Shown here: in pieces, positions 1 to 64,000 of the stretch
Numbering within the stretch: the first letter of the stretch is position 1
How the letters are laid out: every line of letters starts with the position of its first letter
Source: Streptomyces macrolidinus
GTDB taxonomy: Bacteria; Actinomycetota; Actinomycetes; Streptomycetales; Streptomycetaceae
Direction: 5' to 3'
DNA length: 64,000 nt
NCBI RefSeq assembly: GCF_023887685.1
Contig: NZ_JAMWMR010000007.1
Location: 186,001 to 250,000, forward strand
Made by a program: the position numbers and the translations under genes
The notes under the pieces: generated by a model
Seen by the model: only the letters and a program-made list of their open reading frames with translations
What the model was told of the DNA's origin: nothing
Database searches by the model: none

Positions 1-1
1 G

Positions 2-1453
2 GGCGACCGCGTCATCGAGGGCCAGGTCCTCGCCGACGGTCCGGCCACCGAGAACGGTGAGATGGCCCTCGGCAAGAACCTGCTCGTGGCGTTCATGCCG
101 TGGGAGGGTCACAACTACGAGGACGCGATCATCCTGTCGCAGCGCCTCGTGCAGGACGACGTCCTCTCCTCGATCCACATCGAGGAGCACGAGGTCGACG
201 CCCGTGACACCAAGCTCGGCCCCGAGGAGATCACCCGGGACATCCCGAACGTCTCCGAGGAGGTCCTCGCCGACCTCGACGAGCGCGGCATCATCCGCAT
301 CGGCGCCGAGGTCATCGCCGGCGACATCCTCGTCGGCAAGGTCACCCCGAAGGGCGAGACCGAGCTGACCCCCGAGGAGCGCCTGCTGCGCGCGATCTTC
401 GGTGAGAAGGCCCGTGAGGTCCGTGACACCTCGCTGAAGGTGCCGCACGGCGAGACCGGCAAGGTCATCGGTGTGCGCGTCTTCGACCGCGAGGAGGGCG
501 ACGAGCTGCCGCCGGGCGTGAACCAGCTCGTCCGCGTCTACGTCGCGCAGAAGCGCAAGATCACCGACGGTGACAAGCTCGCCGGCCGTCACGGCAACAA
601 GGGTGTCATCTCCAAGATCAACCCGATCGAGGACATGCCGTTCCTGGAGGACGGCACCCCGGTCGACATCATCCTCAACCCGCTGGGTGTGCCGTCCCGA
701 ATGAACCCGGGACAGGTCCTGGAGATCCACCTCGGCTGGCTCGCCAGCCGCGGCTGGGACGTCTCCGGTCTCGCCGACGAGTGGGCCAAGCGTCTCCAGA
801 CCATCGGCGCCGACCAGGTCGCCCCGGGCACCAACGTCGCCACCCCGGTCTTCGACGGTGCCCGTGAGGACGAGCTGGCGGGTCTGCTCCAGCACACCAT
901 TCCGAACCGCGACGGCGAGCGCATGGTGCTCCCGTCCGGCAAGGCCCGGCTGTTCGACGGCCGCTCCGGTGAGCCGTTCCCGGACCCGATCTCGGTCGGG
1001 TACATGTACATCCTGAAGCTGCACCACCTGGTCGACGACAAGCTGCACGCTCGCTCGACCGGTCCGTACTCGATGATCACCCAGCAGCCGCTGGGTGGTA
1101 AGGCCCAGTTCGGTGGCCAGCGCTTCGGTGAGATGGAGGTGTGGGCCCTCGAGGCCTACGGCGCCGCGTACGCCCTCCAGGAGCTGCTGACCATCAAGTC
1201 CGACGACGTCACCGGCCGCGTGAAGGTCTACGAGGCCATCGTCAAGGGCGAGAACATCCCGGAGCCCGGCATCCCCGAGTCCTTCAAGGTGCTCATCAAG
1301 GAGATGCAGTCCCTGTGCCTGAACGTGGAGGTGCTGTCCAGCGACGGTATGTCCATCGAAATGCGTGACACCGACGAGGACGTCTTCCGCGCTGCGGAGG
1401 AGCTCGGCATCGACCTGTCCCGGCGCGAGCCGAGCAGCGTCGAAGAGGTCTGA
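2..1453 (+). CDS. rpoB: RNA polymerase beta subunit, C-terminal part (5' cut by window)
   Basis: This is the last ~483 codons of the beta subunit; the frame is open from base 2, so the start lies upstream. It carries the conserved active-site lysine/histidine segment [14 protein letters not shown], the [12 protein letters not shown] segment and the [20 protein letters not shown] stretch that contacts beta-prime. Judged from the usual ~1160-residue Streptomyces protein, the missing part includes the rifampicin-binding cluster, so drug sensitivity cannot be read here. It is followed 98 bp later by rpoC, as in the usual rpoBC operon, with a strong hairpin in the gap. Confidence 0.98.
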
Positions 1454-1461
1454 CGGGAGTT

Positions 1462-1493
1462 CCGGCGGGCCTTGAGCGATCAAGGCCCGCCGG
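1462..1493 (+). promoter_or_regulatory. Hairpin in the rpoB-rpoC gap
   Basis: A perfect 13-bp inverted repeat (arms 1462-1474 and 1481-1493) closes on a further A-T pair, leaving a GCGA loop of the GNRA type. No T tract follows. Inside an rpoBC operon this is more likely an RNA-processing or stability element, or a partial attenuator, than a full terminator. The role is inferred. Confidence 0.6.
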
Positions 1494-1551
1494 CCCCAGG
1501 ACCCCCGTATCAGACCCCAAGACTTACGACCCTGAGAGGGATTGACGCATA

Positions 1552-5451
<3,900 letters not shown>

Positions 5452-5470
5452 GGCGTACGTCTGACGCTGT

Positions 5471-5506
5471 GAAGGGCGGTCACCCCGCAAAGGGTGGCCG
5501 CCCTTC
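5471..5506 (+). terminator. Terminator of the rpoBC operon
   Basis: Arms 5471-5485 and 5492-5506 form a 15-bp stem with one T-G wobble and a 6-nt loop, 20 bp past the rpoC stop. The T tract is weak, as is common in Streptomyces. It separates rpoBC from the str operon. Confidence 0.85.
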
Positions 5507-5670
5507 GGCGTTGTGGGGGAGAGGACGGGCCTGGACCGGGCTGAGGGCCGCGTTCCGCGCCATGCCTGACATCACCTGACATCAAGCCGTTTCGCGGCCA
5601 TCTCGGGCGTTCAGGGGTGTGACGGGACATCTCGCAAAAGGGCGGCGTGTCGGAGCCCACTCCATTTGTT

Positions 5671-5699
5671 TTGACCGAAGTCCGTGAGGTAGGTACGCT
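5671..5699 (+). promoter_or_regulatory. str operon (rpsL) promoter
   Basis: TTGACC (5671-5676), a 17-bp spacer and TACGCT (5694-5699) match the principal-sigma (HrdB) consensus. Transcription would start near 5706, giving a leader of about 190 nt before rpsL. Confidence 0.75.
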
Positions 5700-5817
5700 C
5701 AGACCTTGTGCCTGGGGTGTGCCCTGGCTTGCCTGCGTGCCTTCAACCGCAGTGCGAGTCGCCATCGGCCACCGTAATCTGCGCTCTTTCTGTCTTGCAG
5801 TGAGAGTCGGCGGGATT

Positions 5818-5842
5818 CGACACACCCGACCGCGTGGGTCGG
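5818..5842 (+). promoter_or_regulatory. Leader element shared with the rpsJ leader (copy 1)
   Basis: This 25-nt stretch, core ACCCGACCGCGTGGGTCGG, is identical to 17241-17265 in front of rpsJ. The preceding GTCGGCGGGA also matches. It contains the hairpin CCGACC-GCGTG-GGTCGG. It ends 51 nt before the rpsL start and lies inside the predicted transcript. Sharing between two ribosomal operons suggests a common regulatory RNA or DNA element; the function is unknown. Confidence 0.7.
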
Positions 5843-5893
5843 CAATGTTCCAGGTTAGCTGTACCTATTCGGCACACAGAAACCGGAGAAGTA

Positions 5894-6265
5894 GTGCCTA
5901 CGATCCAGCAGCTGGTCCGCAAGGGCCGGCAGGACAAGGTCGAGAAGAACAAGACGCCCGCACTCGAGGGTTCCCCTCAGCGTCGTGGCGTCTGCACGCG
6001 TGTGTTCACGACCACCCCGAAGAAGCCGAACTCGGCCCTCCGCAAGGTCGCGCGTGTGCGTCTGACCAGCGGCATCGAGGTCACTGCTTACATTCCGGGT
6101 GAGGGACACAACCTGCAGGAGCACTCCATCGTGCTCGTGCGCGGCGGCCGTGTGAAGGACCTGCCGGGTGTTCGCTACAAGATCATCCGCGGCTCGCTCG
6201 ACACCCAGGGTGTCAAGAACCGCAAGCAGGCCCGCAGCCGCTACGGCGCCAAGAAGGAGAAGTAA
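5894..6265 (+). CDS. rpsL: 30S ribosomal protein S12
   Basis: Decoding-centre protein of the small subunit, 123 aa. The GTG at 5894 ([11 protein letters not shown]) is chosen over an in-frame upstream GTG at 5834 because it gives the standard N-terminus and follows a GGAGAA ribosome site. Lys43 (in TTPKKPNS) and Lys88 (in [10 protein letters not shown]) are the wild-type residues, so the sequence predicts streptomycin sensitivity at this locus. First gene of the str operon; rpsG follows after 2 nt. Confidence 0.99.
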
Positions 6266-6267
6266 GA

Positions 6268-6738
6268 ATGCCTCGTAAGGGCCCCGCCCCGAAGCGCCCG
6301 GTCATCATCGACCCGGTCTACGGTTCTCCTCTGGTGACCTCCCTGATCAACAAGGTGCTGCTGAACGGCAAGCGCTCCACCGCCGAGCGCATCGTCTACG
6401 GCGCCATGGAGGGTCTGCGTGAGAAGACGGGCAACGACCCGATCATCACGCTGAAGCGCGCGCTTGAGAACATCAAGCCGACCCTCGAGGTCAAGTCCCG
6501 CCGTGTCGGTGGTGCGACGTACCAGGTCCCGATCGAGGTCAAGCCCGGTCGTGCGAACACCCTGGCGCTGCGCTGGCTCGTCGGTTACTCCCGCGCCCGT
6601 CGCGAGAAGACCATGACCGAGCGTCTGCTCAACGAGCTCCTCGACGCCTCCAACGGCCTCGGCGCCGCTGTGAAGAAGCGCGAGGACACCCACAAGATGG
6701 CCGAGTCCAACAAGGCCTTCGCGCACTACCGCTGGTAG
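6268..6738 (+). CDS. rpsG: 30S ribosomal protein S7
   Basis: Primary 16S rRNA-binding protein that organises the head of the 30S subunit, 156 aa, standard length. It starts [11 protein letters not shown] and ends with the usual NKAFAHYRW tail. The start lies 2 nt after rpsL, whose final codons supply the GGAGAA ribosome site, so translation is probably coupled. Next gene is fusA. Confidence 0.99.
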
Positions 6739-6777
6739 TCGCTACCCCATCGAGAACCGAGAGAAGACTGAAGCCTT

Positions 6778-8904
6778 ATGGCTACCACTTCACTTGACCT
6801 GGCCAAGGTGCGCAACATCGGCATCATGGCCCACATCGACGCGGGCAAGACGACCACCACCGAGCGGATCCTGTTCTACACCGGTCGTTCTTACAAGATC
6901 GGTGAGGTCCACGACGGCGCTGCCACCATGGACTGGATGGAGCAGGAGCAGGAGCGTGGCATCACGATCACGTCTGCTGCCACCACCTGTCACTGGCCGC
7001 TTGAGGGCGTCGATCACACGATCAACATCATCGACACCCCGGGCCACGTGGACTTCACCGTCGAGGTGGAGCGTTCGCTCCGCGTCCTCGACGGTGCGGT
7101 GACGGTGTTCGACGGTGTTGCCGGCGTTGAGCCCCAGTCCGAGACGGTGTGGCGTCAGGCCGACCGTTACGGCGTTCCGCGCATCTGCTTCGTCAACAAG
7201 CTCGACCGCACCGGTGCCGAGTTCCACCGCTGTGTCGACATGATCTCCGACCGCCTGGGCGCTCAGCCGCTCGTCATGCAGCTGCCGATCGGCGCTGAGG
7301 CGGACTTCCGCGGGGTCGTCGACCTGGTGAAGATGAAGGCCCTGGTGTACCCCGTCGAGGCGGCCAAGGGCGAGATGTACGAGACCGTCGACATCCCCGC
7401 CACGCACACCGAGGCCGCTGAGGAGTGGCACGGCAAGCTGGTCGAGGCCGTCGCGGAGAACGACGAAGAGATCATGGAGCTGTACCTCGAGGGCGAAGAG
7501 CCCACCGAGGAGCAGCTGCACGCCGCGATCCGTCGTATCACCATCCGCTCCGGCAAGGCCTCCGAGACCACGGTCACCCCCGTGTTCTGCGGAACCGCGT
7601 TCAAGAACAAGGGCGTTCAGCCCCTGCTCGACGCGGTCGTGCGCTACCTGCCGACCCCGCTCGACGTGGAGGCCATCGAGGGCCACGACGTCAAGGACCC
7701 CGAGGTCGTCGTCAAGCGCAAGCCGTCCGAGGACGAGCCGCTGGCCGCTCTTGCGTTCAAGATCATGAGCGACCCGCACCTCGGCAAGCTCACCTTCGTC
7801 CGGGTCTACTCGGGCCGCCTGGTGTCCGGCACGCAGGTGCTGAACTCCGTCAAGGGCAAGAAGGAGCGCATCGGCAAGATCTACCGCATGCACGCCAACA
7901 AGCGTGAGGAGATCGAGTCGGTGGGCGCCGGTGACATCGTCGCCGTCATGGGCCTGAAGCAGACCACCACCGGTGAGACGCTGTCCGACGACAAGCAGCC
8001 GGTCATCCTGGAGTCCATGGACTTCCCGGCGCCGGTCATCGAGGTCGCCATCGAGCCCAAGTCGAAGGGCGACCAGGAGAAGCTCGGCGTCGCGATCCAG
8101 CGCCTGGCCGAGGAGGACCCCTCCTTCCAGGTGCACACCAACGAGGAGACCGGCCAGACCGTCATCGGCGGTATGGGCGAGCTTCACCTCGAGGTGCTGG
8201 TCGACCGCATGAAGCGCGAGTTCAAGGTCGAGGCCAACGTCGGCAAGCCGCAGGTCGCGTACCGCGAGACGATCCGCAAGGCCGTCGAGCGCGTGGACTA
8301 CACCCACAAGAAGCAGACCGGTGGTACCGGTCAGTTCGCCAAGGTGCAGATCGCGATCGAGCCCATCGAGGGCGGCGACACCTCGTACGAGTTCGTGAAC
8401 AAGGTGACCGGTGGTCGTATCCCGAAGGAGTACATCCCTTCGGTCGACGCCGGTGCGCAGGAGGCCATGCAGTTCGGCATCCTCGCCGGTTACGAGATGA
8501 CCGGCGTGCGCGTCATCCTCATCGACGGTGGCTACCACGAGGTCGACTCCTCCGAGCTGGCCTTCAAGATCGCCGGTTCGCAGGCCTTCAAGGAGGCCGC
8601 GCGCAAGGCGTCCCCCGTGCTGCTCGAGCCGATGATGGCCGTCGAGGTCACCACGCCCGAGGACTACATGGGTGAGGTCATCGGCGACATCAACTCCCGC
8701 CGTGGTCAGATCCAGGCCATGGAGGAGCGGGCCGGTGCCCGCGTCGTGAAGGGCCTCGTGCCCCTCTCGGAGATGTTCGGCTACGTCGGAGACCTCCGCA
8801 GCAAGACGTCGGGTCGCGCAAGCTACTCGATGCAGTTCGACTCCTACGCCGAGGTTCCGCGGAACGTCGCCGAGGAGATCATCGCGAAGGCCAAGGGCGA
8901 GTAA
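6778..8904 (+). CDS. fusA: Elongation factor G
   Basis: Translocation GTPase, 708 aa. The GTP-binding motifs are [12 protein letters not shown] (P loop), DTPGH and NKLD. Domains II-V follow, including the [15 protein letters not shown] segment of domain IV. Third gene of the str operon. The ribosome site is modest (GAGAGAAG, 13 nt upstream). Confidence 0.99.
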
Positions 8905-9047
8905 CGCACCCCGTTCACACGCTTTAGGCTTGACACCGACCGCCGGGGACTCTTCCCCGCGAAGGATTCCCGGCGGGCGGCACCCCAGCAAAGATCACCT
9001 GGCGCCGATGAAGTAAGGCGTACAGAACCACTCCACAGGAGGACCCA

Positions 9048-10241
<1,194 letters not shown>

Positions 10242-10265
10242 GTTCCGCTTGCTTGAGGTCGAGGG

Positions 10266-10551
10266 TCACTGACTGACCTCGAAGAGGCTCGTACGACTTC
10301 GGTCGTGCGGGCCTCTTCGCTGTTCCCGGACCGTCCGCACGGCCTTCATGGCCTCGTGCAGGACGGCAGCCAGCTCCTGTAGGGCCGCCGTGGCGGCGTC
10401 GGGGTCTTCGCTCCACGGCCTTGGCGAACGCCTCGTCCTTCGTCCGCCGCATCTCCGGCAGCCGTTCAGGGGTGACAGCGGCGAGGGCGGCCCGCAGGGC
10501 GTCCGGGGTCTGTTCGGGGCGGTGGATCAGCTTGTTTCCCCGCGCGTTCAT
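10266..10551 (-). pseudogene. Small conserved-looking protein, frameshifted
   Basis: The gene starts with ATG at 10551, overlapping the stop of the upstream gene (ATGA), and reads MNARGNKLIHRPEQ... through AFAKAVE. Near 10407-10413 the coding signal jumps frame. The second frame continues EDPDAATAALQELAAVLHEA and stops at 10266-10268. The unshifted frame instead becomes Arg-rich (RRPRRRHGG) and runs on to 10234. One extra base, or two missing, explains this. The tail of the restored frame crosses the str operon terminator. No function is recognised; a sequencing error is possible. Confidence 0.6.
10281..10318 (+). terminator. str operon terminator
   Basis: A 17-bp stem (10281-10297 with 10302-10318, two T-G wobbles) is capped by a stable TTCG loop. 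It ends the str operon and, read from the other strand, could also stop the minus-strand gene pair that runs towards it. Confidence 0.92.
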
Positions 10552-11444
10552 GGAGCACCCTCGGGAGTCGCCGAACGGCAGTCGCGGCAGGAGCCCGGCT
10601 CGGGGGCGCGGAAGGCTCGGTCGCAGGTGTCGCAGTTCTGGAGGGGGTGCGGTACGGGCGGCGGGGCGCGGAACGGGGGTGGGGGTGGTAGCTGGGCCGT
10701 GAGGCGGTGGGCCAGGAGAGCCGCTGGGCGGCGTACGCCCTCGGGTGGCAGCGCGGACGTCAGGGCATGGCGTACAGCGGCCGGTGGCACGTCGCGTTGC
10801 AGCCAGGCGGCTACGCCGGGCGCCAGATGGGCCGTGTCGCATGCGCTGAGCAGCAGGCGGGGGTCCTGGTGACGCAGGCCCGCGAGGAGGTCGGTGGCCG
10901 TCCGGAGGAGGGCGGGGGAGGGGTGCGCGGGTTGGGGGACCGGGGGGAGCGGGTGCTGCTTCTTCTTGGTCTTCTTGCGGGGTTCGTCCGGCTTCGCCGC
11001 CGGGCGCTCCTCGTGAACTGCCGGTCCGGGAGCGCGAGGGGCCTTCGGCTGGTTGCAGGAGATCGTGCGGGTGACGATGTTGCCGGTGGAGGTGCGTTCG
11101 CGGACGCGGCGCAGATAGCCGTGGGCCTCCAACTCCCGTAGCCCCGCGGCGATTCGGGTGCGGCCCTCCGGGAAGCGATTGGCTAGCGTCTTGATGTCCA
11201 CCGGGGCGTTGCTCGGCAGCGACTGGATGTGCACCGCCAGCGCGATCGCGACCAGTGACAGCTCCGCGTGCTGTGCCAGGTGATTGCCGATCACCGTGAA
11301 GCGGGTGGTGTGGCGGGTGTTGTCGTGCGTGACGCCATAGGCGCGGGGGCGGTTGCGTGTGCGTGAATTCGCCCGGGAGTGGGGCTCGTTCGTGGCAACG
11401 GCCCACTGCGTGTGCCGGGGCACGCTAGGGTTCTCAGTACCCAT
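10548..11444 (-). CDS. Winged-helix DNA-binding protein with C-terminal zinc-ribbon
   Basis: 298 aa. Residues ~35-135 look like a winged-helix domain (LSLVAIALAVHIQSLPSNAPVDIKTLANRFPEGRTRIAAGLRELEAHGYL is its core, given here as positions ~63-112). A Lys/Pro-rich linker with KKTKKKQ follows. The C-terminus has CDTCDRAFRAPEPGSCRDC, a Cys-x2-Cys pair repeated, as in a zinc ribbon. It is probably a DNA-binding regulator; the target is unknown. It is the first gene of a minus-strand pair with the frameshifted gene. The start ATG lacks a strong ribosome site. Confidence 0.7.
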   Translation of the reverse strand: MGTENPSVPRHTQWAVATNEPHSRANSRTRNRPRAYGVTHDNTRHTTRFTVIGNHLAQHAELSLVAIALAVHIQSLPSNAPVDIKTLANRFPEGRTRIAAGLRELEAHGYLRRVRERTSTGNIVTRTISCNQPKAPRAPGPAVHEERPAAKPDEPRKKTKKKQHPLPPVPQPAHPSPALLRTATDLLAGLRHQDPRLLLSACDTAHLAPGVAAWLQRDVPPAAVRHALTSALPPEGVRRPAALLAHRLTAQLPPPPPFRAPPPVPHPLQNCDTCDRAFRAPEPGSCRDCRSATPEGAP

Positions 11445-11649
11445 CGGGAAGGCTCTTCTCTTCCTCGGTGGCCAGGCCCTCGATCGGGATCGCTAGTCCC
11501 GGCCGGGGGCCGATGCATGTGTGCGGTTGGTCGCGCTGAGCGTAAGGCAGTTGGGGGACGTCAGATCCAGCCAAGCCGGTGTGGTTCACCCAAGCGAGTG
11601 AGTGTGAACCGCGGGCGGGTGGGGTGGGCTTGGCGGGGGTTCTTTCGCC

Positions 11650-12135
11650 TCATGTTCCTTGAGGGGAAGAGCCGTTGGCACCGGGGACCGGGGGAGCGGG
11701 TTCCGGTGGTGCGCAGCAGTGCAGTTCGGCCCAGACCGTCTTGCGCGGGAAGCGGTCCTCGCTCACACCCCAGCGGTCCGCCAGCGCGTCCACGAGGAGC
11801 AGGCCGCGTCCCGACTCGGCGTCTTCGGACGGGTGTTGCGGTTCCGGAAGCCGTTCGCTGCGTGTGTCGGTGACCTCGATACGGAGGGTGCTGTCGACCA
11901 CGTACAGCGTCAGACGGAAGTCCCGGCCCGGTACGCGCCCATGTGTCGCCGCGTTGGCCGCCAGCTCGGCCACGATGTGGATCGCGCACTCTGTGGGCAG
12001 ACCCCAACTCCGTAGCTGCGCCTCCGCGAGCAGCCGGGCGAGACGGGCTCCGCGCCGCGTGGAGGACAGCAGCGCGGTGAAGTGGGGGAGCTGCTGGGAC
12101 GGTTGGGGCGCGGTGGCGGCGATTTCCTGAGTCAC
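11650..12135 (-). CDS. HATPase-fold anti-sigma/regulatory kinase-like protein
   Basis: 161 aa with a GHKL ATPase fold of the RsbW/SpoIIAB type. The N box is ELAANAATHG, the G1-like region is DTRSERLP and the G2 region is GRGLLLVDALADRWG. Such proteins phosphorylate anti-anti-sigma factors or sequester sigma factors. A gene of this kind beside an XRE regulator and DUF397 genes is the known whiJ/bldB/abaA-type arrangement of streptomycetes. It is divergent from the XRE gene across 155 bp. GTG start; the ribosome site is weak. Confidence 0.8.
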   Translation of the reverse strand: MTQEIAATAPQPSQQLPHFTALLSSTRRGARLARLLAEAQLRSWGLPTECAIHIVAELAANAATHGRVPGRDFRLTLYVVDSTLRIEVTDTRSERLPEPQHPSEDAESGRGLLLVDALADRWGVSEDRFPRKTVWAELHCCAPPEPAPPVPGANGSSPQGT

Positions 12136-12252
12136 GGCACTCAGCGTGGCCGACGGCGCCTACCGTGAGGAGTGATCGGCCCGCTGCGTACGGTAACTGT
12201 CGGCGGCTTGTCCGGTGCCGTCCGGGCTGTCGGGCTCGTTCCTACGGGTAGG

Positions 12253-12268
12253 GCGTCGCGTACGACGC
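12253..12268. promoter_or_regulatory. Dyad in the HATPase/XRE divergent region
   Basis: GCGTCG-CGTA-CGACGC is a perfect 6-bp dyad with a 4-bp centre, 23 bp before the XRE start codon. A second TACGAC repeat lies just after it. It is a plausible operator for the adjacent XRE protein; this is inference from position and symmetry only. Confidence 0.35.
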
Positions 12269-12290
12269 GGGACTACGACGGAGGGGTGCG

Positions 12291-13166
12291 ATGTCGGTCG
12301 ACGGCGAAGCGGTACGGGTCGAGGTCGAGGAGGACGAGCAGGGATGGGAGGTGGACCCGGACGACGAGTGGGGCGTGGCCGTCATCGCCACGGTGGGGCG
12401 GCAGTTGAGGCTTCGCCGGGAGGCGGCGGGGATGCGCGCCGGTGAGTTCGGGCTGGCGATCGGGTACGGCGAGGACCTGGTCTACAAGGTCGAGGGCGGC
12501 AAGCGAATTCCCCGCAAGGAGTATCTGGACAGGTCCGACGCGGTGCTGGGAGCGAACGGGCTCATCTCGGCGACCTGGGAGGACGTGAAGAAGGTCCGGT
12601 ATCCGAAGAGCGTTCGGGCGCTGGGGAAGCTGGAGGCCAAGGCGGTCGAGCTCGGCATGTACGAGTGCAACACCATCGCCGGGCTGTTGCAGACGCCCGA
12701 GCATGCGCGAGCTCTGATCCAGGCCGCGCAGCCGCCGTACTCGCCGGACGACGTGGAGCGCATGGTGGCCGCTCGGCTGGCGCGGCAGTCCGTCTTTGAG
12801 CGCGACCCTGCGCCATCGATCCATTTCGTGCTGGAAGAGGCGCCGCTGCACCGGCAGATCGGGGGCACAATGGTGTGGCGGCAGCAGCTCGAACACCTAC
12901 TAGAAGTAGGGAAGTTGAACTGTGTCACGCTTCAGGTCATGCCGACCAACACCGATGCTCATCCAGGTCTGGACGGCAGGATCGAGCTGCTGAAGTTCCC
13001 GGATGGTACGGCGGTGGGGCGTTCCGATGGGCGGTTCAACGGACGGCCGGTCTCTGATCCGAAACAGCTCCGCATCCTGGAGTTGCGGTATGGGATCATC
13101 CGGGCGCAGGCCCTCCCTCCTCGGGAGTCGCTGGCCTTCATCGAGAGACTGCTGGGAGAGAAATGA
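12291..13166 (+). CDS. XRE-family regulator with DUF5753 domain (WhiJ-like)
   Basis: 291 aa. After an acidic N-terminal extension (EDEQGWEVDPDDEWG), residues ~33-80 form an XRE helix-turn-helix (GRQLRLRREAAGMRAGEFG). The rest matches the layout of DUF5753 (PPYSPDDVERMVAARLARQ; FVLEEAPLHRQIGG; LQVMPTNTDAHPGLDG). Such proteins pair with DUF397 small proteins and are linked to development and antibiotic control in Streptomyces. A GGAGGGG site precedes the ATG. The stop overlaps the first DUF397 gene (ATGA), so the five following genes are probably co-translated with it. Confidence 0.9.
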   Translation: MSVDGEAVRVEVEEDEQGWEVDPDDEWGVAVIATVGRQLRLRREAAGMRAGEFGLAIGYGEDLVYKVEGGKRIPRKEYLDRSDAVLGANGLISATWEDVKKVRYPKSVRALGKLEAKAVELGMYECNTIAGLLQTPEHARALIQAAQPPYSPDDVERMVAARLARQSVFERDPAPSIHFVLEEAPLHRQIGGTMVWRQQLEHLLEVGKLNCVTLQVMPTNTDAHPGLDGRIELLKFPDGTAVGRSDGRFNGRPVSDPKQLRILELRYGIIRAQALPPRESLAFIERLLGEK

Positions 13167-13360
13167 TGCGCAAGGCATCCACCGAACTGGCGTGGTTCAA
13201 GAGCAGCTACAGCGGTGGTACCGATGGTGAGTCCTGCGTCGAGGTCGCTACCGTGCCCGGAACTGTCCACGTCCGTGACTCGAAGGACCTTGAAGGCCCC
13301 CGCCTGGCGCTCGCGCCCTCTGCCTGGGCGGAGTTCGTGACGTACGCCTCCGGATCATGA
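13163..13360 (+). CDS. DUF397 small protein, copy 1
   Basis: 65 aa. It has the family pattern FKSSYSGG...CVEVA...VHVRDSKD...W..F. BldB belongs to the same broad group. It starts at the ATG overlapping the XRE stop (a second ATG follows at once) and ends in an ATGA overlap with copy 2. It is most like copy 3, consistent with a two-gene duplication. Probable partner of the XRE protein. Confidence 0.88.
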   Translation: MMRKASTELAWFKSSYSGGTDGESCVEVATVPGTVHVRDSKDLEGPRLALAPSAWAEFVTYASGS

Positions 13361-13566
13361 CCCGCGTGGCCTGTGCCGGGGACGCCTCCGAGCTGGCGTG
13401 GTTCAAGAGCAGCTACAGCAGCGGCAATGACGGCAACTCCTGCGTCGAGCTTGCCGTCACCCCCGGCACCGTCCACGTCCGTGACTCCAAGGACATCGCA
13501 GGCCCCCAGCTTGCCCTCACCCCTTCCACCTGGGTGGACTTCGTGACGTACGTATTGGAGGCGTGA
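13357..13566 (+). CDS. DUF397 small protein, copy 2
   Basis: 69 aa. The core LAWFKSSYSSGNDGNSCVEL and VHVRDSKDIAGPQLAL is intact, with a longer N-terminus MTRVACAGDASE that it shares almost exactly with copy 4. It overlaps copies 1 and 3 by 4 bp each. The C-terminus (TYVLEA) differs from the TYASGS end of the other three. Confidence 0.87.
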   Translation: MTRVACAGDASELAWFKSSYSSGNDGNSCVELAVTPGTVHVRDSKDIAGPQLALTPSTWVDFVTYVLEA

Positions 13567-13745
13567 TGTATCTGGCCTGGTTCAAGAGCAGTTACAGCGG
13601 CGGTACGAATGGTGAGTCCTGTGTCGAGGTCGCTGCCGTGCCCGGCACTGTCCACGTCCGTGACTCGAAGGACGTCGCAGGCCCCCAGTTGGCGCTCGCG
13701 CCCGCTGCCTGGGCGGAGTTCGTGACGTACGCCTCGGGATCATGA
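13563..13745 (+). CDS. DUF397 small protein, copy 3
   Basis: 60 aa, the shortest copy. It begins directly in the core (MMYLAWFKSSYS), having lost the N-terminal lead found in the others. DNA from here to 13745 closely matches copy 1 at an offset of 385 bp. It overlaps both neighbours by 4 bp. Confidence 0.85.
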   Translation: MMYLAWFKSSYSGGTNGESCVEVAAVPGTVHVRDSKDVAGPQLALAPAAWAEFVTYASGS

Positions 13746-13951
13746 CCCGCGTGGCCTGTGCCGGGGACGCCTCCGAGCTGGCGTGGTTCAAGAGCAGCTA
13801 CAGCGACGGCCCGGATGGTGAGTCCTGTGTCGAGGTCGCTACCGCACCCGGCACCGTCCACGTCCGTGACTCCAAGGACACCGAAGGCCCCCAACTGGCC
13901 CTCGCCCCCGCCACCTGGGCCCACTTCGTGACGTACGCCTCGGGCTCGTGA
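13742..13951 (+). CDS. DUF397 small protein, copy 4
   Basis: 69 aa. The N-terminus MTRVACAGDASELAWFKSSY is identical to copy 2, and the 5' DNA of the two genes is nearly identical. The stop overlaps the GTG start of the methyltransferase (GTGA), so the array and the enzyme are translationally coupled. Confidence 0.87.
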   Translation: MTRVACAGDASELAWFKSSYSDGPDGESCVEVATAPGTVHVRDSKDTEGPQLALAPATWAHFVTYASGS

Positions 13952-14682
13952 TCCGCAGGGCTGCCGTCGGGGACGCTGCCGAACTCGCTTGCCCCGACGG
14001 CAACTCCACAGACCTCTGGCACCACTACGGCCGAACCCGTGCCGAGGAAGACCGTGTCGTTCCCCGCACCTTCCGCTGGGTCTGGAGTCAAGACGGTGGC
14101 CCCGGGGCCGAGGTCCTGGGCGATCTGACGGGCAAGGTCGTCGGTGACCTCGGTGCCGGAGCTGCCAGGCATGCCGCCCATCTCGTCACCCGTCACGCCC
14201 CCGCCCGAGTCGACGCCGTCGATTCCTCTCCCGCGCAATGCGCCATGGCCAACGATCTGTTCGGACACCTCACCCCGCGCCTGCGCATCGTCCGATCCGA
14301 CGTCGTGAAGCACGTGCAGGCGGCGCCCGGCGCATACGACGTGCTGTACAGCGTCTTCGGCGCGGTCGACTTCACCGATCCGTACGAACTGCTCCCGGCC
14401 GTGGCCTCCGCACTTCGCCCTGGCGGCCGTCTGCTGTTCTCCACGCTCGCCCACTACCTGGGCGGCGCACCCGCGGAACTCGACGTCGTGCCCGCCGACA
14501 TCCCGGCGAGGACCTCGGACGGGGAGGTGACCACGATGCGCCGCTGGGTGCTCCAGGAACACGTCTGGAGGGAACTGCTGGATGCGTCCGGGTTCGCCCA
14601 GGTCGGCGTCGACGTGCTGCCGTCGGCAACCCGCGCTCCGCGCAGCGCCGACACGCTGTTCGTGACGGCCGTGCGGCAGTGA
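13948..14682 (+). CDS. SAM-dependent methyltransferase with DUF397-derived N-terminus
   Basis: 244 aa, class I methyltransferase. Motif I is VVGDLGAGAARHAAHL, the acidic strand end is VDAVDSSPAQ, and a post-motif LRPGGRLLFSTL is present. The substrate is unknown. The first residues, MIRRAAVGDAAELACPDGNS, line up with copy 4 of the array (MTRVACAGDASELA...PDGES) with the WFKSSYS part missing, and the DNA agrees. The enzyme therefore seems fused to a truncated fifth DUF397 copy. The GTG start overlaps the copy 4 stop. Confidence 0.85.
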   Translation: MIRRAAVGDAAELACPDGNSTDLWHHYGRTRAEEDRVVPRTFRWVWSQDGGPGAEVLGDLTGKVVGDLGAGAARHAAHLVTRHAPARVDAVDSSPAQCAMANDLFGHLTPRLRIVRSDVVKHVQAAPGAYDVLYSVFGAVDFTDPYELLPAVASALRPGGRLLFSTLAHYLGGAPAELDVVPADIPARTSDGEVTTMRRWVLQEHVWRELLDASGFAQVGVDVLPSATRAPRSADTLFVTAVRQ

Positions 14683-14713
14683 TGTTCACCTCGGGGCCCC
14701 GCCGACCATGATT

Positions 14714-16814
<2,101 letters not shown>

Positions 16815-16916
16815 GTCGCCCCCCGAGTGCGTGTTCGTGCCTTCCGCTACGCGACTCTAACGTGATGATCGCAACAGCTCCCGGATGGCGTCTCCACCCT
16901 TCCGGCGCGCTCCGGT

Positions 16917-16944
16917 TTGACGTCCGTCACGCTCGGGGTAATCT
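16917..16944 (+). promoter_or_regulatory. Candidate S10 operon promoter
   Basis: TTGACG (16917-16922), a 16-bp spacer and TAATCT (16939-16944). It would give a leader of about 375 nt before rpsJ. Other weaker promoters may exist in the 511-bp gap 16815-17325. Confidence 0.55.
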
Positions 16945-17021
16945 CTTCGGCTCGATTGGCCAGCGTGCCGTTGTCTATGGCAGACTGTCCGAGTTGCTCG
17001 GTCGAGTGTTGATGCTGCGCG

Positions 17022-17294
17022 CCTCCCGCCGGGAGGACCGGAAGCGAGTCCCACAGTACTCGTCGCCCTAACTGCCTTACGGCAGCACTGGGGCGGACGT
17101 ACGGGAATCTTCCGGGAAGTGTGAGTGCGGCACCGACCAGGCACCCGGTGGGTATTTCGCTCCCGGTTCCGCGGCTCCGGAAGGGCCGTGTTCCCCAGCA
17201 GGGAATGTTCGGACAAGGGACATTCATGTCGGCGGGAACGCGACACACCCGACCGCGTGGGTCGGAGCGGGACCTGGAATCCACCGGGTTCCAG
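17022..17294 (+). promoter_or_regulatory. Structured leader of the S10 operon
   Basis: The region in front of rpsJ has no convincing gene but many compact hairpins: CCTCCC-GCC-GGGAGG (17022-17036), CGAGT/ACTCG (17045-17062), CTGCC-TTAC-GGCAG (17072-17085), TTCCC-CAGCA-GGGAA (17191-17205), and CTGGAA/TTCCAG (17274-17294). The last overlaps an alternative ACCTGG/CCGGGT pairing. This density suggests a folded regulatory leader. In enteric bacteria the S10 leader is controlled by L4, but whether anything similar acts here is unknown. Confidence 0.5.
17241..17265 (+). promoter_or_regulatory. Leader element shared with the rpsL leader (copy 2)
   Basis: Identical over 25 nt to 5818-5842, including the CCGACC-GCGTG-GGTCGG hairpin, with a matching GTCGGCGGGA just before it. 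It ends 60 nt before the rpsJ start. Confidence 0.7.
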
Positions 17295-17325
17295 AGCGTA
17301 TGAGAGACAGGACTACAAAGTAGCC

Positions 17326-17634
17326 ATGGCGGGACAGAAGATCCGCATCCGGCTCAAGGCCTACGACCACGAGGTCATCGACTCTTCGGCGAAGAAGATC
17401 GTCGAGACGGTGACGCGTACTGGTGCGTCGGTCGCGGGCCCGGTGCCGCTGCCCACTGAGAAGAACGTGTACTGCGTCATCAAGTCGCCGCACAAGTACA
17501 AGGACTCGCGCGAGCACTTCGAGATGCGCACGCACAAGCGCCTCATCGACATCCTCGACCCGACTCCCAAGACCGTTGACTCCCTGATGCGACTCGACCT
17601 CCCGGCCGGTGTCGACATCGAGATCAAGCTCTGA
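17326..17634 (+). CDS. rpsJ: 30S ribosomal protein S10
   Basis: 102 aa, also the NusE partner in antitermination. The ATG at 17326 ([19 protein letters not shown]) gives the standard length; the frame is open far upstream but that part does not resemble S10. The ribosome site is weak (AGGAC, 16 nt upstream), so the leader may control initiation. First gene of the S10 operon, with rplC 17 nt downstream. Confidence 0.98.
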
Positions 17635-17651
17635 GGCCGGTGATCTGAGAG

Positions 17652-18293
17652 ATGAAGCAGATCAAGGGCATCCTGGGCGAGAAGCTCGGCATGACGCAGG
17701 TCTGGGACGAGAACAACCGCGTTGTTCCCGTGACCGTCGTCAAGGCGGGCCCGAATGTCGTGACCCAGGTTCGTACGAACGACGTCGACGGCTACGAGTC
17801 GGTCCAGATCGCCTTCGGCGACATCGACCCGCGCAAGGTGAACAAGCCCCTCAAGGGCCACTTCGCCAAGGCCGACGTCACCCCGCGCCGCCACCTCGTC
17901 GAGATCCGCACCGCGGACGCCGCCGAGTACACCCTCGGCCAGGAGATCACCGCTGAGGTGTTCGAGGCCGGCGTGAAGGTCGACGTCACCGGCAAGAGCA
18001 AGGGCAAGGGCTTCGCCGGTGTCATGAAGCGTCACAACTTCAAGGGCCTCGGCGCCGGTCACGGCGTGCAGCGCAAGCACCGCTCGCCCGGTTCCATCGG
18101 TGGCTGCGCCACCCCGGGCCGTGTGTTCAAGGGCGTCCGCATGGCGGGCCGCATGGGCAACGAGCGGGTCACCACCCAGAACCTGACCGTCCACGCCGTT
18201 GACGCGGAGAAGGGTCTGCTGCTCATCAAGGGCGCGGTTCCTGGTCCGAACGGCGGCCTCGTCCTGGTCCGCACCGCGGCCAAGGGGGCCTGA
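17652..18293 (+). CDS. rplC: 50S ribosomal protein L3
   Basis: 213 aa. It begins [20 protein letters not shown]. The loop near the peptidyl-transferase centre is seen as [17 protein letters not shown] and [19 protein letters not shown]. An early assembly protein that binds the 3' end of 23S rRNA. Follows rpsJ in the S10 operon; a GAGAG ribosome site lies directly upstream. Confidence 0.98.
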
Positions 18294-18301
18294 GGTAACC
18301 G

Positions 18302-18955
18302 ATGAGCACTGTTGACATCCTTTCGCCGGCTGGCGAGAAGGCCGGTACCGTCGAGCTCCCCGCGGAGATCTTCGACGTGGAGAAGGTCAGCATCCCGCTG
18401 ATCCACCAGGTCGTCGTCGCCCAGCTCGCCGCGGCCCGCCAGGGCACGCACAAGACCAAGACCCGCGCGGAAGTCCGTGGTGGTGGCCGCAAGCCGTACC
18501 GCCAGAAGGGCACCGGTCGCGCCCGCCAGGGTTCGACCCGCGCGCCGCAGTTCGCCGGTGGTGGCGTCGTGCACGGTCCCGTGCCGCGTGACTACTCGCA
18601 GCGGACCCCGAAGAAGATGAAGGCCGCGGCCCTGCGCCACGCCCTCACCGACCGGGCCCGCAACAACCGCATCCACGTCGTCTCCGACGTGGTCGAGTCG
18701 GGCATCTCCACCAAGGCTGCCAAGGCTCTCCTCGGCAAGATCAGCGAGCGCAAGAACGTGCTCCTGGTCGTCGAGCGTGAGAACGAGAAGGCCCTGCTGT
18801 CCGCTCGTAACCTGCCCCAGGTTCACATCCTGGAGCCGGGCCAGCTGAACACGTACGACGTGATCGTCTCGGACGACGTGGTCTTCACCCAGGCCGCTCT
18901 CGAGTCCTTCGTCGCCGGCCCGAAGGCCAACGACATCGAAGGGAGCGAGGCCTGA
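18302..18955 (+). CDS. rplD: 50S ribosomal protein L4
   Basis: 217 aa. The long basic loop that lines the exit tunnel is present ([20 protein letters not shown]), followed by [17 protein letters not shown]. In E. coli L4 also represses the S10 operon; that activity is not known to extend to actinobacteria. The stop shares one base with the rplW start. Confidence 0.98.
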
Positions 18956-19374
18956 TGGCTACGCGTCACCCGAGCATTGCCTCGAAGGCCGCCAAGGCCG
19001 CCAAGGCCGCGCGCGTCGCCAAGGCGCGTCGTCACGCCGCCGAGGGCAAGAACACCGTCGTCACCCCGGCGAGCAAGGCGTACACGGACCCCCGTGACGT
19101 CCTGCTGAAGCCGGTCGTGTCGGAGAAGAGCTACGCGCTCCTCGACGAGAACAAGTACACGTTCATCGTCGACCCGAACGCCAACAAGACCCAGATCAAG
19201 CAGGCCGTCCAGGCGGTCTTCTCGGTCAAGGTCACCGGGGTCAACACGATCAACCGCCAGGGCAAGCGCAAGCGGACCCGCACGGGCTTCGGCCAGCGTG
19301 CCGCCACCAAGCGCGCGATCGTGACCCTCGCCGAGGGCGACCGTATCGACATCTTCGGCGGTCCGACCGCCTGA
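18955..19374 (+). CDS. rplW: 50S ribosomal protein L23 with N-terminal extension
   Basis: 139 aa, about 40 longer than the usual L23. The extra part is an Ala/Lys/Arg-rich N-terminus ([20 protein letters not shown]). The L23 fold then begins at [20 protein letters not shown]23 sits at the tunnel exit and is the docking site for trigger factor and SRP. The start codon overlaps the rplD stop by 1 bp. A shorter protein could start only at codons lacking a ribosome site. Confidence 0.97.
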
Positions 19375-19414
19375 GGGCGGTCCGGATCGTCCGATATCGG
19401 ACGAGGACTGAGAA

Positions 19415-20251
19415 ATGGGTATCCGCAAGTACAAGCCGACGACTCCTGGCCGTCGTGGCGCCAGCGTCGCCGACTTCGTCGAGGTCACGCGGTCCACGCC
19501 GGAGAAGTCGCTGGTCCGTCCCTTGCACAGCAAGGGCGGCCGTAACAACACCGGTCGTGTGACCGTTCGCCACCAGGGTGGCGGACACAAGCGCGCCTAC
19601 CGCGTGATCGACTTCCGTCGTCACGACAAGGACGGCGTGCCGGCGAAGGTCGCGCACATCGAGTACGACCCCAACCGCACCGCGCGCATCGCGCTGCTGC
19701 ACTACGCGGACGGCGAGAAGCGCTACATCCTCGCGCCGCGTGGCCTGTCGCAGGGCGACCGCGTCGAGAACGGTCCCGGGGCCGACATCAAGCCGGGTAA
19801 CAACCTGGCCCTGAGGAACATCCCGGTCGGTACGACGCTGCACGCCATCGAGCTGCGTCCCGGCGGCGGCGCGAAGTTCGCCCGCTCCGCCGGCGCCTCG
19901 GTGCAGCTCCTCGCGAAGGAGGGCGCCTACGCCCACCTGCGCATGCCGTCCGGTGAGATCCGCCTGGTCGACGTCCGCTGCCGCGCCACCGTTGGTGAGG
20001 TCGGCAACGCCGAGCAGTCGAACATCAACTGGGGCAAGGCGGGCCGCAAGCGGTGGCTGGGCGTTCGCCCGACCGTCCGTGGTGTGGTCATGAACCCGGT
20101 TGACCACCCGCACGGTGGTGGTGAGGGCCGGACCTCCGGTGGCCGCCACCCTGTGTCCCCGTGGGGCAAGAAGGAAGGCCGTACTCGTTCGCCCAAGAAG
20201 GCGTCGAACAAGTACATCGTCCGCCGCCGCAAGACGAACAAGAAGCGCTAA
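19415..20251 (+). CDS. rplB: 50S ribosomal protein L2
   Basis: 278 aa, standard. It carries the conserved His-containing [19 protein letters not shown] segment near the peptidyl-transferase centre and a Lys/Arg-rich end. Required for subunit joining. An ACGAGGA ribosome site precedes the ATG. Confidence 0.98.
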
Positions 20252-20263
20252 GGACGGGTTGAG

Positions 20264-20545
20264 ATGCCTCGTAGCTTGAAGAAGGGGCCCTTCGTCGACG
20301 ACCACCTGATGAAGAAGGTGGACACGCAGAACGAAGCCGGCACCAAGAACGTCATCAAGACCTGGTCCCGCCGCTCGATGATCGTCCCGGCCATGCTCGG
20401 CCACACGATCGCGGTGCACAACGGCAAGACCCACATCCCGGTGTTTGTCACCGAGTCGATGGTCGGCCACAAGCTCGGTGAGTTCTCGCCGACCCGCACC
20501 TTCCGGGGTCACATCAAGGACGACCGGAAGTCGAAGCGCCGCTAG
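20264..20545 (+). CDS. rpsS: 30S ribosomal protein S19
   Basis: 93 aa. Typical [19 protein letters not shown] start and [17 protein letters not shown] end. It lies in the head of the 30S subunit with S13. 12 nt after rplB. Confidence 0.98.
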
Positions 20546-20589
20546 TCAGCGGGGTGCGATTGACCATGACAAACATCGAAGGGACAACC

Positions 20590-20937
20590 ATGGAAGCCAG
20601 GGCCCAGGCGCGGTACATCCGCGTCACGCCCATGAAGGCCCGCCGTGTGGTGGACCTCATCCGTGGCATGGACGCCACGGAGGCTCAGGCGGTCCTGCGT
20701 TTCGCCCCGCAGGCCGCGAGCGTGCCGGTCGGCAAGGTGCTGGACAGCGCCATTGCCAACGCCGCGCACAACTACGACCACACCGATGTCGACAGCCTCT
20801 ACATCTCCGAGGCCTACGTCGACGAGGGTCCGACCCTGAAGCGGTTCCGGCCGCGCGCCCAGGGCCGTGCCTACCGGATCCGCAAGCGGACCAGCCACAT
20901 CACCGTGGTCGTCAGCAGCAAGGAAGGAACCCGGTAA
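20590..20937 (+). CDS. rplV: 50S ribosomal protein L22
   Basis: 115 aa from the ATG at 20590 ([20 protein letters not shown]). In-frame starts at 20554 and 20566 exist, but the best ribosome site (GAAGGGAC) precedes 20590 and the length then matches the family. The beta-hairpin that reaches into the exit tunnel is intact ([13 protein letters not shown]). The stop overlaps rpsC by 1 bp. Confidence 0.96.
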
Positions 20938-21761
20938 TGGGCCAGAAGGTAAACCCGCATGGGTTCCGGCTCGGTGTCACGACCGACTTCAAGTCGCGTT
21001 GGTACGCCGACAAGCTGTACAAGGACTACGTCAAGGAAGACGTCGCCATCCGTCGGATGATGACGTCCGGCATGGAGCGCGCCGGCATCTCGAAGGTGGA
21101 GATCGAGCGCACCCGTGACCGTGTCCGCGTGGACATCCACACCGCGCGTCCGGGCATCGTCATCGGCCGCCGTGGCGCCGAGGCCGACCGCATCCGCGGT
21201 GACCTCGAGAAGCTCACGGGCAAGCAGGTCCAGCTGAACATCCTCGAGGTCAAGAACCCCGAGACGGACGCTCAGCTCGTGGCCCAGGCCGTCGCCGAGC
21301 AGCTCTCCTCCCGTGTCTCCTTCCGTCGCGCCATGCGTAAGAGCATGCAGTCGGCGATGAAGGCGGGCGCGAAGGGCATCAAGATCCAGTGCGGTGGCCG
21401 TCTCGGCGGCGCCGAGATGTCCCGCTCGGAGTTCTACCGCGAGGGCCGTGTGCCCCTGCACACGCTCCGCGCGAACGTGGACTACGGCTTCTTCGAGGCC
21501 AAGACGACCTTCGGCCGTATCGGTGTGAAGGTCTGGATCTACAAGGGCGATGTCAAGAACATCGCCGAGGTCCGCGCCGAGAACGCCGCTGCCCGTGCGG
21601 GTAACCGCCCGGCGCGCGGTGGCTCCGACCGCCCGGCCCGTGGTGGCCGCGGTGGCGAGCGGCGCGGTCGTAAGCCGCAGCAGGCTCAGCAGGCTGCCGA
21701 GGCCCCCAAGGCCGAGGCTCCCGCCGCCGCTCCGGCTGAGAGCACCGGAACGGAGGCCTGA
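20937..21761 (+). CDS. rpsC: 30S ribosomal protein S3
   Basis: 274 aa. The N-terminus [20 protein letters not shown] fixes the start. KH domain around [18 protein letters not shown]. The C-terminus is extended by an Arg/Gly-rich then Ala/Pro/Glu-rich tail ([17 protein letters not shown]), longer than in E. coli and usual for actinobacteria. S3 forms the mRNA entry site with S4 and S5. Confidence 0.98.
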
Positions 21762-21766
21762 CCGAC

Positions 21767-22186
21767 ATGCTGATCCCCCGTAGGGTCAAGCACCGCAAGC
21801 AGCACCACCCGAAGCGCTCTGGTATGGCCAAGGGTGGAACGCAGGTTGCGTTCGGCGAGTACGGCATCCAGGCGCTGACCCCGGCGTACGTCACGAACCG
21901 CCAGATCGAAGCGGCTCGTATCGCCATGACTCGTCACATCAAGCGTGGCGGCAAGGTCTGGATCAACATCTACCCGGACCGCCCGCTGACCAAGAAGCCC
22001 GCCGAGACCCGCATGGGTTCCGGTAAGGGTTCCCCGGAGTGGTGGATCGCGAACGTCAAGCCCGGTCGGGTGATGTTCGAGCTGTCCTACCCGAACGAGA
22101 AGATCGCCCGTGAGGCGCTGACTCGTGCGGCCCACAAGCTGCCGATGAAGTGCCGGATCGTCAAGCGCGAGGCAGGTGAAGCGTGA
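21767..22186 (+). CDS. rplP: 50S ribosomal protein L16
   Basis: 139 aa. [20 protein letters not shown] start. [19 protein letters not shown] is the signature segment near the A-site tRNA. The stop overlaps the region of the rpmC start. Confidence 0.98.
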
Positions 22187-22410
22187 TGTCGGCCGGTACC
22201 AAGGCGTCCGAGCTGCGCGAGCTGGGCAACGAGGAGCTTCTGGGCAAGCTCCGCGAGGCCAAGGAAGAGCTGTTCAACCTCCGCTTCCAGGCGGCTACGG
22301 GTCAGCTCGAGAACCACGGCCGTCTGAAGGCGGTCCGCAAGGACATCGCGCGGATCTACACCCTGATGCGCGAGCGTGAGCTGGGCATCGAAACGGTGGA
22401 GAACGCCTGA
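22186..22410 (+). CDS. rpmC: 50S ribosomal protein L29
   Basis: 74 aa from ATG 22186 ([18 protein letters not shown]). A GTG at 22183 overlapping the rplP stop is an equally placed alternative that would add one residue. Two-helix protein at the tunnel exit next to L23, with the motif [17 protein letters not shown]. The stop shares a base with rpsQ. Confidence 0.96.
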
Positions 22411-22694
22411 TGAGCGAGAAGAACGTGACTGAGAACGCAGAGGCCCGCGGCTTCCGCAAGACCCGTGAGGGTCTGGTCGTCAGCGACAAGATGGACAAGA
22501 CCGTCGTCGTCGCTGTCGAGGACCGCGTCAAGCACGCGCTGTACGGCAAGGTCATCCGCCGTACGAACAAGCTCAAGGCGCACGACGAGCAGAACGCCGC
22601 GGGTGTCGGCGACCGCGTCCTCCTGATGGAGACCCGGCCGCTGTCCGCGACCAAGCGCTGGCGCATCGTCGAGATCCTCGAGAAGGCCAAGTAG
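22410..22694 (+). CDS. rpsQ: 30S ribosomal protein S17
   Basis: 94 aa. An N-terminal lead ([15 protein letters not shown]) precedes the OB-fold core [20 protein letters not shown]. Last gene of the classical S10 group. A 130-nt structured gap follows before rplN. Confidence 0.97.
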
Positions 22695-22696
22695 GC

Positions 22697-22795
22697 AGTT
22701 CCCGCAAGGGAATTCCATGAGTAGGCCTGCGGGGCAGTTGCCTCGCAGGACAGTTCCGCCAGGCTCGGCAGGGGTTCCGTAACAGGACCCCTGCC
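22697..22795 (+). promoter_or_regulatory. Three hairpins between rpsQ and rplN
   Basis: Hairpin 1 (22697-22714) is TTCCC-GCAA-GGGAA with a GNRA loop and weaker outer pairs. Hairpin 2 (22726-22749) pairs CCTGCGGGGC with GCCTCGCAGG, with one wobble. Hairpin 3 (22767-22795) pairs GGCAGGGGT with ACCCCTGCC, plus CC/GG inside. None has a T tract. The position is the classical S10/spc operon boundary, so this may be an attenuator, a processing site or a ribosomal-protein binding site. Inferred. Confidence 0.6.
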
Positions 22796-22824
22796 GGGAA
22801 CCGGCAGACAAACAGGAGATAGAC

Positions 22825-23193
22825 GTGATCCAGCAGGAGTCGCGACTGCGCGTCGCCGACAACACTGGTGCGAAGGAAATCCTTTGCATCCGTGTGCTCG
22901 GTGGCTCCGGTCGCCGCTACGCGGGCATCGGTGACGTCATCGTCGCCACCGTCAAGGACGCGATCCCCGGTGGCAACGTGAAGAAGGGTGACGTCGTCAA
23001 GGCGGTCATCGTTCGCACCGTCAAGGAGCGCCGCCGTCAGGACGGCTCGTACATCCGCTTCGACGAGAACGCCGCCGTCATTCTGAAGAACGACGGCGAC
23101 CCTCGCGGCACCCGTATCTTCGGCCCGGTCGGCCGTGAGCTGCGCGAGAAGAAGTTCATGAAGATCATCTCGCTCGCGCCGGAGGTGCTGTAA
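22825..23193 (+). CDS. rplN: 50S ribosomal protein L14
   Basis: 122 aa, [20 protein letters not shown] start from GTG after an AGGAG site. It contacts the 30S subunit (bridge B5/B8) and is the target of the silencing factor RsfS. First gene of the spc group. Confidence 0.98.
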
Positions 23194-23195
23194 GC

Positions 23196-23519
23196 ATGAA
23201 GATCAAGAAGGGCGACCTGGTCCAGGTCATCACCGGCAAGGACAAGGGCAAGCAGGGCAAGGTCATTGCCGCTTACCCGCGCGACGAGCGCGTCCTGGTC
23301 GAGGGTGTCAACCGGGTCAAGAAGCACACCAAGGCCGGCCCGACCGCTCGCGGTTCCCAGGCCGGCGGCATCGTGACCACCGAGGCCCCGATCCACGTGT
23401 CCAACGTCCAGTTGGTCGTGGAGAAGGACGGCAACAAGGTCGTCACGCGTGTCGGCTACCGCTTCGACGAGAACGGCAACAAGATCCGCGTTGCCAAGCG
23501 GACGGGTGAGGACATCTGA
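23196..23519 (+). CDS. rplX: 50S ribosomal protein L24
   Basis: 107 aa with the KOW motif [20 protein letters not shown] at the N-terminus. An assembly-initiating protein near the tunnel exit. It begins 2 nt after rplN and its stop overlaps the rplE start by 1 bp. Confidence 0.98.
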
Positions 23520-24073
23520 TGGCTACCACCACTCCGCGTCTGAAGCAGAAGTACCGCGACGAGATCGCGGGCAAGCTGCGTGACGAGTTCAAGTACGAGA
23601 ACGTCATGCAGACCCCGGGCCTCGTCAAGATCGTGGTCAACATGGGTGTGGGCGACGCCGCCCGCGACTCCAAGCTGATCGAGGGCGCCATCCGCGACCT
23701 CACCACGATCACCGGTCAGAAGCCGGCCGTCACCAAGGCCCGCAAGTCCATCGCGCAGTTCAAGCTGCGTGAGGGTCAGCCGATCGGTGCCCACGTCACG
23801 CTCCGTGGCGACCGCATGTGGGAGTTCCTGGACCGCACCCTGTCGCTCGCGCTGCCGCGCATCCGCGACTTCCGCGGCCTGTCCCCCAAGCAGTTCGACG
23901 GCCGTGGCAACTACACCTTCGGTCTCACGGAGCAGGTCATGTTCCACGAGATCGACCAGGACAAGATCGACCGCGTCCGGGGTATGGACATCACCGTGGT
24001 CACCACGGCGACCAACGACGCTGAGGGCCGCGCGCTCCTTCGTCACCTCGGCTTCCCCTTCAAGGAGGCGTGA
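23519..24073 (+). CDS. rplE: 50S ribosomal protein L5
   Basis: 184 aa. [20 protein letters not shown] and [19 protein letters not shown] are the signature regions. Binds 5S rRNA and bridges to S13. A GGGTGAGG site lies inside the rplX end. Confidence 0.98.
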
Positions 24074-24078
24074 GCGAG

Positions 24079-24264
24079 ATGGCGAAGAAGGCTCTGATTG
24101 CCAAGGCTGCTCGCAAGCCGAAGTTCGGTGTGCGCTCGTACACCCGCTGCCAGCGCTGCGGTCGTCCGCACTCCGTGTACCGCAAGTTCGGCCTGTGCCG
24201 CGTGTGCCTTCGTGAGATGGCTCACCGTGGCGAGCTGCCGGGCGTGACCAAGAGCTCCTGGTAA
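24079..24264 (+). CDS. rpsZ: 30S ribosomal protein S14, zinc-binding type
   Basis: 61 aa from ATG 24079 ([20 protein letters not shown]); a GTG 9 nt upstream is rejected on length. Two Cys-x2-Cys pairs (CQRCG and CRVCL) form the zinc site of the short S14 class. Streptomycetes usually keep a longer zinc-free S14 elsewhere for zinc limitation; none is in this window. A gap of 212 nt then precedes rpsH. Confidence 0.97.
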
Positions 24265-24476
24265 TCCCCTAGTTCGGGATTCCCAAGGCTCTCGGTAAGC
24301 ATCTGGGGGCGGCGGGACGCCCAGCACACATGCCGTAGGCTTGTGGGGTTGGGCGCCTGCCGTGCCCGTACGACTTACTACGCCGTAGGTCCACCGCGCC
24401 GCACCCGTCCCGTCTCGGATCGGGGAGAGGGATGGCGCACCAGGAAACCCCGGCGAGAGAGGCCGAAGGCCAATTC

Positions 24477-24875
24477 ATGACCATGACTGATCCGATCGCA
24501 GACATGCTTACGCGTCTGCGGAACGCGAACTCGGCGTACCACGACTCCGTGGCGATGCCGCACTCGAAGATCAAGTCGCACATCGCGGAGATCCTCCAGC
24601 AGGAGGGCTTCATCACGGGCTGGAAGGTCGAGGACGCCGAGGTCGGCAAGAACCTCGTTCTCGAGCTGAAGTTCGGTCCGAACCGTGAGCGCTCCATCGC
24701 GGGCATCAAGCGGATCTCCAAGCCCGGTCTCCGGGTTTACGCGAAGTCCACCAACCTGCCCAAGGTGCTCGGTGGCCTCGGCGTGGCGATCATCTCCACG
24801 TCCCACGGGCTCCTCACCGACAAGCAGGCCGGCAAGAAGGGCGTAGGCGGAGAAGTTCTCGCCTACGTCTGGTAA
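24477..24875 (+). CDS. rpsH: 30S ribosomal protein S8
   Basis: 132 aa from ATG 24477 ([20 protein letters not shown]). An upstream in-frame start at 24432 would add 15 residues unlike S8. The GTG-free C-terminus ...[20 protein letters not shown] is typical. S8 is the spc operon repressor in E. coli, acting near the L5 start. Here the 212-nt gap before rpsH holds a GGGCG/CGCCC hairpin and two GCCGTAGG repeats but no recognised S8 site. Confidence 0.97.
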
Positions 24876-24899
24876 CGGAAGGGAACGGAGGAAACAGCT

Positions 24900-25439
24900 A
24901 TGTCGCGCATCGGCAAGCTCCCCATCGCGGTTCCCGCCGGCGTGGACGTCACCCTCGACGGCAGCACGGTTTCGGTCAAGGGCCCCAAGGGCACGCTGAC
25001 CCACACCGTCGCCTCGCCCATCGAGATCGTCAAGGCTGAGGACGGCACCCTCCAGGTGACCCGTCCCAACGACGAGCGTCAGAACAAGGCCCTGCACGGC
25101 CTGTCCCGCACGCTGGTGGCGAACATGATCACCGGCGTGACCCAGGGTTACGTGAAGAAGCTCGAGATCAGTGGTGTCGGTTACCGCGTGACCGCCAAGG
25201 GCTCGAACCTCGAGTTCGCGCTCGGCTACAGCCACCCGATCACCGTCGAGGCGCCCGAGGGCATCACCTTCAAGGTGGAGACCCCGACCCGCTTCTCGGT
25301 CGAGGGCATCGACAAGCAGAAGGTCGGCGAGGTTGCGGCCAACATCCGCAAGCTGCGTAAGCCCGACCCGTACAAGGCCAAGGGCGTCAAGTACGAGGGC
25401 GAAGTCATCCGCCGCAAGGTCGGAAAGGCGGGTAAGTAA
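24900..25439 (+). CDS. rplF: 50S ribosomal protein L6
   Basis: 179 aa, [20 protein letters not shown] start with a GGAGG site. Two related L6 folds; the second ends with [20 protein letters not shown]. Lies near the factor-binding region of the 50S subunit. Confidence 0.98.
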
Positions 25440-25442
25440 GCC

Positions 25443-25826
25443 ATGGCATACGGGCAGAAGATCCTCAAGGGCGACGCCTACAAGCGCGCCGCGATCAAGC
25501 GCCGTCACATCCGGATCCGCAAGCGGATCTCCGGCACGGCGGAGCGTCCCCGTCTGGTCGTGACCCGCTCCAACCGCCACATCGTGGCGCAGGTGATCGA
25601 CGACCTCAAGGGCCACACCCTGGCATCGGCGTCCACGCTGGACACCTCGATCCGTGGTGGCGAGGGCGACAAGTCCGCGCAGGCCAAGCAGGTCGGCGCC
25701 CTGGTCGCCGAGCGTGCCAAGGCCGCCGGCGTCGAGGCTGTCGTGTTCGACCGTGGTGGCAACCAGTACGCCGGGCGCATCGCCGCCCTGGCGGACGCCG
25801 CCCGCGAAGCCGGCCTGAAGTTCTGA
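25443..25826 (+). CDS. rplR: 50S ribosomal protein L18
   Basis: 127 aa. Basic N-terminus ([20 protein letters not shown]) and the 5S rRNA-binding core ...[20 protein letters not shown]. Starts 3 nt after rplF. Confidence 0.98.
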
Positions 25827-25866
25827 GCCGGTTCCGAGCTAGCGGAAACAGAGAGAGGTAATTCCA

Positions 25867-26472
25867 ATGGCTGGACCCCAGCGCCGCGGTGGCGGTGCCG
25901 GTGGCGGCGAGCGGCGGGACCGGAAGGGCCGTGACGGCGGCGCAGCTGCCGCCGAGAAGACCGCTTACGTTGAGCGCGTCGTCGCGATCAACCGTGTCGC
26001 CAAGGTTGTGAAGGGTGGTCGTCGCTTCAGCTTCACCGCGCTGGTCGTGGTGGGCGACGGTGACGGCACCGTGGGTGTCGGATACGGCAAGGCCAAGGAG
26101 GTGCCGGCCGCCATCGCCAAGGGCGTTGAGGAGGCCAAGAAGCACTTCTTCAAGGTCCCCCGCATCCAGGGCACCATCCCGCACCCGATCCAGGGTGAGA
26201 AGGCTGCCGGCGTCGTGCTGCTCAAGCCCGCGTCCCCGGGTACCGGTGTTATCGCCGGTGGTCCGGTGCGTGCCGTGCTCGAGTGCGCCGGTATCCACGA
26301 CATCCTGTCGAAGTCGCTCGGCTCCGACAACGCGATCAACATCGTGCACGCGACCGTGGCGGCCCTCAAGGGCCTGCAGCGTCCCGAGGAGGTCGCGGCC
26401 CGCCGTGGCCTGCCGCTCGAGGACGTCGCCCCCGCGGCTCTGCTGCGTGCGCGTGCAGGGGCGGGTGCGTGA
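25867..26472 (+). CDS. rpsE: 30S ribosomal protein S5
   Basis: 201 aa. A Gly/Arg-rich N-terminus ([18 protein letters not shown]) precedes the dsRBD-like core [20 protein letters not shown]. It forms part of the mRNA entry helicase site. GAGAGG ribosome site. The stop overlaps rpmD by 1 bp. Confidence 0.98.
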
Positions 26473-26654
26473 TGGCACAGCTCAAGATCACGCAGGTCAA
26501 GTCCTACATCGGCAGCAAGCAGAACCACCGTGACACCCTGCGTACCCTGGGCCTCAAGCGCCTGGGTGACGTGGTCGTCAAGGAGGACCGCCCCGAGTTC
26601 CGCGGCATGGTGCACACCGTCCGCCACCTCGTGACGGTCGAGGAGGTCGACTGA
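26472..26654 (+). CDS. rpmD: 50S ribosomal protein L30
   Basis: 60 aa, [20 protein letters not shown]. The conserved segment [20 protein letters not shown] is intact. The ATG shares its A with the rpsE stop. Confidence 0.97.
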
Positions 26655-26656
26655 TC

Positions 26657-27112
26657 ATGGCGGAGCAGAACCCGCTGAAGATCCACAACCTCCGTCCCGC
26701 CCCGGGCGCCAAGACCGCGAAGACCCGTGTCGGTCGTGGTGAGGCGTCGAAGGGTAAGACGGCCGGTCGTGGTACGAAGGGCACCAAGGCCCGTTACCAG
26801 GTTCCGGAGCGCTTCGAGGGTGGCCAGATGCCGCTCCACATGCGCCTCCCGAAGCTGAAGGGCTTCAAGAACCCGTTCAAGACCGAGTTCCAGGTCGTGA
26901 ACCTCGACAAGCTGGCCGCGCTGTACCCGCAGGGTGGCGAGGTCACGGTCGAGGACCTGGTGGCCAAGGGCGCCGTTCGCAAGAACAGCCTGGTCAAGGT
27001 CCTGGGTCAGGGCGAGATCTCCGTGGCGCTGCAGGTGACGGTCGACGCCGTCTCCGGCTCCGCCAAGGAGAAGATCACCGCCGCGGGCGGTACGGTCACC
27101 GAGCTCGTCTGA
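26657..27112 (+). CDS. rplO: 50S ribosomal protein L15
   Basis: 151 aa. N-terminal basic, Gly-rich extension ([20 protein letters not shown]) threads into 23S rRNA. Two nt after rpmD. Followed by a perfect 15-bp hairpin and then secY. Confidence 0.98.
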
Positions 27113-27147
27113 TTCTCACGGGCGCCTCGATGGCATGAACGATCCCG

Positions 27148-27181
27148 ACCGGGGATACCCCACAATTGGGGTATCCCCGGT
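27148..27181 (+). terminator. Strong hairpin between rplO and secY
   Basis: Arms 27148-27162 and 27167-27181 are perfect 15-bp complements with a CAAT loop. A weaker outer pair AACGA/TCGTT extends the dyad. It could terminate or attenuate readthrough from the ribosomal genes into secY. No clear T tract. Confidence 0.75.
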
Positions 27182-27356
27182 TGGTCGTTCCTAGGGGGGC
27201 GCTCTCGCCGGTAAGGTGGCCTGCACTGTCAACTTCCGTGAGGTGTCGCGGTACGGGCACCCAAAGCGGCAGTTGATCGTTATCCATGTCGTTGTCCAGT
27301 CGGAATCTCAAGACCGTCACCCTTGACGCAGTTGCGCGGGGGTCGCAGGAGGCACC

Positions 27357-28670
27357 GTGCTCACCGCGTTCGCCCGGGCGTTCAAGACGCCCGACCTGCG
27401 CAAGAAGCTGCTCTTCACACTCGGCATCATCGTGGTGTACCGGCTCGGTACCCACATCCCGATCCCGGGTGTCGACTACAAGAGCGTCCAGACCTGTATC
27501 GACGTGGCCAAGGGCAATCAGGGCCTGTTCGGACTGGTGAACATGTTCAGCGGCGGCGCGCTGCTGCAGATCACGGTCTTCGCGCTGGGCATCATGCCGT
27601 ACATCACGGCGAGCATCATCCTCCAGTTGCTGACCGTGGTCATCCCGCGCCTGGAAGCCCTGAAGAAGGAAGGCCAGTCCGGTACCGCGAAGATCACGCA
27701 GTACACCCGTTATCTGACGGTGGCGCTGGCGATCCTCCAGGGAACCGGCCTCGTGGCCACCGCCCGCACGGGCGCTCTGTTCGCCGGCTGCCCGGTCGCG
27801 TCCTCGATCGTCCCGGACCCGTCGATCTTCACGACCATCACGATGGTCATCACCATGACCGCCGGTACGGCCGTCGTCATGTGGCTCGGTGAGCTGATCA
27901 CCGACCGCGGCATCGGCAACGGCATGTCGATCCTGATGTTCATCTCGATCGCCGCGACCTTCCCCTCGGCCCTGTGGGCCATCAAGAAGCAGGGCAGCCT
28001 CGCGGGCGGCTGGATCGAGTTCGGCACCGTCATCGCGGTCGGCCTGGTCATGGTCGCCCTGGTGGTCTTCGTCGAGCAGGCCCAGCGCCGTATCCCGGTC
28101 CAGTACGCGAAGCGCATGATCGGCCGCCGTGCCTACGGCGGTACGTCCACCTACATCCCGCTGAAGGTGAACCAGGCGGGTGTGATCCCCGTCATCTTCG
28201 CATCGTCGCTGCTCTACATCCCGGCTCTGATCGCGCAGTTCTCCGGGGGCAACTCCGGCTGGAAGACGTGGATCCAGCAGAACCTCACCAAGGGCGATCA
28301 CCCGATTTACATCAGCCTGTACTTCTTGCTCATCGTGTTCTTCGCGTTCTTCTACGTGGCGATCTCCTTCAACCCCGAGGAAGTCGCGGACAACATGAAG
28401 AAGTATGGTGGCTTCATCCCGGGCATCCGGGCTGGTCGGCCGACCGCTGAGTACCTCAGCTACGTACTCAACCGGATCACGTGGCCGGGTTCGCTGTATC
28501 TGGGTCTGATCGCTCTCGTACCGACCATGGCGCTGGTCGGCTTCGGAGCGAACCAGAACTTCCCCTTCGGTGGGACGAGCATCCTGATCATCGTGGGTGT
28601 CGGTCTCGAGACGGTGAAGCAGATCGAGAGCCAGCTCCAGCAGCGCAATTACGAAGGGTTCCTCCGCTGA
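27357..28670 (+). CDS. secY: Preprotein translocase subunit SecY
   Basis: Channel subunit of the Sec translocon, 437 aa, with about ten membrane spans. The first is LLFTLGIIVVYRLGTHIPIPG with the plug region after it. The cytosolic loop FVEQAQRRIPVQYAKRMIGR and the C-terminal NRITWPGSLYLG region are typical. GTG start after an AGGAGG-like site. The 244-nt leader suggests separate control from the ribosomal genes. The stop overlaps adk by 1 bp. Confidence 0.98.
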   Translation: MLTAFARAFKTPDLRKKLLFTLGIIVVYRLGTHIPIPGVDYKSVQTCIDVAKGNQGLFGLVNMFSGGALLQITVFALGIMPYITASIILQLLTVVIPRLEALKKEGQSGTAKITQYTRYLTVALAILQGTGLVATARTGALFAGCPVASSIVPDPSIFTTITMVITMTAGTAVVMWLGELITDRGIGNGMSILMFISIAATFPSALWAIKKQGSLAGGWIEFGTVIAVGLVMVALVVFVEQAQRRIPVQYAKRMIGRRAYGGTSTYIPLKVNQAGVIPVIFASSLLYIPALIAQFSGGNSGWKTWIQQNLTKGDHPIYISLYFLLIVFFAFFYVAISFNPEEVADNMKKYGGFIPGIRAGRPTAEYLSYVLNRITWPGSLYLGLIALVPTMALVGFGANQNFPFGGTSILIIVGVGLETVKQIESQLQQRNYEGFLR

Positions 28671-29329
28671 TGCGAATCGTCCTCGTCGGGCCGCCCGGTG
28701 CGGGCAAGGGAACGCAGGCCGCGTTCCTCGCCAAGAACCTGTCGATCCCGCACATCTCCACGGGCGACCTGTTCCGAGCCAACATCAGCCAGCAGACGGA
28801 CCTGGGCAAGCTCGCGAAGTCCTACATGGACGCGGGCAACCTGGTGCCGGACGAGGTCACCATCGCGATGGCCAAGGACCGCATGGAGCAGCCCGACGCG
28901 CAGGGCGGCTTCCTGCTGGACGGCTTCCCGCGGAACGCGCAGCAGGCCGTGGCGCTGGACGAGATGCTCACCGCCGAGGGCATGAAGCTGGACGCGGTCC
29001 TCGACCTGGAGGTCCCCGAGGACGAGGTCGTCAAGCGCATCGCGGGCCGCCGCGTCTGCCGAAACGACTCGGCGCATGTCTTCCACGTCTCCTACCAGCC
29101 CGCCGAGCAGGAAGGCGTCTGCGACATCTGCGGCGGCGAGCTGTACCAGCGGGACGACGACTCGGAGGACACCGTCCGCAAGCGGCTGGAGGTCTACCAC
29201 ACGCAGACCGAGCCGATCATCGACTACTACAAGGCCCAGGGCCTGGTCGTCACGATCTCGGCGCTCGGCAAGGTGGACGAGGTCACCGCGCGCGCGATGC
29301 AGGTGCTCGGGAAGGCCGACGACCAGTAG
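28670..29329 (+). CDS. adk: Adenylate kinase
   Basis: AMP + ATP to 2 ADP, 219 aa from the ATG overlapping the secY stop. P loop GPPGAGKGT (8-16), AMP-binding region STGDLFRANI, DGFPRNAQQ. The lid has Cys residues (GRRVCRND... and CDICGG), resembling the zinc-binding lid although the first pair is incomplete. Translationally coupled to secY. Confidence 0.98.
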   Translation: MRIVLVGPPGAGKGTQAAFLAKNLSIPHISTGDLFRANISQQTDLGKLAKSYMDAGNLVPDEVTIAMAKDRMEQPDAQGGFLLDGFPRNAQQAVALDEMLTAEGMKLDAVLDLEVPEDEVVKRIAGRRVCRNDSAHVFHVSYQPAEQEGVCDICGGELYQRDDDSEDTVRKRLEVYHTQTEPIIDYYKAQGLVVTISALGKVDEVTARAMQVLGKADDQ

Positions 29330-29358
29330 GTCGCCCTTCTCGGCCACAACCGCTCTAC

Positions 29359-29391
29359 CGGCCGCGGCTCCCGTGAAGGGGGCCGCGGCCG
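29359..29391 (+). terminator. Terminator after adk
   Basis: A 14-bp GC-rich stem (arms 29359-29372 and 29378-29391, one T-G wobble) with a GTGAA loop, 29 bp past adk. It separates secY-adk from map, at least partly. Confidence 0.8.
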
Positions 29392-29506
29392 ATGCGTGGG
29401 CCGCCGCAGCCAGTGCCGTCTCAGGGACGCCGGACGGGTCGGCTGTACCGTCCCCGTATCTTTGATGGTGTCCGTCTTACTCCGGTCCAGAAAGGCCGCA
29501 GCCGCC

Positions 29507-30343
29507 ATGGTGCAGATCAAGACCCCCGAGCAGATCGCCAAGATGCGTGAGGCGGGGCTGGTCGTCGCCGCCGTGCACGCGGCCACGCGCGAGGCGGCCG
29601 TGCCGGGCGCCACGACGAAGGACCTGGACGAGGCCGCCCGCAAGGTGCTCGCCGAGCACGGGGCCAAGTCCAACTTCCTCGGGTACGGCGGCTTCCCCGC
29701 GACCATCTGCACCTCCGTGAACGAGGTCGTGGTCCACGGCATCCCCTCCGACGAGGTCGTCCTCAAGGACGGCGACATCATCTCCATCGACGCGGGCGCG
29801 ATCGTGGACGGCTGGCACGGGGACGCCGCGTACACGGCGTTCGTCGGCTCGGGCCACGCTCCGGAGCTGATCGAGCTGTCCCGGGTCACCGAGGAGTCGA
29901 TGTGGGCCGGGATCGCGGCGATGAAGCCGGGCAACCGGCTCGTCGACATCTCGCGCGCCATCGAGACGTACATCCGCCGCCAGCCGAAGCAGGGCGGCGG
30001 GCGCTACGGGATCATCGAGGACTACGGCGGCCACGGCATCGGCACCGAGATGCACATGGACCCGCACCTGCTGAACTACGTCGAGCGTCGGCGCGGCAAG
30101 GGCCCGAAGCTGGTGCCCGGGTTCTGCCTGGCCATCGAGCCGATGGTGTCGCTGGGGACGCCGCGGACCGAGGTCCTCTCGGACGACTGGACCGTGATCA
30201 CCACGGACGGCACCTGGTCCTCCCACTGGGAGCACTCCGTCGCCCTCACCGCGCAGGGCCCCCTGGTGCTGACCGCCCCCGACGGCGGTAAGGCCAAGCT
30301 CGCGGAGTACGGCATCACGGCCGCCCCCGACCCCCTCGCATGA
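29507..30343 (+). CDS. map: Methionine aminopeptidase, type I
   Basis: Removes initiator Met from nascent proteins. 278 aa from ATG 29507 (MVQIKTPEQIAKMREAGLVV). Metal ligands are expected in SIDAGAIVDGWHGDAAYT (two Asp), GGHGIGTEMH (His), AIEPMV (Glu) and SSHWEHSVAL (Glu); all are present. An AAAGG site lies 11 nt upstream. An upstream in-frame extension is unlike MetAP. Streptomycetes usually have a second map gene elsewhere. Confidence 0.96.
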   Translation: MVQIKTPEQIAKMREAGLVVAAVHAATREAAVPGATTKDLDEAARKVLAEHGAKSNFLGYGGFPATICTSVNEVVVHGIPSDEVVLKDGDIISIDAGAIVDGWHGDAAYTAFVGSGHAPELIELSRVTEESMWAGIAAMKPGNRLVDISRAIETYIRRQPKQGGGRYGIIEDYGGHGIGTEMHMDPHLLNYVERRRGKGPKLVPGFCLAIEPMVSLGTPRTEVLSDDWTVITTDGTWSSHWEHSVALTAQGPLVLTAPDGGKAKLAEYGITAAPDPLA

Positions 30344-30483
30344 TGATCTCCCTCATGGGGCAGACTGCTCGATTCGTGTTTCCTGGGACGCTGACGTAGA
30401 CTGACTCGTCGGCTCTCGTGCATCTGCATGTCTGCGTGCGGGAACGCGAAGTCGATCAAGGTAGTCGATTCGAAGGGCGAAGC

Positions 30484-30705
30484 GTGGCCAAGAAGCAAGG
30501 TGCCATCGAGATCGAGGGCACTGTCGTCGAGTCTCTGCCGAACGCCATGTTCAAGGTCGAGCTCCAGAACGGCCACCAGGTCCTGGCACACATCAGCGGC
30601 AAGATGCGTATGCACTACATCCGCATCCTCCCTGACGACCGGGTCGTGGTGGAGCTGTCTCCGTACGACCTGACGCGTGGCCGGATCGTCTACCGCTACA
30701 AGTAG
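30484..30705 (+). CDS. infA: Translation initiation factor IF-1
   Basis: 73 aa OB-fold protein from GTG 30484 ([20 protein letters not shown]). [20 protein letters not shown] is the rRNA-binding face. An AAGGG site precedes it. A TAGACT box at 30397-30402, with a poor -35, may be its promoter. Confidence 0.97.
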
Positions 30706-30760
30706 ATCTTGCCGTGCCCCGCTTCACGGGGCTGTGGCACTGACCCGGAGAACCTCACCC

Positions 30761-30874
30761 ATGAAGGTCAAGCCGAGCGTCAAGAAGATCTGCGACAAGT
30801 GCAGGGTGATCCGCCGTCACGGCCGGGTCATGGTCATCTGCGACAACCCGCGCCACAAGCAGCGCCAGGGCTGA
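30761..30874 (+). CDS. rpmJ: 50S ribosomal protein L36, zinc-binding type
   Basis: 37 aa, [20 protein letters not shown]. The ligands Cys11, Cys14, Cys27 and His32 form the zinc site, so this is the zinc-dependent paralog class. A CCGGAG site lies upstream. Part of infA-rpmJ-rpsM-rpsK. Confidence 0.97.
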
Positions 30875-30941
30875 GCACGACCCCTCCCTCTGCATCCGCA
30901 GAGCTTCGCGCGACGCGAGCAACATGTTCATACGCAGGACC

Positions 30942-31117
30942 CGGACCTGGGATCCCAGGTCTGACACCCCCGGCTCGGAGGCCGGGGACCCAGTCCGTAC
31001 CTCGTACGGCGGCTGGGATCCGGTTCTGTGGAAGACCTCCGAAGATCAACTGGAGCCATTGAATGGCACGCGTTTCCGGTGTTGACATCCCGCGCGAAAA
31101 GCGCGTGGAGGTCGCCC
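30942..31117 (+). promoter_or_regulatory. Structured leader of rpsM with a possible switch
   Basis: Three hairpins lie in the 188 nt before rpsM: GACCTGG-GATC-CCAGGTC (30944-30961, a perfect palindrome), CCCCGGC/GCCGGGG (30968-30987), and CCAG.CCGTAC-CTC-GTACGG..CTGG (30990-31116). CTGGGATCC at 31113-31121 could instead pair with GGATCCCAG inside the first hairpin, so two folds exclude each other. Function is inferred. Confidence 0.5.
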
Positions 31118-31443
31118 TCACCTACGTGTTCGGCATCGGCCGGACCCTTTCGCAGGAGACGCTGGCTGCGACCGGCGTCGACCCCAACACCCGCGTCCGC
31201 GACCTGAGCGAAGAGCAGCTCGTCGCGATCCGCGAGTACGTTGACAACAACATCAAGACCGAGGGTGACCTCCGTCGCGAGATCCAGGCCGACATCCGCC
31301 GCAAGGTCGAGATCGGTTGTTACCAGGGTCTGCGTCACCGCCGTGGTCTGCCGGTCCGCGGTCAGCGCACCAGCACGAACGCCCGCACCCGCAAGGGCCC
31401 GCGTCGCGCCATCGCCGGCAAGAAGAAGCCGGGCAAGAAGTAG
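31063..31443 (+). CDS. rpsM: 30S ribosomal protein S13
   Basis: 126 aa, [20 protein letters not shown]. The H2TH region ([19 protein letters not shown]) and the basic tail [15 protein letters not shown] that reaches the P site are present. S13 contacts S19 and L5. Confidence 0.98.
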
Positions 31444-31508
31444 TCCGCAGCGGATACCTGTCCACGGTCTTCGCTGTAGGACCGACCACCTCCCGTAGGA
31501 GTTAGTAG

Positions 31509-31913
31509 ATGCCCCCCAAGGGTCGTCAGGGCGCTGCCAAGAAGGTGCGCCGCAAGGAAAAGAAGAACGTCGCTCACGGCCACGCGCACATCAAGAGCAC
31601 GTTCAACAACACGATCGTCTCCATCACGGACCCGTCCGGCAACGTGATCTCCTGGGCCTCCGCCGGCCACGTCGGCTTCAAGGGCTCCCGGAAGTCCACG
31701 CCGTTCGCCGCGCAGATGGCCGCCGAGTCGGCTGCCCGCCGCGCTCAGGAGCACGGCATGCGCAAGGTCGACGTGTTCGTGAAGGGCCCGGGTTCCGGTC
31801 GTGAGACCGCGATCCGCTCCCTGCAGGCCACGGGCCTCGAGGTCGGCTCCATCCAGGACGTCACCCCGACCCCGCACAACGGCTGCCGTCCGCCGAAGCG
31901 CCGCCGCGTCTGA
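31509..31913 (+). CDS. rpsK: 30S ribosomal protein S11
   Basis: 134 aa. [20 protein letters not shown] and the end [18 protein letters not shown] are typical. Platform protein of the 30S subunit. A GTAGGAG site precedes it. rpsD, which follows in enteric bacteria, is absent here; the next gene is rpoA after a hairpin. Confidence 0.98.
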
Positions 31914-31943
31914 CGCGTTCGCAGCTTCCCGGTCGCGGGATTC

Positions 31944-31979
31944 CGGGCGGTACGGTCCCTTGCGGGGCCGTGCCGCCCG
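31944..31979 (+). terminator. Hairpin between rpsK and rpoA
   Basis: Arms 31944-31959 and 31964-31979 pair over 16 bp with two wobbles and a TTGC loop. It could reduce readthrough into rpoA or mark an RNA processing point. The 159-nt gap also has CATATAG at 32030-32036 that may belong to a promoter, without a clear -35. Confidence 0.7.
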
Positions 31980-32072
31980 TACCCTTGCAATAGCCCCCCG
32001 TGCCGTCATGGCGCGCGGGATCTGTCGGGCGTCATATAGCGGGCGCCCACGACTGAAGGATCTGATCCACAC

Positions 32073-33095
32073 ATGCTGATCGCTCAGCGTCCCTCGTTGA
32101 CCGAAGAGGTCGTCGACGAGTTCCGCTCCCGGTTCGTGATCGAGCCGCTGGAGCCGGGCTTCGGCTACACCCTCGGCAACTCCCTGCGCCGTACGCTCCT
32201 GTCCTCGATCCCGGGTGCGGCGGTCACGTCCATCCGCATCGACGGCGTTCTGCACGAGTTCACCACCGTGCCGGGCGTCAAGGAGGACGTCACCGACCTG
32301 ATCCTCAACATCAAGCAGCTCGTCGTCTCCTCGGAGCACGACGAGCCGGTCGTGATGTACCTGCGCAAGCAGGGCCCGGGTCTGGTCACCGCCGCCGACA
32401 TCGCGCCCCCGGCCGGTGTCGAGGTACACAACCCCGACCTGGTCCTCGCCACGCTCAACGGCAAGGGCAAGCTGGAGATGGAGCTGACCGTCGAGCGCGG
32501 TCGCGGTTACGTCTCCGCCGTGCAGAACAAGCAGGTGGGCCAGGAGATCGGCCGTATCCCGGTCGACTCCATCTACTCGCCGGTTCTCAAGGTCACCTAC
32601 AAGGTCGAGGCGACCCGTGTCGAGCAGCGCACCGACTTCGACAAGCTGATCGTCGACGTCGAGACCAAGCAGGCCATGCGTCCGCGTGACGCCATGGCGT
32701 CCGCCGGCAAGACCCTGGTGGAGCTGTTCGGTCTGGCCCGCGAGCTGAACATCGACGCCGAGGGCATCGACATGGGCCCGTCCCCCACGGACGCCGCCCT
32801 GGCCGCCGATCTCGCGCTGCCGATCGAGGAGCTGGAGCTCACGGTCCGCTCCTACAACTGCCTCAAGCGTGAGGGCATCCACTCCGTGGGTGAGCTGGTC
32901 GCGCGCTCCGAGGCCGACCTGCTGGACATCCGCAACTTCGGTGCGAAGTCCATCGACGAGGTCAAGGCGAAGCTGGCCGGCATGGGCCTGGCCCTCAAGG
33001 ACAGCCCGCCCGGATTCGACCCGACCGCCGCCGCCGACGCCTTCGGCGCCGACGACGACGCGGACGCCGGGTTCGTCGAGACCGAGCAGTACTGA
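32073..33095 (+). CDS. rpoA: RNA polymerase alpha subunit
   Basis: 340 aa. N-terminal assembly domain ([23 protein letters not shown] split here at the usual site) and C-terminal domain ~250-320 ([20 protein letters not shown] and [14 protein letters not shown]) that binds activators and UP elements. Acidic tail [19 protein letters not shown]. Followed by rplQ after 122 nt. Confidence 0.98.
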
Positions 33096-33217
33096 GCGCT
33101 CGGCCTCGCACCCCTTCCAGGTCCCTTCGGGGGCCTGGATCTCCGACAGGCGACCGCCTGCTCGGATACTGACCCCGGTACCTGACACGGCCGGGGCAGA
33201 TACCAAGGAGAGACACA

Positions 33218-33700
33218 ATGCCGAAGCCCACCAAGGGTGCCCGCATGGGCGGCAGCGCCGCGCACGAGAAGCTGATCCTCGCGAACCTCGCGAAGGCGCT
33301 GTTCGAGCACGGTCGTATCACCACCACCGAGGCGAAGGCGCGCAAGCTGCGTCCCTACGCCGAGCGTCTGGTCACCAAGGCGAAGAAGGGCGACCTTCAC
33401 AACCGCCGTCAGGTGCTCCAGGTGATCACGGACAAGAGCATCGTCCACACGCTCTTCACCGAGATCGGCCCGCGCTACGAGAACCGTCCGGGTGGCTACA
33501 CCCGCATCACCAAGATCGGTAACCGCCGTGGCGACAACGCGCCCATGGCCGTGATCGAGCTGGTCGAGGCGCTGACGGTGCAGCAGAAGGCCGTGGGTGA
33601 GGCCGAGGCCGCCACCAAGCGTGCGGTCAAGGAGGCCGACGAGGCCAAGGTCGAGGAGACCAAGGTCGAGGACGCCGCCGAGGAGTCGAAGGACGCCTGA
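33218..33700 (+). CDS. rplQ: 50S ribosomal protein L17 with C-terminal extension
   Basis: 160 aa; the core ([20 protein letters not shown] to ~120) is followed by an acidic, Ala/Glu/Lys-rich tail of ~40 residues (EEADKAKVEET-like; [20 protein letters not shown]). L17 lies near the tunnel exit. A CAAGGAGAG site precedes the ATG and a terminator follows. Confidence 0.98.
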
Positions 33701-33717
33701 GGCAATCCCTCGCAGTG

Positions 33718-33748
33718 AGCGGGTCCGCCCCTTGGGGGCGGGCCCGCT
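33718..33748 (+). terminator. Terminator after rplQ
   Basis: A 14-bp stem (33718-33731 with 33735-33748, one wobble) and 3-nt loop, followed by TT. It closes the alpha operon before truA. Confidence 0.88.
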
Positions 33749-33773
33749 TTCGCGTACCTGAGAGGATTCAGGA

Positions 33774-34616
33774 GTGAGTGACGAAGTACAGCCCGGACAC
33801 GTCCGTATCCGCCTCGACCTGTCCTACGACGGCACCGACTTCCACGGCTGGGCCAAGCAGGCCGGTGGTCGGCGGACCGTGCAGGGGGAGATCGAGGACG
33901 CGCTGCGTACGGTCACCCGGTCCGGGCGGACCTACGAGCTGACGGTGGCCGGGCGGACCGACGCCGGGGTGCACGCCAGGGGCCAGGTCGCCCATGTCGA
34001 TCTGGACCGGGAGGTCTGGGCCGAGCAGAGCGGCAAGCTGCTCAAGCGGCTCGCCGGGCGGCTGCCCAGGGATGTGCGGGTCTGGGCGCTCAGGGAGGCG
34101 CCGAGCGGCTTCAACGCCCGGTTCGCCGCGATGTGGCGGCGCTATGTCTACCGCGTCACGGACAACCCCGGCGGGGTGGATCCCCTGCTGCGCAACCACG
34201 TCCTGTGGCACGACTGGCCGCTGGACGTCGACGTCATGGACACCGCCGCGAAGTCCTTGATCGGGGAGCACGACTTCGCCGCGTACGCGAAGAAGCGCGA
34301 GGGCGCGACGACGATCCGCGAGATCCTCGACTTCGGGGTGCGCCGGAAGGCGGACGGCATAGTCGAGATCGAGGTCCGCGCGGACGCGTTCTGCCACAAC
34401 CAGGTGCGCTCCATGGTCGGCGCCCTGCTGTTCGTGGGCGACGGTCACCGGGGTGTGGAGTGGCCGCGGAACGTCCTCGACGCCGGTGTCCGCGACAGCG
34501 CCGTCCATGTCGTACGCGCGCTCGGGCTGACCCTGGAAGAGGTCGCGTACCCGGCGGACGACCAGCTCGCCGAGCGCCAGCGGCAGGCGCGGCGAGTGCG
34601 CGGCGAGGTGCACTGA
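33774..34616 (+). CDS. truA: tRNA pseudouridine(38-40) synthase TruA
   Basis: 280 aa. The catalytic Asp lies in [13 protein letters not shown], and [13 protein letters not shown] and [17 protein letters not shown] are family motifs. Modifies the anticodon arm of many tRNAs. GTG start; the AGAGGA site 8 nt upstream is preferred to the CAGGAG that abuts the start. Its place after rplQ is conserved in many bacteria. Confidence 0.97.
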
Positions 34617-34665
34617 GGTGCGCTGAAAGGGGCTCCGCGGTGATCACCGCGGAGCCGCCCTCAGG

Positions 34666-35550
34666 TCACTGCTCGGTGGCGGCGGAGGCCTGGGCCTCGC
34701 CGCGGCGGCGGATCTGGCGGAAGGCGAACTCGGCCACATCGTCCCCGGCCGTGAACACCTGTGCGTCCTTGGCCGTCACGTTCTTGCCGTCGGTGAATCC
34801 GGCGAGGGTGAAGTACGCGTAGCGGCCGACGGAGTTGGTCGTACGGCGGCAGACCGTCGTACGGCAGAACGCGGGCACGCCGCCACCGCTGAGCGAGGCG
34901 ACGTTGCTCTTGGCATCGGCCCCCTGCTTGACCTTGGTCGCCTGGGCCGTGGTGTCGAAGAGGGCCACGCCGACCGTCACCGCGACGGCGTCCTTGGTGT
35001 ACGTGGCGCGGATGACGCGGGTGCAGCCGTTGCCGCTGAGCAGGGCGGGGAGCGTGCCCTGCGCGGCGGAGGCGCAGTTCGTCGTGGTGGCCGTCGGGCC
35101 CTTCTTGTAGACGTGCGAGGCCACGGTCAGCTCGGTGCCGGGGAAGAGCGTGTCCGCGCTGATCGGGGCCGTGTCCTTCTTCGCGCTGGAGATGAAGTCC
35201 ATCGGGTCCAGCGGGGGAGGAGCCGAGGTCGGCGCGAACGACGGGGCCGGGTCGGCGCTCTCGCTCGGGATGTGGGAGGCGCCGGGCAGTGCGGGGGTGG
35301 GGTCGCCGGAGGCCGCGGAGCCGCGGTCCGCGGTCACGACCGCCACGGCGACCGCGGCACCCACCGCGACCGTGGCCAGGGCGCCGCCGAGGATCAGCAG
35401 GAGCCGACGGCGCTTGGCGCGGGCCTCGGAGGCATCGGCGAGGGCGGCCCAGTCAGGAGTGCCGCCGCCGTTGTCCTGAGGTTGCTGGGAACTCGGTTTC
35501 CAGGGATCCCACGACGGGGGCTCCCCCTGCCCATAAGTCATGCGGCGCAT
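34666..35550 (-). CDS. Single-span membrane protein with secreted Cys-containing domain
   Basis: 294 aa from ATG 35550 (MRRMTYGQGEPP; an ATG 9 nt later is an alternative). The Pro/Gln-rich cytosolic head is followed by one span (LLLILGGALATVAVGAAVAV, ~48-67), a Pro/Ser-rich linker and an outer domain of ~170 aa with Cys pairs (NCASAAQ...NGC and FCRTTVC). No family recognised. Its ribosome site (GAGG) lies in the end of the palindromic repeat at 35554-35776, so that element forms its 5' region. Confidence 0.8.
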   Translation of the reverse strand: MRRMTYGQGEPPSWDPWKPSSQQPQDNGGGTPDWAALADASEARAKRRRLLLILGGALATVAVGAAVAVAVVTADRGSAASGDPTPALPGASHIPSESADPAPSFAPTSAPPPLDPMDFISSAKKDTAPISADTLFPGTELTVASHVYKKGPTATTTNCASAAQGTLPALLSGNGCTRVIRATYTKDAVAVTVGVALFDTTAQATKVKQGADAKSNVASLSGGGVPAFCRTTVCRRTTNSVGRYAYFTLAGFTDGKNVTAKDAQVFTAGDDVAEFAFRQIRRRGEAQASAATEQ

Positions 35551-35553
35551 CTT

Positions 35554-35776
35554 AGGGCCTCTCGTTTGGATCATGCCGGGCTCGCGGGGTCTGGCACCGC
35601 TCCCCCAAGCTCTTCGAGCAGGGGGGACCCCCAGCCGCGTTGTCGTCGGTTGGCAGGGCTCCGCCCTGCCGCCCTCCTCCGCCTTGCGATGCTCCCCCAC
35701 TGCCTGAACGGCGTGGGAGGTGCCCCCAGCACCAGACCCCGCTCCCTGATCCGGCCTGGTCCAAACGAAAGACCCT
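35554..35776. repeat. MITE-like palindromic element, 223 bp
   Basis: The ends are inverted copies: left TCGTTTGGATCATGCCGG (35562-35579) and right CCGGCCTGGTCCAAACGA (35751-35768), two mismatches in 18. The similarity extends to AGGG(C/T)CT outside and GCGGGGTCTGG inside, so the arms run to ~45 bp. Inner hairpins include CTCCCCCAAGCTCTTCGAGC followed by AGGGGGG. Such C/G-tract hairpins are common intergenic repeats in streptomycetes. No gene inside. Confidence 0.7.
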
Positions 35777-35802
35777 GGACGGGCCGGTCCAGGGGTGCTG
35801 TT

Positions 35803-35831
35803 TTGACCCGTACGGGCGCCCCCGTTATCCT
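35803..35831 (+). promoter_or_regulatory. rplM-rpsI promoter
   Basis: TTGACC (35803-35808), a 17-bp spacer and TATCCT (35826-35831). The predicted leader of ~170 nt contains ACAC followed by CGGTCC-ACC-GGGCCG (35885-35900 region), loosely like the shared rpsL/rpsJ element in layout but not sequence. No gene lies between 35776 and 36009. Confidence 0.78.
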
Positions 35832-36009
35832 GGCTGTTCGTTATGTGTATTGGCTTGCTCATTCTCACGTGAGGGGCCCTTACACCGGTCCACCGGGCCG
35901 ATGACCAGCGACCAGCACGCGGTTTGCGTCACCGTGGTGCGGTCAGGGCTGTCGTGATCGTCTTCGGTGACCTTGTCTGGAACCTCACTGAAGAAGCGAA
36001 GGCCTAACT

Positions 36010-36453
36010 GTGCGTACGTACAGCCCCAAGCCCGGCGATGTGACGCGTCAGTGGCACGTCATCGACGCTCAGGACGTTGTCCTGGGTCGTCTCGCCACCA
36101 CCGCCGCCACCCTGCTGCGCGGCAAGCACAAGCCGATCTACGCGCCCCACGTGGACGCGGGTGACTTCGTCATCATCATCAACGCGGACAAGGTGCACCT
36201 GTCCGGCAACAAGCGGACCCAGAAGATGGCGTACCGCCACTCCGGCTACCCGGGTGGTCTGCGTTCGGTCCGCTACGACGACCTGCTGAAGAACAACCCC
36301 GAGAAGGCCGTCGAGAAGGCCGTCAAGGGCATGCTCCCCAAGAACACCCTCGGCCGTCAGATGCTCTCGAAGCTGAAGGTCTACTCGGGCGACCAGCACC
36401 CGCACGCTGCCCAGCAGCCGGTGCCGTACGAGATCACCCAGGTCGCGCAGTAA
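36010..36453 (+). CDS. rplM: 50S ribosomal protein L13
   Basis: 147 aa, [20 protein letters not shown] from [23 protein letters not shown] and the [18 protein letters not shown] end are typical. Early assembly protein. Forms an operon with rpsI 43 nt downstream. Confidence 0.98.
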
Positions 36454-36496
36454 GTCCGGCCCACCCCCTAAGACTGAAGAGAATCTGAGGAGAATC

Positions 36497-37009
36497 GTGG
36501 CCGAGACCACTGCCGAGCAGCCGCTCGAAGAGCTTGACATCGACAGCTACACCACCGAGACCGAGGTCCCGCTGGAGGGTGAGTACACCTCCGAGTCCAT
36601 GGCCTCCCGCTTCGGTGAGCCCCAGCCGGCCGCCGGCCTGGGCCGCCGGAAGAACGCCATCGCCCGTGTCCGGATCGTTCCGGGCACCGGCAAGTGGAAG
36701 ATCAACGGTCGCACCCTCGAGGACTACTTCCCGAACAAGGTGCACCAGCAGGAAGTCAACGAGCCCTTCAAGGTGCTCGAGCTCGAGGGCCGTTACGACG
36801 TCATCGCCCGCATCGCGGGTGGCGGTGTCTCCGGTCAGGCCGGTGCGCTCCGTCTCGGTGTCGCCCGTGCGCTGAACGAGGCGGACGTCGACAACAACCG
36901 TGGCGCCCTGAAGAAGGCGGGCTTCCTCCGCCGCGACGACCGTGCGGTCGAGCGCAAGAAGGCCGGTCTGAAGAAGGCCCGCAAGGCTCCGCAGTACAGC
37001 AAGCGCTAA
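36497..37009 (+). CDS. rpsI: 30S ribosomal protein S9 with N-terminal extension
   Basis: 170 aa, about 40 longer than E. coli S9. The acidic N-terminal extension ([20 protein letters not shown]) precedes the core [20 protein letters not shown]. The C-terminal Arg (QYSKR) that contacts P-site tRNA is intact. GTG start after GAGGAG. Confidence 0.98.
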
Positions 37010-37021
37010 ACCGCGTTTCGC

Positions 37022-37096
37022 TGCCCGCAGCAGGCTTCGTACCGCCTGCTGCGGGCAAACCGCCGCCCCGGCAGCACACTTCGTGCCGCCGGGGCG
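37022..37096 (+). terminator. Double terminator after rpsI
   Basis: The first stem is a perfect 14-bp repeat (37022-37035 with 37044-37057; 8-nt loop). The second (37064-37096) pairs CGCCCCGGC and GCAC with GTGC and GCCGGGGCG around one mismatch. Together they close the rplM-rpsI operon. Confidence 0.9.
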
Positions 37097-37270
37097 TACG
37101 TTTACCTGGGACGGTTGCTTGCCACCGGCTTATGGAGCATTCCCGCGGGACGCGGAGCGCTCCATGCGCAAGCCTCGAAGACAGGGCCCTCGGACGATTG
37201 GTCGTACCCGGCTCCTGTCCGCACACTTGGCATGAGCCGCACATTCGCAGCAAGTTCGGAGGACACCACA

Positions 37271-38629
37271 GTGGGACGACTCTTCGGCACGGACGGCGTG
37301 CGCGGTGTCGCCAACGCGGATCTGACGGCCGAGATGGCGCTCGGCCTCTCCGTGGCGGCGGCGCACGTACTGGCCGAGGCGGGCACCTTCGCGGGCCACC
37401 GGCCGACGGCGGTCGTCGGTCGCGATCCGCGGGCGTCCGGGGAGTTCCTGGAAGCCGCCGTGGTGGCCGGTCTCGCGAGCGCGGGCGTGGACGTGCTCCG
37501 TGTCGGGGTGCTGCCCACCCCCGCCGTCGCCCATCTGACGGGCGCGCTCGGCGCGGACCTGGGCGTGATGCTCTCCGCCAGCCACAACGCCATGCCCGAC
37601 AACGGCATCAAGTTCTTCGCCCGCGGCGGCCACAAGCTCGCCGACGAGCTGGAGGACCGGATCGAGTCCGTCTACGAGGAGCACCGCACCGGCGCCCCCT
37701 GGGACCGGCCCACGGGCGCCGGGGTCGGCCGGGTGCGCACGTACGACGAGGGCTTCGACCAGTACGTCTCCCACCTTCTGAAGGCCCTGCCGAACCGGCT
37801 CGACGGGCTCAAGATCGTCCTCGACGAGGCGCACGGCGCCGCCGCCCGGGTCTCGCCCGAGGCCTTCTCGCGCGCGGGCGCGGAGGTCGTCACGATCGGC
37901 GCGGAGCCGGACGGCCTCAACATCAACGACGGTTGCGGCTCCACCCATCTGGAGCAACTGCGCGCCGCCGTCCTCGACCACGGTGCCGACCTCGGTATCG
38001 CGCACGACGGCGACGCGGACCGCTGCCTGGCCGTGGACCACACCGGCGAGGAGGTGGACGGCGACCAGATCCTGGCCGTGCTCGCGCTGGCCATGCGGGA
38101 ACGTTCCACCCTGCGCTCCGACACCGTCGTCGCGACCGTCATGTCCAACCTCGGCTTCAAGCTCGCGCTGGAGCGCGAGGGGCTGGAGCTGGTGCAGACC
38201 GCGGTCGGCGACCGCTATGTGCTGGAGGAGATGAAGGAGAAGGGCTACGCGCTCGGCGGCGAGCAGTCCGGCCACGTCATCATCCTCGACCACGCCACCA
38301 CCGGTGACGGCACGCTGACCGGCCTGCTGCTGGCGGCGCGGATCGCCGAGACCGGCCGTACGCTCAGGGACCTCGCGTCCGTGATGGAGCGGCTGCCGCA
38401 GGTGCTGGTGAACGTCCCGGACGTGGACAAGTCCCGGGTGGGTACGTCCGTGGAGCTGGTGTCGGCGGTCACCGAGGCGGAGCGCGAGCTGGGGGCGACC
38501 GGGCGGGTGCTGCTGCGGCCCTCGGGCACGGAGCCGCTGGTGCGGGTCATGGTCGAGGCGGCCGACATCGACCAGGCGCGCTCGGTGGCCGGACGCCTGG
38601 CGGACACGGTGAAGTCGGCGCTCGGCTGA
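37271..38629 (+). CDS. glmM: Phosphoglucosamine mutase
   Basis: Interconverts glucosamine-6- and -1-phosphate for peptidoglycan precursors. 452 aa from GTG 37271 ([20 protein letters not shown]), preceded by GGAGG at 8 nt; the frame upstream is open but unlike GlmM. The phosphoserine loop is [11 protein letters not shown], the metal loop DGDADRC, the sugar-binding loop GGEQSGH, and the phosphate loop [12 protein letters not shown]. glmS is 2 kb downstream on the same strand. Confidence 0.98.
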
Positions 38630-38693
38630 CACCTTCACGACTTCTCGGCACGCTCACCTCGCGGGGTGGGCGTGCCGAGTGCGTTCCGGCGGG

Positions 38694-39683
38694 CTACAGC
38701 TTGCGCAGGCTCAGCCGCTGGACCTTGTGGTCCGGCCCCTTGCGCAGCACCAGCGTGGCGCGGCCCCGGGTCGGGGCCACGTTCTCCAGCAGATTGGGCT
38801 TGTTGATGGTCCGCCAGGTCGTCCGGGCGTAGTCGAGCGCCTCCTCCTCGGAGACCTGGGTGTACTTGCGGAAGTACGAGGACGGGTTCTGGAAGGCGGT
38901 CAGACGGAGCTTGCGGAACCGGTTGAGATACCAGCGTTCGATGTCCTCGGGGCGGGCGTCGACGTACACGCTGAAGTCGAAGTAGTCCGCGAGGCCGACC
39001 CGGGTGCGGCCGTCCTTGCCGGGCAGGGCGGGCTGGAGCACGTTCAGGCCCTCGACGATGAGGATGTCCGGGCGACGGACCGTGAGGACCTGGTCGGGGA
39101 CGATGTCGTAGATCAGATGCGAGTAGACGGGGGCCGTCACCTCGTCCTTGCCGGCCTTGATGTCGGCGACGAAGCGGGTCAGGGCGCGGCGGTCGTAGGA
39201 CTCGGGGAAGCCCTTGCGGGACATCAGGCCGCGGTCGCGCAGTTCCTCGGTGGGCAGCAGGAAGCCGTCCGTGGTGACCAGTTCCACGTGCGGGTGTTCG
39301 GGCCAGCGGGACAGCAGGGCCTGCAGCAGGCGGGCGACGGTCGACTTGCCGACCGCCACCGAGCCGGCGACGCCTATGACGAAGGGCGTGCCGGACTGGG
39401 AGCCCTGTTCGCCGAGGAAGGTGTTCAGGGCGCCTCTGAGGCCGTCCGTGGCCTTCACATAGAGATTGAGCAGCCGGGACAGCGGCAGATAGATGTCGCG
39501 CACCTCGTCGAGGTCGATGACATCGCCCAGACCGCGCAGCTTCTCGACCTCCTCGGCGGTCAGCGGCAGCGGCGTCTTGTCGCGCAGCGCGCTCCACTCG
39601 GCACGGGTGAGGTCGACGTAGGGAGTCGCCTCCGGCCTGGACCGGTGGGCGCTCCGGGGCATCGAGGGGACCGGAGAGATCAC
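38694..39683 (-). CDS. coaA: Pantothenate kinase, type I
   Basis: First step of coenzyme A synthesis, 329 aa. P loop [31 protein letters not shown] and IVEGLNVLQ are family motifs. The GTG at 39683 gives the standard actinobacterial N-terminus ([20 protein letters not shown]). The ribosome site is poor. TAACAA lies 6 nt before the start, so a leaderless mRNA is possible. The ATG at 39662 is an alternative. Confidence 0.96.
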
Positions 39684-39887
39684 AGTCCATTGTTAACGGA
39701 GTTCGAACGGGTGGCCGCGTGGGCTGCGTCACGCCGGGGCGCGCGGGCGGGCTCGCGGTGGCCGGACGATGGCTGGACGAGGTGGCCGGGCGATATGAAT
39801 TTGATCATCTGACGGTAAGTAGGGCATAAAGGGGACGCAAAGCGTGCGGGGGGAATCCGCAGGCACGAACAGAGAGAACGCCCTTCC

Positions 39888-40670
39888 ATGAGAACCATCG
39901 CCGTCCGTCGTACCGCTCTCGCCGCCTCCGCCGCGGCCCTCGCGCTGCTCGCCACCGCGTGCGGATCCTCCGACAGCGAGGGCAAGAGCGACGACGCGAA
40001 GGCGGCCCAGGCGGAGAAGAGCCCCTCCGCCGCGCCCGCCAAGGCGCTGAGCGCTGCGGAGCTGGAGAAGGCCGCGCTCGCCCAGGCGGACGTCAAGAGC
40101 GGCAAGGTCATCACCAAGGTCGTGCCGGGGGACGACCTCGCGCAGGACAAGGTGACGTCGGACGACGCGGCGTGCACCCCGCTCGCGTACGTCGCGGCGG
40201 CCACGTATCTCGGCAAGCCCGCGGCCACGGTGAAGCGCACGTGGACCGGCGACGCCAAGAAGGCCGGGGCGGGGGCCAGTGACGAGGAGAAGATGCTGGC
40301 CGTCGCCAACTACGCGAAGGCCGTCGAGACGCTCACCAGCTACGACAACGGCGGCGCCGAGCAGGCGATGAAGGACCTGAAGACGGCCGTCGGGAAGTGC
40401 TCCGGTGGCTTCTCCTACACCGCGAACGGCACGAAGACGAAGGTCGTGAAGGTGGCGACGACCGAGGAGCCCGGCGGCGCCGACGAGGCGCTGGCCCTGA
40501 CGCTGACGGTGGACGCCGACGGGGTCAAGGCGCCGGTGAAGGCCGTGGTGGTCCGCAAGGGTGCCACGCTCGCCTCCTTCCCCGCCATCAACATCACCTC
40601 CCTCGCCACCGGCAAGGACTTCGCCTTCCCGACGCAGATCGTCGACGCCCAGCTCGCCAAGCTCGGCTGA
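39888..40670 (+). CDS. Putative lipoprotein, unknown function
   Basis: 260 aa. The signal peptide RRTALAASAAALALLATAC ends in a lipobox with Cys25. A Ser/Asp/Lys-rich linker is followed by a globular domain of ~200 aa with two Cys (AACTPLAYVA and GKCSGGFSYT). No family named. A similar fold style to streptomycete surface lipoproteins near glmS is plausible but not proven. Confidence 0.8.
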   Translation: MRTIAVRRTALAASAAALALLATACGSSDSEGKSDDAKAAQAEKSPSAAPAKALSAAELEKAALAQADVKSGKVITKVVPGDDLAQDKVTSDDAACTPLAYVAAATYLGKPAATVKRTWTGDAKKAGAGASDEEKMLAVANYAKAVETLTSYDNGGAEQAMKDLKTAVGKCSGGFSYTANGTKTKVVKVATTEEPGGADEALALTLTVDADGVKAPVKAVVVRKGATLASFPAINITSLATGKDFAFPTQIVDAQLAKLG

Positions 40671-40754
40671 TCGGGTCGGCTTCCCCGGCCTCGCGTGCGC
40701 TGGGAATTTCCGAATTCGGGCAGGCTTCGGGAGGTCGGGGTGCCGCACTGACCG

Positions 40755-40760
40755 TAGGCT
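40755..40760 (+). promoter_or_regulatory. glmS -10 box, probably leaderless
   Basis: TAGGCT ends 7 nt before the glmS ATG and there is no ribosome site between, so transcription would start at or next to the A of ATG. No good -35. Confidence 0.6.
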
Positions 40761-40767
40761 GCGGCAC

Positions 40768-42615
40768 ATGTGCGGAATCGTGGGATACGTGGGGCCGCAG
40801 TCGGCGCTCGACGTGGTCGTGGCGGGACTGAAGCGGTTGGAGTACCGGGGGTACGACTCGGCGGGCGTGGCCGTCCTCGCGGACGGCGGCCTGGCCTCGG
40901 CCAAGAAGGCCGGGAAGCTGGTCAACCTGGAGAAGGAGCTGGCGGACCGGCCGCTGCCGACCGGTCCCACCGGCATCGGACACACCCGGTGGGCCACCCA
41001 TGGCTCCCCGACCGACGCCAACGCGCATCCGCATCTCGACAACGCGGGCCGGGTCGCCGTCGTCCACAACGGCATCATCGAGAACTTCGCGGTGCTGCGG
41101 GCCGAGCTGGAGGAGCGCGGCCACGTCCTCGCCTCCGAGACGGACACCGAGGTCGTCGCGCATCTGCTCGCCGAGGAGTTCTCGGTGACCGAGGACCTCG
41201 CGGAGGCGATGCGGCTGGTGTGCGGTCGGCTGGAGGGCGCGTTCACCCTGGTCGCGGTGCACGCGGACGCGCCGGACGTGGTCGTGGGCGCCCGGCGGAA
41301 CTCGCCGCTCGTGGTCGGTGTCGGGGAGGGCGAGGCGTTCCTCGCCTCGGACGTGGCGGCGTTCATCGCCCATACGCGCTCCGCGATCGAACTGGGCCAG
41401 GACCAGGTGGTGGAGCTGCGCCGGGACGGCGTGACGGTCACCGGCTTCGACGGACGGCCCGCCGACGTCCGCAGCTTCCATGTCGACTGGGACGTCTCGG
41501 CCGCCGAGAAGGGCGGCTACGACTACTTCATGCTCAAGGAGATCGCCGAGCAGCCCAAGGCGGTCGCCGACACCCTGCTCGGCCGGATCGACGCGGCCGG
41601 TTCGCTGTGCCTGGACGAGCTGCGGATCTCCGCCGCCGAACTGCGCGAGGTCGACAAGGTGGTGATCGTGGCGTGCGGGACCGCCTTCCACGCCGGGCTC
41701 ATCGCCAAGTACGCCATCGAGCACTGGACCCGCATCCCCTGCGAGGTCGAGCTGGCCAGCGAGTTCCGCTACCGGGACCCGATCCTCGACTCGCGCTCGC
41801 TGGTCGTCGCCATCTCCCAGTCCGGCGAGACCATGGACACGCTGATGGCGCTGCGGCATGCCCGTGAGCAGGGCTCCAGGGTGCTGGCGATCTGCAACAC
41901 CAACGGCTCCACGATTCCCCGCGAGTCGGACGCCGTGCTGTACACGCACGCGGGCCCGGAGGTCGCGGTCGCGTCGACGAAGGCGTTCCTGACGCAGCTC
42001 GTCGCCTGCTATCTGGTGGCCCTGTATCTGGGGCAGGTGCGCGGCACGAAGTGGGGCGACGAGATCGGGGCCGTCATCCGCGATCTGTCGAAGATCTCCC
42101 ACGAGGTCGAGCGGGTCCTCGAAACCATGGAGCCGGTACGGGAGTTGGCGCGCTCGCTCGCCGGGAAGAACACCGTGCTGTTCCTGGGGCGGCATGTGGG
42201 CTACCCGGTGGCGCTGGAAGGCGCCCTGAAGCTCAAGGAGTTGGCGTACATGCACGCCGAGGGCTTCGCGGCGGGCGAGTTGAAGCACGGGCCGATCGCA
42301 CTGATCGAAGAGGACCTGCCGGTGGTGGTCGTGGTGCCGTCGCCGCGTGGTCGCTCGGTCCTGCACGACAAGATCGTTTCGAACATCCAGGAGATCCGGG
42401 CGAGGGGCGCCCGCACGATCGTGATCGCGGAGGAGGGCGACGAGACCGTGGTCCCGTACGCCGACCACCTGATCCGTATCCCGGCGACCCCGACCCTGCT
42501 CCAGCCGCTGGTGGCGACGGTGCCGCTCCAGGTCTTCGCCTGCGAACTGGCCACGGCCCGGGGCAACGAGGTGGACCAGCCGCGCAACCTGGCGAAGTCG
42601 GTGACGGTGGAGTAG
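40768..42615 (+). CDS. glmS: Glutamine-fructose-6-phosphate aminotransferase
   Basis: Makes glucosamine-6-phosphate for peptidoglycan. 615 aa. Cys2 is the glutaminase nucleophile (MCGIVGYVG); HTRWATHG and the two SIS domains follow (VACGTAFHAG, ISQSGETMDT, STKAFLTQ), ending NLAKSVTVE. Start fixed by the required N-terminal Cys. No glmS ribozyme is seen, as expected outside Firmicutes. Confidence 0.98.
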   Translation: MCGIVGYVGPQSALDVVVAGLKRLEYRGYDSAGVAVLADGGLASAKKAGKLVNLEKELADRPLPTGPTGIGHTRWATHGSPTDANAHPHLDNAGRVAVVHNGIIENFAVLRAELEERGHVLASETDTEVVAHLLAEEFSVTEDLAEAMRLVCGRLEGAFTLVAVHADAPDVVVGARRNSPLVVGVGEGEAFLASDVAAFIAHTRSAIELGQDQVVELRRDGVTVTGFDGRPADVRSFHVDWDVSAAEKGGYDYFMLKEIAEQPKAVADTLLGRIDAAGSLCLDELRISAAELREVDKVVIVACGTAFHAGLIAKYAIEHWTRIPCEVELASEFRYRDPILDSRSLVVAISQSGETMDTLMALRHAREQGSRVLAICNTNGSTIPRESDAVLYTHAGPEVAVASTKAFLTQLVACYLVALYLGQVRGTKWGDEIGAVIRDLSKISHEVERVLETMEPVRELARSLAGKNTVLFLGRHVGYPVALEGALKLKELAYMHAEGFAAGELKHGPIALIEEDLPVVVVVPSPRGRSVLHDKIVSNIQEIRARGARTIVIAEEGDETVVPYADHLIRIPATPTLLQPLVATVPLQVFACELATARGNEVDQPRNLAKSVTVE

Positions 42616-42624
42616 CGAGCCGAC

Positions 42625-42652
42625 GCCCGGCCCCCGGAAGCCGGGGCCGGGC
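42625..42652. terminator. Terminator between glmS and the convergent M16 gene
   Basis: A 12-bp GC stem with one bulged C (42625-42637 with 42641-42652) and an AAG loop, 10 bp from glmS and 12 bp from the minus-strand gene. It can serve both directions. Confidence 0.8.
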
Positions 42653-42663
42653 GAGGTCCGTGC

Positions 42664-44454
42664 TCAGCCGCGCGCGTCCTGGGCGCGGCGGTACGCCCGA
42701 TGGGTGTAGTAGGCCAGCATGGCGCCCGGCACGATCGCGCGGGCGAGGTAGTACCACGCCGGGTGCTCCGCGTCGGACGCGTCGAGGGCGGCGGTCAGGA
42801 TCGCCAGGACGAACACCACGTCCAGCACCACCATGCCGATGAGCCCGAGCGGCCATCTCCGCGCCGCCTTGCCGCCGTCGGCGTTCCCGGCCGCCCGCGC
42901 GCCGCTCTGCCGCTCGCGCGGGCGCGGGATCCGTTCCGGGTCACGGGCCGGCAGGGGGACGACCAGCTCGGCGGGGACGGCCGCGTCCAGCGCCGCGATC
43001 CGCTGGGCCGTCACACCCCGGAACAGGGTGGGCTCGATGGCCACGCGGAAGCCGTCGAGGCCGGTCAGTTCGCGGGCCCCGTCGGGGCGGGCGGTCATCG
43101 CGGCGCAGGAGTGGAACCGCACGGTGACCGGGCCGCCCGGCAGCAGCAGACTCACGCCCTGCTCGCCGATGACCAGCGTGACGTCGTCGTCCTCCAGCGA
43201 GGGGTGCCGGGTGCCGACGACCGGTGTCGAGGAGTACTGCGGGGCGGGCGTGAACCCCGCCCATTCGGCCTCCTGGGTGGGCACTTGGAGCAGCGCGCCG
43301 TCCCACACCTCGCGCGCGACCTCGCGCAGATCCGCGACCGTGACCGCGTTCAGCTCGGCCTTGTGCTGCTCGGGGGAGAGCAGCCGGTGGCCGAGCAGCA
43401 GGCTGAGCGCGTACGTCGGCAGCAGGGCGGCGCCGAGGTCGGGGGTGTCGTACATCTTGAGCATCTTGCCGCGTACGGCGTCCAGTTCGGCCTGCTCGAT
43501 ACGGCCCGCGCGCAGCCGGGCGAGCGTGTCGACGAACCCGCCGACCACCGCCGCCTGCTTCCGGGGCAACGCGTCGGCGTACGCGGTGAGCGTGGCGAAG
43601 TCCGCGTCGCGCGGGCTGTAGTCGGCGTCGGCCGTGTACGAGTAGCCGCCCTCCTGTCGCAGATCCTGGTAGAGGGCGCGGCCGAGGACGTCGGTGAAGA
43701 CGGCCGCCGCGGTGGTGCGGCGCAGGACCGAGGTGAGGACGACATGGCCGTCCTCGCCGCGGATGTAGGCGGGCGTGACGGGCAGCGCGCTGGACGGGGC
43801 CGGTGCCGGGATGCGGCGGCCGGCGGGCAGCGTGAGGTCCAGGCCGTCCGGTACGTGGTCGCTGGTGATCCACAGCACCGCGTTGTCCCGGGTGAAGCGG
43901 GTCTCGGCCCACTGCCGTACCTCGTCGGCGGTCAGCCGCAGGGTGCCGAGTTCGTCGTAGCTGGACAGGCCGTAGCCCTGGGCGCCGTAACGCCACAGCG
44001 GCATCGGGGTGCCCGGACCCGCGCCGCGCCCCGCGGCCTCGGTGCGGAGGATCTCCTTCTCCGTCTCCAGCCGGTCCAGCGGCAGGTCGCGCAGCGCCGC
44101 GCAGACGGCGTTGAGATACGCGACGACCTCCGCCTCGCTGCCGGTGACGTGGAAGAGGGTGTACGCGTTCGCCGTGGCGCCGTTGTAGTGCAGGTCGGAC
44201 AGGCCGAGGCGGTGCAGGGCGAGGTGTTCGACGAGGTGGGTGATGCCGGAGGTGGGCAGGGTCTCGTCGGCCCGGCCCACGCGGAAGAAGAGACCGGCGG
44301 TGATCTCGCCGGGGCGCGGAGCGTGGAGGACGGGAACGCCCTGGGCGGTGGTGTGGGCGATCAGGCCGTCGAGGGCGGCGAGTTCGGCACCGTCGGGTCG
44401 GCCCGCGGTCGTGTCGTCCACGGTCGTCCGGTCATACGCGTCATACGTGGTCAT
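42664..44454 (-). CDS. M16 family zinc peptidase with C-terminal membrane anchor
   Basis: 596 aa. The inverted zinc motif HLVEH (His73, Glu76, His77) is present, and Glu139 in ILRTEAAG is the likely third ligand. The second M16 half covers ~210-430. Then comes a ~90-aa domain (DDVTLVIGEQGVSLLLPGGP) and two membrane spans (~531-554 and ~565-587), which most M16 proteins lack. There is no signal peptide, so the peptidase part probably faces the cytosol. It follows the TPR-like gene by 19 nt. Substrate unknown. Confidence 0.85.
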   Translation of the reverse strand: MTTYDAYDRTTVDDTTAGRPDGAELAALDGLIAHTTAQGVPVLHAPRPGEITAGLFFRVGRADETLPTSGITHLVEHLALHRLGLSDLHYNGATANAYTLFHVTGSEAEVVAYLNAVCAALRDLPLDRLETEKEILRTEAAGRGAGPGTPMPLWRYGAQGYGLSSYDELGTLRLTADEVRQWAETRFTRDNAVLWITSDHVPDGLDLTLPAGRRIPAPAPSSALPVTPAYIRGEDGHVVLTSVLRRTTAAAVFTDVLGRALYQDLRQEGGYSYTADADYSPRDADFATLTAYADALPRKQAAVVGGFVDTLARLRAGRIEQAELDAVRGKMLKMYDTPDLGAALLPTYALSLLLGHRLLSPEQHKAELNAVTVADLREVAREVWDGALLQVPTQEAEWAGFTPAPQYSSTPVVGTRHPSLEDDDVTLVIGEQGVSLLLPGGPVTVRFHSCAAMTARPDGARELTGLDGFRVAIEPTLFRGVTAQRIAALDAAVPAELVVPLPARDPERIPRPRERQSGARAAGNADGGKAARRWPLGLIGMVVLDVVFVLAILTAALDASDAEHPAWYYLARAIVPGAMLAYYTHRAYRRAQDARG

Positions 44455-44473
44455 CTGTCCGTCGTCCTCCCTC

Positions 44474-45454
44474 TCAGAGCGTCGCCAGCGCGGCCTTGCG
44501 GAACTTCATGAACCGGCTCTGCCAGTTGCCCAGGTACTGCCACGAGGACTCGGAGGCCATCGAGCCCAGGGCGGCGAAGTGCCGGGCGGCGTCCTCGAGA
44601 TGGCCGCCGAGCGAGAAGGCGAGGGCGAAGGTGCTGTGGCCGGTGATCCAGTGCCAGTCCTGGCGGTAGGCCGAGTGCAGCACGGAGACCAGGGCGGCGT
44701 GGCGCAGGTCGTCACGGACGGGTACGCCGTGCATGTACGCCGTCGCCTCGCTGTCCTCCAGCTCCAGCCAGTGCTCGATATGGGCCTCGGCGACCAGGAT
44801 CCCGGCGTGCGAGCCGTCCGGCGCGGAGGCCGCGCACTCCTGGGCGAAGCCGTGCGCGGCCTCCCAGGAACCGCCCCACTTGGGGCACACCTGCTGGAGC
44901 AACTGCGTCTGCGCGCTGAAGTGGTGGGGGTGATGGGCGGACAGCCGGTCGTAGCGGCGCCGGGCCTCGGACTGCCCCAGTTGCAGACCGCGGGCGAGGG
45001 TGATGCGGGACGTCCAGGCGGGGGCGTACGCGGGCTGCTCCGCGCAGACCTCGATCAGCAACTGCTCGGCCTTGCGCAGCCAGGAGTGGAACCGGTCGAA
45101 CTGGTCCCGCGAGACGTGCTCGGCACGGGCACCACTGCGGATCTCCCAGCCGATGCGGATGTACCGCTCGGCCAGCAGCGTGCGCGCCAGCGGGTCGCCG
45201 GGCAGGGCCGCCACGGCCTTCTCCAGGTAGGTCTCGGTCCCGGCGATGCCGCCGAACGCGCCGACGGCGACGGAGGTCTTGTCGACGGAGTCGAGCCCGG
45301 CGAAGAAGTCCTGGGTGGCCGCCCAGTCACCGGCCCGGGCCGCGGTGCGCAGCGGGGCGAGTCCGGGATGCGCGTCGAACGGGTCGGTCACCAGCGCCGA
45401 GGCCCGCTCGGCTCTGCCCCCGTCGCCCTCTCCGCCGCCGCTGCTCCTGCTCAT
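44474..45454 (-). CDS. TPR-like alpha-helical protein, operon partner of the M16 gene
   Basis: 326 aa from ATG 45454 (MSRSSGGGEGDGG), after AAGGGGG at 8 nt. From ~50 on it is all helical with tetratricopeptide-like periodicity (LRTAARAGDWAATQDFFAGL; YLEKAVAALPGDPLARTLLA; HWITGHSTFALAFSLGGHLE). No enzyme motif. Probably a scaffold or adaptor for the downstream peptidase; this is inference from the operon only. Confidence 0.75.
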   Translation of the reverse strand: MSRSSGGGEGDGGRAERASALVTDPFDAHPGLAPLRTAARAGDWAATQDFFAGLDSVDKTSVAVGAFGGIAGTETYLEKAVAALPGDPLARTLLAERYIRIGWEIRSGARAEHVSRDQFDRFHSWLRKAEQLLIEVCAEQPAYAPAWTSRITLARGLQLGQSEARRRYDRLSAHHPHHFSAQTQLLQQVCPKWGGSWEAAHGFAQECAASAPDGSHAGILVAEAHIEHWLELEDSEATAYMHGVPVRDDLRHAALVSVLHSAYRQDWHWITGHSTFALAFSLGGHLEDAARHFAALGSMASESSWQYLGNWQSRFMKFRKAALATL

Positions 45455-45627
45455 GGCTCCGCCCCCTTGGCGTATCGAATGTGTGCCGACCGCAGCACGC
45501 GCCGACTGACCCCCAGGGCGCGCGATGTGATCCACAGGTGCACGAACGGGCGCGAATGTGAACCGCCGGTGTGCACGGTGTGATCGAGTCTGCGCAGGTT
45601 AGCAGGGGTGTCCGACATGAGGTGACC

Positions 45628-45744
45628 GGATTTCAGGTGGCTGGATTTCAGGTGACGGTGAGAGGGCACTCGACGAACTCACCGAACTCACCGAACCGGC
45701 CGAACTCACCGCCGTCCGAGCCGACCTCCGAGGCGACCTCCGAG
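45628..45744. repeat. Three short tandem repeat runs
   Basis: GGATTTCAGGTG twice at a 15-bp step (45628, 45643), GAACTCACC-type 9-mers four times (45675-45710), and CGACCTCCGAG twice at a 12-bp step (45722, 45734). All periods are multiples of three, and an open frame 45571-45756 reads NSPNSPNRPNS and SEPTSEATSEP across them. No convincing gene; the rest of the 395-bp gap 45455-45849 holds only a TGTATACA palindrome (45792-45799). Confidence 0.65.
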
Positions 45745-45849
45745 CCCGACCGATGAATTCCCGTCCCAACTCCGGTCATTGCTACGTACGTTGTATACAG
45801 GCCGCACCGACGACCGTACGAACGCAGCCGCCAGGAAGGACCACCCGTC

Positions 45850-46062
45850 ATGACCGCACCCGCCAACGGCCCCGCCAGCTACTTCCCCTCCATCGAGAAG
45901 AAGTACGGCCGCCCGATCGCCGAGTGGACGGACCTCATCCGCTCCTCGCCGCTGACCAAGCACATGGAACTGGTCAACTGGCTCAAGTCCGAGCACGGCC
46001 TGGGCCACGGCCACGCCAACGCCCTGGTGGCGCACACCCTCGCGGAGAACAGCGGCAAGTAG
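45850..46062 (+). CDS. Small DUF4287-type protein
   Basis: 70 aa. SYFPSIEKKYGRPIAEWTDL followed by ...HMELVNWLKSEHGLGHGHAN matches the DUF4287 pattern as I know it. Cytosolic, function unknown. AGGAAGGA site. The ATG lies 42 nt before acpS's control region. Confidence 0.85.
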   Translation: MTAPANGPASYFPSIEKKYGRPIAEWTDLIRSSPLTKHMELVNWLKSEHGLGHGHANALVAHTLAENSGK

Positions 46063-46091
46063 GGCAACCGGGCGAGGCGCCGGGCGGATCG

Positions 46092-46097
46092 TAGAGT
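46092..46097 (+). promoter_or_regulatory. acpS -10 box, probably leaderless
   Basis: TAGAGT, then 6 nt (GCCCGG), then the ATG of acpS. No ribosome site. Confidence 0.6.
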
Positions 46098-46103
46098 GCC
46101 CGG

Positions 46104-46475
46104 ATGAGCATCATCGGAGTCGGTATCGACGTGGCCGAGATCGATCGGTTCCGGGCCGCGCTGGAGCGTACCCCGGGGCTGGTCGAACGGCTCTTCGTGG
46201 AGCGGGAGTTGTCGCTTCCCAGTGGGGAGCGGCGGGGGCTCGCCTCCTTGGCGGCGCGGTTCGCGGCCAAGGAAGCGTTGGCCAAGGCCCTGGGTGCGCC
46301 CAGTGGGCTGCACTGGACGGACGCCGAGGTGTACGTCGAGGACAGCGGGCAGCCGCGGCTGCGTGTGACGGGCACGGTCGCGGCCCGTGCCGCCGAACTC
46401 GGCGTGCGGTCCTGGCATGTGTCCCTCAGTCATGACGCGGGTGTCGCGTCCGCGGTGGTCGTCGCCGAGGGGTAG
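46104..46475 (+). CDS. acpS: Holo-[acyl-carrier-protein] synthase
   Basis: Transfers phosphopantetheine from CoA to carrier proteins; 123 aa. [12 protein letters not shown] holds the metal-binding Asp, and [13 protein letters not shown] holds the second acidic residue. [15 protein letters not shown] closes the fold. Consumes the product of the pathway that coaA begins. Confidence 0.97.
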
Positions 46476-46518
46476 CGCCTCCGCCGTGCGGCGACAGCGG
46501 TGCGGGAGACTCGGCGGT

Positions 46519-47952
46519 ATGCGTACTGCGTACAGCGTGGAGACGGTGAGGGCGGCCGAGCGGGCGCTCATGGCACGGCTACCGGAAGGCGCGCTGATGC
46601 AGCGCGCAGCCGCCGGACTGGCCGCGACCTGCGCCCAGGTGCTGGGCCGGGTGTACGGCAGCCGGGTGGTGCTGCTGGTCGGCAGCGGGGACAACGGCGG
46701 CGACGCCCTGTACGCGGGGGCGCGGCTCGCCCGGCGCGGGGCCGGCGTCACCGCGCTGCCGCTCACGCCCGACCGCGCGCACCGGGGCGGGCTCGCGGCC
46801 CTGCGGCGCGCCGGTGGCACGGTCGCGGACCCCGCGGTGGCCGCCGAGGAGACGATCCGGCGGGCCGACCTGGTCATGGACGGGATCGTCGGCATCGGTG
46901 GCAAGGGCGGCCTGCGGGCGGACGCCGCACGGCTCGCCGCGCTCGCCGCGCGCTCACGTGCGGCCGTCGTCGCCGTGGACCTGCCGAGCGGGGTGGAGGC
47001 CGACAGCGGGGAGGTACGAGGGGCGGCCGTACGGGCGGACCTCACCGTGACCTTCGGTACGCACAAGCCGGCGCTGCTCGTCGATCCGGCACGCGAGTAC
47101 GCCGGCACCGTACGCCTCGTCGACATCGGGCTCGACCTGCCCGAGGAGGCCGAACTGGAGGCGCTGCAGCACGCGGACGTGGCGGCGCTGCTGCCGCTGC
47201 CGGGCCCGGAGAGCGACAAGTACCGGCGCGGGGTGGTCGGGATCGCCGCCGGGTCGGCCCGCTACCCCGGCGCGGCCGTGCTCGCGGTGTCGGGCGCGCT
47301 GCGGGGCGGGGCCGGGGCCGTGCGGTACGTGGGGCCCGCCGCGAGCGCGGTGATCGCCCGCTTCCCGGAGACCCTCGTGTCCGACAAGGGTCCCGCGAAG
47401 GCCGGGCGGGTGCAGGCATGGGTCGTCGGGCCCGGCGCCGGGGACGAGGCGCGGTCCGTGGCGGAGGTGCTGAAGGCCGAGGTCCCCGTGCTCATCGACG
47501 CGGACGGGCTGCGACTGGCCGACCGGGGCGCCGTACGCCGTCGCTCGGCCCCCACCCTGCTGACCCCGCACGCCGGGGAGGCCGCCGCCCTGCTCGGTAT
47601 CTCGCGCGAGGAGGTCGAGGGCGCCCGGCTCACGGCGGTACGGGAACTGGCGGCGCGCTACGACGCGACCGTGCTGCTCAAGGGCTCGACCACGCTGGTG
47701 GCGGACCCCGGGGGCGGGCCGGTGCGGGTGAACGCGACGGGCACGCCGTGGCTGGCGACCGCGGGCAGCGGCGATGTGCTCTCGGGGCTCTCCGGCTCGC
47801 TGCTCGCGGCCGGCCTCTCGCCCCGGGACGCCGGGAGCACGGCGGCGTATCTGCACGGCCTCGCGGGCCGCTACGCGGCGGACGGCGCGCCCGCGGGGGC
47901 GCACGACGTGGCAGATGCGCTCCCGGAGGCCTGGCGGGACGTACGCGACTGA
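46519..47952 (+). CDS. nnr: Bifunctional NAD(P)H-hydrate epimerase/dehydratase
   Basis: Repairs hydrated NAD(P)H. 477 aa from ATG 46519 (MRTAYSVETVRAAERALMAR); a GGGAG site precedes it. The epimerase domain is ~1-215 (GSGDNGGDALYAG; VDLPSGVEADSG). The ADP-dependent dehydratase domain is ~220-477 (LTPHAGEAAALLG; TAGSGDVLSGLSG). The fused order NnrE-NnrD is the usual actinobacterial form. Confidence 0.96.
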   Translation: MRTAYSVETVRAAERALMARLPEGALMQRAAAGLAATCAQVLGRVYGSRVVLLVGSGDNGGDALYAGARLARRGAGVTALPLTPDRAHRGGLAALRRAGGTVADPAVAAEETIRRADLVMDGIVGIGGKGGLRADAARLAALAARSRAAVVAVDLPSGVEADSGEVRGAAVRADLTVTFGTHKPALLVDPAREYAGTVRLVDIGLDLPEEAELEALQHADVAALLPLPGPESDKYRRGVVGIAAGSARYPGAAVLAVSGALRGGAGAVRYVGPAASAVIARFPETLVSDKGPAKAGRVQAWVVGPGAGDEARSVAEVLKAEVPVLIDADGLRLADRGAVRRRSAPTLLTPHAGEAAALLGISREEVEGARLTAVRELAARYDATVLLKGSTTLVADPGGGPVRVNATGTPWLATAGSGDVLSGLSGSLLAAGLSPRDAGSTAAYLHGLAGRYAADGAPAGAHDVADALPEAWRDVRD

Positions 47953-48055
47953 ACGACCGCCCGCCGGGGCCGCGCGCACGTGTGGCGCCTGCGTACGGGT
48001 GACCCGCGAGCGCGGCGGCTCCGTCGCACCGTCGCGCTCGCGCTTGTCTGATCAC

Positions 48056-48535
48056 ATGATCAGTACACGCATGGCCGGTCGCGGTGCCACGGTCCTCCTC
48101 ACCGTCGCCACCGCCCTCTCCTCGGCCACCACAGTCGCCGCCGCCCCCGACGCCCCGAGGAAGTGCCCCGTACGCGCGTACCGCGTCGCCTGCGTCGACC
48201 TCACGCGCCAGCTCACCTGGGTGCAGAAGGGGGAGAACGTGGTCTACGGCCCCGTCCCGGTCCGCACCGGCGGCCCGGGGTACCGGACCCGTACCGGCTG
48301 GCACAAGATCTTCTGGAAGCACCGGAACCACTGGTCGACGCTCTACGACACCCCCATGCCGTACAGCCAGTTCTTCAGCGGCGGCCAGGCCTTCCACGCC
48401 GTGGACGACGACATCACGAGCGGGGAGGGCTCCTACGGATGTGTGAACATGCGCCCCGCCGACGCCCGCGCGCTGTGGGGGTTCCTGAAGGAGGGCGACC
48501 GCGTGTACGTATGGGGGCGCAAGCCCGGCACCTGA
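48056..48535 (+). CDS. Secreted L,D-transpeptidase-like (YkuD) protein
   Basis: 159 aa with a signal peptide (MISTRMAGRGATVLLTVATA, cleavage near AAA-PDA). The YkuD core has FHAVDDD, with the conserved His, and GSYGCVNM, with the catalytic Cys. The usual SHGC is SYGC here. It is short, without a separate wall-binding domain. Likely cross-links or edits peptidoglycan outside the membrane; it sits just before alr, which supplies D-Ala. Confidence 0.85.
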   Translation: MISTRMAGRGATVLLTVATALSSATTVAAAPDAPRKCPVRAYRVACVDLTRQLTWVQKGENVVYGPVPVRTGGPGYRTRTGWHKIFWKHRNHWSTLYDTPMPYSQFFSGGQAFHAVDDDITSGEGSYGCVNMRPADARALWGFLKEGDRVYVWGRKPGT

Positions 48536-48593
48536 GACCCGAGCGGTACCGGTGCCGGATCACCATCGACCGCTTTTGAGACACTGGGGCGCC

Positions 48594-49757
48594 ATGACAA
48601 GTTCAAAGACAGCACCCTTCCGTGCCCGCGCCGAGATCGACCTGGCGGCCCTTCGAGCGAACGTACGAGCCCTGCGTGCCCGCACGCCGGGCGCGGCCCT
48701 GATGGCCGTGGTCAAGGCGGACGCGTACGGACATGGCGCGGTGCCGTGCGCCCGCGCCGCCCTCGAAGCCGGTGCGCGGTGGCTCGGTACGGCCACGCCC
48801 GAGGAGGCCCTCGCCCTGCGCGAGGCGGGCCTCCCGGGGCGTCTCATGTGCTGGCTCTGGACGCCCGGCGGCCCCTGGCGGCAGGCGATCGAGGCCGATG
48901 TCGACGTGTCCGTGAGCGGCCTGTGGGCCCTCGCGGAGGTGCGCGAGGCGGCAGCCGCCGTGGGCGCGCCCGCCCGCGTCCACCTCAAGGCCGACACCGG
49001 TCTCGGACGGGGCGGATGCCAGCCCGACGACTGGCCCGAACTCGTCGCCGAGGCCCTGCGCGCCCAGGCGGACGGCCTGCTCACCGTGGTGGGCCTGTGG
49101 TCGCACTTCGCCTGCGCCGACGAGCCCGGCCACCCCTCGATCCAGGCCCAGCTCACCCGCTTCCGCGAGATGGTGGCGTACGCCGAGGCGCAGGGCGTGC
49201 AGCCCGAGGTGCGCCACATCGCCAACTCGCCCGCCGCGCTCACCCTGCCCGAGGCCCACTTCGACCTCGTCCGTACGGGCATCGCGATGTACGGCATCTC
49301 GCCGAGCCCCGACCTCGGCACCCCGGCCGACCTCGGGCTGCGCCCGGTGATGGCGCTCAAGGCCTCGCTCGCCCTGGTGAAGCAGGTCCCCGGCGGCCAC
49401 GGCATCAGCTACGGGCACCTCTACACCACCCCCGGCACCACCACCCTCGGCCTGGTCCCCGTCGGCTACGGCGACGGCATCCCGCGCCATGCCTCCGGGG
49501 CGGGCCCGGTCCTGGTCGACGGCAAGCCGCGTACGGTCGCGGGCCGGATCGCCATGGACCAGTTCGTGGTGGACCTGGGCGGCGACGAGCCGGCGCCGGG
49601 CGCGGAGGCCGTCCTCTTCGGCTCCGGCGACCACGGCGAGCCCACCGCCGAGGACTGGGCGCAGGCGGCCGGGACGATTGCATACGAAATCGTGACCCGG
49701 ATCGGCACCCGCATCCCGCGCGTCTACGTGAAGGTGGATACCGAACACGAGGGCTGA
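48594..49757 (+). CDS. alr: Alanine racemase
   Basis: PLP enzyme making D-alanine for peptidoglycan. 387 aa from ATG 48594 (MTSSKTAPFRARAEIDLAAL). Lys41 in VVKADAYGHGA binds PLP, and the Tyr in GISYGHLY is the second catalytic residue. The reading frame extends 14 codons upstream but without a ribosome site. GACACT lies 8 nt before the ATG, so a leaderless mRNA is possible. Confidence 0.97.
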   Translation: MTSSKTAPFRARAEIDLAALRANVRALRARTPGAALMAVVKADAYGHGAVPCARAALEAGARWLGTATPEEALALREAGLPGRLMCWLWTPGGPWRQAIEADVDVSVSGLWALAEVREAAAAVGAPARVHLKADTGLGRGGCQPDDWPELVAEALRAQADGLLTVVGLWSHFACADEPGHPSIQAQLTRFREMVAYAEAQGVQPEVRHIANSPAALTLPEAHFDLVRTGIAMYGISPSPDLGTPADLGLRPVMALKASLALVKQVPGGHGISYGHLYTTPGTTTLGLVPVGYGDGIPRHASGAGPVLVDGKPRTVAGRIAMDQFVVDLGGDEPAPGAEAVLFGSGDHGEPTAEDWAQAAGTIAYEIVTRIGTRIPRVYVKVDTEHEG

Positions 49758-49778
49758 CCCGTCCGGGTGAATCCGGCA

Positions 49779-49837
49779 GGGGCCTGTTCCGAGGTGTCCG
49801 TCGTCCGCGCGACGACGGACACCTCGGAACAGGCCCC
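49779..49837. terminator. Perfect 27-bp inverted repeat after alr
   Basis: Arms 49779-49805 and 49811-49837 are exact complements with a CGCGC loop, 21 bp after alr and 44 bp before the start of the next gene. It is the longest perfect hairpin in the window. Likely a strong terminator. Confidence 0.88.
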
Positions 49838-49881
49838 GGGTCATGAGCAGAACGAGCGGAGCTCTCGGGGAGGAGCGGGAC

Positions 49882-51099
49882 GTGAGCGAGAGCAGCGCCG
49901 GGGCCGTGGAGGCCGTCGCGGGCGAGGCCGCCTCCGCCGCCGGGAACTGGCGCGTCGCCGGTCTCGCGGGCGCGGCGCTGGGCATGGTCGCGGCGGGAGC
50001 CGCCGCGGGTGTGGCCATGGAACGGCTGACGGTCGGCCGCAGCATGCGCCGCAAGGCCCGGCTCGTCCTCGACTCGGCGGGCCCCTACGGCGGGCTGCGC
50101 GGCACCCCCGGCAAGGCGTACGCGGACGACGGGACCGAGCTGTACTACGAGGTGGACGACGTCGAGCCGGAAGGCGGCTCGGCACCGCGCCGCCGCCGGC
50201 TCTTCGGCCGCAAGGCCCCGGCCCCGGTCACCGTCGTCTTCAGCCACGGCTACTGCCTCAACCAGGACTCCTGGCACTTCCAGCGGGCCGCGTTGCGCGG
50301 TGTCGTACGGACGGTGCACTGGGACCAGCGCAGCCATGGTCGCTCCGGGCGCGGCAAGGCGCAGGCCGACGGCACGCCCGTCTCCATCGACCAGCTCGGA
50401 CGCGATCTCAAGGCCGTGATCGACGCGGCCGTGCCCGAAGGGCCGATCGTGCTCGCCGGACACTCCATGGGCGGCATGACGGTCATGGCACTGGCGGACC
50501 AGTTCCCCGAGCTGATCCGCGAGCGGGTCGTCGGCGTCGCCCTCGTCGGGACGTCCTCCGGGCGGCTCGGCGAGGTCAACTTCGGGCTGCCCATGGCGGG
50601 CGTCAACGCGATACGGCGCATCCTGCCCGGCGTGCTGAAGGCGCTGGGGCAGCAGGTCGCGCTCGTGGAGAGGGGGCGCCGGGCCACCGCCGACCTGTTC
50701 GCGGGGCTCATCAAGTGGTACTCGTTCGCGTCACGGGACGTCGATCCGGCCATCGCCCGGTTCGCCGAGCGGATGATCGAGGGCACCCCGATCGATGTCG
50801 TCGCCGAGTTCTACCCGGCGTTCGACGACCACGACAAGACCGCGGCGCTCGCCCACTTCGCCGATCTCCCGGTCCTCGTCCTGGCCGGTGTCCAGGACCT
50901 GGTCACGCCGAGCGAGCACAGCGAGGCGATCGCCGATCTGCTGCCCGACGCCGAGCTGGTGCTCGTGCCCGACGGGGGGCACCTCGTCATGCTGGAACAC
51001 CCCGAGGCCGTGACCGACCGCCTCGCCGATCTGCTCGCCCGTACGGGAGCGGTGCCCGCCCCGGCTACCGTTGATGGCTGTGGCTCCGCCTTCTCCTGA
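49882..51099 (+). CDS. Alpha/beta hydrolase with N-terminal membrane span
   Basis: 405 aa from GTG 49882, chosen over ATG 49843 because GGGGAGGAG stands 8 nt before it. Residues ~23-45 (WRVAGLAGAALGMVAAGAAA) form a span. The nucleophile elbow is GHSMGG, with Asp in LAGVQDLVTP and His in PDGGHLVML. Ester or lactone hydrolase type; substrate unknown. Its place between alr and tsaE is common in streptomycetes. Confidence 0.88.
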   Translation: MSESSAGAVEAVAGEAASAAGNWRVAGLAGAALGMVAAGAAAGVAMERLTVGRSMRRKARLVLDSAGPYGGLRGTPGKAYADDGTELYYEVDDVEPEGGSAPRRRRLFGRKAPAPVTVVFSHGYCLNQDSWHFQRAALRGVVRTVHWDQRSHGRSGRGKAQADGTPVSIDQLGRDLKAVIDAAVPEGPIVLAGHSMGGMTVMALADQFPELIRERVVGVALVGTSSGRLGEVNFGLPMAGVNAIRRILPGVLKALGQQVALVERGRRATADLFAGLIKWYSFASRDVDPAIARFAERMIEGTPIDVVAEFYPAFDDHDKTAALAHFADLPVLVLAGVQDLVTPSEHSEAIADLLPDAELVLVPDGGHLVMLEHPEAVTDRLADLLARTGAVPAPATVDGCGSAFS

Positions 51100-51190
51100 G
51101 GTGAGGTGGCGTCCCGTCTCCGGCCGCGGTCCGGCCCGGACCGATCCCCTGGCGGGGGCGTAACAAGCGCACGACTCCGAGTGAGTGACG

Positions 51191-51715
51191 ATGGAAGAAC
51201 TCGCAACACCGCACACCCCGGCACCCGACGGCGTCACCGTCCGGCTCACCATCACCTCCCCCGAACAGATGCGGGAGCTGGGGCGCCGGCTCGCCGAGCT
51301 GCTGCGCGCCGGCGACCTCGTGATGCTCAACGGCGAGCTGGGCGCGGGCAAGACCACCCTGACCCGCGGGCTCGGCGAAGGGCTCGGGGTGCGGGGCGCG
51401 GTCACCTCCCCGACCTTCGTGATCGCCCGGGTGCACCCGTCCCTCGATGACGGCCCGCCGTTGGTCCATGTGGACGCCTACCGGCTGGGCGGCGGCCTCG
51501 ACGAGATGGAGGACCTCGATCTCGATGTCTCGCTGCCGGAGTCCGTGGTCGTCGTGGAGTGGGGCGAGGGCAAGGTCGAGGAGCTGACGGACGACCGGCT
51601 CCACGTGGTCATCCACCGCGCGGTCGGCGACACCACGGACGAAGTGCGCCTTGTCACCTTCACGGGCATCGGACGCCGCTGGGCGAACGTCGACCTGGGC
51701 GTGCTGTCGGCCTGA
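51191..51715 (+). CDS. tsaE: tRNA t6A threonylcarbamoyltransferase ATPase subunit
   Basis: 174 aa. Walker A GELGAGKTTLTRGLGEGLGV (48-), then TSPTFVIARVH and HVDAYRLGG, which are TsaE signatures. It works with TsaB and TsaD, encoded 1.1 kb downstream, to install t6A at tRNA position 37. A GTG 6 nt upstream is a possible alternative start. Confidence 0.95.
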   Translation: MEELATPHTPAPDGVTVRLTITSPEQMRELGRRLAELLRAGDLVMLNGELGAGKTTLTRGLGEGLGVRGAVTSPTFVIARVHPSLDDGPPLVHVDAYRLGGGLDEMEDLDLDVSLPESVVVVEWGEGKVEELTDDRLHVVIHRAVGDTTDEVRLVTFTGIGRRWANVDLGVLSA

Positions 51716-51903
51716 GCCGGGCCTGAGGTGCCGCGATCGGCGGGCTTTCGGACGTACCGCCGGGGCGTGCGCTCGTCCGCCGAACGTTCCGACAAGGTGT
51801 CGGCATGATGTTGCATCGCGGGTGCCGGGCGTGGTCACATGGATGTCAGTCCGTGGTCAGGTCTACCTAACCGCGCCGGCCCTCGTGTCTCCAGGAGGCG
51901 TCC

Positions 51904-52098
51904 ATGCCGGCTTCAGAACGAGACGAGACGCGACCGCGCGTGGCGGCCGGAGCCGCCGGGGTGTCGATGCGGGACCTGCTGGCGTCGTGCGCCGCGGCGA
52001 AGCTGGTCTCGACCCCGCCGCGGGACCCCGAGCCCGAGACTCCCCGAGCCACGTCCCCGGCCGCGCCGGCCACCGAGGAGCACCGCAGAGCCGCGTAG
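51904..52098 (+). CDS. Small conserved-looking protein, unknown
   Basis: 64 aa. A strong AGGAGG site stands 7 nt before the ATG. The central VSMRDLLASCAAAKLVSTPP looks structured and the Pro/Glu/Ala tail disordered. No family recognised. The good ribosome site and isolated position in a 395-bp gap between tsaE and a minus-strand gene argue that it is real. Confidence 0.6.
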   Translation: MPASERDETRPRVAAGAAGVSMRDLLASCAAAKLVSTPPRDPEPETPRATSPAAPATEEHRRAA

Positions 52099-52110
52099 GG
52101 CGCAGTCGCG

Positions 52111-52665
52111 TCAGGGGACGACGACGACCTTCTCCCCGTCCTTCGTGAACTCCCACAGCGCGGTGCCGTCCGCCCGGGACTCGCGGATCCCGCCCAGCTT
52201 CTTCGAGGCGTCGGGCGCGCTCGTCGACCCGTCGATCGCCGCGCTGAAGCCGATCACCGCGGGCTGCAGCGTGAACACCACGATGTGCTCCACCTGGACA
52301 CCGTCCGAACCGGTCCCGGAAGGGCGCTTGGACGTCACCTGGTACGTGCCCGGCGCCGGATCCACCGTCCCCGGCGTGACCTCGAACGTGCGCCGGACCT
52401 TGCCGTCCGCGCCCACCAGCCACACCCGGTCGTCCCCCAGCGCGTACACCACCCGCTCGCCGGTGCCGGAGTCGCCGGGCAGCGCCGCCGGAACGTTCTT
52501 CTTGTCCTCGGGCGCCTTCGGCACGGTGGGCTTCGGTGACGTCTTCACCCGCGGCTTGCCCAGGGAGTCGGGCACGCTGGCCGACGCCTGGTAGGCGAGG
52601 AATCCGACCGCGGCGATGGCCGCCGCGGTGAGCCCGGCCACGAATCCCGAGCTGCCCCTAGCCAC
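52111..52665 (-). CDS. Membrane-anchored or secreted protein, unknown
   Basis: 184 aa from GTG 52665 (MARGSSGFVAG), after GAGGTGGGG. One N-terminal span (FVAGLTAAAIAAVGFLAYQA), a Lys/Pro-rich linker, then a beta-rich outer domain (VVYALGDDRVWLVGADGKVR; EHIVVFTLQPAVIGFSAAID). No catalytic motif seen. Divergent from tsaB. Confidence 0.78.
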   Translation of the reverse strand: MARGSSGFVAGLTAAAIAAVGFLAYQASASVPDSLGKPRVKTSPKPTVPKAPEDKKNVPAALPGDSGTGERVVYALGDDRVWLVGADGKVRRTFEVTPGTVDPAPGTYQVTSKRPSGTGSDGVQVEHIVVFTLQPAVIGFSAAIDGSTSAPDASKKLGGIRESRADGTALWEFTKDGEKVVVVP

Positions 52666-52834
52666 CCTGTGCCCCACCTCTCGGCCCCGCGCGGACGGCC
52701 TCGCGCCGCACGCGGACGTACTCGTAGCTGTATGCGTCTCGTACGACGTACTGATTCCGCCGTACACCTTCGGTGTGACGTTAGCAGCAGGGGTGGACCG
52801 TGCCGGGGCGGCCGTGTGGCGGGCGCGAGCGCCG

Positions 52835-52840
52835 TAGGCT
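52835..52840 (+). promoter_or_regulatory. tsaB -10 box, probably leaderless
   Basis: TAGGCT then 6 nt (GTTTGC) then the GTG start of tsaB. Same hexamer as at glmS. Confidence 0.6.
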
Positions 52841-52846
52841 GTTTGC

Positions 52847-53500
52847 GTGCTCTTGCTCGCTCTGGATACCGCCACCCCCGCCGTCACCGTCGCGCTGCAC
52901 GACGGCACGTCCGTCGTCGCCTCCTCGAGTCAGGTGGACGCGCGCCGGCACGGGGAACTCCTGCTGCCCGCCGTCGACCGGGTCCTCGCCGAGGCGGGCA
53001 CCCGGCTCGACGCCGTCACGGCCGTCGCCGTGGGCGTGGGCCCCGGCCCCTACACGGGGCTGCGCGTCGGCCTGATGACCGCCGACGCCTTCGGGCTCGC
53101 CCTCGGTGTGCCCGTGCACGGCCTGTGCACCCTCGACGCCCTCGCGTACGCCTCCGGACTGGACGAGCCCTTCGTCGTGGCCACGGACGCGCGCCGCAAG
53201 GAGGTCTACTGGGCGCGGTACGACAACGCCCGCACCCGGGTCACCGAGCCCGCGGTGGACCGGCCCGCCGAGATCGCCGAGACGGTCGCGGGCCTGCCCG
53301 CCGTCGGTGCCGGGGCGCTGCTCTACCCGGACACGTTCGCACGGGCGCGGGGACCCGAGCATGTCTCGGCGGCGGCGCTCGCGTCCCTCGCGGCGGAGAG
53401 GCTCGGGGCGGGCGAGGAGCTGCCCGCGCCCCGGCCGCTGTATCTGCGCCGCCCGGACGCGCAGGTGCCCAAGAACTACAAGGTGGTCACGCCCAAGTGA
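52847..53500 (+). CDS. tsaB: tRNA t6A complex subunit TsaB
   Basis: 217 aa, ASKHA-fold protein that pairs with TsaD. MLLLALDTATPAVTVALHDG and VGVGPGPYTGLRVGLMTADA are the signatures. The stop overlaps the GTG of rimI (GTGA). Confidence 0.96.
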   Translation: MLLLALDTATPAVTVALHDGTSVVASSSQVDARRHGELLLPAVDRVLAEAGTRLDAVTAVAVGVGPGPYTGLRVGLMTADAFGLALGVPVHGLCTLDALAYASGLDEPFVVATDARRKEVYWARYDNARTRVTEPAVDRPAEIAETVAGLPAVGAGALLYPDTFARARGPEHVSAAALASLAAERLGAGEELPAPRPLYLRRPDAQVPKNYKVVTPK

Positions 53501-54027
53501 CCGCGCCCGTGACGCCCGTACTGCGCGAGATGCGCTGGTGGGACATCGACCCCGTACTGGACCTGGAGAAGGACCTCTTCCCCGAGGACGCCTGGTCGCG
53601 GGGCATGTTCTGGTCCGAGCTGGCGCACGCCCGGGGCCCGGAGGCGACGCGGCGGTATGTCCTGGCCGTCGAGGAGGACCGGGTCGTCGGCTACGCGGGC
53701 CTGGCCGTCCAGGGCGACCTGGGCGACATCCAGACCATCGCCGTCGCCCGCGACCACTGGGGCACCGGCCTCGGCCGACGGCTGCTGACCGAGCTGCTCC
53801 AGGCCGCGACGGCGTTCGAGTGCGCCGAGGTGATGCTCGAGGTCCGGGTCGACAACGTGCGCGCGCAGAAGCTGTACGAGCGCTTCGGCTTCGAGCCCAT
53901 CGGCTTCAGACGCGGCTACTACCAGCCGGGGAACGTCGACGCCCTGGTGATGCGCCTGACCACAGCATCCGACGGCGGTTCCGGCACGGAACCGACATCA
54001 GTACAAGGAACCGAGAGCAATGGCTGA
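53497..54027 (+). CDS. rimI: Ribosomal protein S18 N-acetyltransferase family (GNAT)
   Basis: 176 aa. GNAT core: [20 protein letters not shown] and [16 protein letters not shown] (acetyl-CoA loop), then [20 protein letters not shown]. RimI acetylates the N-terminus of S18; the tsaB-rimI-tsaD order supports the name. The GTG overlaps the tsaB stop, and the end overlaps tsaD by 8 bp. Confidence 0.93.
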
Positions 54028-55138
54028 CGAACCCCTGGTCCTGGGGATCGAGACCTCCTGTGACGAGACCGGTGTCGGCGTCGTCCGCGGCACGACCCTC
54101 CTCGCGGACGCCGTCGCGTCCAGCGTCGACGAGCACGCGCGCTTCGGCGGTGTGGTCCCCGAGGTCGCCTCCCGCGCGCACCTCGAGGCCATGGTGCCGA
54201 CCATCGACCGGGCGCTGAAGGAAGCCGGGGTGAGCGCGAAGGACCTCGACGGCATCGCGGTCACCGCCGGGCCCGGTCTCGCCGGCGCCCTGCTGGTCGG
54301 CGTCTCGGCGGCGAAGGCGTACGCGTACGCGCTGGGCAAGCCGCTGTACGGCGTCAACCACCTCGCCTCCCACATCTGCGTGGACCAGTTGGAGCACGGC
54401 GCGCTGCCGGAGCCCACGATGGCGCTGCTGGTGAGCGGCGGGCACTCCTCGCTGCTGCTGTCCACCGACATCACCTCCGACGTCCGGCCGATGGGAGCGA
54501 CCATCGACGACGCGGCGGGCGAGGCCTTCGACAAGGTCGCGCGCGTGCTGAACCTCGGCTTCCCGGGCGGCCCGGTCATCGACCGGTACGCGAAGGAGGG
54601 CGACCCGCGGGCCATCGCGTTCCCGCGCGGTCTGACCGGGCCGCGCGACGCGGCGTACGACTTCTCCTTCTCCGGTCTGAAGACGGCCGTGGCCCGCTGG
54701 ATCGAGGCCAAGCGGGCGGCGGGGGAGGAGGTGCCGGTGCGTGATGTGGCGGCCTCCTTCCAGGAGGCGGTGGTGGACGTGCTGACCCGCAAGGCCGTAC
54801 GGGCCTGCCGCGACGAGGGCGTCGACCATCTGATGATCGGCGGCGGTGTCGCGGCCAACTCCCGGCTGCGCGCGCTCGCCCAGGAGCGCTGCGAGGCGGC
54901 CGGTATCCGGCTGCGGGTGCCGCGGCCGAAGCTGTGCACGGACAACGGCGCGATGGTCGCGGCGCTGGGCGCCGAGATGGTGGCCCGCAACCGGGCCGCC
55001 TCCGACTGGGACCTGTCCGCGGACTCCTCGCTGCCGGTGACGGACCCACACGTCCCCGGGAACGGGCACACGCACGCGCACTCCCACGACGCGCATGACC
55101 ATGTGCACGAGATCAGCAAGGAGAACCTGTACTCGTGA
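54020..55138 (+). CDS. tsaD: t6A synthase catalytic subunit with His-rich tail
   Basis: 372 aa, ~30 longer than usual. [14 protein letters not shown]; metal-binding His114 and His118 in [31 protein letters not shown]. After residue ~340 a tail reads [18 protein letters not shown], with eight His, before EISKENLYS. The tail suggests metal binding, as in GroEL1 downstream. The stop overlaps the next gene (GTGA). Confidence 0.96.
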
Positions 55139-55392
55139 CGGTCGCGCTGATGTGGGAGGCACGGGCGGTGGCCGGCCGCGGCGAGGAGCTGCTGGCCTGG
55201 GCGCGGGCCCAGGAGCTGCCGTCGCCGCCGCTGCGCCGCGAGACCTTCCGCGCCCCCCAGGACCGGGTGCTCGTCATCACCTGGTGGGACGCGGACCTCA
55301 CCGCCGATCTCCCCGAACTCCCCGACCCCGCAGGGGAGTTGGTGACCCGGGCGGTGCACCGGTGGCGCTTCGAGTCGGTGTCCGAGGACTGA
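55135..55392 (+). CDS. Small protein coupled to tsaD, unknown
   Basis: 85 aa, GTG start overlapping the tsaD stop. [20 protein letters not shown] ... [20 protein letters not shown] looks like a compact alpha/beta domain of the dimeric-barrel kind, but this is a guess. Co-translated with tsaD. Confidence 0.7.
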
Positions 55393-55428
55393 CCGGGGGC
55401 TGAGCGAGGGCCGAGCGGGGCCCGGCTC

Positions 55429-56625
55429 TCAGGCGTGGGCAGGGTGGCCCAGCAGCATCGTCGGCGCCCCCGCCACCCGCGTCAGGAACACGGTCAGCGC
55501 GTTCCTGCCCTGCGGCTTGGGCAGGACCTTGCGGCGCAGCTCCTCCGGCTCGACCGCCGAGCCGCGCTTCTTCACGGTCAGGACCCCCACCTCCCGCTCC
55601 CGCAGCAGGGCCTTCAACTTCTTGACGTTGAAGGGGAGTCGGTCGGTGATCTCGTAGGCGGTGGCGTACGGGCAGGGGCGCAGCTCGTCCGCCGTCACGT
55701 ACGCGATCGTCGCGTCGAGGAGACCGCCGTCCAGCTCGTCGGCCACCTCCGCCACCAGATGCGCGCGGATCGCGGCGCCGTCGGGCTCGTAGAGATAGCG
55801 GCCGAGCGGGCGCACCGGGGGGTCCGGCAGGCCACGGCCGCGCAGCTCCCGCGGGCCGGGCAGCAGCGTCGCGCGGACGAGCCTCGGCTCCGTGCCGAAC
55901 CACAGCACGGCCTCCTTCACATCCCCGCCGTCCGAGATCCACTCGGCCTCCGCCTCGGGCGGCACCGCCTCGTGCGGGATGCCGGGGGCGACCTTCAGGG
56001 CCGCGTGCGGGGCCTTCAGGGCCGTGGCCACGGCCCAGGACAGCGGGGGCGAGTAGGCCTCCGGGTCGAAGATCCGCCCGCCGGCCGAACGGCCGGACCG
56101 GCCGCCCCGCCGCGCCGGGTCGACGAAGACGGCGTCGTACGAGGACACGTCGACGTCCGTGACATCGGCCTCGCGCACCTCGATCAGCGCGGACAGGCCG
56201 AGCGCCTCGGCGTTCGCCCGCGCCGCAGCCGCCGTCAGCGGGTCGCGGTCCACGGCGAGGACCCTGATCCCGGTCCGGGCGAGCGCGATGGCGTCACCGC
56301 CGATGCCGCAGCACAGATCGGCGACGCTGGACACGCCGAGGGCGCGCAGCCGCCGGGCGCGATAGGTCGCGACCGTGGTCCGGGTGGACTGCTCGACGCC
56401 GTTCGGGGTGAAGAACATCCGCGCCGCGTCCTCGGCCCCGAACTTCGCCGCCGCCCGCTCGCGCAGCCGCGCCTGGGCGAGGGCCGCCGAGACCAGTTCG
56501 GCGGGGTGGTCGCGGCGCAGCCGGGTGGCGACGGCCAGTTCCTGTGCCGGAGCGGTGCCGCGCACCTCGTCGAGGAGGGCACGGCCCTCGGGGGTGCGCA
56601 GGGATGCGAAGGAGACGTCGTTCAC
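55429..56625 (-). CDS. Class I methyltransferase with THUMP-like end
   Basis: 398 aa from GTG 56625 (MNDVSFASLRTPEGRALLDE). Motif I VADLCCGIGGDAIALA, motif IV-like AVFVDPARRGG, and a C-terminal region (YEITDRLPFNVKKLKALLRE) seen in THUMP-like RNA methyltransferase relatives. Likely RNA substrate, unproven. GACAAT lies 6 nt before the GTG. The frame is open further upstream but that part is the shadow of the divergent gene. Confidence 0.85.
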   Translation of the reverse strand: MNDVSFASLRTPEGRALLDEVRGTAPAQELAVATRLRRDHPAELVSAALAQARLRERAAAKFGAEDAARMFFTPNGVEQSTRTTVATYRARRLRALGVSSVADLCCGIGGDAIALARTGIRVLAVDRDPLTAAAARANAEALGLSALIEVREADVTDVDVSSYDAVFVDPARRGGRSGRSAGGRIFDPEAYSPPLSWAVATALKAPHAALKVAPGIPHEAVPPEAEAEWISDGGDVKEAVLWFGTEPRLVRATLLPGPRELRGRGLPDPPVRPLGRYLYEPDGAAIRAHLVAEVADELDGGLLDATIAYVTADELRPCPYATAYEITDRLPFNVKKLKALLREREVGVLTVKKRGSAVEPEELRRKVLPKPQGRNALTVFLTRVAGAPTMLLGHPAHA

Positions 56626-56631
56626 CAGGCC

Positions 56632-56637
56632 ATTGTC
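56632..56637 (-). promoter_or_regulatory. -10 box of the THUMP-like methyltransferase gene
   Basis: GACAAT on the minus strand, 6 nt from the GTG start, no ribosome site; leaderless mRNA likely but the first base departs from TAnnnT. Confidence 0.4.
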
Positions 56638-56715
56638 GGCCAGTCGGTGGATGGCGTGTGCCCGGTCGCGGTGTCGGACCCCGGGGGCCGGGGGCGGCTG
56701 GAAGGATCCGGCACC

Positions 56716-57642
56716 ATGCGGCTCGTACGACAAGATGACGAAGGGCGTGCGAAGCATGTCCCGCGGGTCGGTGCGCTGACCGTGGCGTGCGCGGCCCTCG
56801 CCCTCCTGGCGCTCGCCGCCCTCGCCGCCGCGTGTTCCGGCGGCGGTGTGCCGGGAACGCTCGGCTCGCAGTCGCTGAAGGCGCCGCAGGGGCGCGCCCT
56901 CGACGGATACCCCGACAAGCCGCCCTCGTACGCCCAGCGCGCGGCAGCCGCCACCCGCTGGGGACTGGCGAAGGTGCCGCTGGTCGCGGCGCCCCCGGCG
57001 AAGAAGCCGGCGATCACCTTCCGCAAGGGCTTCGGGGTCCCGGGCGGCGCCGGACTGCCCCCGGTGTTCACGAGCGTCCCCACCAAGGACAAGGTCGTCT
57101 TCCTCACCATCGACGACGGCACGGACAAGGACCCGGCGTTCCTGCGGATGATGAGCGAACTGCACGTCCCGTACACCGCGTTCCTCAGCGACACCGTCGT
57201 CGACGACGACTACGACTACTTCCGCGGGATGCGCGACCTCGGCGTCACGCTGGACAACCGCACCCTGCACGACCCCTATCTGCCCGGGATGTCCTACGAG
57301 GAACAGAAGAACGAGATCTGCGGCATGCAGGACGTGATGAAGGAGCAGTTCGGCAGGCGCCCGACGGCCTTCCGGCCGCCGCAGGGCGCCTATGACAAGG
57401 AGACGCTGCGTGCCGCGCGGGACTGCGGCATCGCGTATGTGCCGCTCTGGAACGAGGAGATCTACCCCGACCACTGGGAGTACCGCGAGTGGGACCGCAG
57501 GCTGCACCCCGGCGACATCGTCCTGACCCACTTCAAGGGACCGTCGGACTGGGACGTCACGATGTCCGACCTGGTCCGCCGGTTCCTGAAGAAGGTCACC
57601 GACGACGGGTACGCGTTGGGGCGCCTGGAGGACTACCTGTGA
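56716..57642 (+). CDS. Lipoprotein polysaccharide deacetylase (NodB fold)
   Basis: 308 aa from ATG 56716 after GGAAGGA. Lipoprotein signal (LALLALAALAAAC, lipid on Cys). The NodB core has FLTIDDGTDKDP with the catalytic Asp and metal-ligand Asp, FRPPQGAYDKE, and LHPGDIVLTHFKG with the late His. Probably removes N-acetyl groups from a wall or extracellular glycan outside the membrane. It couples to a paralog downstream (GTGA). Confidence 0.9.
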   Translation: MRLVRQDDEGRAKHVPRVGALTVACAALALLALAALAAACSGGGVPGTLGSQSLKAPQGRALDGYPDKPPSYAQRAAAATRWGLAKVPLVAAPPAKKPAITFRKGFGVPGGAGLPPVFTSVPTKDKVVFLTIDDGTDKDPAFLRMMSELHVPYTAFLSDTVVDDDYDYFRGMRDLGVTLDNRTLHDPYLPGMSYEEQKNEICGMQDVMKEQFGRRPTAFRPPQGAYDKETLRAARDCGIAYVPLWNEEIYPDHWEYREWDRRLHPGDIVLTHFKGPSDWDVTMSDLVRRFLKKVTDDGYALGRLEDYL

Positions 57643-58478
57643 GGGCGCGGCGGCCGATGCGCGCGCTCCTCGGCGGGGCGCTCGTCCTGATGCTCCTGTC
57701 CGGCTGCGCCCCCTCCGTCGACCCGATCGAACGGCTGGGCAAGAAGGCCGCGCAGAAGGTCCGCCCCTCGCACGGGCCGCACGAGGAGAGGTACCGGAAC
57801 TGGGGCCTTGCCGCCCCGGTAACGCGCGCTCCCCGGCCGGTCCGCTCCCCGGGCCACGGCGCGGGTCCGGCGGGACCGGGCCTGCCGCCCGCCCTCGACC
57901 ATGTGCCCACCCACGACAAGGTCGTCTTCCTGACCTACGGCGCGGACGCGGAGCAGGACCCCCGGTTCATCGACATGGTCCGCGAACTGCGGCTGCCGGT
58001 CAGCGTGTTCCTCGCGGACAGCTCCGTCGGACCCGGGTACGCGCGCGCCGCACGGCTGCGGGCGGCCGGCGCGAGCATCGAGAACCTCACCCTGCACCAC
58101 GCCGAGCTGCGCGGGCTCTCCTACCGGGCGCAGCGCGCCGAGATCTGCGGCCAGCAGGAGCGGCTGAGGGTGCGGCTGGGCGGCCTGCACCCCCGGCTGC
58201 TGCGCCCGCCGTACGGCACCTACGACCGCACCACGTTCGAGGCGGCGGCGGACTGCGGCATCACGTCGCTGATCCTGTGGCGCCGCACGCCGGGCCGCGG
58301 CCCCGACGCGTACGAGAGGGACGCGCCCCTGCACCCCGGCGACATCCTCCGGCCCCATGTCCAGCCCCACGAGGAGGAGAGCCGCCCGCCCGCCTCCCTG
58401 ACGACGGAGACGGCACGCCTGCTGCGCCGCATCCAGGAGAGCGGGTTCACGGTGGGGCGACTGGAGGACTATCTGTAG
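57639..58478 (+). CDS. Deacetylase-like lipoprotein, probably inactive
   Basis: 279 aa from GTG 57639 overlapping the previous stop (ATG 57657 possible). Lipobox LLSGC. Same NodB layout as the upstream protein and same GRLEDYL end, but TIDDGT is replaced by TYGADA, so both catalytic-site Asp residues are lost. The late motif LHPGDILRPHVQP is altered too, while RPPYGTYDRT remains. Likely a pseudoenzyme, binding glycan or partnering the active paralog. Confidence 0.85.
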   Translation: MRARRPMRALLGGALVLMLLSGCAPSVDPIERLGKKAAQKVRPSHGPHEERYRNWGLAAPVTRAPRPVRSPGHGAGPAGPGLPPALDHVPTHDKVVFLTYGADAEQDPRFIDMVRELRLPVSVFLADSSVGPGYARAARLRAAGASIENLTLHHAELRGLSYRAQRAEICGQQERLRVRLGGLHPRLLRPPYGTYDRTTFEAAADCGITSLILWRRTPGRGPDAYERDAPLHPGDILRPHVQPHEEESRPPASLTTETARLLRRIQESGFTVGRLEDYL

Positions 58479-58515
58479 CCCGGCCGGGCCCCGCGCGACG
58501 CCGCACCGCGCACAA

Positions 58516-58542
58516 TTGGCACTCCGCTTGACCGAGTGCTAA
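58516..58542. promoter_or_regulatory. CIRCE element 1 (HrcA operator)
   Basis: TTGGCACTC-N9-GAGTGCTAA matches the CIRCE consensus with one arm mismatch. It overlaps the groESL -35 box, so HrcA bound here would block the polymerase. Confidence 0.95.
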
Positions 58543-58555
58543 TCGCGGTCATAGT
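58528..58555 (+). promoter_or_regulatory. groES-groEL1 promoter
   Basis: TTGACC (58528-58533), 16 bp, CATAGT (58550-58555). It lies between and within the two CIRCE elements. Confidence 0.75.
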
Positions 58556-58562
58556 CTCGGCT

Positions 58563-58589
58563 CTGGCACTCACCACCGGAGAGTGCCAA
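58563..58589. promoter_or_regulatory. CIRCE element 2 (HrcA operator)
   Basis: CTGGCACTC-N9-GAGTGCCAA, at about the expected transcription start. Two operators imply tight HrcA repression released by heat. Confidence 0.92.
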
Positions 58590-58688
58590 CACAGCGACGG
58601 GCAGGTCCGGCACCCGCGACGACGGATCGACCTGGTCGCCACCTCAGACAGTTAACCCCGTGAGATCTCCGAAGGGGGAGGTCGGATC

Positions 58689-58997
58689 GTGACGACCGCC
58701 AGCTCCAAGGTTGCCATCAAGCCGCTCGAGGACCGCATCGTGGTCCAGCCGCTCGACGCCGAGCAGACCACCGCCTCTGGCCTGGTCATCCCGGACACCG
58801 CGAAGGAGAAGCCCCAGGAGGGCGTCGTCCTCGCGGTGGGCCCGGGCCGCGTCGAGGACGGCAAGCGCGTCGAGCTCGACGTCAAGGTCGGCGACGTCGT
58901 GCTCTACAGCAAGTACGGCGGCACCGAGGTGAAGTACAACAACGAGGAGTACCTCGTTCTCTCGGCTCGCGACGTGCTCGCGATCGTCGAGAAGTAA
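58689..58997 (+). CDS. groES: Co-chaperonin GroES
   Basis: 102 aa, GTG start after [31 protein letters not shown] and the mobile loop [19 protein letters not shown] that binds GroEL are present. First gene of the operon. Confidence 0.98.
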
Positions 58998-59020
58998 TTC
59001 ACCGAAGCAGACTGCTTTGA

Positions 59021-60772
<1,752 letters not shown>

Positions 60773-60793
60773 CCCAGGCCACAGGCGCCACTG

Positions 60794-60826
60794 AGGTCCG
60801 GCACCCCCACGGAGGGTGCCGGACCT
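60794..60826 (+). terminator. Terminator of groES-groEL1
   Basis: A perfect 13-bp stem (60794-60806 with 60814-60826), 7-nt loop, followed by TTC, 21 bp after groEL1. It lies between convergent genes and may serve both. Confidence 0.9.
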
Positions 60827-60874
60827 TCGCGCTGTCCGGGCAGTCCGGGGCCGTCCGAGGCCGTCCGGGTCCGT

Positions 60875-61582
60875 TCAGGTCTCCAGGGCGTCGAGCGCGC
60901 CGAGCTGCTCCATCAGCCCGAGCTGGTCGTGCTGCCACCAGGTCTCGGCGATCTTCCCGTCCTCGCTGAACCGCAGCAGGGTCATCCCGCTCATGGTGAC
61001 GTCGCGCCCGGTGGGCGTGATCCCGAGGAACTCGCCCTTGTGCCGGGCGTTCCACGTCCACAGGACGCAGACCCGGTCGCCCTGGGCGATCACGTCATCG
61101 AGGGTGAACGCCGCGTCGAAGGCGCCGCGCCATACGTCGTACTCGCGCCGGAGCGCGTCGAGACCGATCGTGTCCTGGGCGTTCACGGGATCATGGCTGT
61201 GGCAGTCCTCCGTGATCAGGTCGTTGAGCGGCGGCAGTTCGCCCTCGGTCGTCAGCGTCTCGAAGAACCGCCGGGCGTTCGCCGCGTACAACTGCTCGTC
61301 CCGGATCACGTCCAGCTCGGTGAACGTGGGCGTCCCGTCGCACAGGGCGACCATCTCGCGGAAGATCTTCTCGCTCTCGGGCAGGTGCGCGGTGCGCATC
61401 GCCTCCTCGTACGAGGGGAACTCCACGATCTCGATGAAGTGCGAGGCGTCGGCCCGGTCCTTGCCGATCACGCTGTGCGTCGCGGTCCGTCTGCCCCGGG
61501 TCTGCTCGACCCACGCCTCCATGATCCGGTTCATCTCGTCGAACCGACGGGTCCTGCAGTCGATGAGCCGCACATATGTCAT
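60875..61582 (-). CDS. Two-domain SnoaL/NTF2-like protein
   Basis: 235 aa from ATG 61582 with a GGAGGCGG site. Residues 1-95 look like a dimeric alpha/beta barrel (MTYVRLIDCRTRRFDEMNRI; HFIEIVEFPSYEEAMRTAHL). Residues ~100-235 look like a SnoaL cone fold (EDCHSHDPVNAQDTIGLDAL; FLGITPTGRDVTMSGMTLLR). The HSHDP pair is typical of ester-cyclase-like members. Substrate unknown. Confidence 0.82.
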   Translation of the reverse strand: MTYVRLIDCRTRRFDEMNRIMEAWVEQTRGRRTATHSVIGKDRADASHFIEIVEFPSYEEAMRTAHLPESEKIFREMVALCDGTPTFTELDVIRDEQLYAANARRFFETLTTEGELPPLNDLITEDCHSHDPVNAQDTIGLDALRREYDVWRGAFDAAFTLDDVIAQGDRVCVLWTWNARHKGEFLGITPTGRDVTMSGMTLLRFSEDGKIAETWWQHDQLGLMEQLGALDALET

Positions 61583-61686
61583 GACGCCGCCTCCGGCCCC
61601 CCTGAGTCCGGCAGATACGGTCAATTTTCCCACCCGAGGGGCGCCGCCACCCGTCCTCCGACCCGGCGCCGAAGTCGGTGATCGCC

Positions 61687-62460
61687 CTAGCGCGGCCCGT
61701 ACTTGCGCCCCGTCCGCGAGGTCACCCCGCCCAGCAGCCCGCGCGGCGTCACCTTCACCACGCCCATCAGCGCCTTGTACCGCGGGTCCGGAACGGACAG
61801 CGACTTGCCCCGCGCCAGATCCGCCAGCGCCGCGGCGACCAGCTTGTCCGCATCCAGCCACATCCAGTTCGGGATGTTGCTCGTGCCCATCCCGGCCCGC
61901 TCGTGGAACTCCGTACGGACGAAGCCGGGACACAGCACCATCAGCCGTACGCCCGAGTCGGCCAGGTCCCGCGCGGCGCCCTGCGTGAACTGCACGACCC
62001 ACGCCTTGGACGCGCCGTAGGTGCCGCGCGGCACGAACGCCGCGACCGAGGCCACATTGACGACCCCGCCGCGCCCGCGCGAGCGCATCGCCTCCGCCGC
62101 CGCGGTCGTCAGCCGCAGCACGGCCTCGCAGTGCACCTTGAGCATGCGCAGCTCGTCGGCCATCGGGACGTCGAGATAGCGGCCCTTGTTGCCGAAGCCC
62201 GCGTTGTTGATGAGCAGATCGACCGGGTTCCTGAGGTCGGACAGCCGCGCGGCCACCGTCTCGATGCCCTCGTCCGTCGCGAGGTCCGCCGCCAGCACCT
62301 CCGCCTCGATGCCGTGCCGGTCGTGCAACTCCGTCGCCTGCTCCCGCAGCCGCTGGGCGTCGCGGGCCACCAGGACGAGATCATGGCCGTCGGCGGCGAG
62401 GCGTCGTGCGAACGCGGCGCCGATGCCCGCGGTCGCTCCCGTAATCAGAGCCGTTGTCAT
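61687..62460 (-). CDS. Short-chain dehydrogenase/reductase
   Basis: 257 aa. TGATAGIGAAF (cofactor loop), NNAGFGN, and the catalytic set Ser(VASVAAF)-Tyr-Lys in GTYGASKAW. Classical SDR; NAD(P) oxidoreductase of unknown substrate. TATCGT lies 6 nt before the ATG. Confidence 0.92.
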   Translation of the reverse strand: MTTALITGATAGIGAAFARRLAADGHDLVLVARDAQRLREQATELHDRHGIEAEVLAADLATDEGIETVAARLSDLRNPVDLLINNAGFGNKGRYLDVPMADELRMLKVHCEAVLRLTTAAAEAMRSRGRGGVVNVASVAAFVPRGTYGASKAWVVQFTQGAARDLADSGVRLMVLCPGFVRTEFHERAGMGTSNIPNWMWLDADKLVAAALADLARGKSLSVPDPRYKALMGVVKVTPRGLLGGVTSRTGRKYGPR

Positions 62461-62466
62461 GGGCCA

Positions 62467-62472
62467 ACGATA
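62467..62472 (-). promoter_or_regulatory. SDR gene -10 box, probably leaderless
   Basis: TATCGT on the minus strand, then TGGCCC, then ATG. No ribosome site. Confidence 0.55.
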
Positions 62473-62537
62473 GTGACCCGGAGCGCACGAGTCCGCCCAC
62501 CGGACAGGCCCGTTCACCCACTCTTCCGCCAACGCCC

Positions 62538-63224
62538 CTACGATGTCGGCCGGTTGTCCGCCGCGTATGTGCGCACGTACTCCCGGGCCGCCGCCAGGCT
62601 CTCCGGGTGCAGCGCCTCGCCCGCCGCCAACAGGCTTGGCAGCAGGTGCCGTTCCGTGGTCGACGCCCGGAACTGGAGGGCGACCGTCACCTCGTGGTCG
62701 GGCCGGTGCACGATCTCGACGGGGTCCCCGGCCCGGATCTCGCCCGGCTCGATCACCCGCAGATACGCGCCGGGCGCCCCCTGCCGCGTGAACCGCTTGA
62801 CCCAGCCGCTCTCCCCGAGGTGCCCCTGGAAGGTACGGCACGGGATCCGCCCGGAGGTGACCTCGAGCAGCAGTTCGGCGCCGACGCGCCAGCGCTCGCC
62901 GATCAGCGCCCCTGACACGTCGATCCCCTGCGTGGTGAGGTTCTCGCCGAACGAGCCGCTCGGCAGGGGACGGCCCAGCTCACGCTCCCAGGCGTCCAAC
63001 TCCTCGCGGGCGAACGCGTAGACCGCCTGGTCGTCGCCGCCGTGGTGCCGCAGATCGCACACGGCGTCCCCGGCCAGCCCGCTCGCACCCGTTCCCTTCG
63101 GGCCGGGCGCGGCCACCCGGACCGGCCCGTCCACCGGCCGCTTGTCGATACCGGTCACGCCTTCCGCCTGATCGGTGTACTCGACGGCCTCGGGGCGGCC
63201 CAGGTTCAGTGACAGAAGCTTCAT
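62538..63224 (-). CDS. MOSC-domain protein (YiiM-like)
   Basis: 228 aa. DLRHHGGDDQAVYAFAREEL and FGENLTTQGIDVSGALIGER, then VTSGRIPCRTFQGHL with the conserved Cys, are the MOSC signature. Such proteins handle the molybdenum cofactor and reduce N-hydroxylated compounds. Divergent from the LysR gene with repeated DNA between. Confidence 0.92.
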   Translation of the reverse strand: MKLLSLNLGRPEAVEYTDQAEGVTGIDKRPVDGPVRVAAPGPKGTGASGLAGDAVCDLRHHGGDDQAVYAFAREELDAWERELGRPLPSGSFGENLTTQGIDVSGALIGERWRVGAELLLEVTSGRIPCRTFQGHLGESGWVKRFTRQGAPGAYLRVIEPGEIRAGDPVEIVHRPDHEVTVALQFRASTTERHLLPSLLAAGEALHPESLAAAREYVRTYAADNRPTS

Positions 63225-63230
63225 GTCCGC

Positions 63231-63236
63231 ACCGTA
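63231..63236 (-). promoter_or_regulatory. MOSC gene -10 box, probably leaderless
   Basis: TACGGT on the minus strand, then GCGGAC, then ATG. Confidence 0.55.
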
Positions 63237-63254
63237 GGCGATATGCGGTCCCGC

Positions 63255-63284
63255 GGCGTAGGCGTAGGCGTAGGCGCAGGTGCA
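63255..63284. repeat. Hexamer repeats in the MOSC/LysR gap
   Basis: GGCGTA three times, then GGCGCA and GGTGCA. AGGCGATATGCG stands on both sides (63237 and 63285), and GCGATAT occurs a third time at 63311. Possibly a LysR binding region or simple slippage. Confidence 0.6.
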
Positions 63285-63341
63285 GGCGATATGCGATCAA
63301 AGCGTCGGCGCGATATTCGTCGCCGCACCCAAGAATCGCTT

Positions 63342-63347
63342 ATGCTC
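63342..63347 (+). promoter_or_regulatory. LysR gene -10 box, probably leaderless
   Basis: TATGCT, then CAAAGC, then the GTG start at 63354. Confidence 0.6.
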
Positions 63348-63353
63348 AAAGCG

Positions 63354-64000
63354 TGATCGAGGCCCGACACCTCCGTGTGCTCCGCGCCGTGGCCGCCAGT
63401 GGCTCCTTCTCTGCGGCGGCGCGCGAACTGGGCTGCACCCAGCCCGCCGTCAGCCAGCAGATGAAGGCGCTGGAGACGTCCGTCGGCACGCCCCTGCTGA
63501 TCCGCAGCGGCCGTGAGATGCGTCTGACGCAGGCCGGCGAGGCGCTCGTACGGCATGCGACAGGCATCCTCGCCGGGCTGACCGCCGCCGAGGAGGAGGT
63601 CGCCGCCATCGCGGGCCTCAGGGCCGGCCGGGTCCGCCTCGTCTCCTTCCCGAGCGGCAGCTCCACGCTCGTCCCCACCGCGCTCGCCGCGCTGCGCGCC
63701 GCGCATCCCGGCACCCGGGTCTCCCTCGAGGAGGCCGAGCCCCCCGAGTCCGTCGAGAAGCTGCGCGCCGGTGACTGCGATGTCGCGCTCGCCTTCCGCT
63801 ACGAGGGAGCGGCGGGCGTCGAGGAGTGGGACGACCTGATCGTCCGCCCCCTGCTCTCCGACCGCCTCGTCGCCCTGGTCCCCGAGCGCCATCGGCTGGC
63901 GCGCGCGGAGTCCGTCGCCATCGGCGACCTCGCGAGGGAGTCGTGGATCGCGGGCTGTTCGCGCTGCCGGGGCCAGCTCGTCCAGGTGTGCGAGAGCGCG
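63354..64000 (+). CDS. LysR-family regulator (3' cut by window)
   Basis: The first 215 codons are present and open to the edge. Winged helix: IEARHLRVLRAVAASGSFSA and CTQPAVSQQMKALETSVG. The effector domain begins GLRAGRVRLVSFPSGSSTLV. GTG start at 63354. It may control the divergent MOSC gene or its own; the ligand is unknown. Confidence 0.93.

Follow-up and report, generated by a model that had tools for sequence, protein, structure and literature searches.

A methyltransferase gene apparently fused in frame to a DUF397 gene start at the scr4677 locus of Streptomyces macrolidinus

In the window (the whole 64,000-nucleotide stretch of Streptomyces macrolidinus DNA that was analysed), a gene for a class I SAM-dependent methyltransferase (MT) stands at the end of a chain of overlapping regulatory genes and appears to begin with the 5' end of a DUF397 gene. 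The METHYLTRANSFERASE 5' end is well supported, by comparison of protein and DNA sequences, as a broken DUF397 remnant, and the novelty appears, at the same strength, to lie in a DUF397 start having captured, in frame, a methyltransferase of patchy distribution. We give a probability of roughly 0.68 to the reading that this is an scr4677/RsfA/XRE/DUF397 locus in which tandem amplification of DUF397 was accompanied by in-frame fusion of a further copy's start to the MT gene, coupling the enzyme to the regulator.

Identity of the locus

ORF calls and Pfam matches give a six-gene chain, in which an XRE-DUF5753 regulator gene is followed by four DUF397 genes and the MT gene, with an RsfA-like HATPase gene divergent (Table 1). 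All five joins in the chain are 4-bp overlaps (ATGA or GTGA); at the joins before DUF397 copies 1 and 3, starts at ATG 13166 and ATG 13566 would alternatively give 1-bp overlaps. The preliminary description of this DNA had the architecture right, and it was also borne out in calling this a coupled set of the whiJ/bldB/abaA type, the DUF5753 XRE, the four adjoining DUF397 genes and the divergent HATPase all being present. Judging by the overlaps, a single transcript from XRE through MT is likely.

Table 1. Coordinates of features at the locus (positions in the window)
Feature	Position	Strand	Evidence or remark
EF-Tu gene (tuf), upstream landmark	9048..10241	+	from translation
SCO4676-like HTH protein	10548..11444	-	weak HTH_36 match
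scr4677 small RNA family (RF02673)	11445..11688	-	Rfam 164.1 bits, E 1.7e-44
RsfA/SCO4677-like HATPase (anti-sigma-type, abaA paralog)	11650..12135	-	HATPase_c_2 E 9e-11
Candidate HATPase/XRE divergent promoter/operator region	12125..12236	.	columns conserved across ortholog loci
XRE-DUF5753 regulator (WhiJ family, SCO4678-type)	12291..13166	+	HTH_31 + DUF5753 (E 7e-50)
DUF397 copy 1	13163..13360	+	PF04149 75.9 bits
DUF397 copy 2	13357..13566	+	PF04149 72 bits
DUF397 copy 3	13563..13745	+	PF04149 78.9 bits; start may be ATG 13566
DUF397 copy 4	13742..13951	+	PF04149 74.5 bits
Putative fifth DUF397 5' end remnant (20 codons), serving as MT gene start	13948..14007	+	
Class I SAM-dependent methyltransferase body, from TDLWHHYG	14008..14682	+	Methyltransf_25 E 1.3e-10
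NADP-glutamate dehydrogenase (gdhA), downstream landmark	14894..16378	+	NF006929 757 bits

The chain is the Streptomyces scr4677 locus. This identity is supported by the scr4677 RNA match at 164 bits, which is flanked by the HATPase and SCO4676-like HTH genes, and by the tuf and gdhA flanks, which match the order in S. coelicolor. In that species sco4676, rsfA (sco4677), sco4678 and sco4679 lie upstream of gdhA (sco4683) (PMC6637917, PMC3896431), in a stretch from sco4676 to gdhA that has been described as weakly syntenic and supercoiling-sensitive (PMC6637917), and deletion or overexpression of SCO4678/79 changes antibiotic production and differentiation (PMC10364602). The two loci share their gene order, the small RNA, the divergent RsfA-like gene and the position upstream of gdhA. 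They differ in that one DUF397 is listed in the S. coelicolor pair (SCO4679, PMC10364602) as against four and the putative remnant in the window, and in that SCO4680 (DNA-binding), a short chain dehydrogenase and a tautomerase, with no methyltransferase, come before gdhA in S. coelicolor (PMC6637917). The HATPase also has an RsbA-like match, under the cut-off at 29.6 bits.

For comparison, 60 ortholog loci were collected around the XRE genes most similar to that of the window, with identities to it of up to 87%; the set takes in paralogous places in a few genomes. DUF397 directly follows XRE in nearly all of these loci, the HATPase is found in most, SCO4676-like homologs adjoin the cassette in most, and scr4677-like DNA is present in 43. 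Matches to tuf also lie upstream in four of them (L089, L099, L109 and L131).

Tandem DUF397 genes

All four DUF397 genes match the Pfam family with E values from 5e-20 to 3e-22. Copies 3 and 4 are a tandem duplication of copies 1 and 2, to which they align at a fixed offset of 385 bp and are 87% identical; copy 4 also shares a run of 68 identical bp with the junction of copies 1 and 2. Copy 3 is without the usual leader and has instead a short one made at the duplication junction. The pN/pS ratio among the window copies is 0.28-0.57. The alignment of the copies at the 385-bp offset, together with the pN/pS of the copies and of the MT, argues that these open reading frames are not due to chance.

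Most of the 60 ortholog loci have one DUF397 gene and a few have two; L103 and L115 have three (for L103, two by a stricter motif) and L094 has four. Elsewhere in the S. macrolidinus genome, each of the remaining XRE-DUF397 cassettes has one or two. In two ortholog loci (L106 and L120), DUF397 genes apparently include an additional half-domain within the same ORF. A quick tree places the copies of L094 together, and likewise those of L103 and L115; window copies 1, 3 and 4 cluster, and copy 2 is placed elsewhere. This clustering argues that amplification occurred more than once.

Four is indeed an unusual number, as had been supposed at the outset, being matched in one of the 60 ortholog loci and by none of the other cassettes in the genome. 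Tandem DUF397 sets have already been reported, for actinobacteria generally (PMC7159879) and for S. clavuligerus (PMC8269248), so the four copies are best regarded as the extreme of a known kind. The S. clavuligerus XRE-(n)DUF397 sets resemble the window in having tandem DUF397 genes after one XRE, with five transcription unit clusters, and differ in that the accessible portion of that study describes no methyltransferase in them (PMC8269248).

The start of the methyltransferase gene

The full MT reading frame runs from 13948 to 14682 on the forward strand and matches Methyltransf_25/11 with E 1e-10 (Pfam). Its N-terminus reads MIRRAAVGDAAELA-C-PDGNS and is joined to the MT body at TDLWHHYG. 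The typical DUF397 start at the ortholog loci is MIRKxxAGDASELAWFKSSYSxGxDGNSCVE; free-standing relatives of the MT begin M-RVTTTTDLWHHYG or similar. On a matrix built from 55 DUF397 leaders, the MT start MIRRAAVGDAAELA scores 22.5 bits. Of 31,573 start codons scanned across the window and 40 MT loci, none but the MT start and window copies 2 and 4 comes within 6 bits of that score. At the DNA level, the alignment to DUF397 5' ends has the start in register, about 27 nt missing at the WFKSSYS core, and a second block, CCCCGACGGCAACTCC, after the gap. With the start codon held in register, the window MT scores 60 against DUF397 5' ends versus 19-34 for free-standing MT relatives; a shuffle-type similarity test in which the register was not fixed gave a weak result. 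Chance likeness of the MT start to DUF397 was considered as well, and was ruled out by the leader-matrix scan and the in-register DNA alignment.

The start codon, GTG 13948, overlaps the stop of DUF397 copy 4, and this 4-bp join seems to go back to one between two DUF397 genes. Between the upstream stop at 13867 and codon 100, GTG 13948 is the sole ATG, GTG or TTG in the MT frame. Since codon 100 falls past the SAM-binding motif, the MT must start at the DUF397-derived codon. No clear ribosome-binding site was seen by eye before GTG 13948, and a sigma-70 promoter scan, by which Streptomyces promoters are poorly covered, gave no match. The same DUF397-MT fusion was found neither in 393 Streptomyces genomes nor in a scan of the genome_contigs collection; with no second genome to show it, the evidence for the fusion comes from a single assembly, and its origin may be recent.

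Origin of the methyltransferase

Of 392 other Streptomyces genomes, 31 have relatives of the MT at E <= 1e-60, at scattered places that include a chromosome end (G064). These relatives belong to a patchy native set made up of a divergent TPR-XRE regulator of about 430 aa, a protein of about 135 aa, and the MT. In 36 of 54 MT loci (a few genomes being counted twice, as two collections were used), the MT adjoins the ~135-aa protein on the same strand, the divergent TPR-XRE regulator, or both. Loci of this set are L061-L080, L141-L160 and L173-L188. The TPR-XRE regulator has a weak NsdA-like match; the ~135-aa protein, which ends CGPCHPGNDSH, has no match in Pfam or NCBIfam. That the MT might be a solitary gene in other genomes had been entertained, and was rejected when a search of its neighbours showed the three-gene set. 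The window MT belongs to the MT family of this set, and differs from the members there in lacking its own start and in adjoining neither partner. The partner genes are absent at the window, and a search of the S. macrolidinus genome, weak as evidence of absence, did not find the ~135-aa protein.

The window MT is some 61-80% identical to its close relatives, the nearest being those of L141 (79%) and L148. A Foldseek comparison with solved SAM methyltransferases gave E ~6e-12, and the SAM-binding core is intact; sequence and fold searches of the PDB returned only generic small-molecule and RNA methyltransferases, and the substrate may be a small molecule. In the AlphaFold model, pLDDT is below 50 for residues 1-52, which span the DUF397-derived leader.

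The MT is found at none of the 60 ortholog loci. Three other MT loci, in three other species, do lie at scr4677 (L068, L073 and L155), where about 0.1 would be expected by an estimate that assumes one scr4677 per 8-Mb genome. Linkage of the enzyme in homologous loci, on which the preliminary description had staked its case, thus failed in the 60 orthologs and held in the three other species, once with the MT on the same strand. In that one instance (L068, G210) the order is HTH-HATPase-XRE-DUF397-135-aa protein-MT, an arrangement that could plausibly represent the state before fusion. At two further loci (L141 and L173), the MT is convergent with an XRE-DUF397-HATPase cassette 150-215 bp away.

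A proposed model for the fused locus

The favoured history would have the MT come from the patchy TPR-XRE/~135-aa/MT set, which has reached the scr4677 locus more than once. A deletion or recombination would then have fused a DUF397 5' end onto the MT, close to the native N-terminus of the enzyme, and removed the enzyme's own start. In the resulting operon, translation of the MT would be coupled to that of DUF397 copy 4, at whose end it begins, so that enzyme output would follow the developmental regulator.

The regulatory part of the model draws on other Streptomyces loci. Four TGTCCGG-type direct repeats lie at about 12197-12233, within the HATPase-XRE intergenic region. The blocks conserved across orthologs between 12125 and 12236 include CACTCAGCGTGGC, TACCGTGA and the TGTCCGG repeats, all of them candidate operator or promoter elements. 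WhiJ9 of S. venezuelae binds a set of three direct repeats; it activates the divergent gene and appears to repress itself (PMC10294661). The iosA-whiJ9-bldB9 locus is like the window in having an XRE gene with DUF397 downstream, a divergent target gene and intergenic direct repeats; it differs in having one DUF397, a sporulation inhibitor, no methyltransferase, and the repeat CGXXCTCAAC rather than TGTCCGG (PMC10294661). By analogy, 12125-12236 may be the XRE operator, and XRE may bind the repeats there and so control the RsfA-like gene on one side and its own operon on the other. BldB proteins hetero-oligomerise (PMC10294661), and most pairs in S. clavuligerus show more output of DUF397 than of XRE (PMC8269248). 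The DUF397 proteins of the window could similarly be made in excess over XRE and serve as its multimeric partners. Promoters that lie upstream of DUF397, within XRE genes, have been reported (PMC10294661, PMC8269248), so expression may not track XRE strictly.

Other methyltransferases beside XRE-DUF397 genes

METHYLTRANSFERASES beside XRE-DUF397 is not new as a layout. The addition of a methyltransferase had been put forward as an arrangement not known to be described, a claim that does not hold as worded. Two further HATPase/XRE-DUF397 cassettes in the S. macrolidinus genome are followed by a PF04672 methyltransferase (L189 and L190). For the XRE of one of these two (G000:C50:100083-100997), 21 of 30 close orthologs, its own locus included (L224-L253), have a PF04672 methyltransferase on the same strand within 1.5 kb, a lower bound because the loci are short. 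In addition, a graspetide study found two groups that co-occur with DUF397-DUF5753 pairs, one of them almost always with a PIMT methyltransferase (PMC13097080). For the XRE-DUF397-PF04672 layout itself, no published description was found in a literature with little coverage of subscription journals. The PF04672 cassette resembles the window in having a methyltransferase on the same strand after XRE-DUF397 and, in this genome's copy, a divergent HATPase; it differs in that its methyltransferase is of an unrelated family and unfused, with an intergenic gap of about 100 bp in this genome, and in having one DUF397. At another place in the genome (L201, G000:C1:418500-425500), a DUF397 pair and an XRE face a convergent gene that looks PIMT-like by eye, possibly within a RiPP cluster.

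Alternative explanations

The most serious competitor, which is possible and to which we give distinctly less than even odds, holds that the MT is a passive passenger, fused by accidental deletion, with no functional tie to XRE or DUF397 and due to be lost. It draws on the presence of the fusion in one genome only, on the failure to detect partner genes of the native set, and on the end branch of the window MT, which is longer than that of its sister (0.2 versus 0.083). Set against these points, the MT frame is open over 244 codons, 59 of the 60 columns conserved in at least 95% of the family are kept, and both the 4-bp overlap and the frame are preserved. The pN/pS between the window MT and its relatives is about 0.4, like that between two free-standing relatives, a value in which selection before and after the fusion is not separable. 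An unlikely account is the one offered in the preliminary description, that four different DUF397 partners diversify the XRE regulator, with the MT as an evolved effector of the unit. The rarity of four copies, the overlap of all the genes and the unrelated methyltransferase family that follows XRE-DUF397 in another conserved cassette would suit it; yet the window copies are duplicates of each other (copies 3 and 4 of 1 and 2), those of other species were amplified separately, tandem sets are on record, and the MT family is usually found with other partners, so that the idea of four different partners is not supported. We are just as doubtful of a broader proposal, that XRE-DUF397 cassettes repeatedly recruit methyltransferases as a metabolic output or as modifiers of what the XRE-DUF397 complex senses, be it a ligand or a protein, with the PF04672 genes and the window fusion as separate captures.

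Two further explanations carry very little weight. XRE-DUF397 was once proposed to be a type II toxin-antitoxin pair (PMC2701414, PMC7159879), and the locus could be cast in those terms, with DUF397 as toxin, XRE as antitoxin and the MT as an extension; this is highly improbable, given that 14 S. coelicolor DUF397 proteins, SCO4679 included, were non-toxic on overexpression (PMC10364602). Slighter still is the chance that near-identical repeats misled the assembly and gave a false DUF397-MT junction or a false number of copies. Stretches of up to 68 identical bases are shared between copies, and the draft consists of 137 contigs, but 13% of positions differ between the duplicated units, the contig extends over 285 kb, and the MT start has been replaced by a DUF397-like sequence with substitutions of its own, which would not arise from a mis-join.

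Conclusions

The fused locus bears on two questions, what DUF397 proteins do and which targets most regulators of the WhiJ type have. An enzyme that can be translated only by way of a DUF397 gene's start would be a natural readout of DUF397 output. Together, the conserved XRE-DUF397-PF04672 cassette and the independent capture of the MT provide a testable link between these regulators and methylation. More generally, the locus suggests that a patchily distributed gene can come under the control of a developmental regulator if it acquires the start of a small gene that has been duplicated in tandem.
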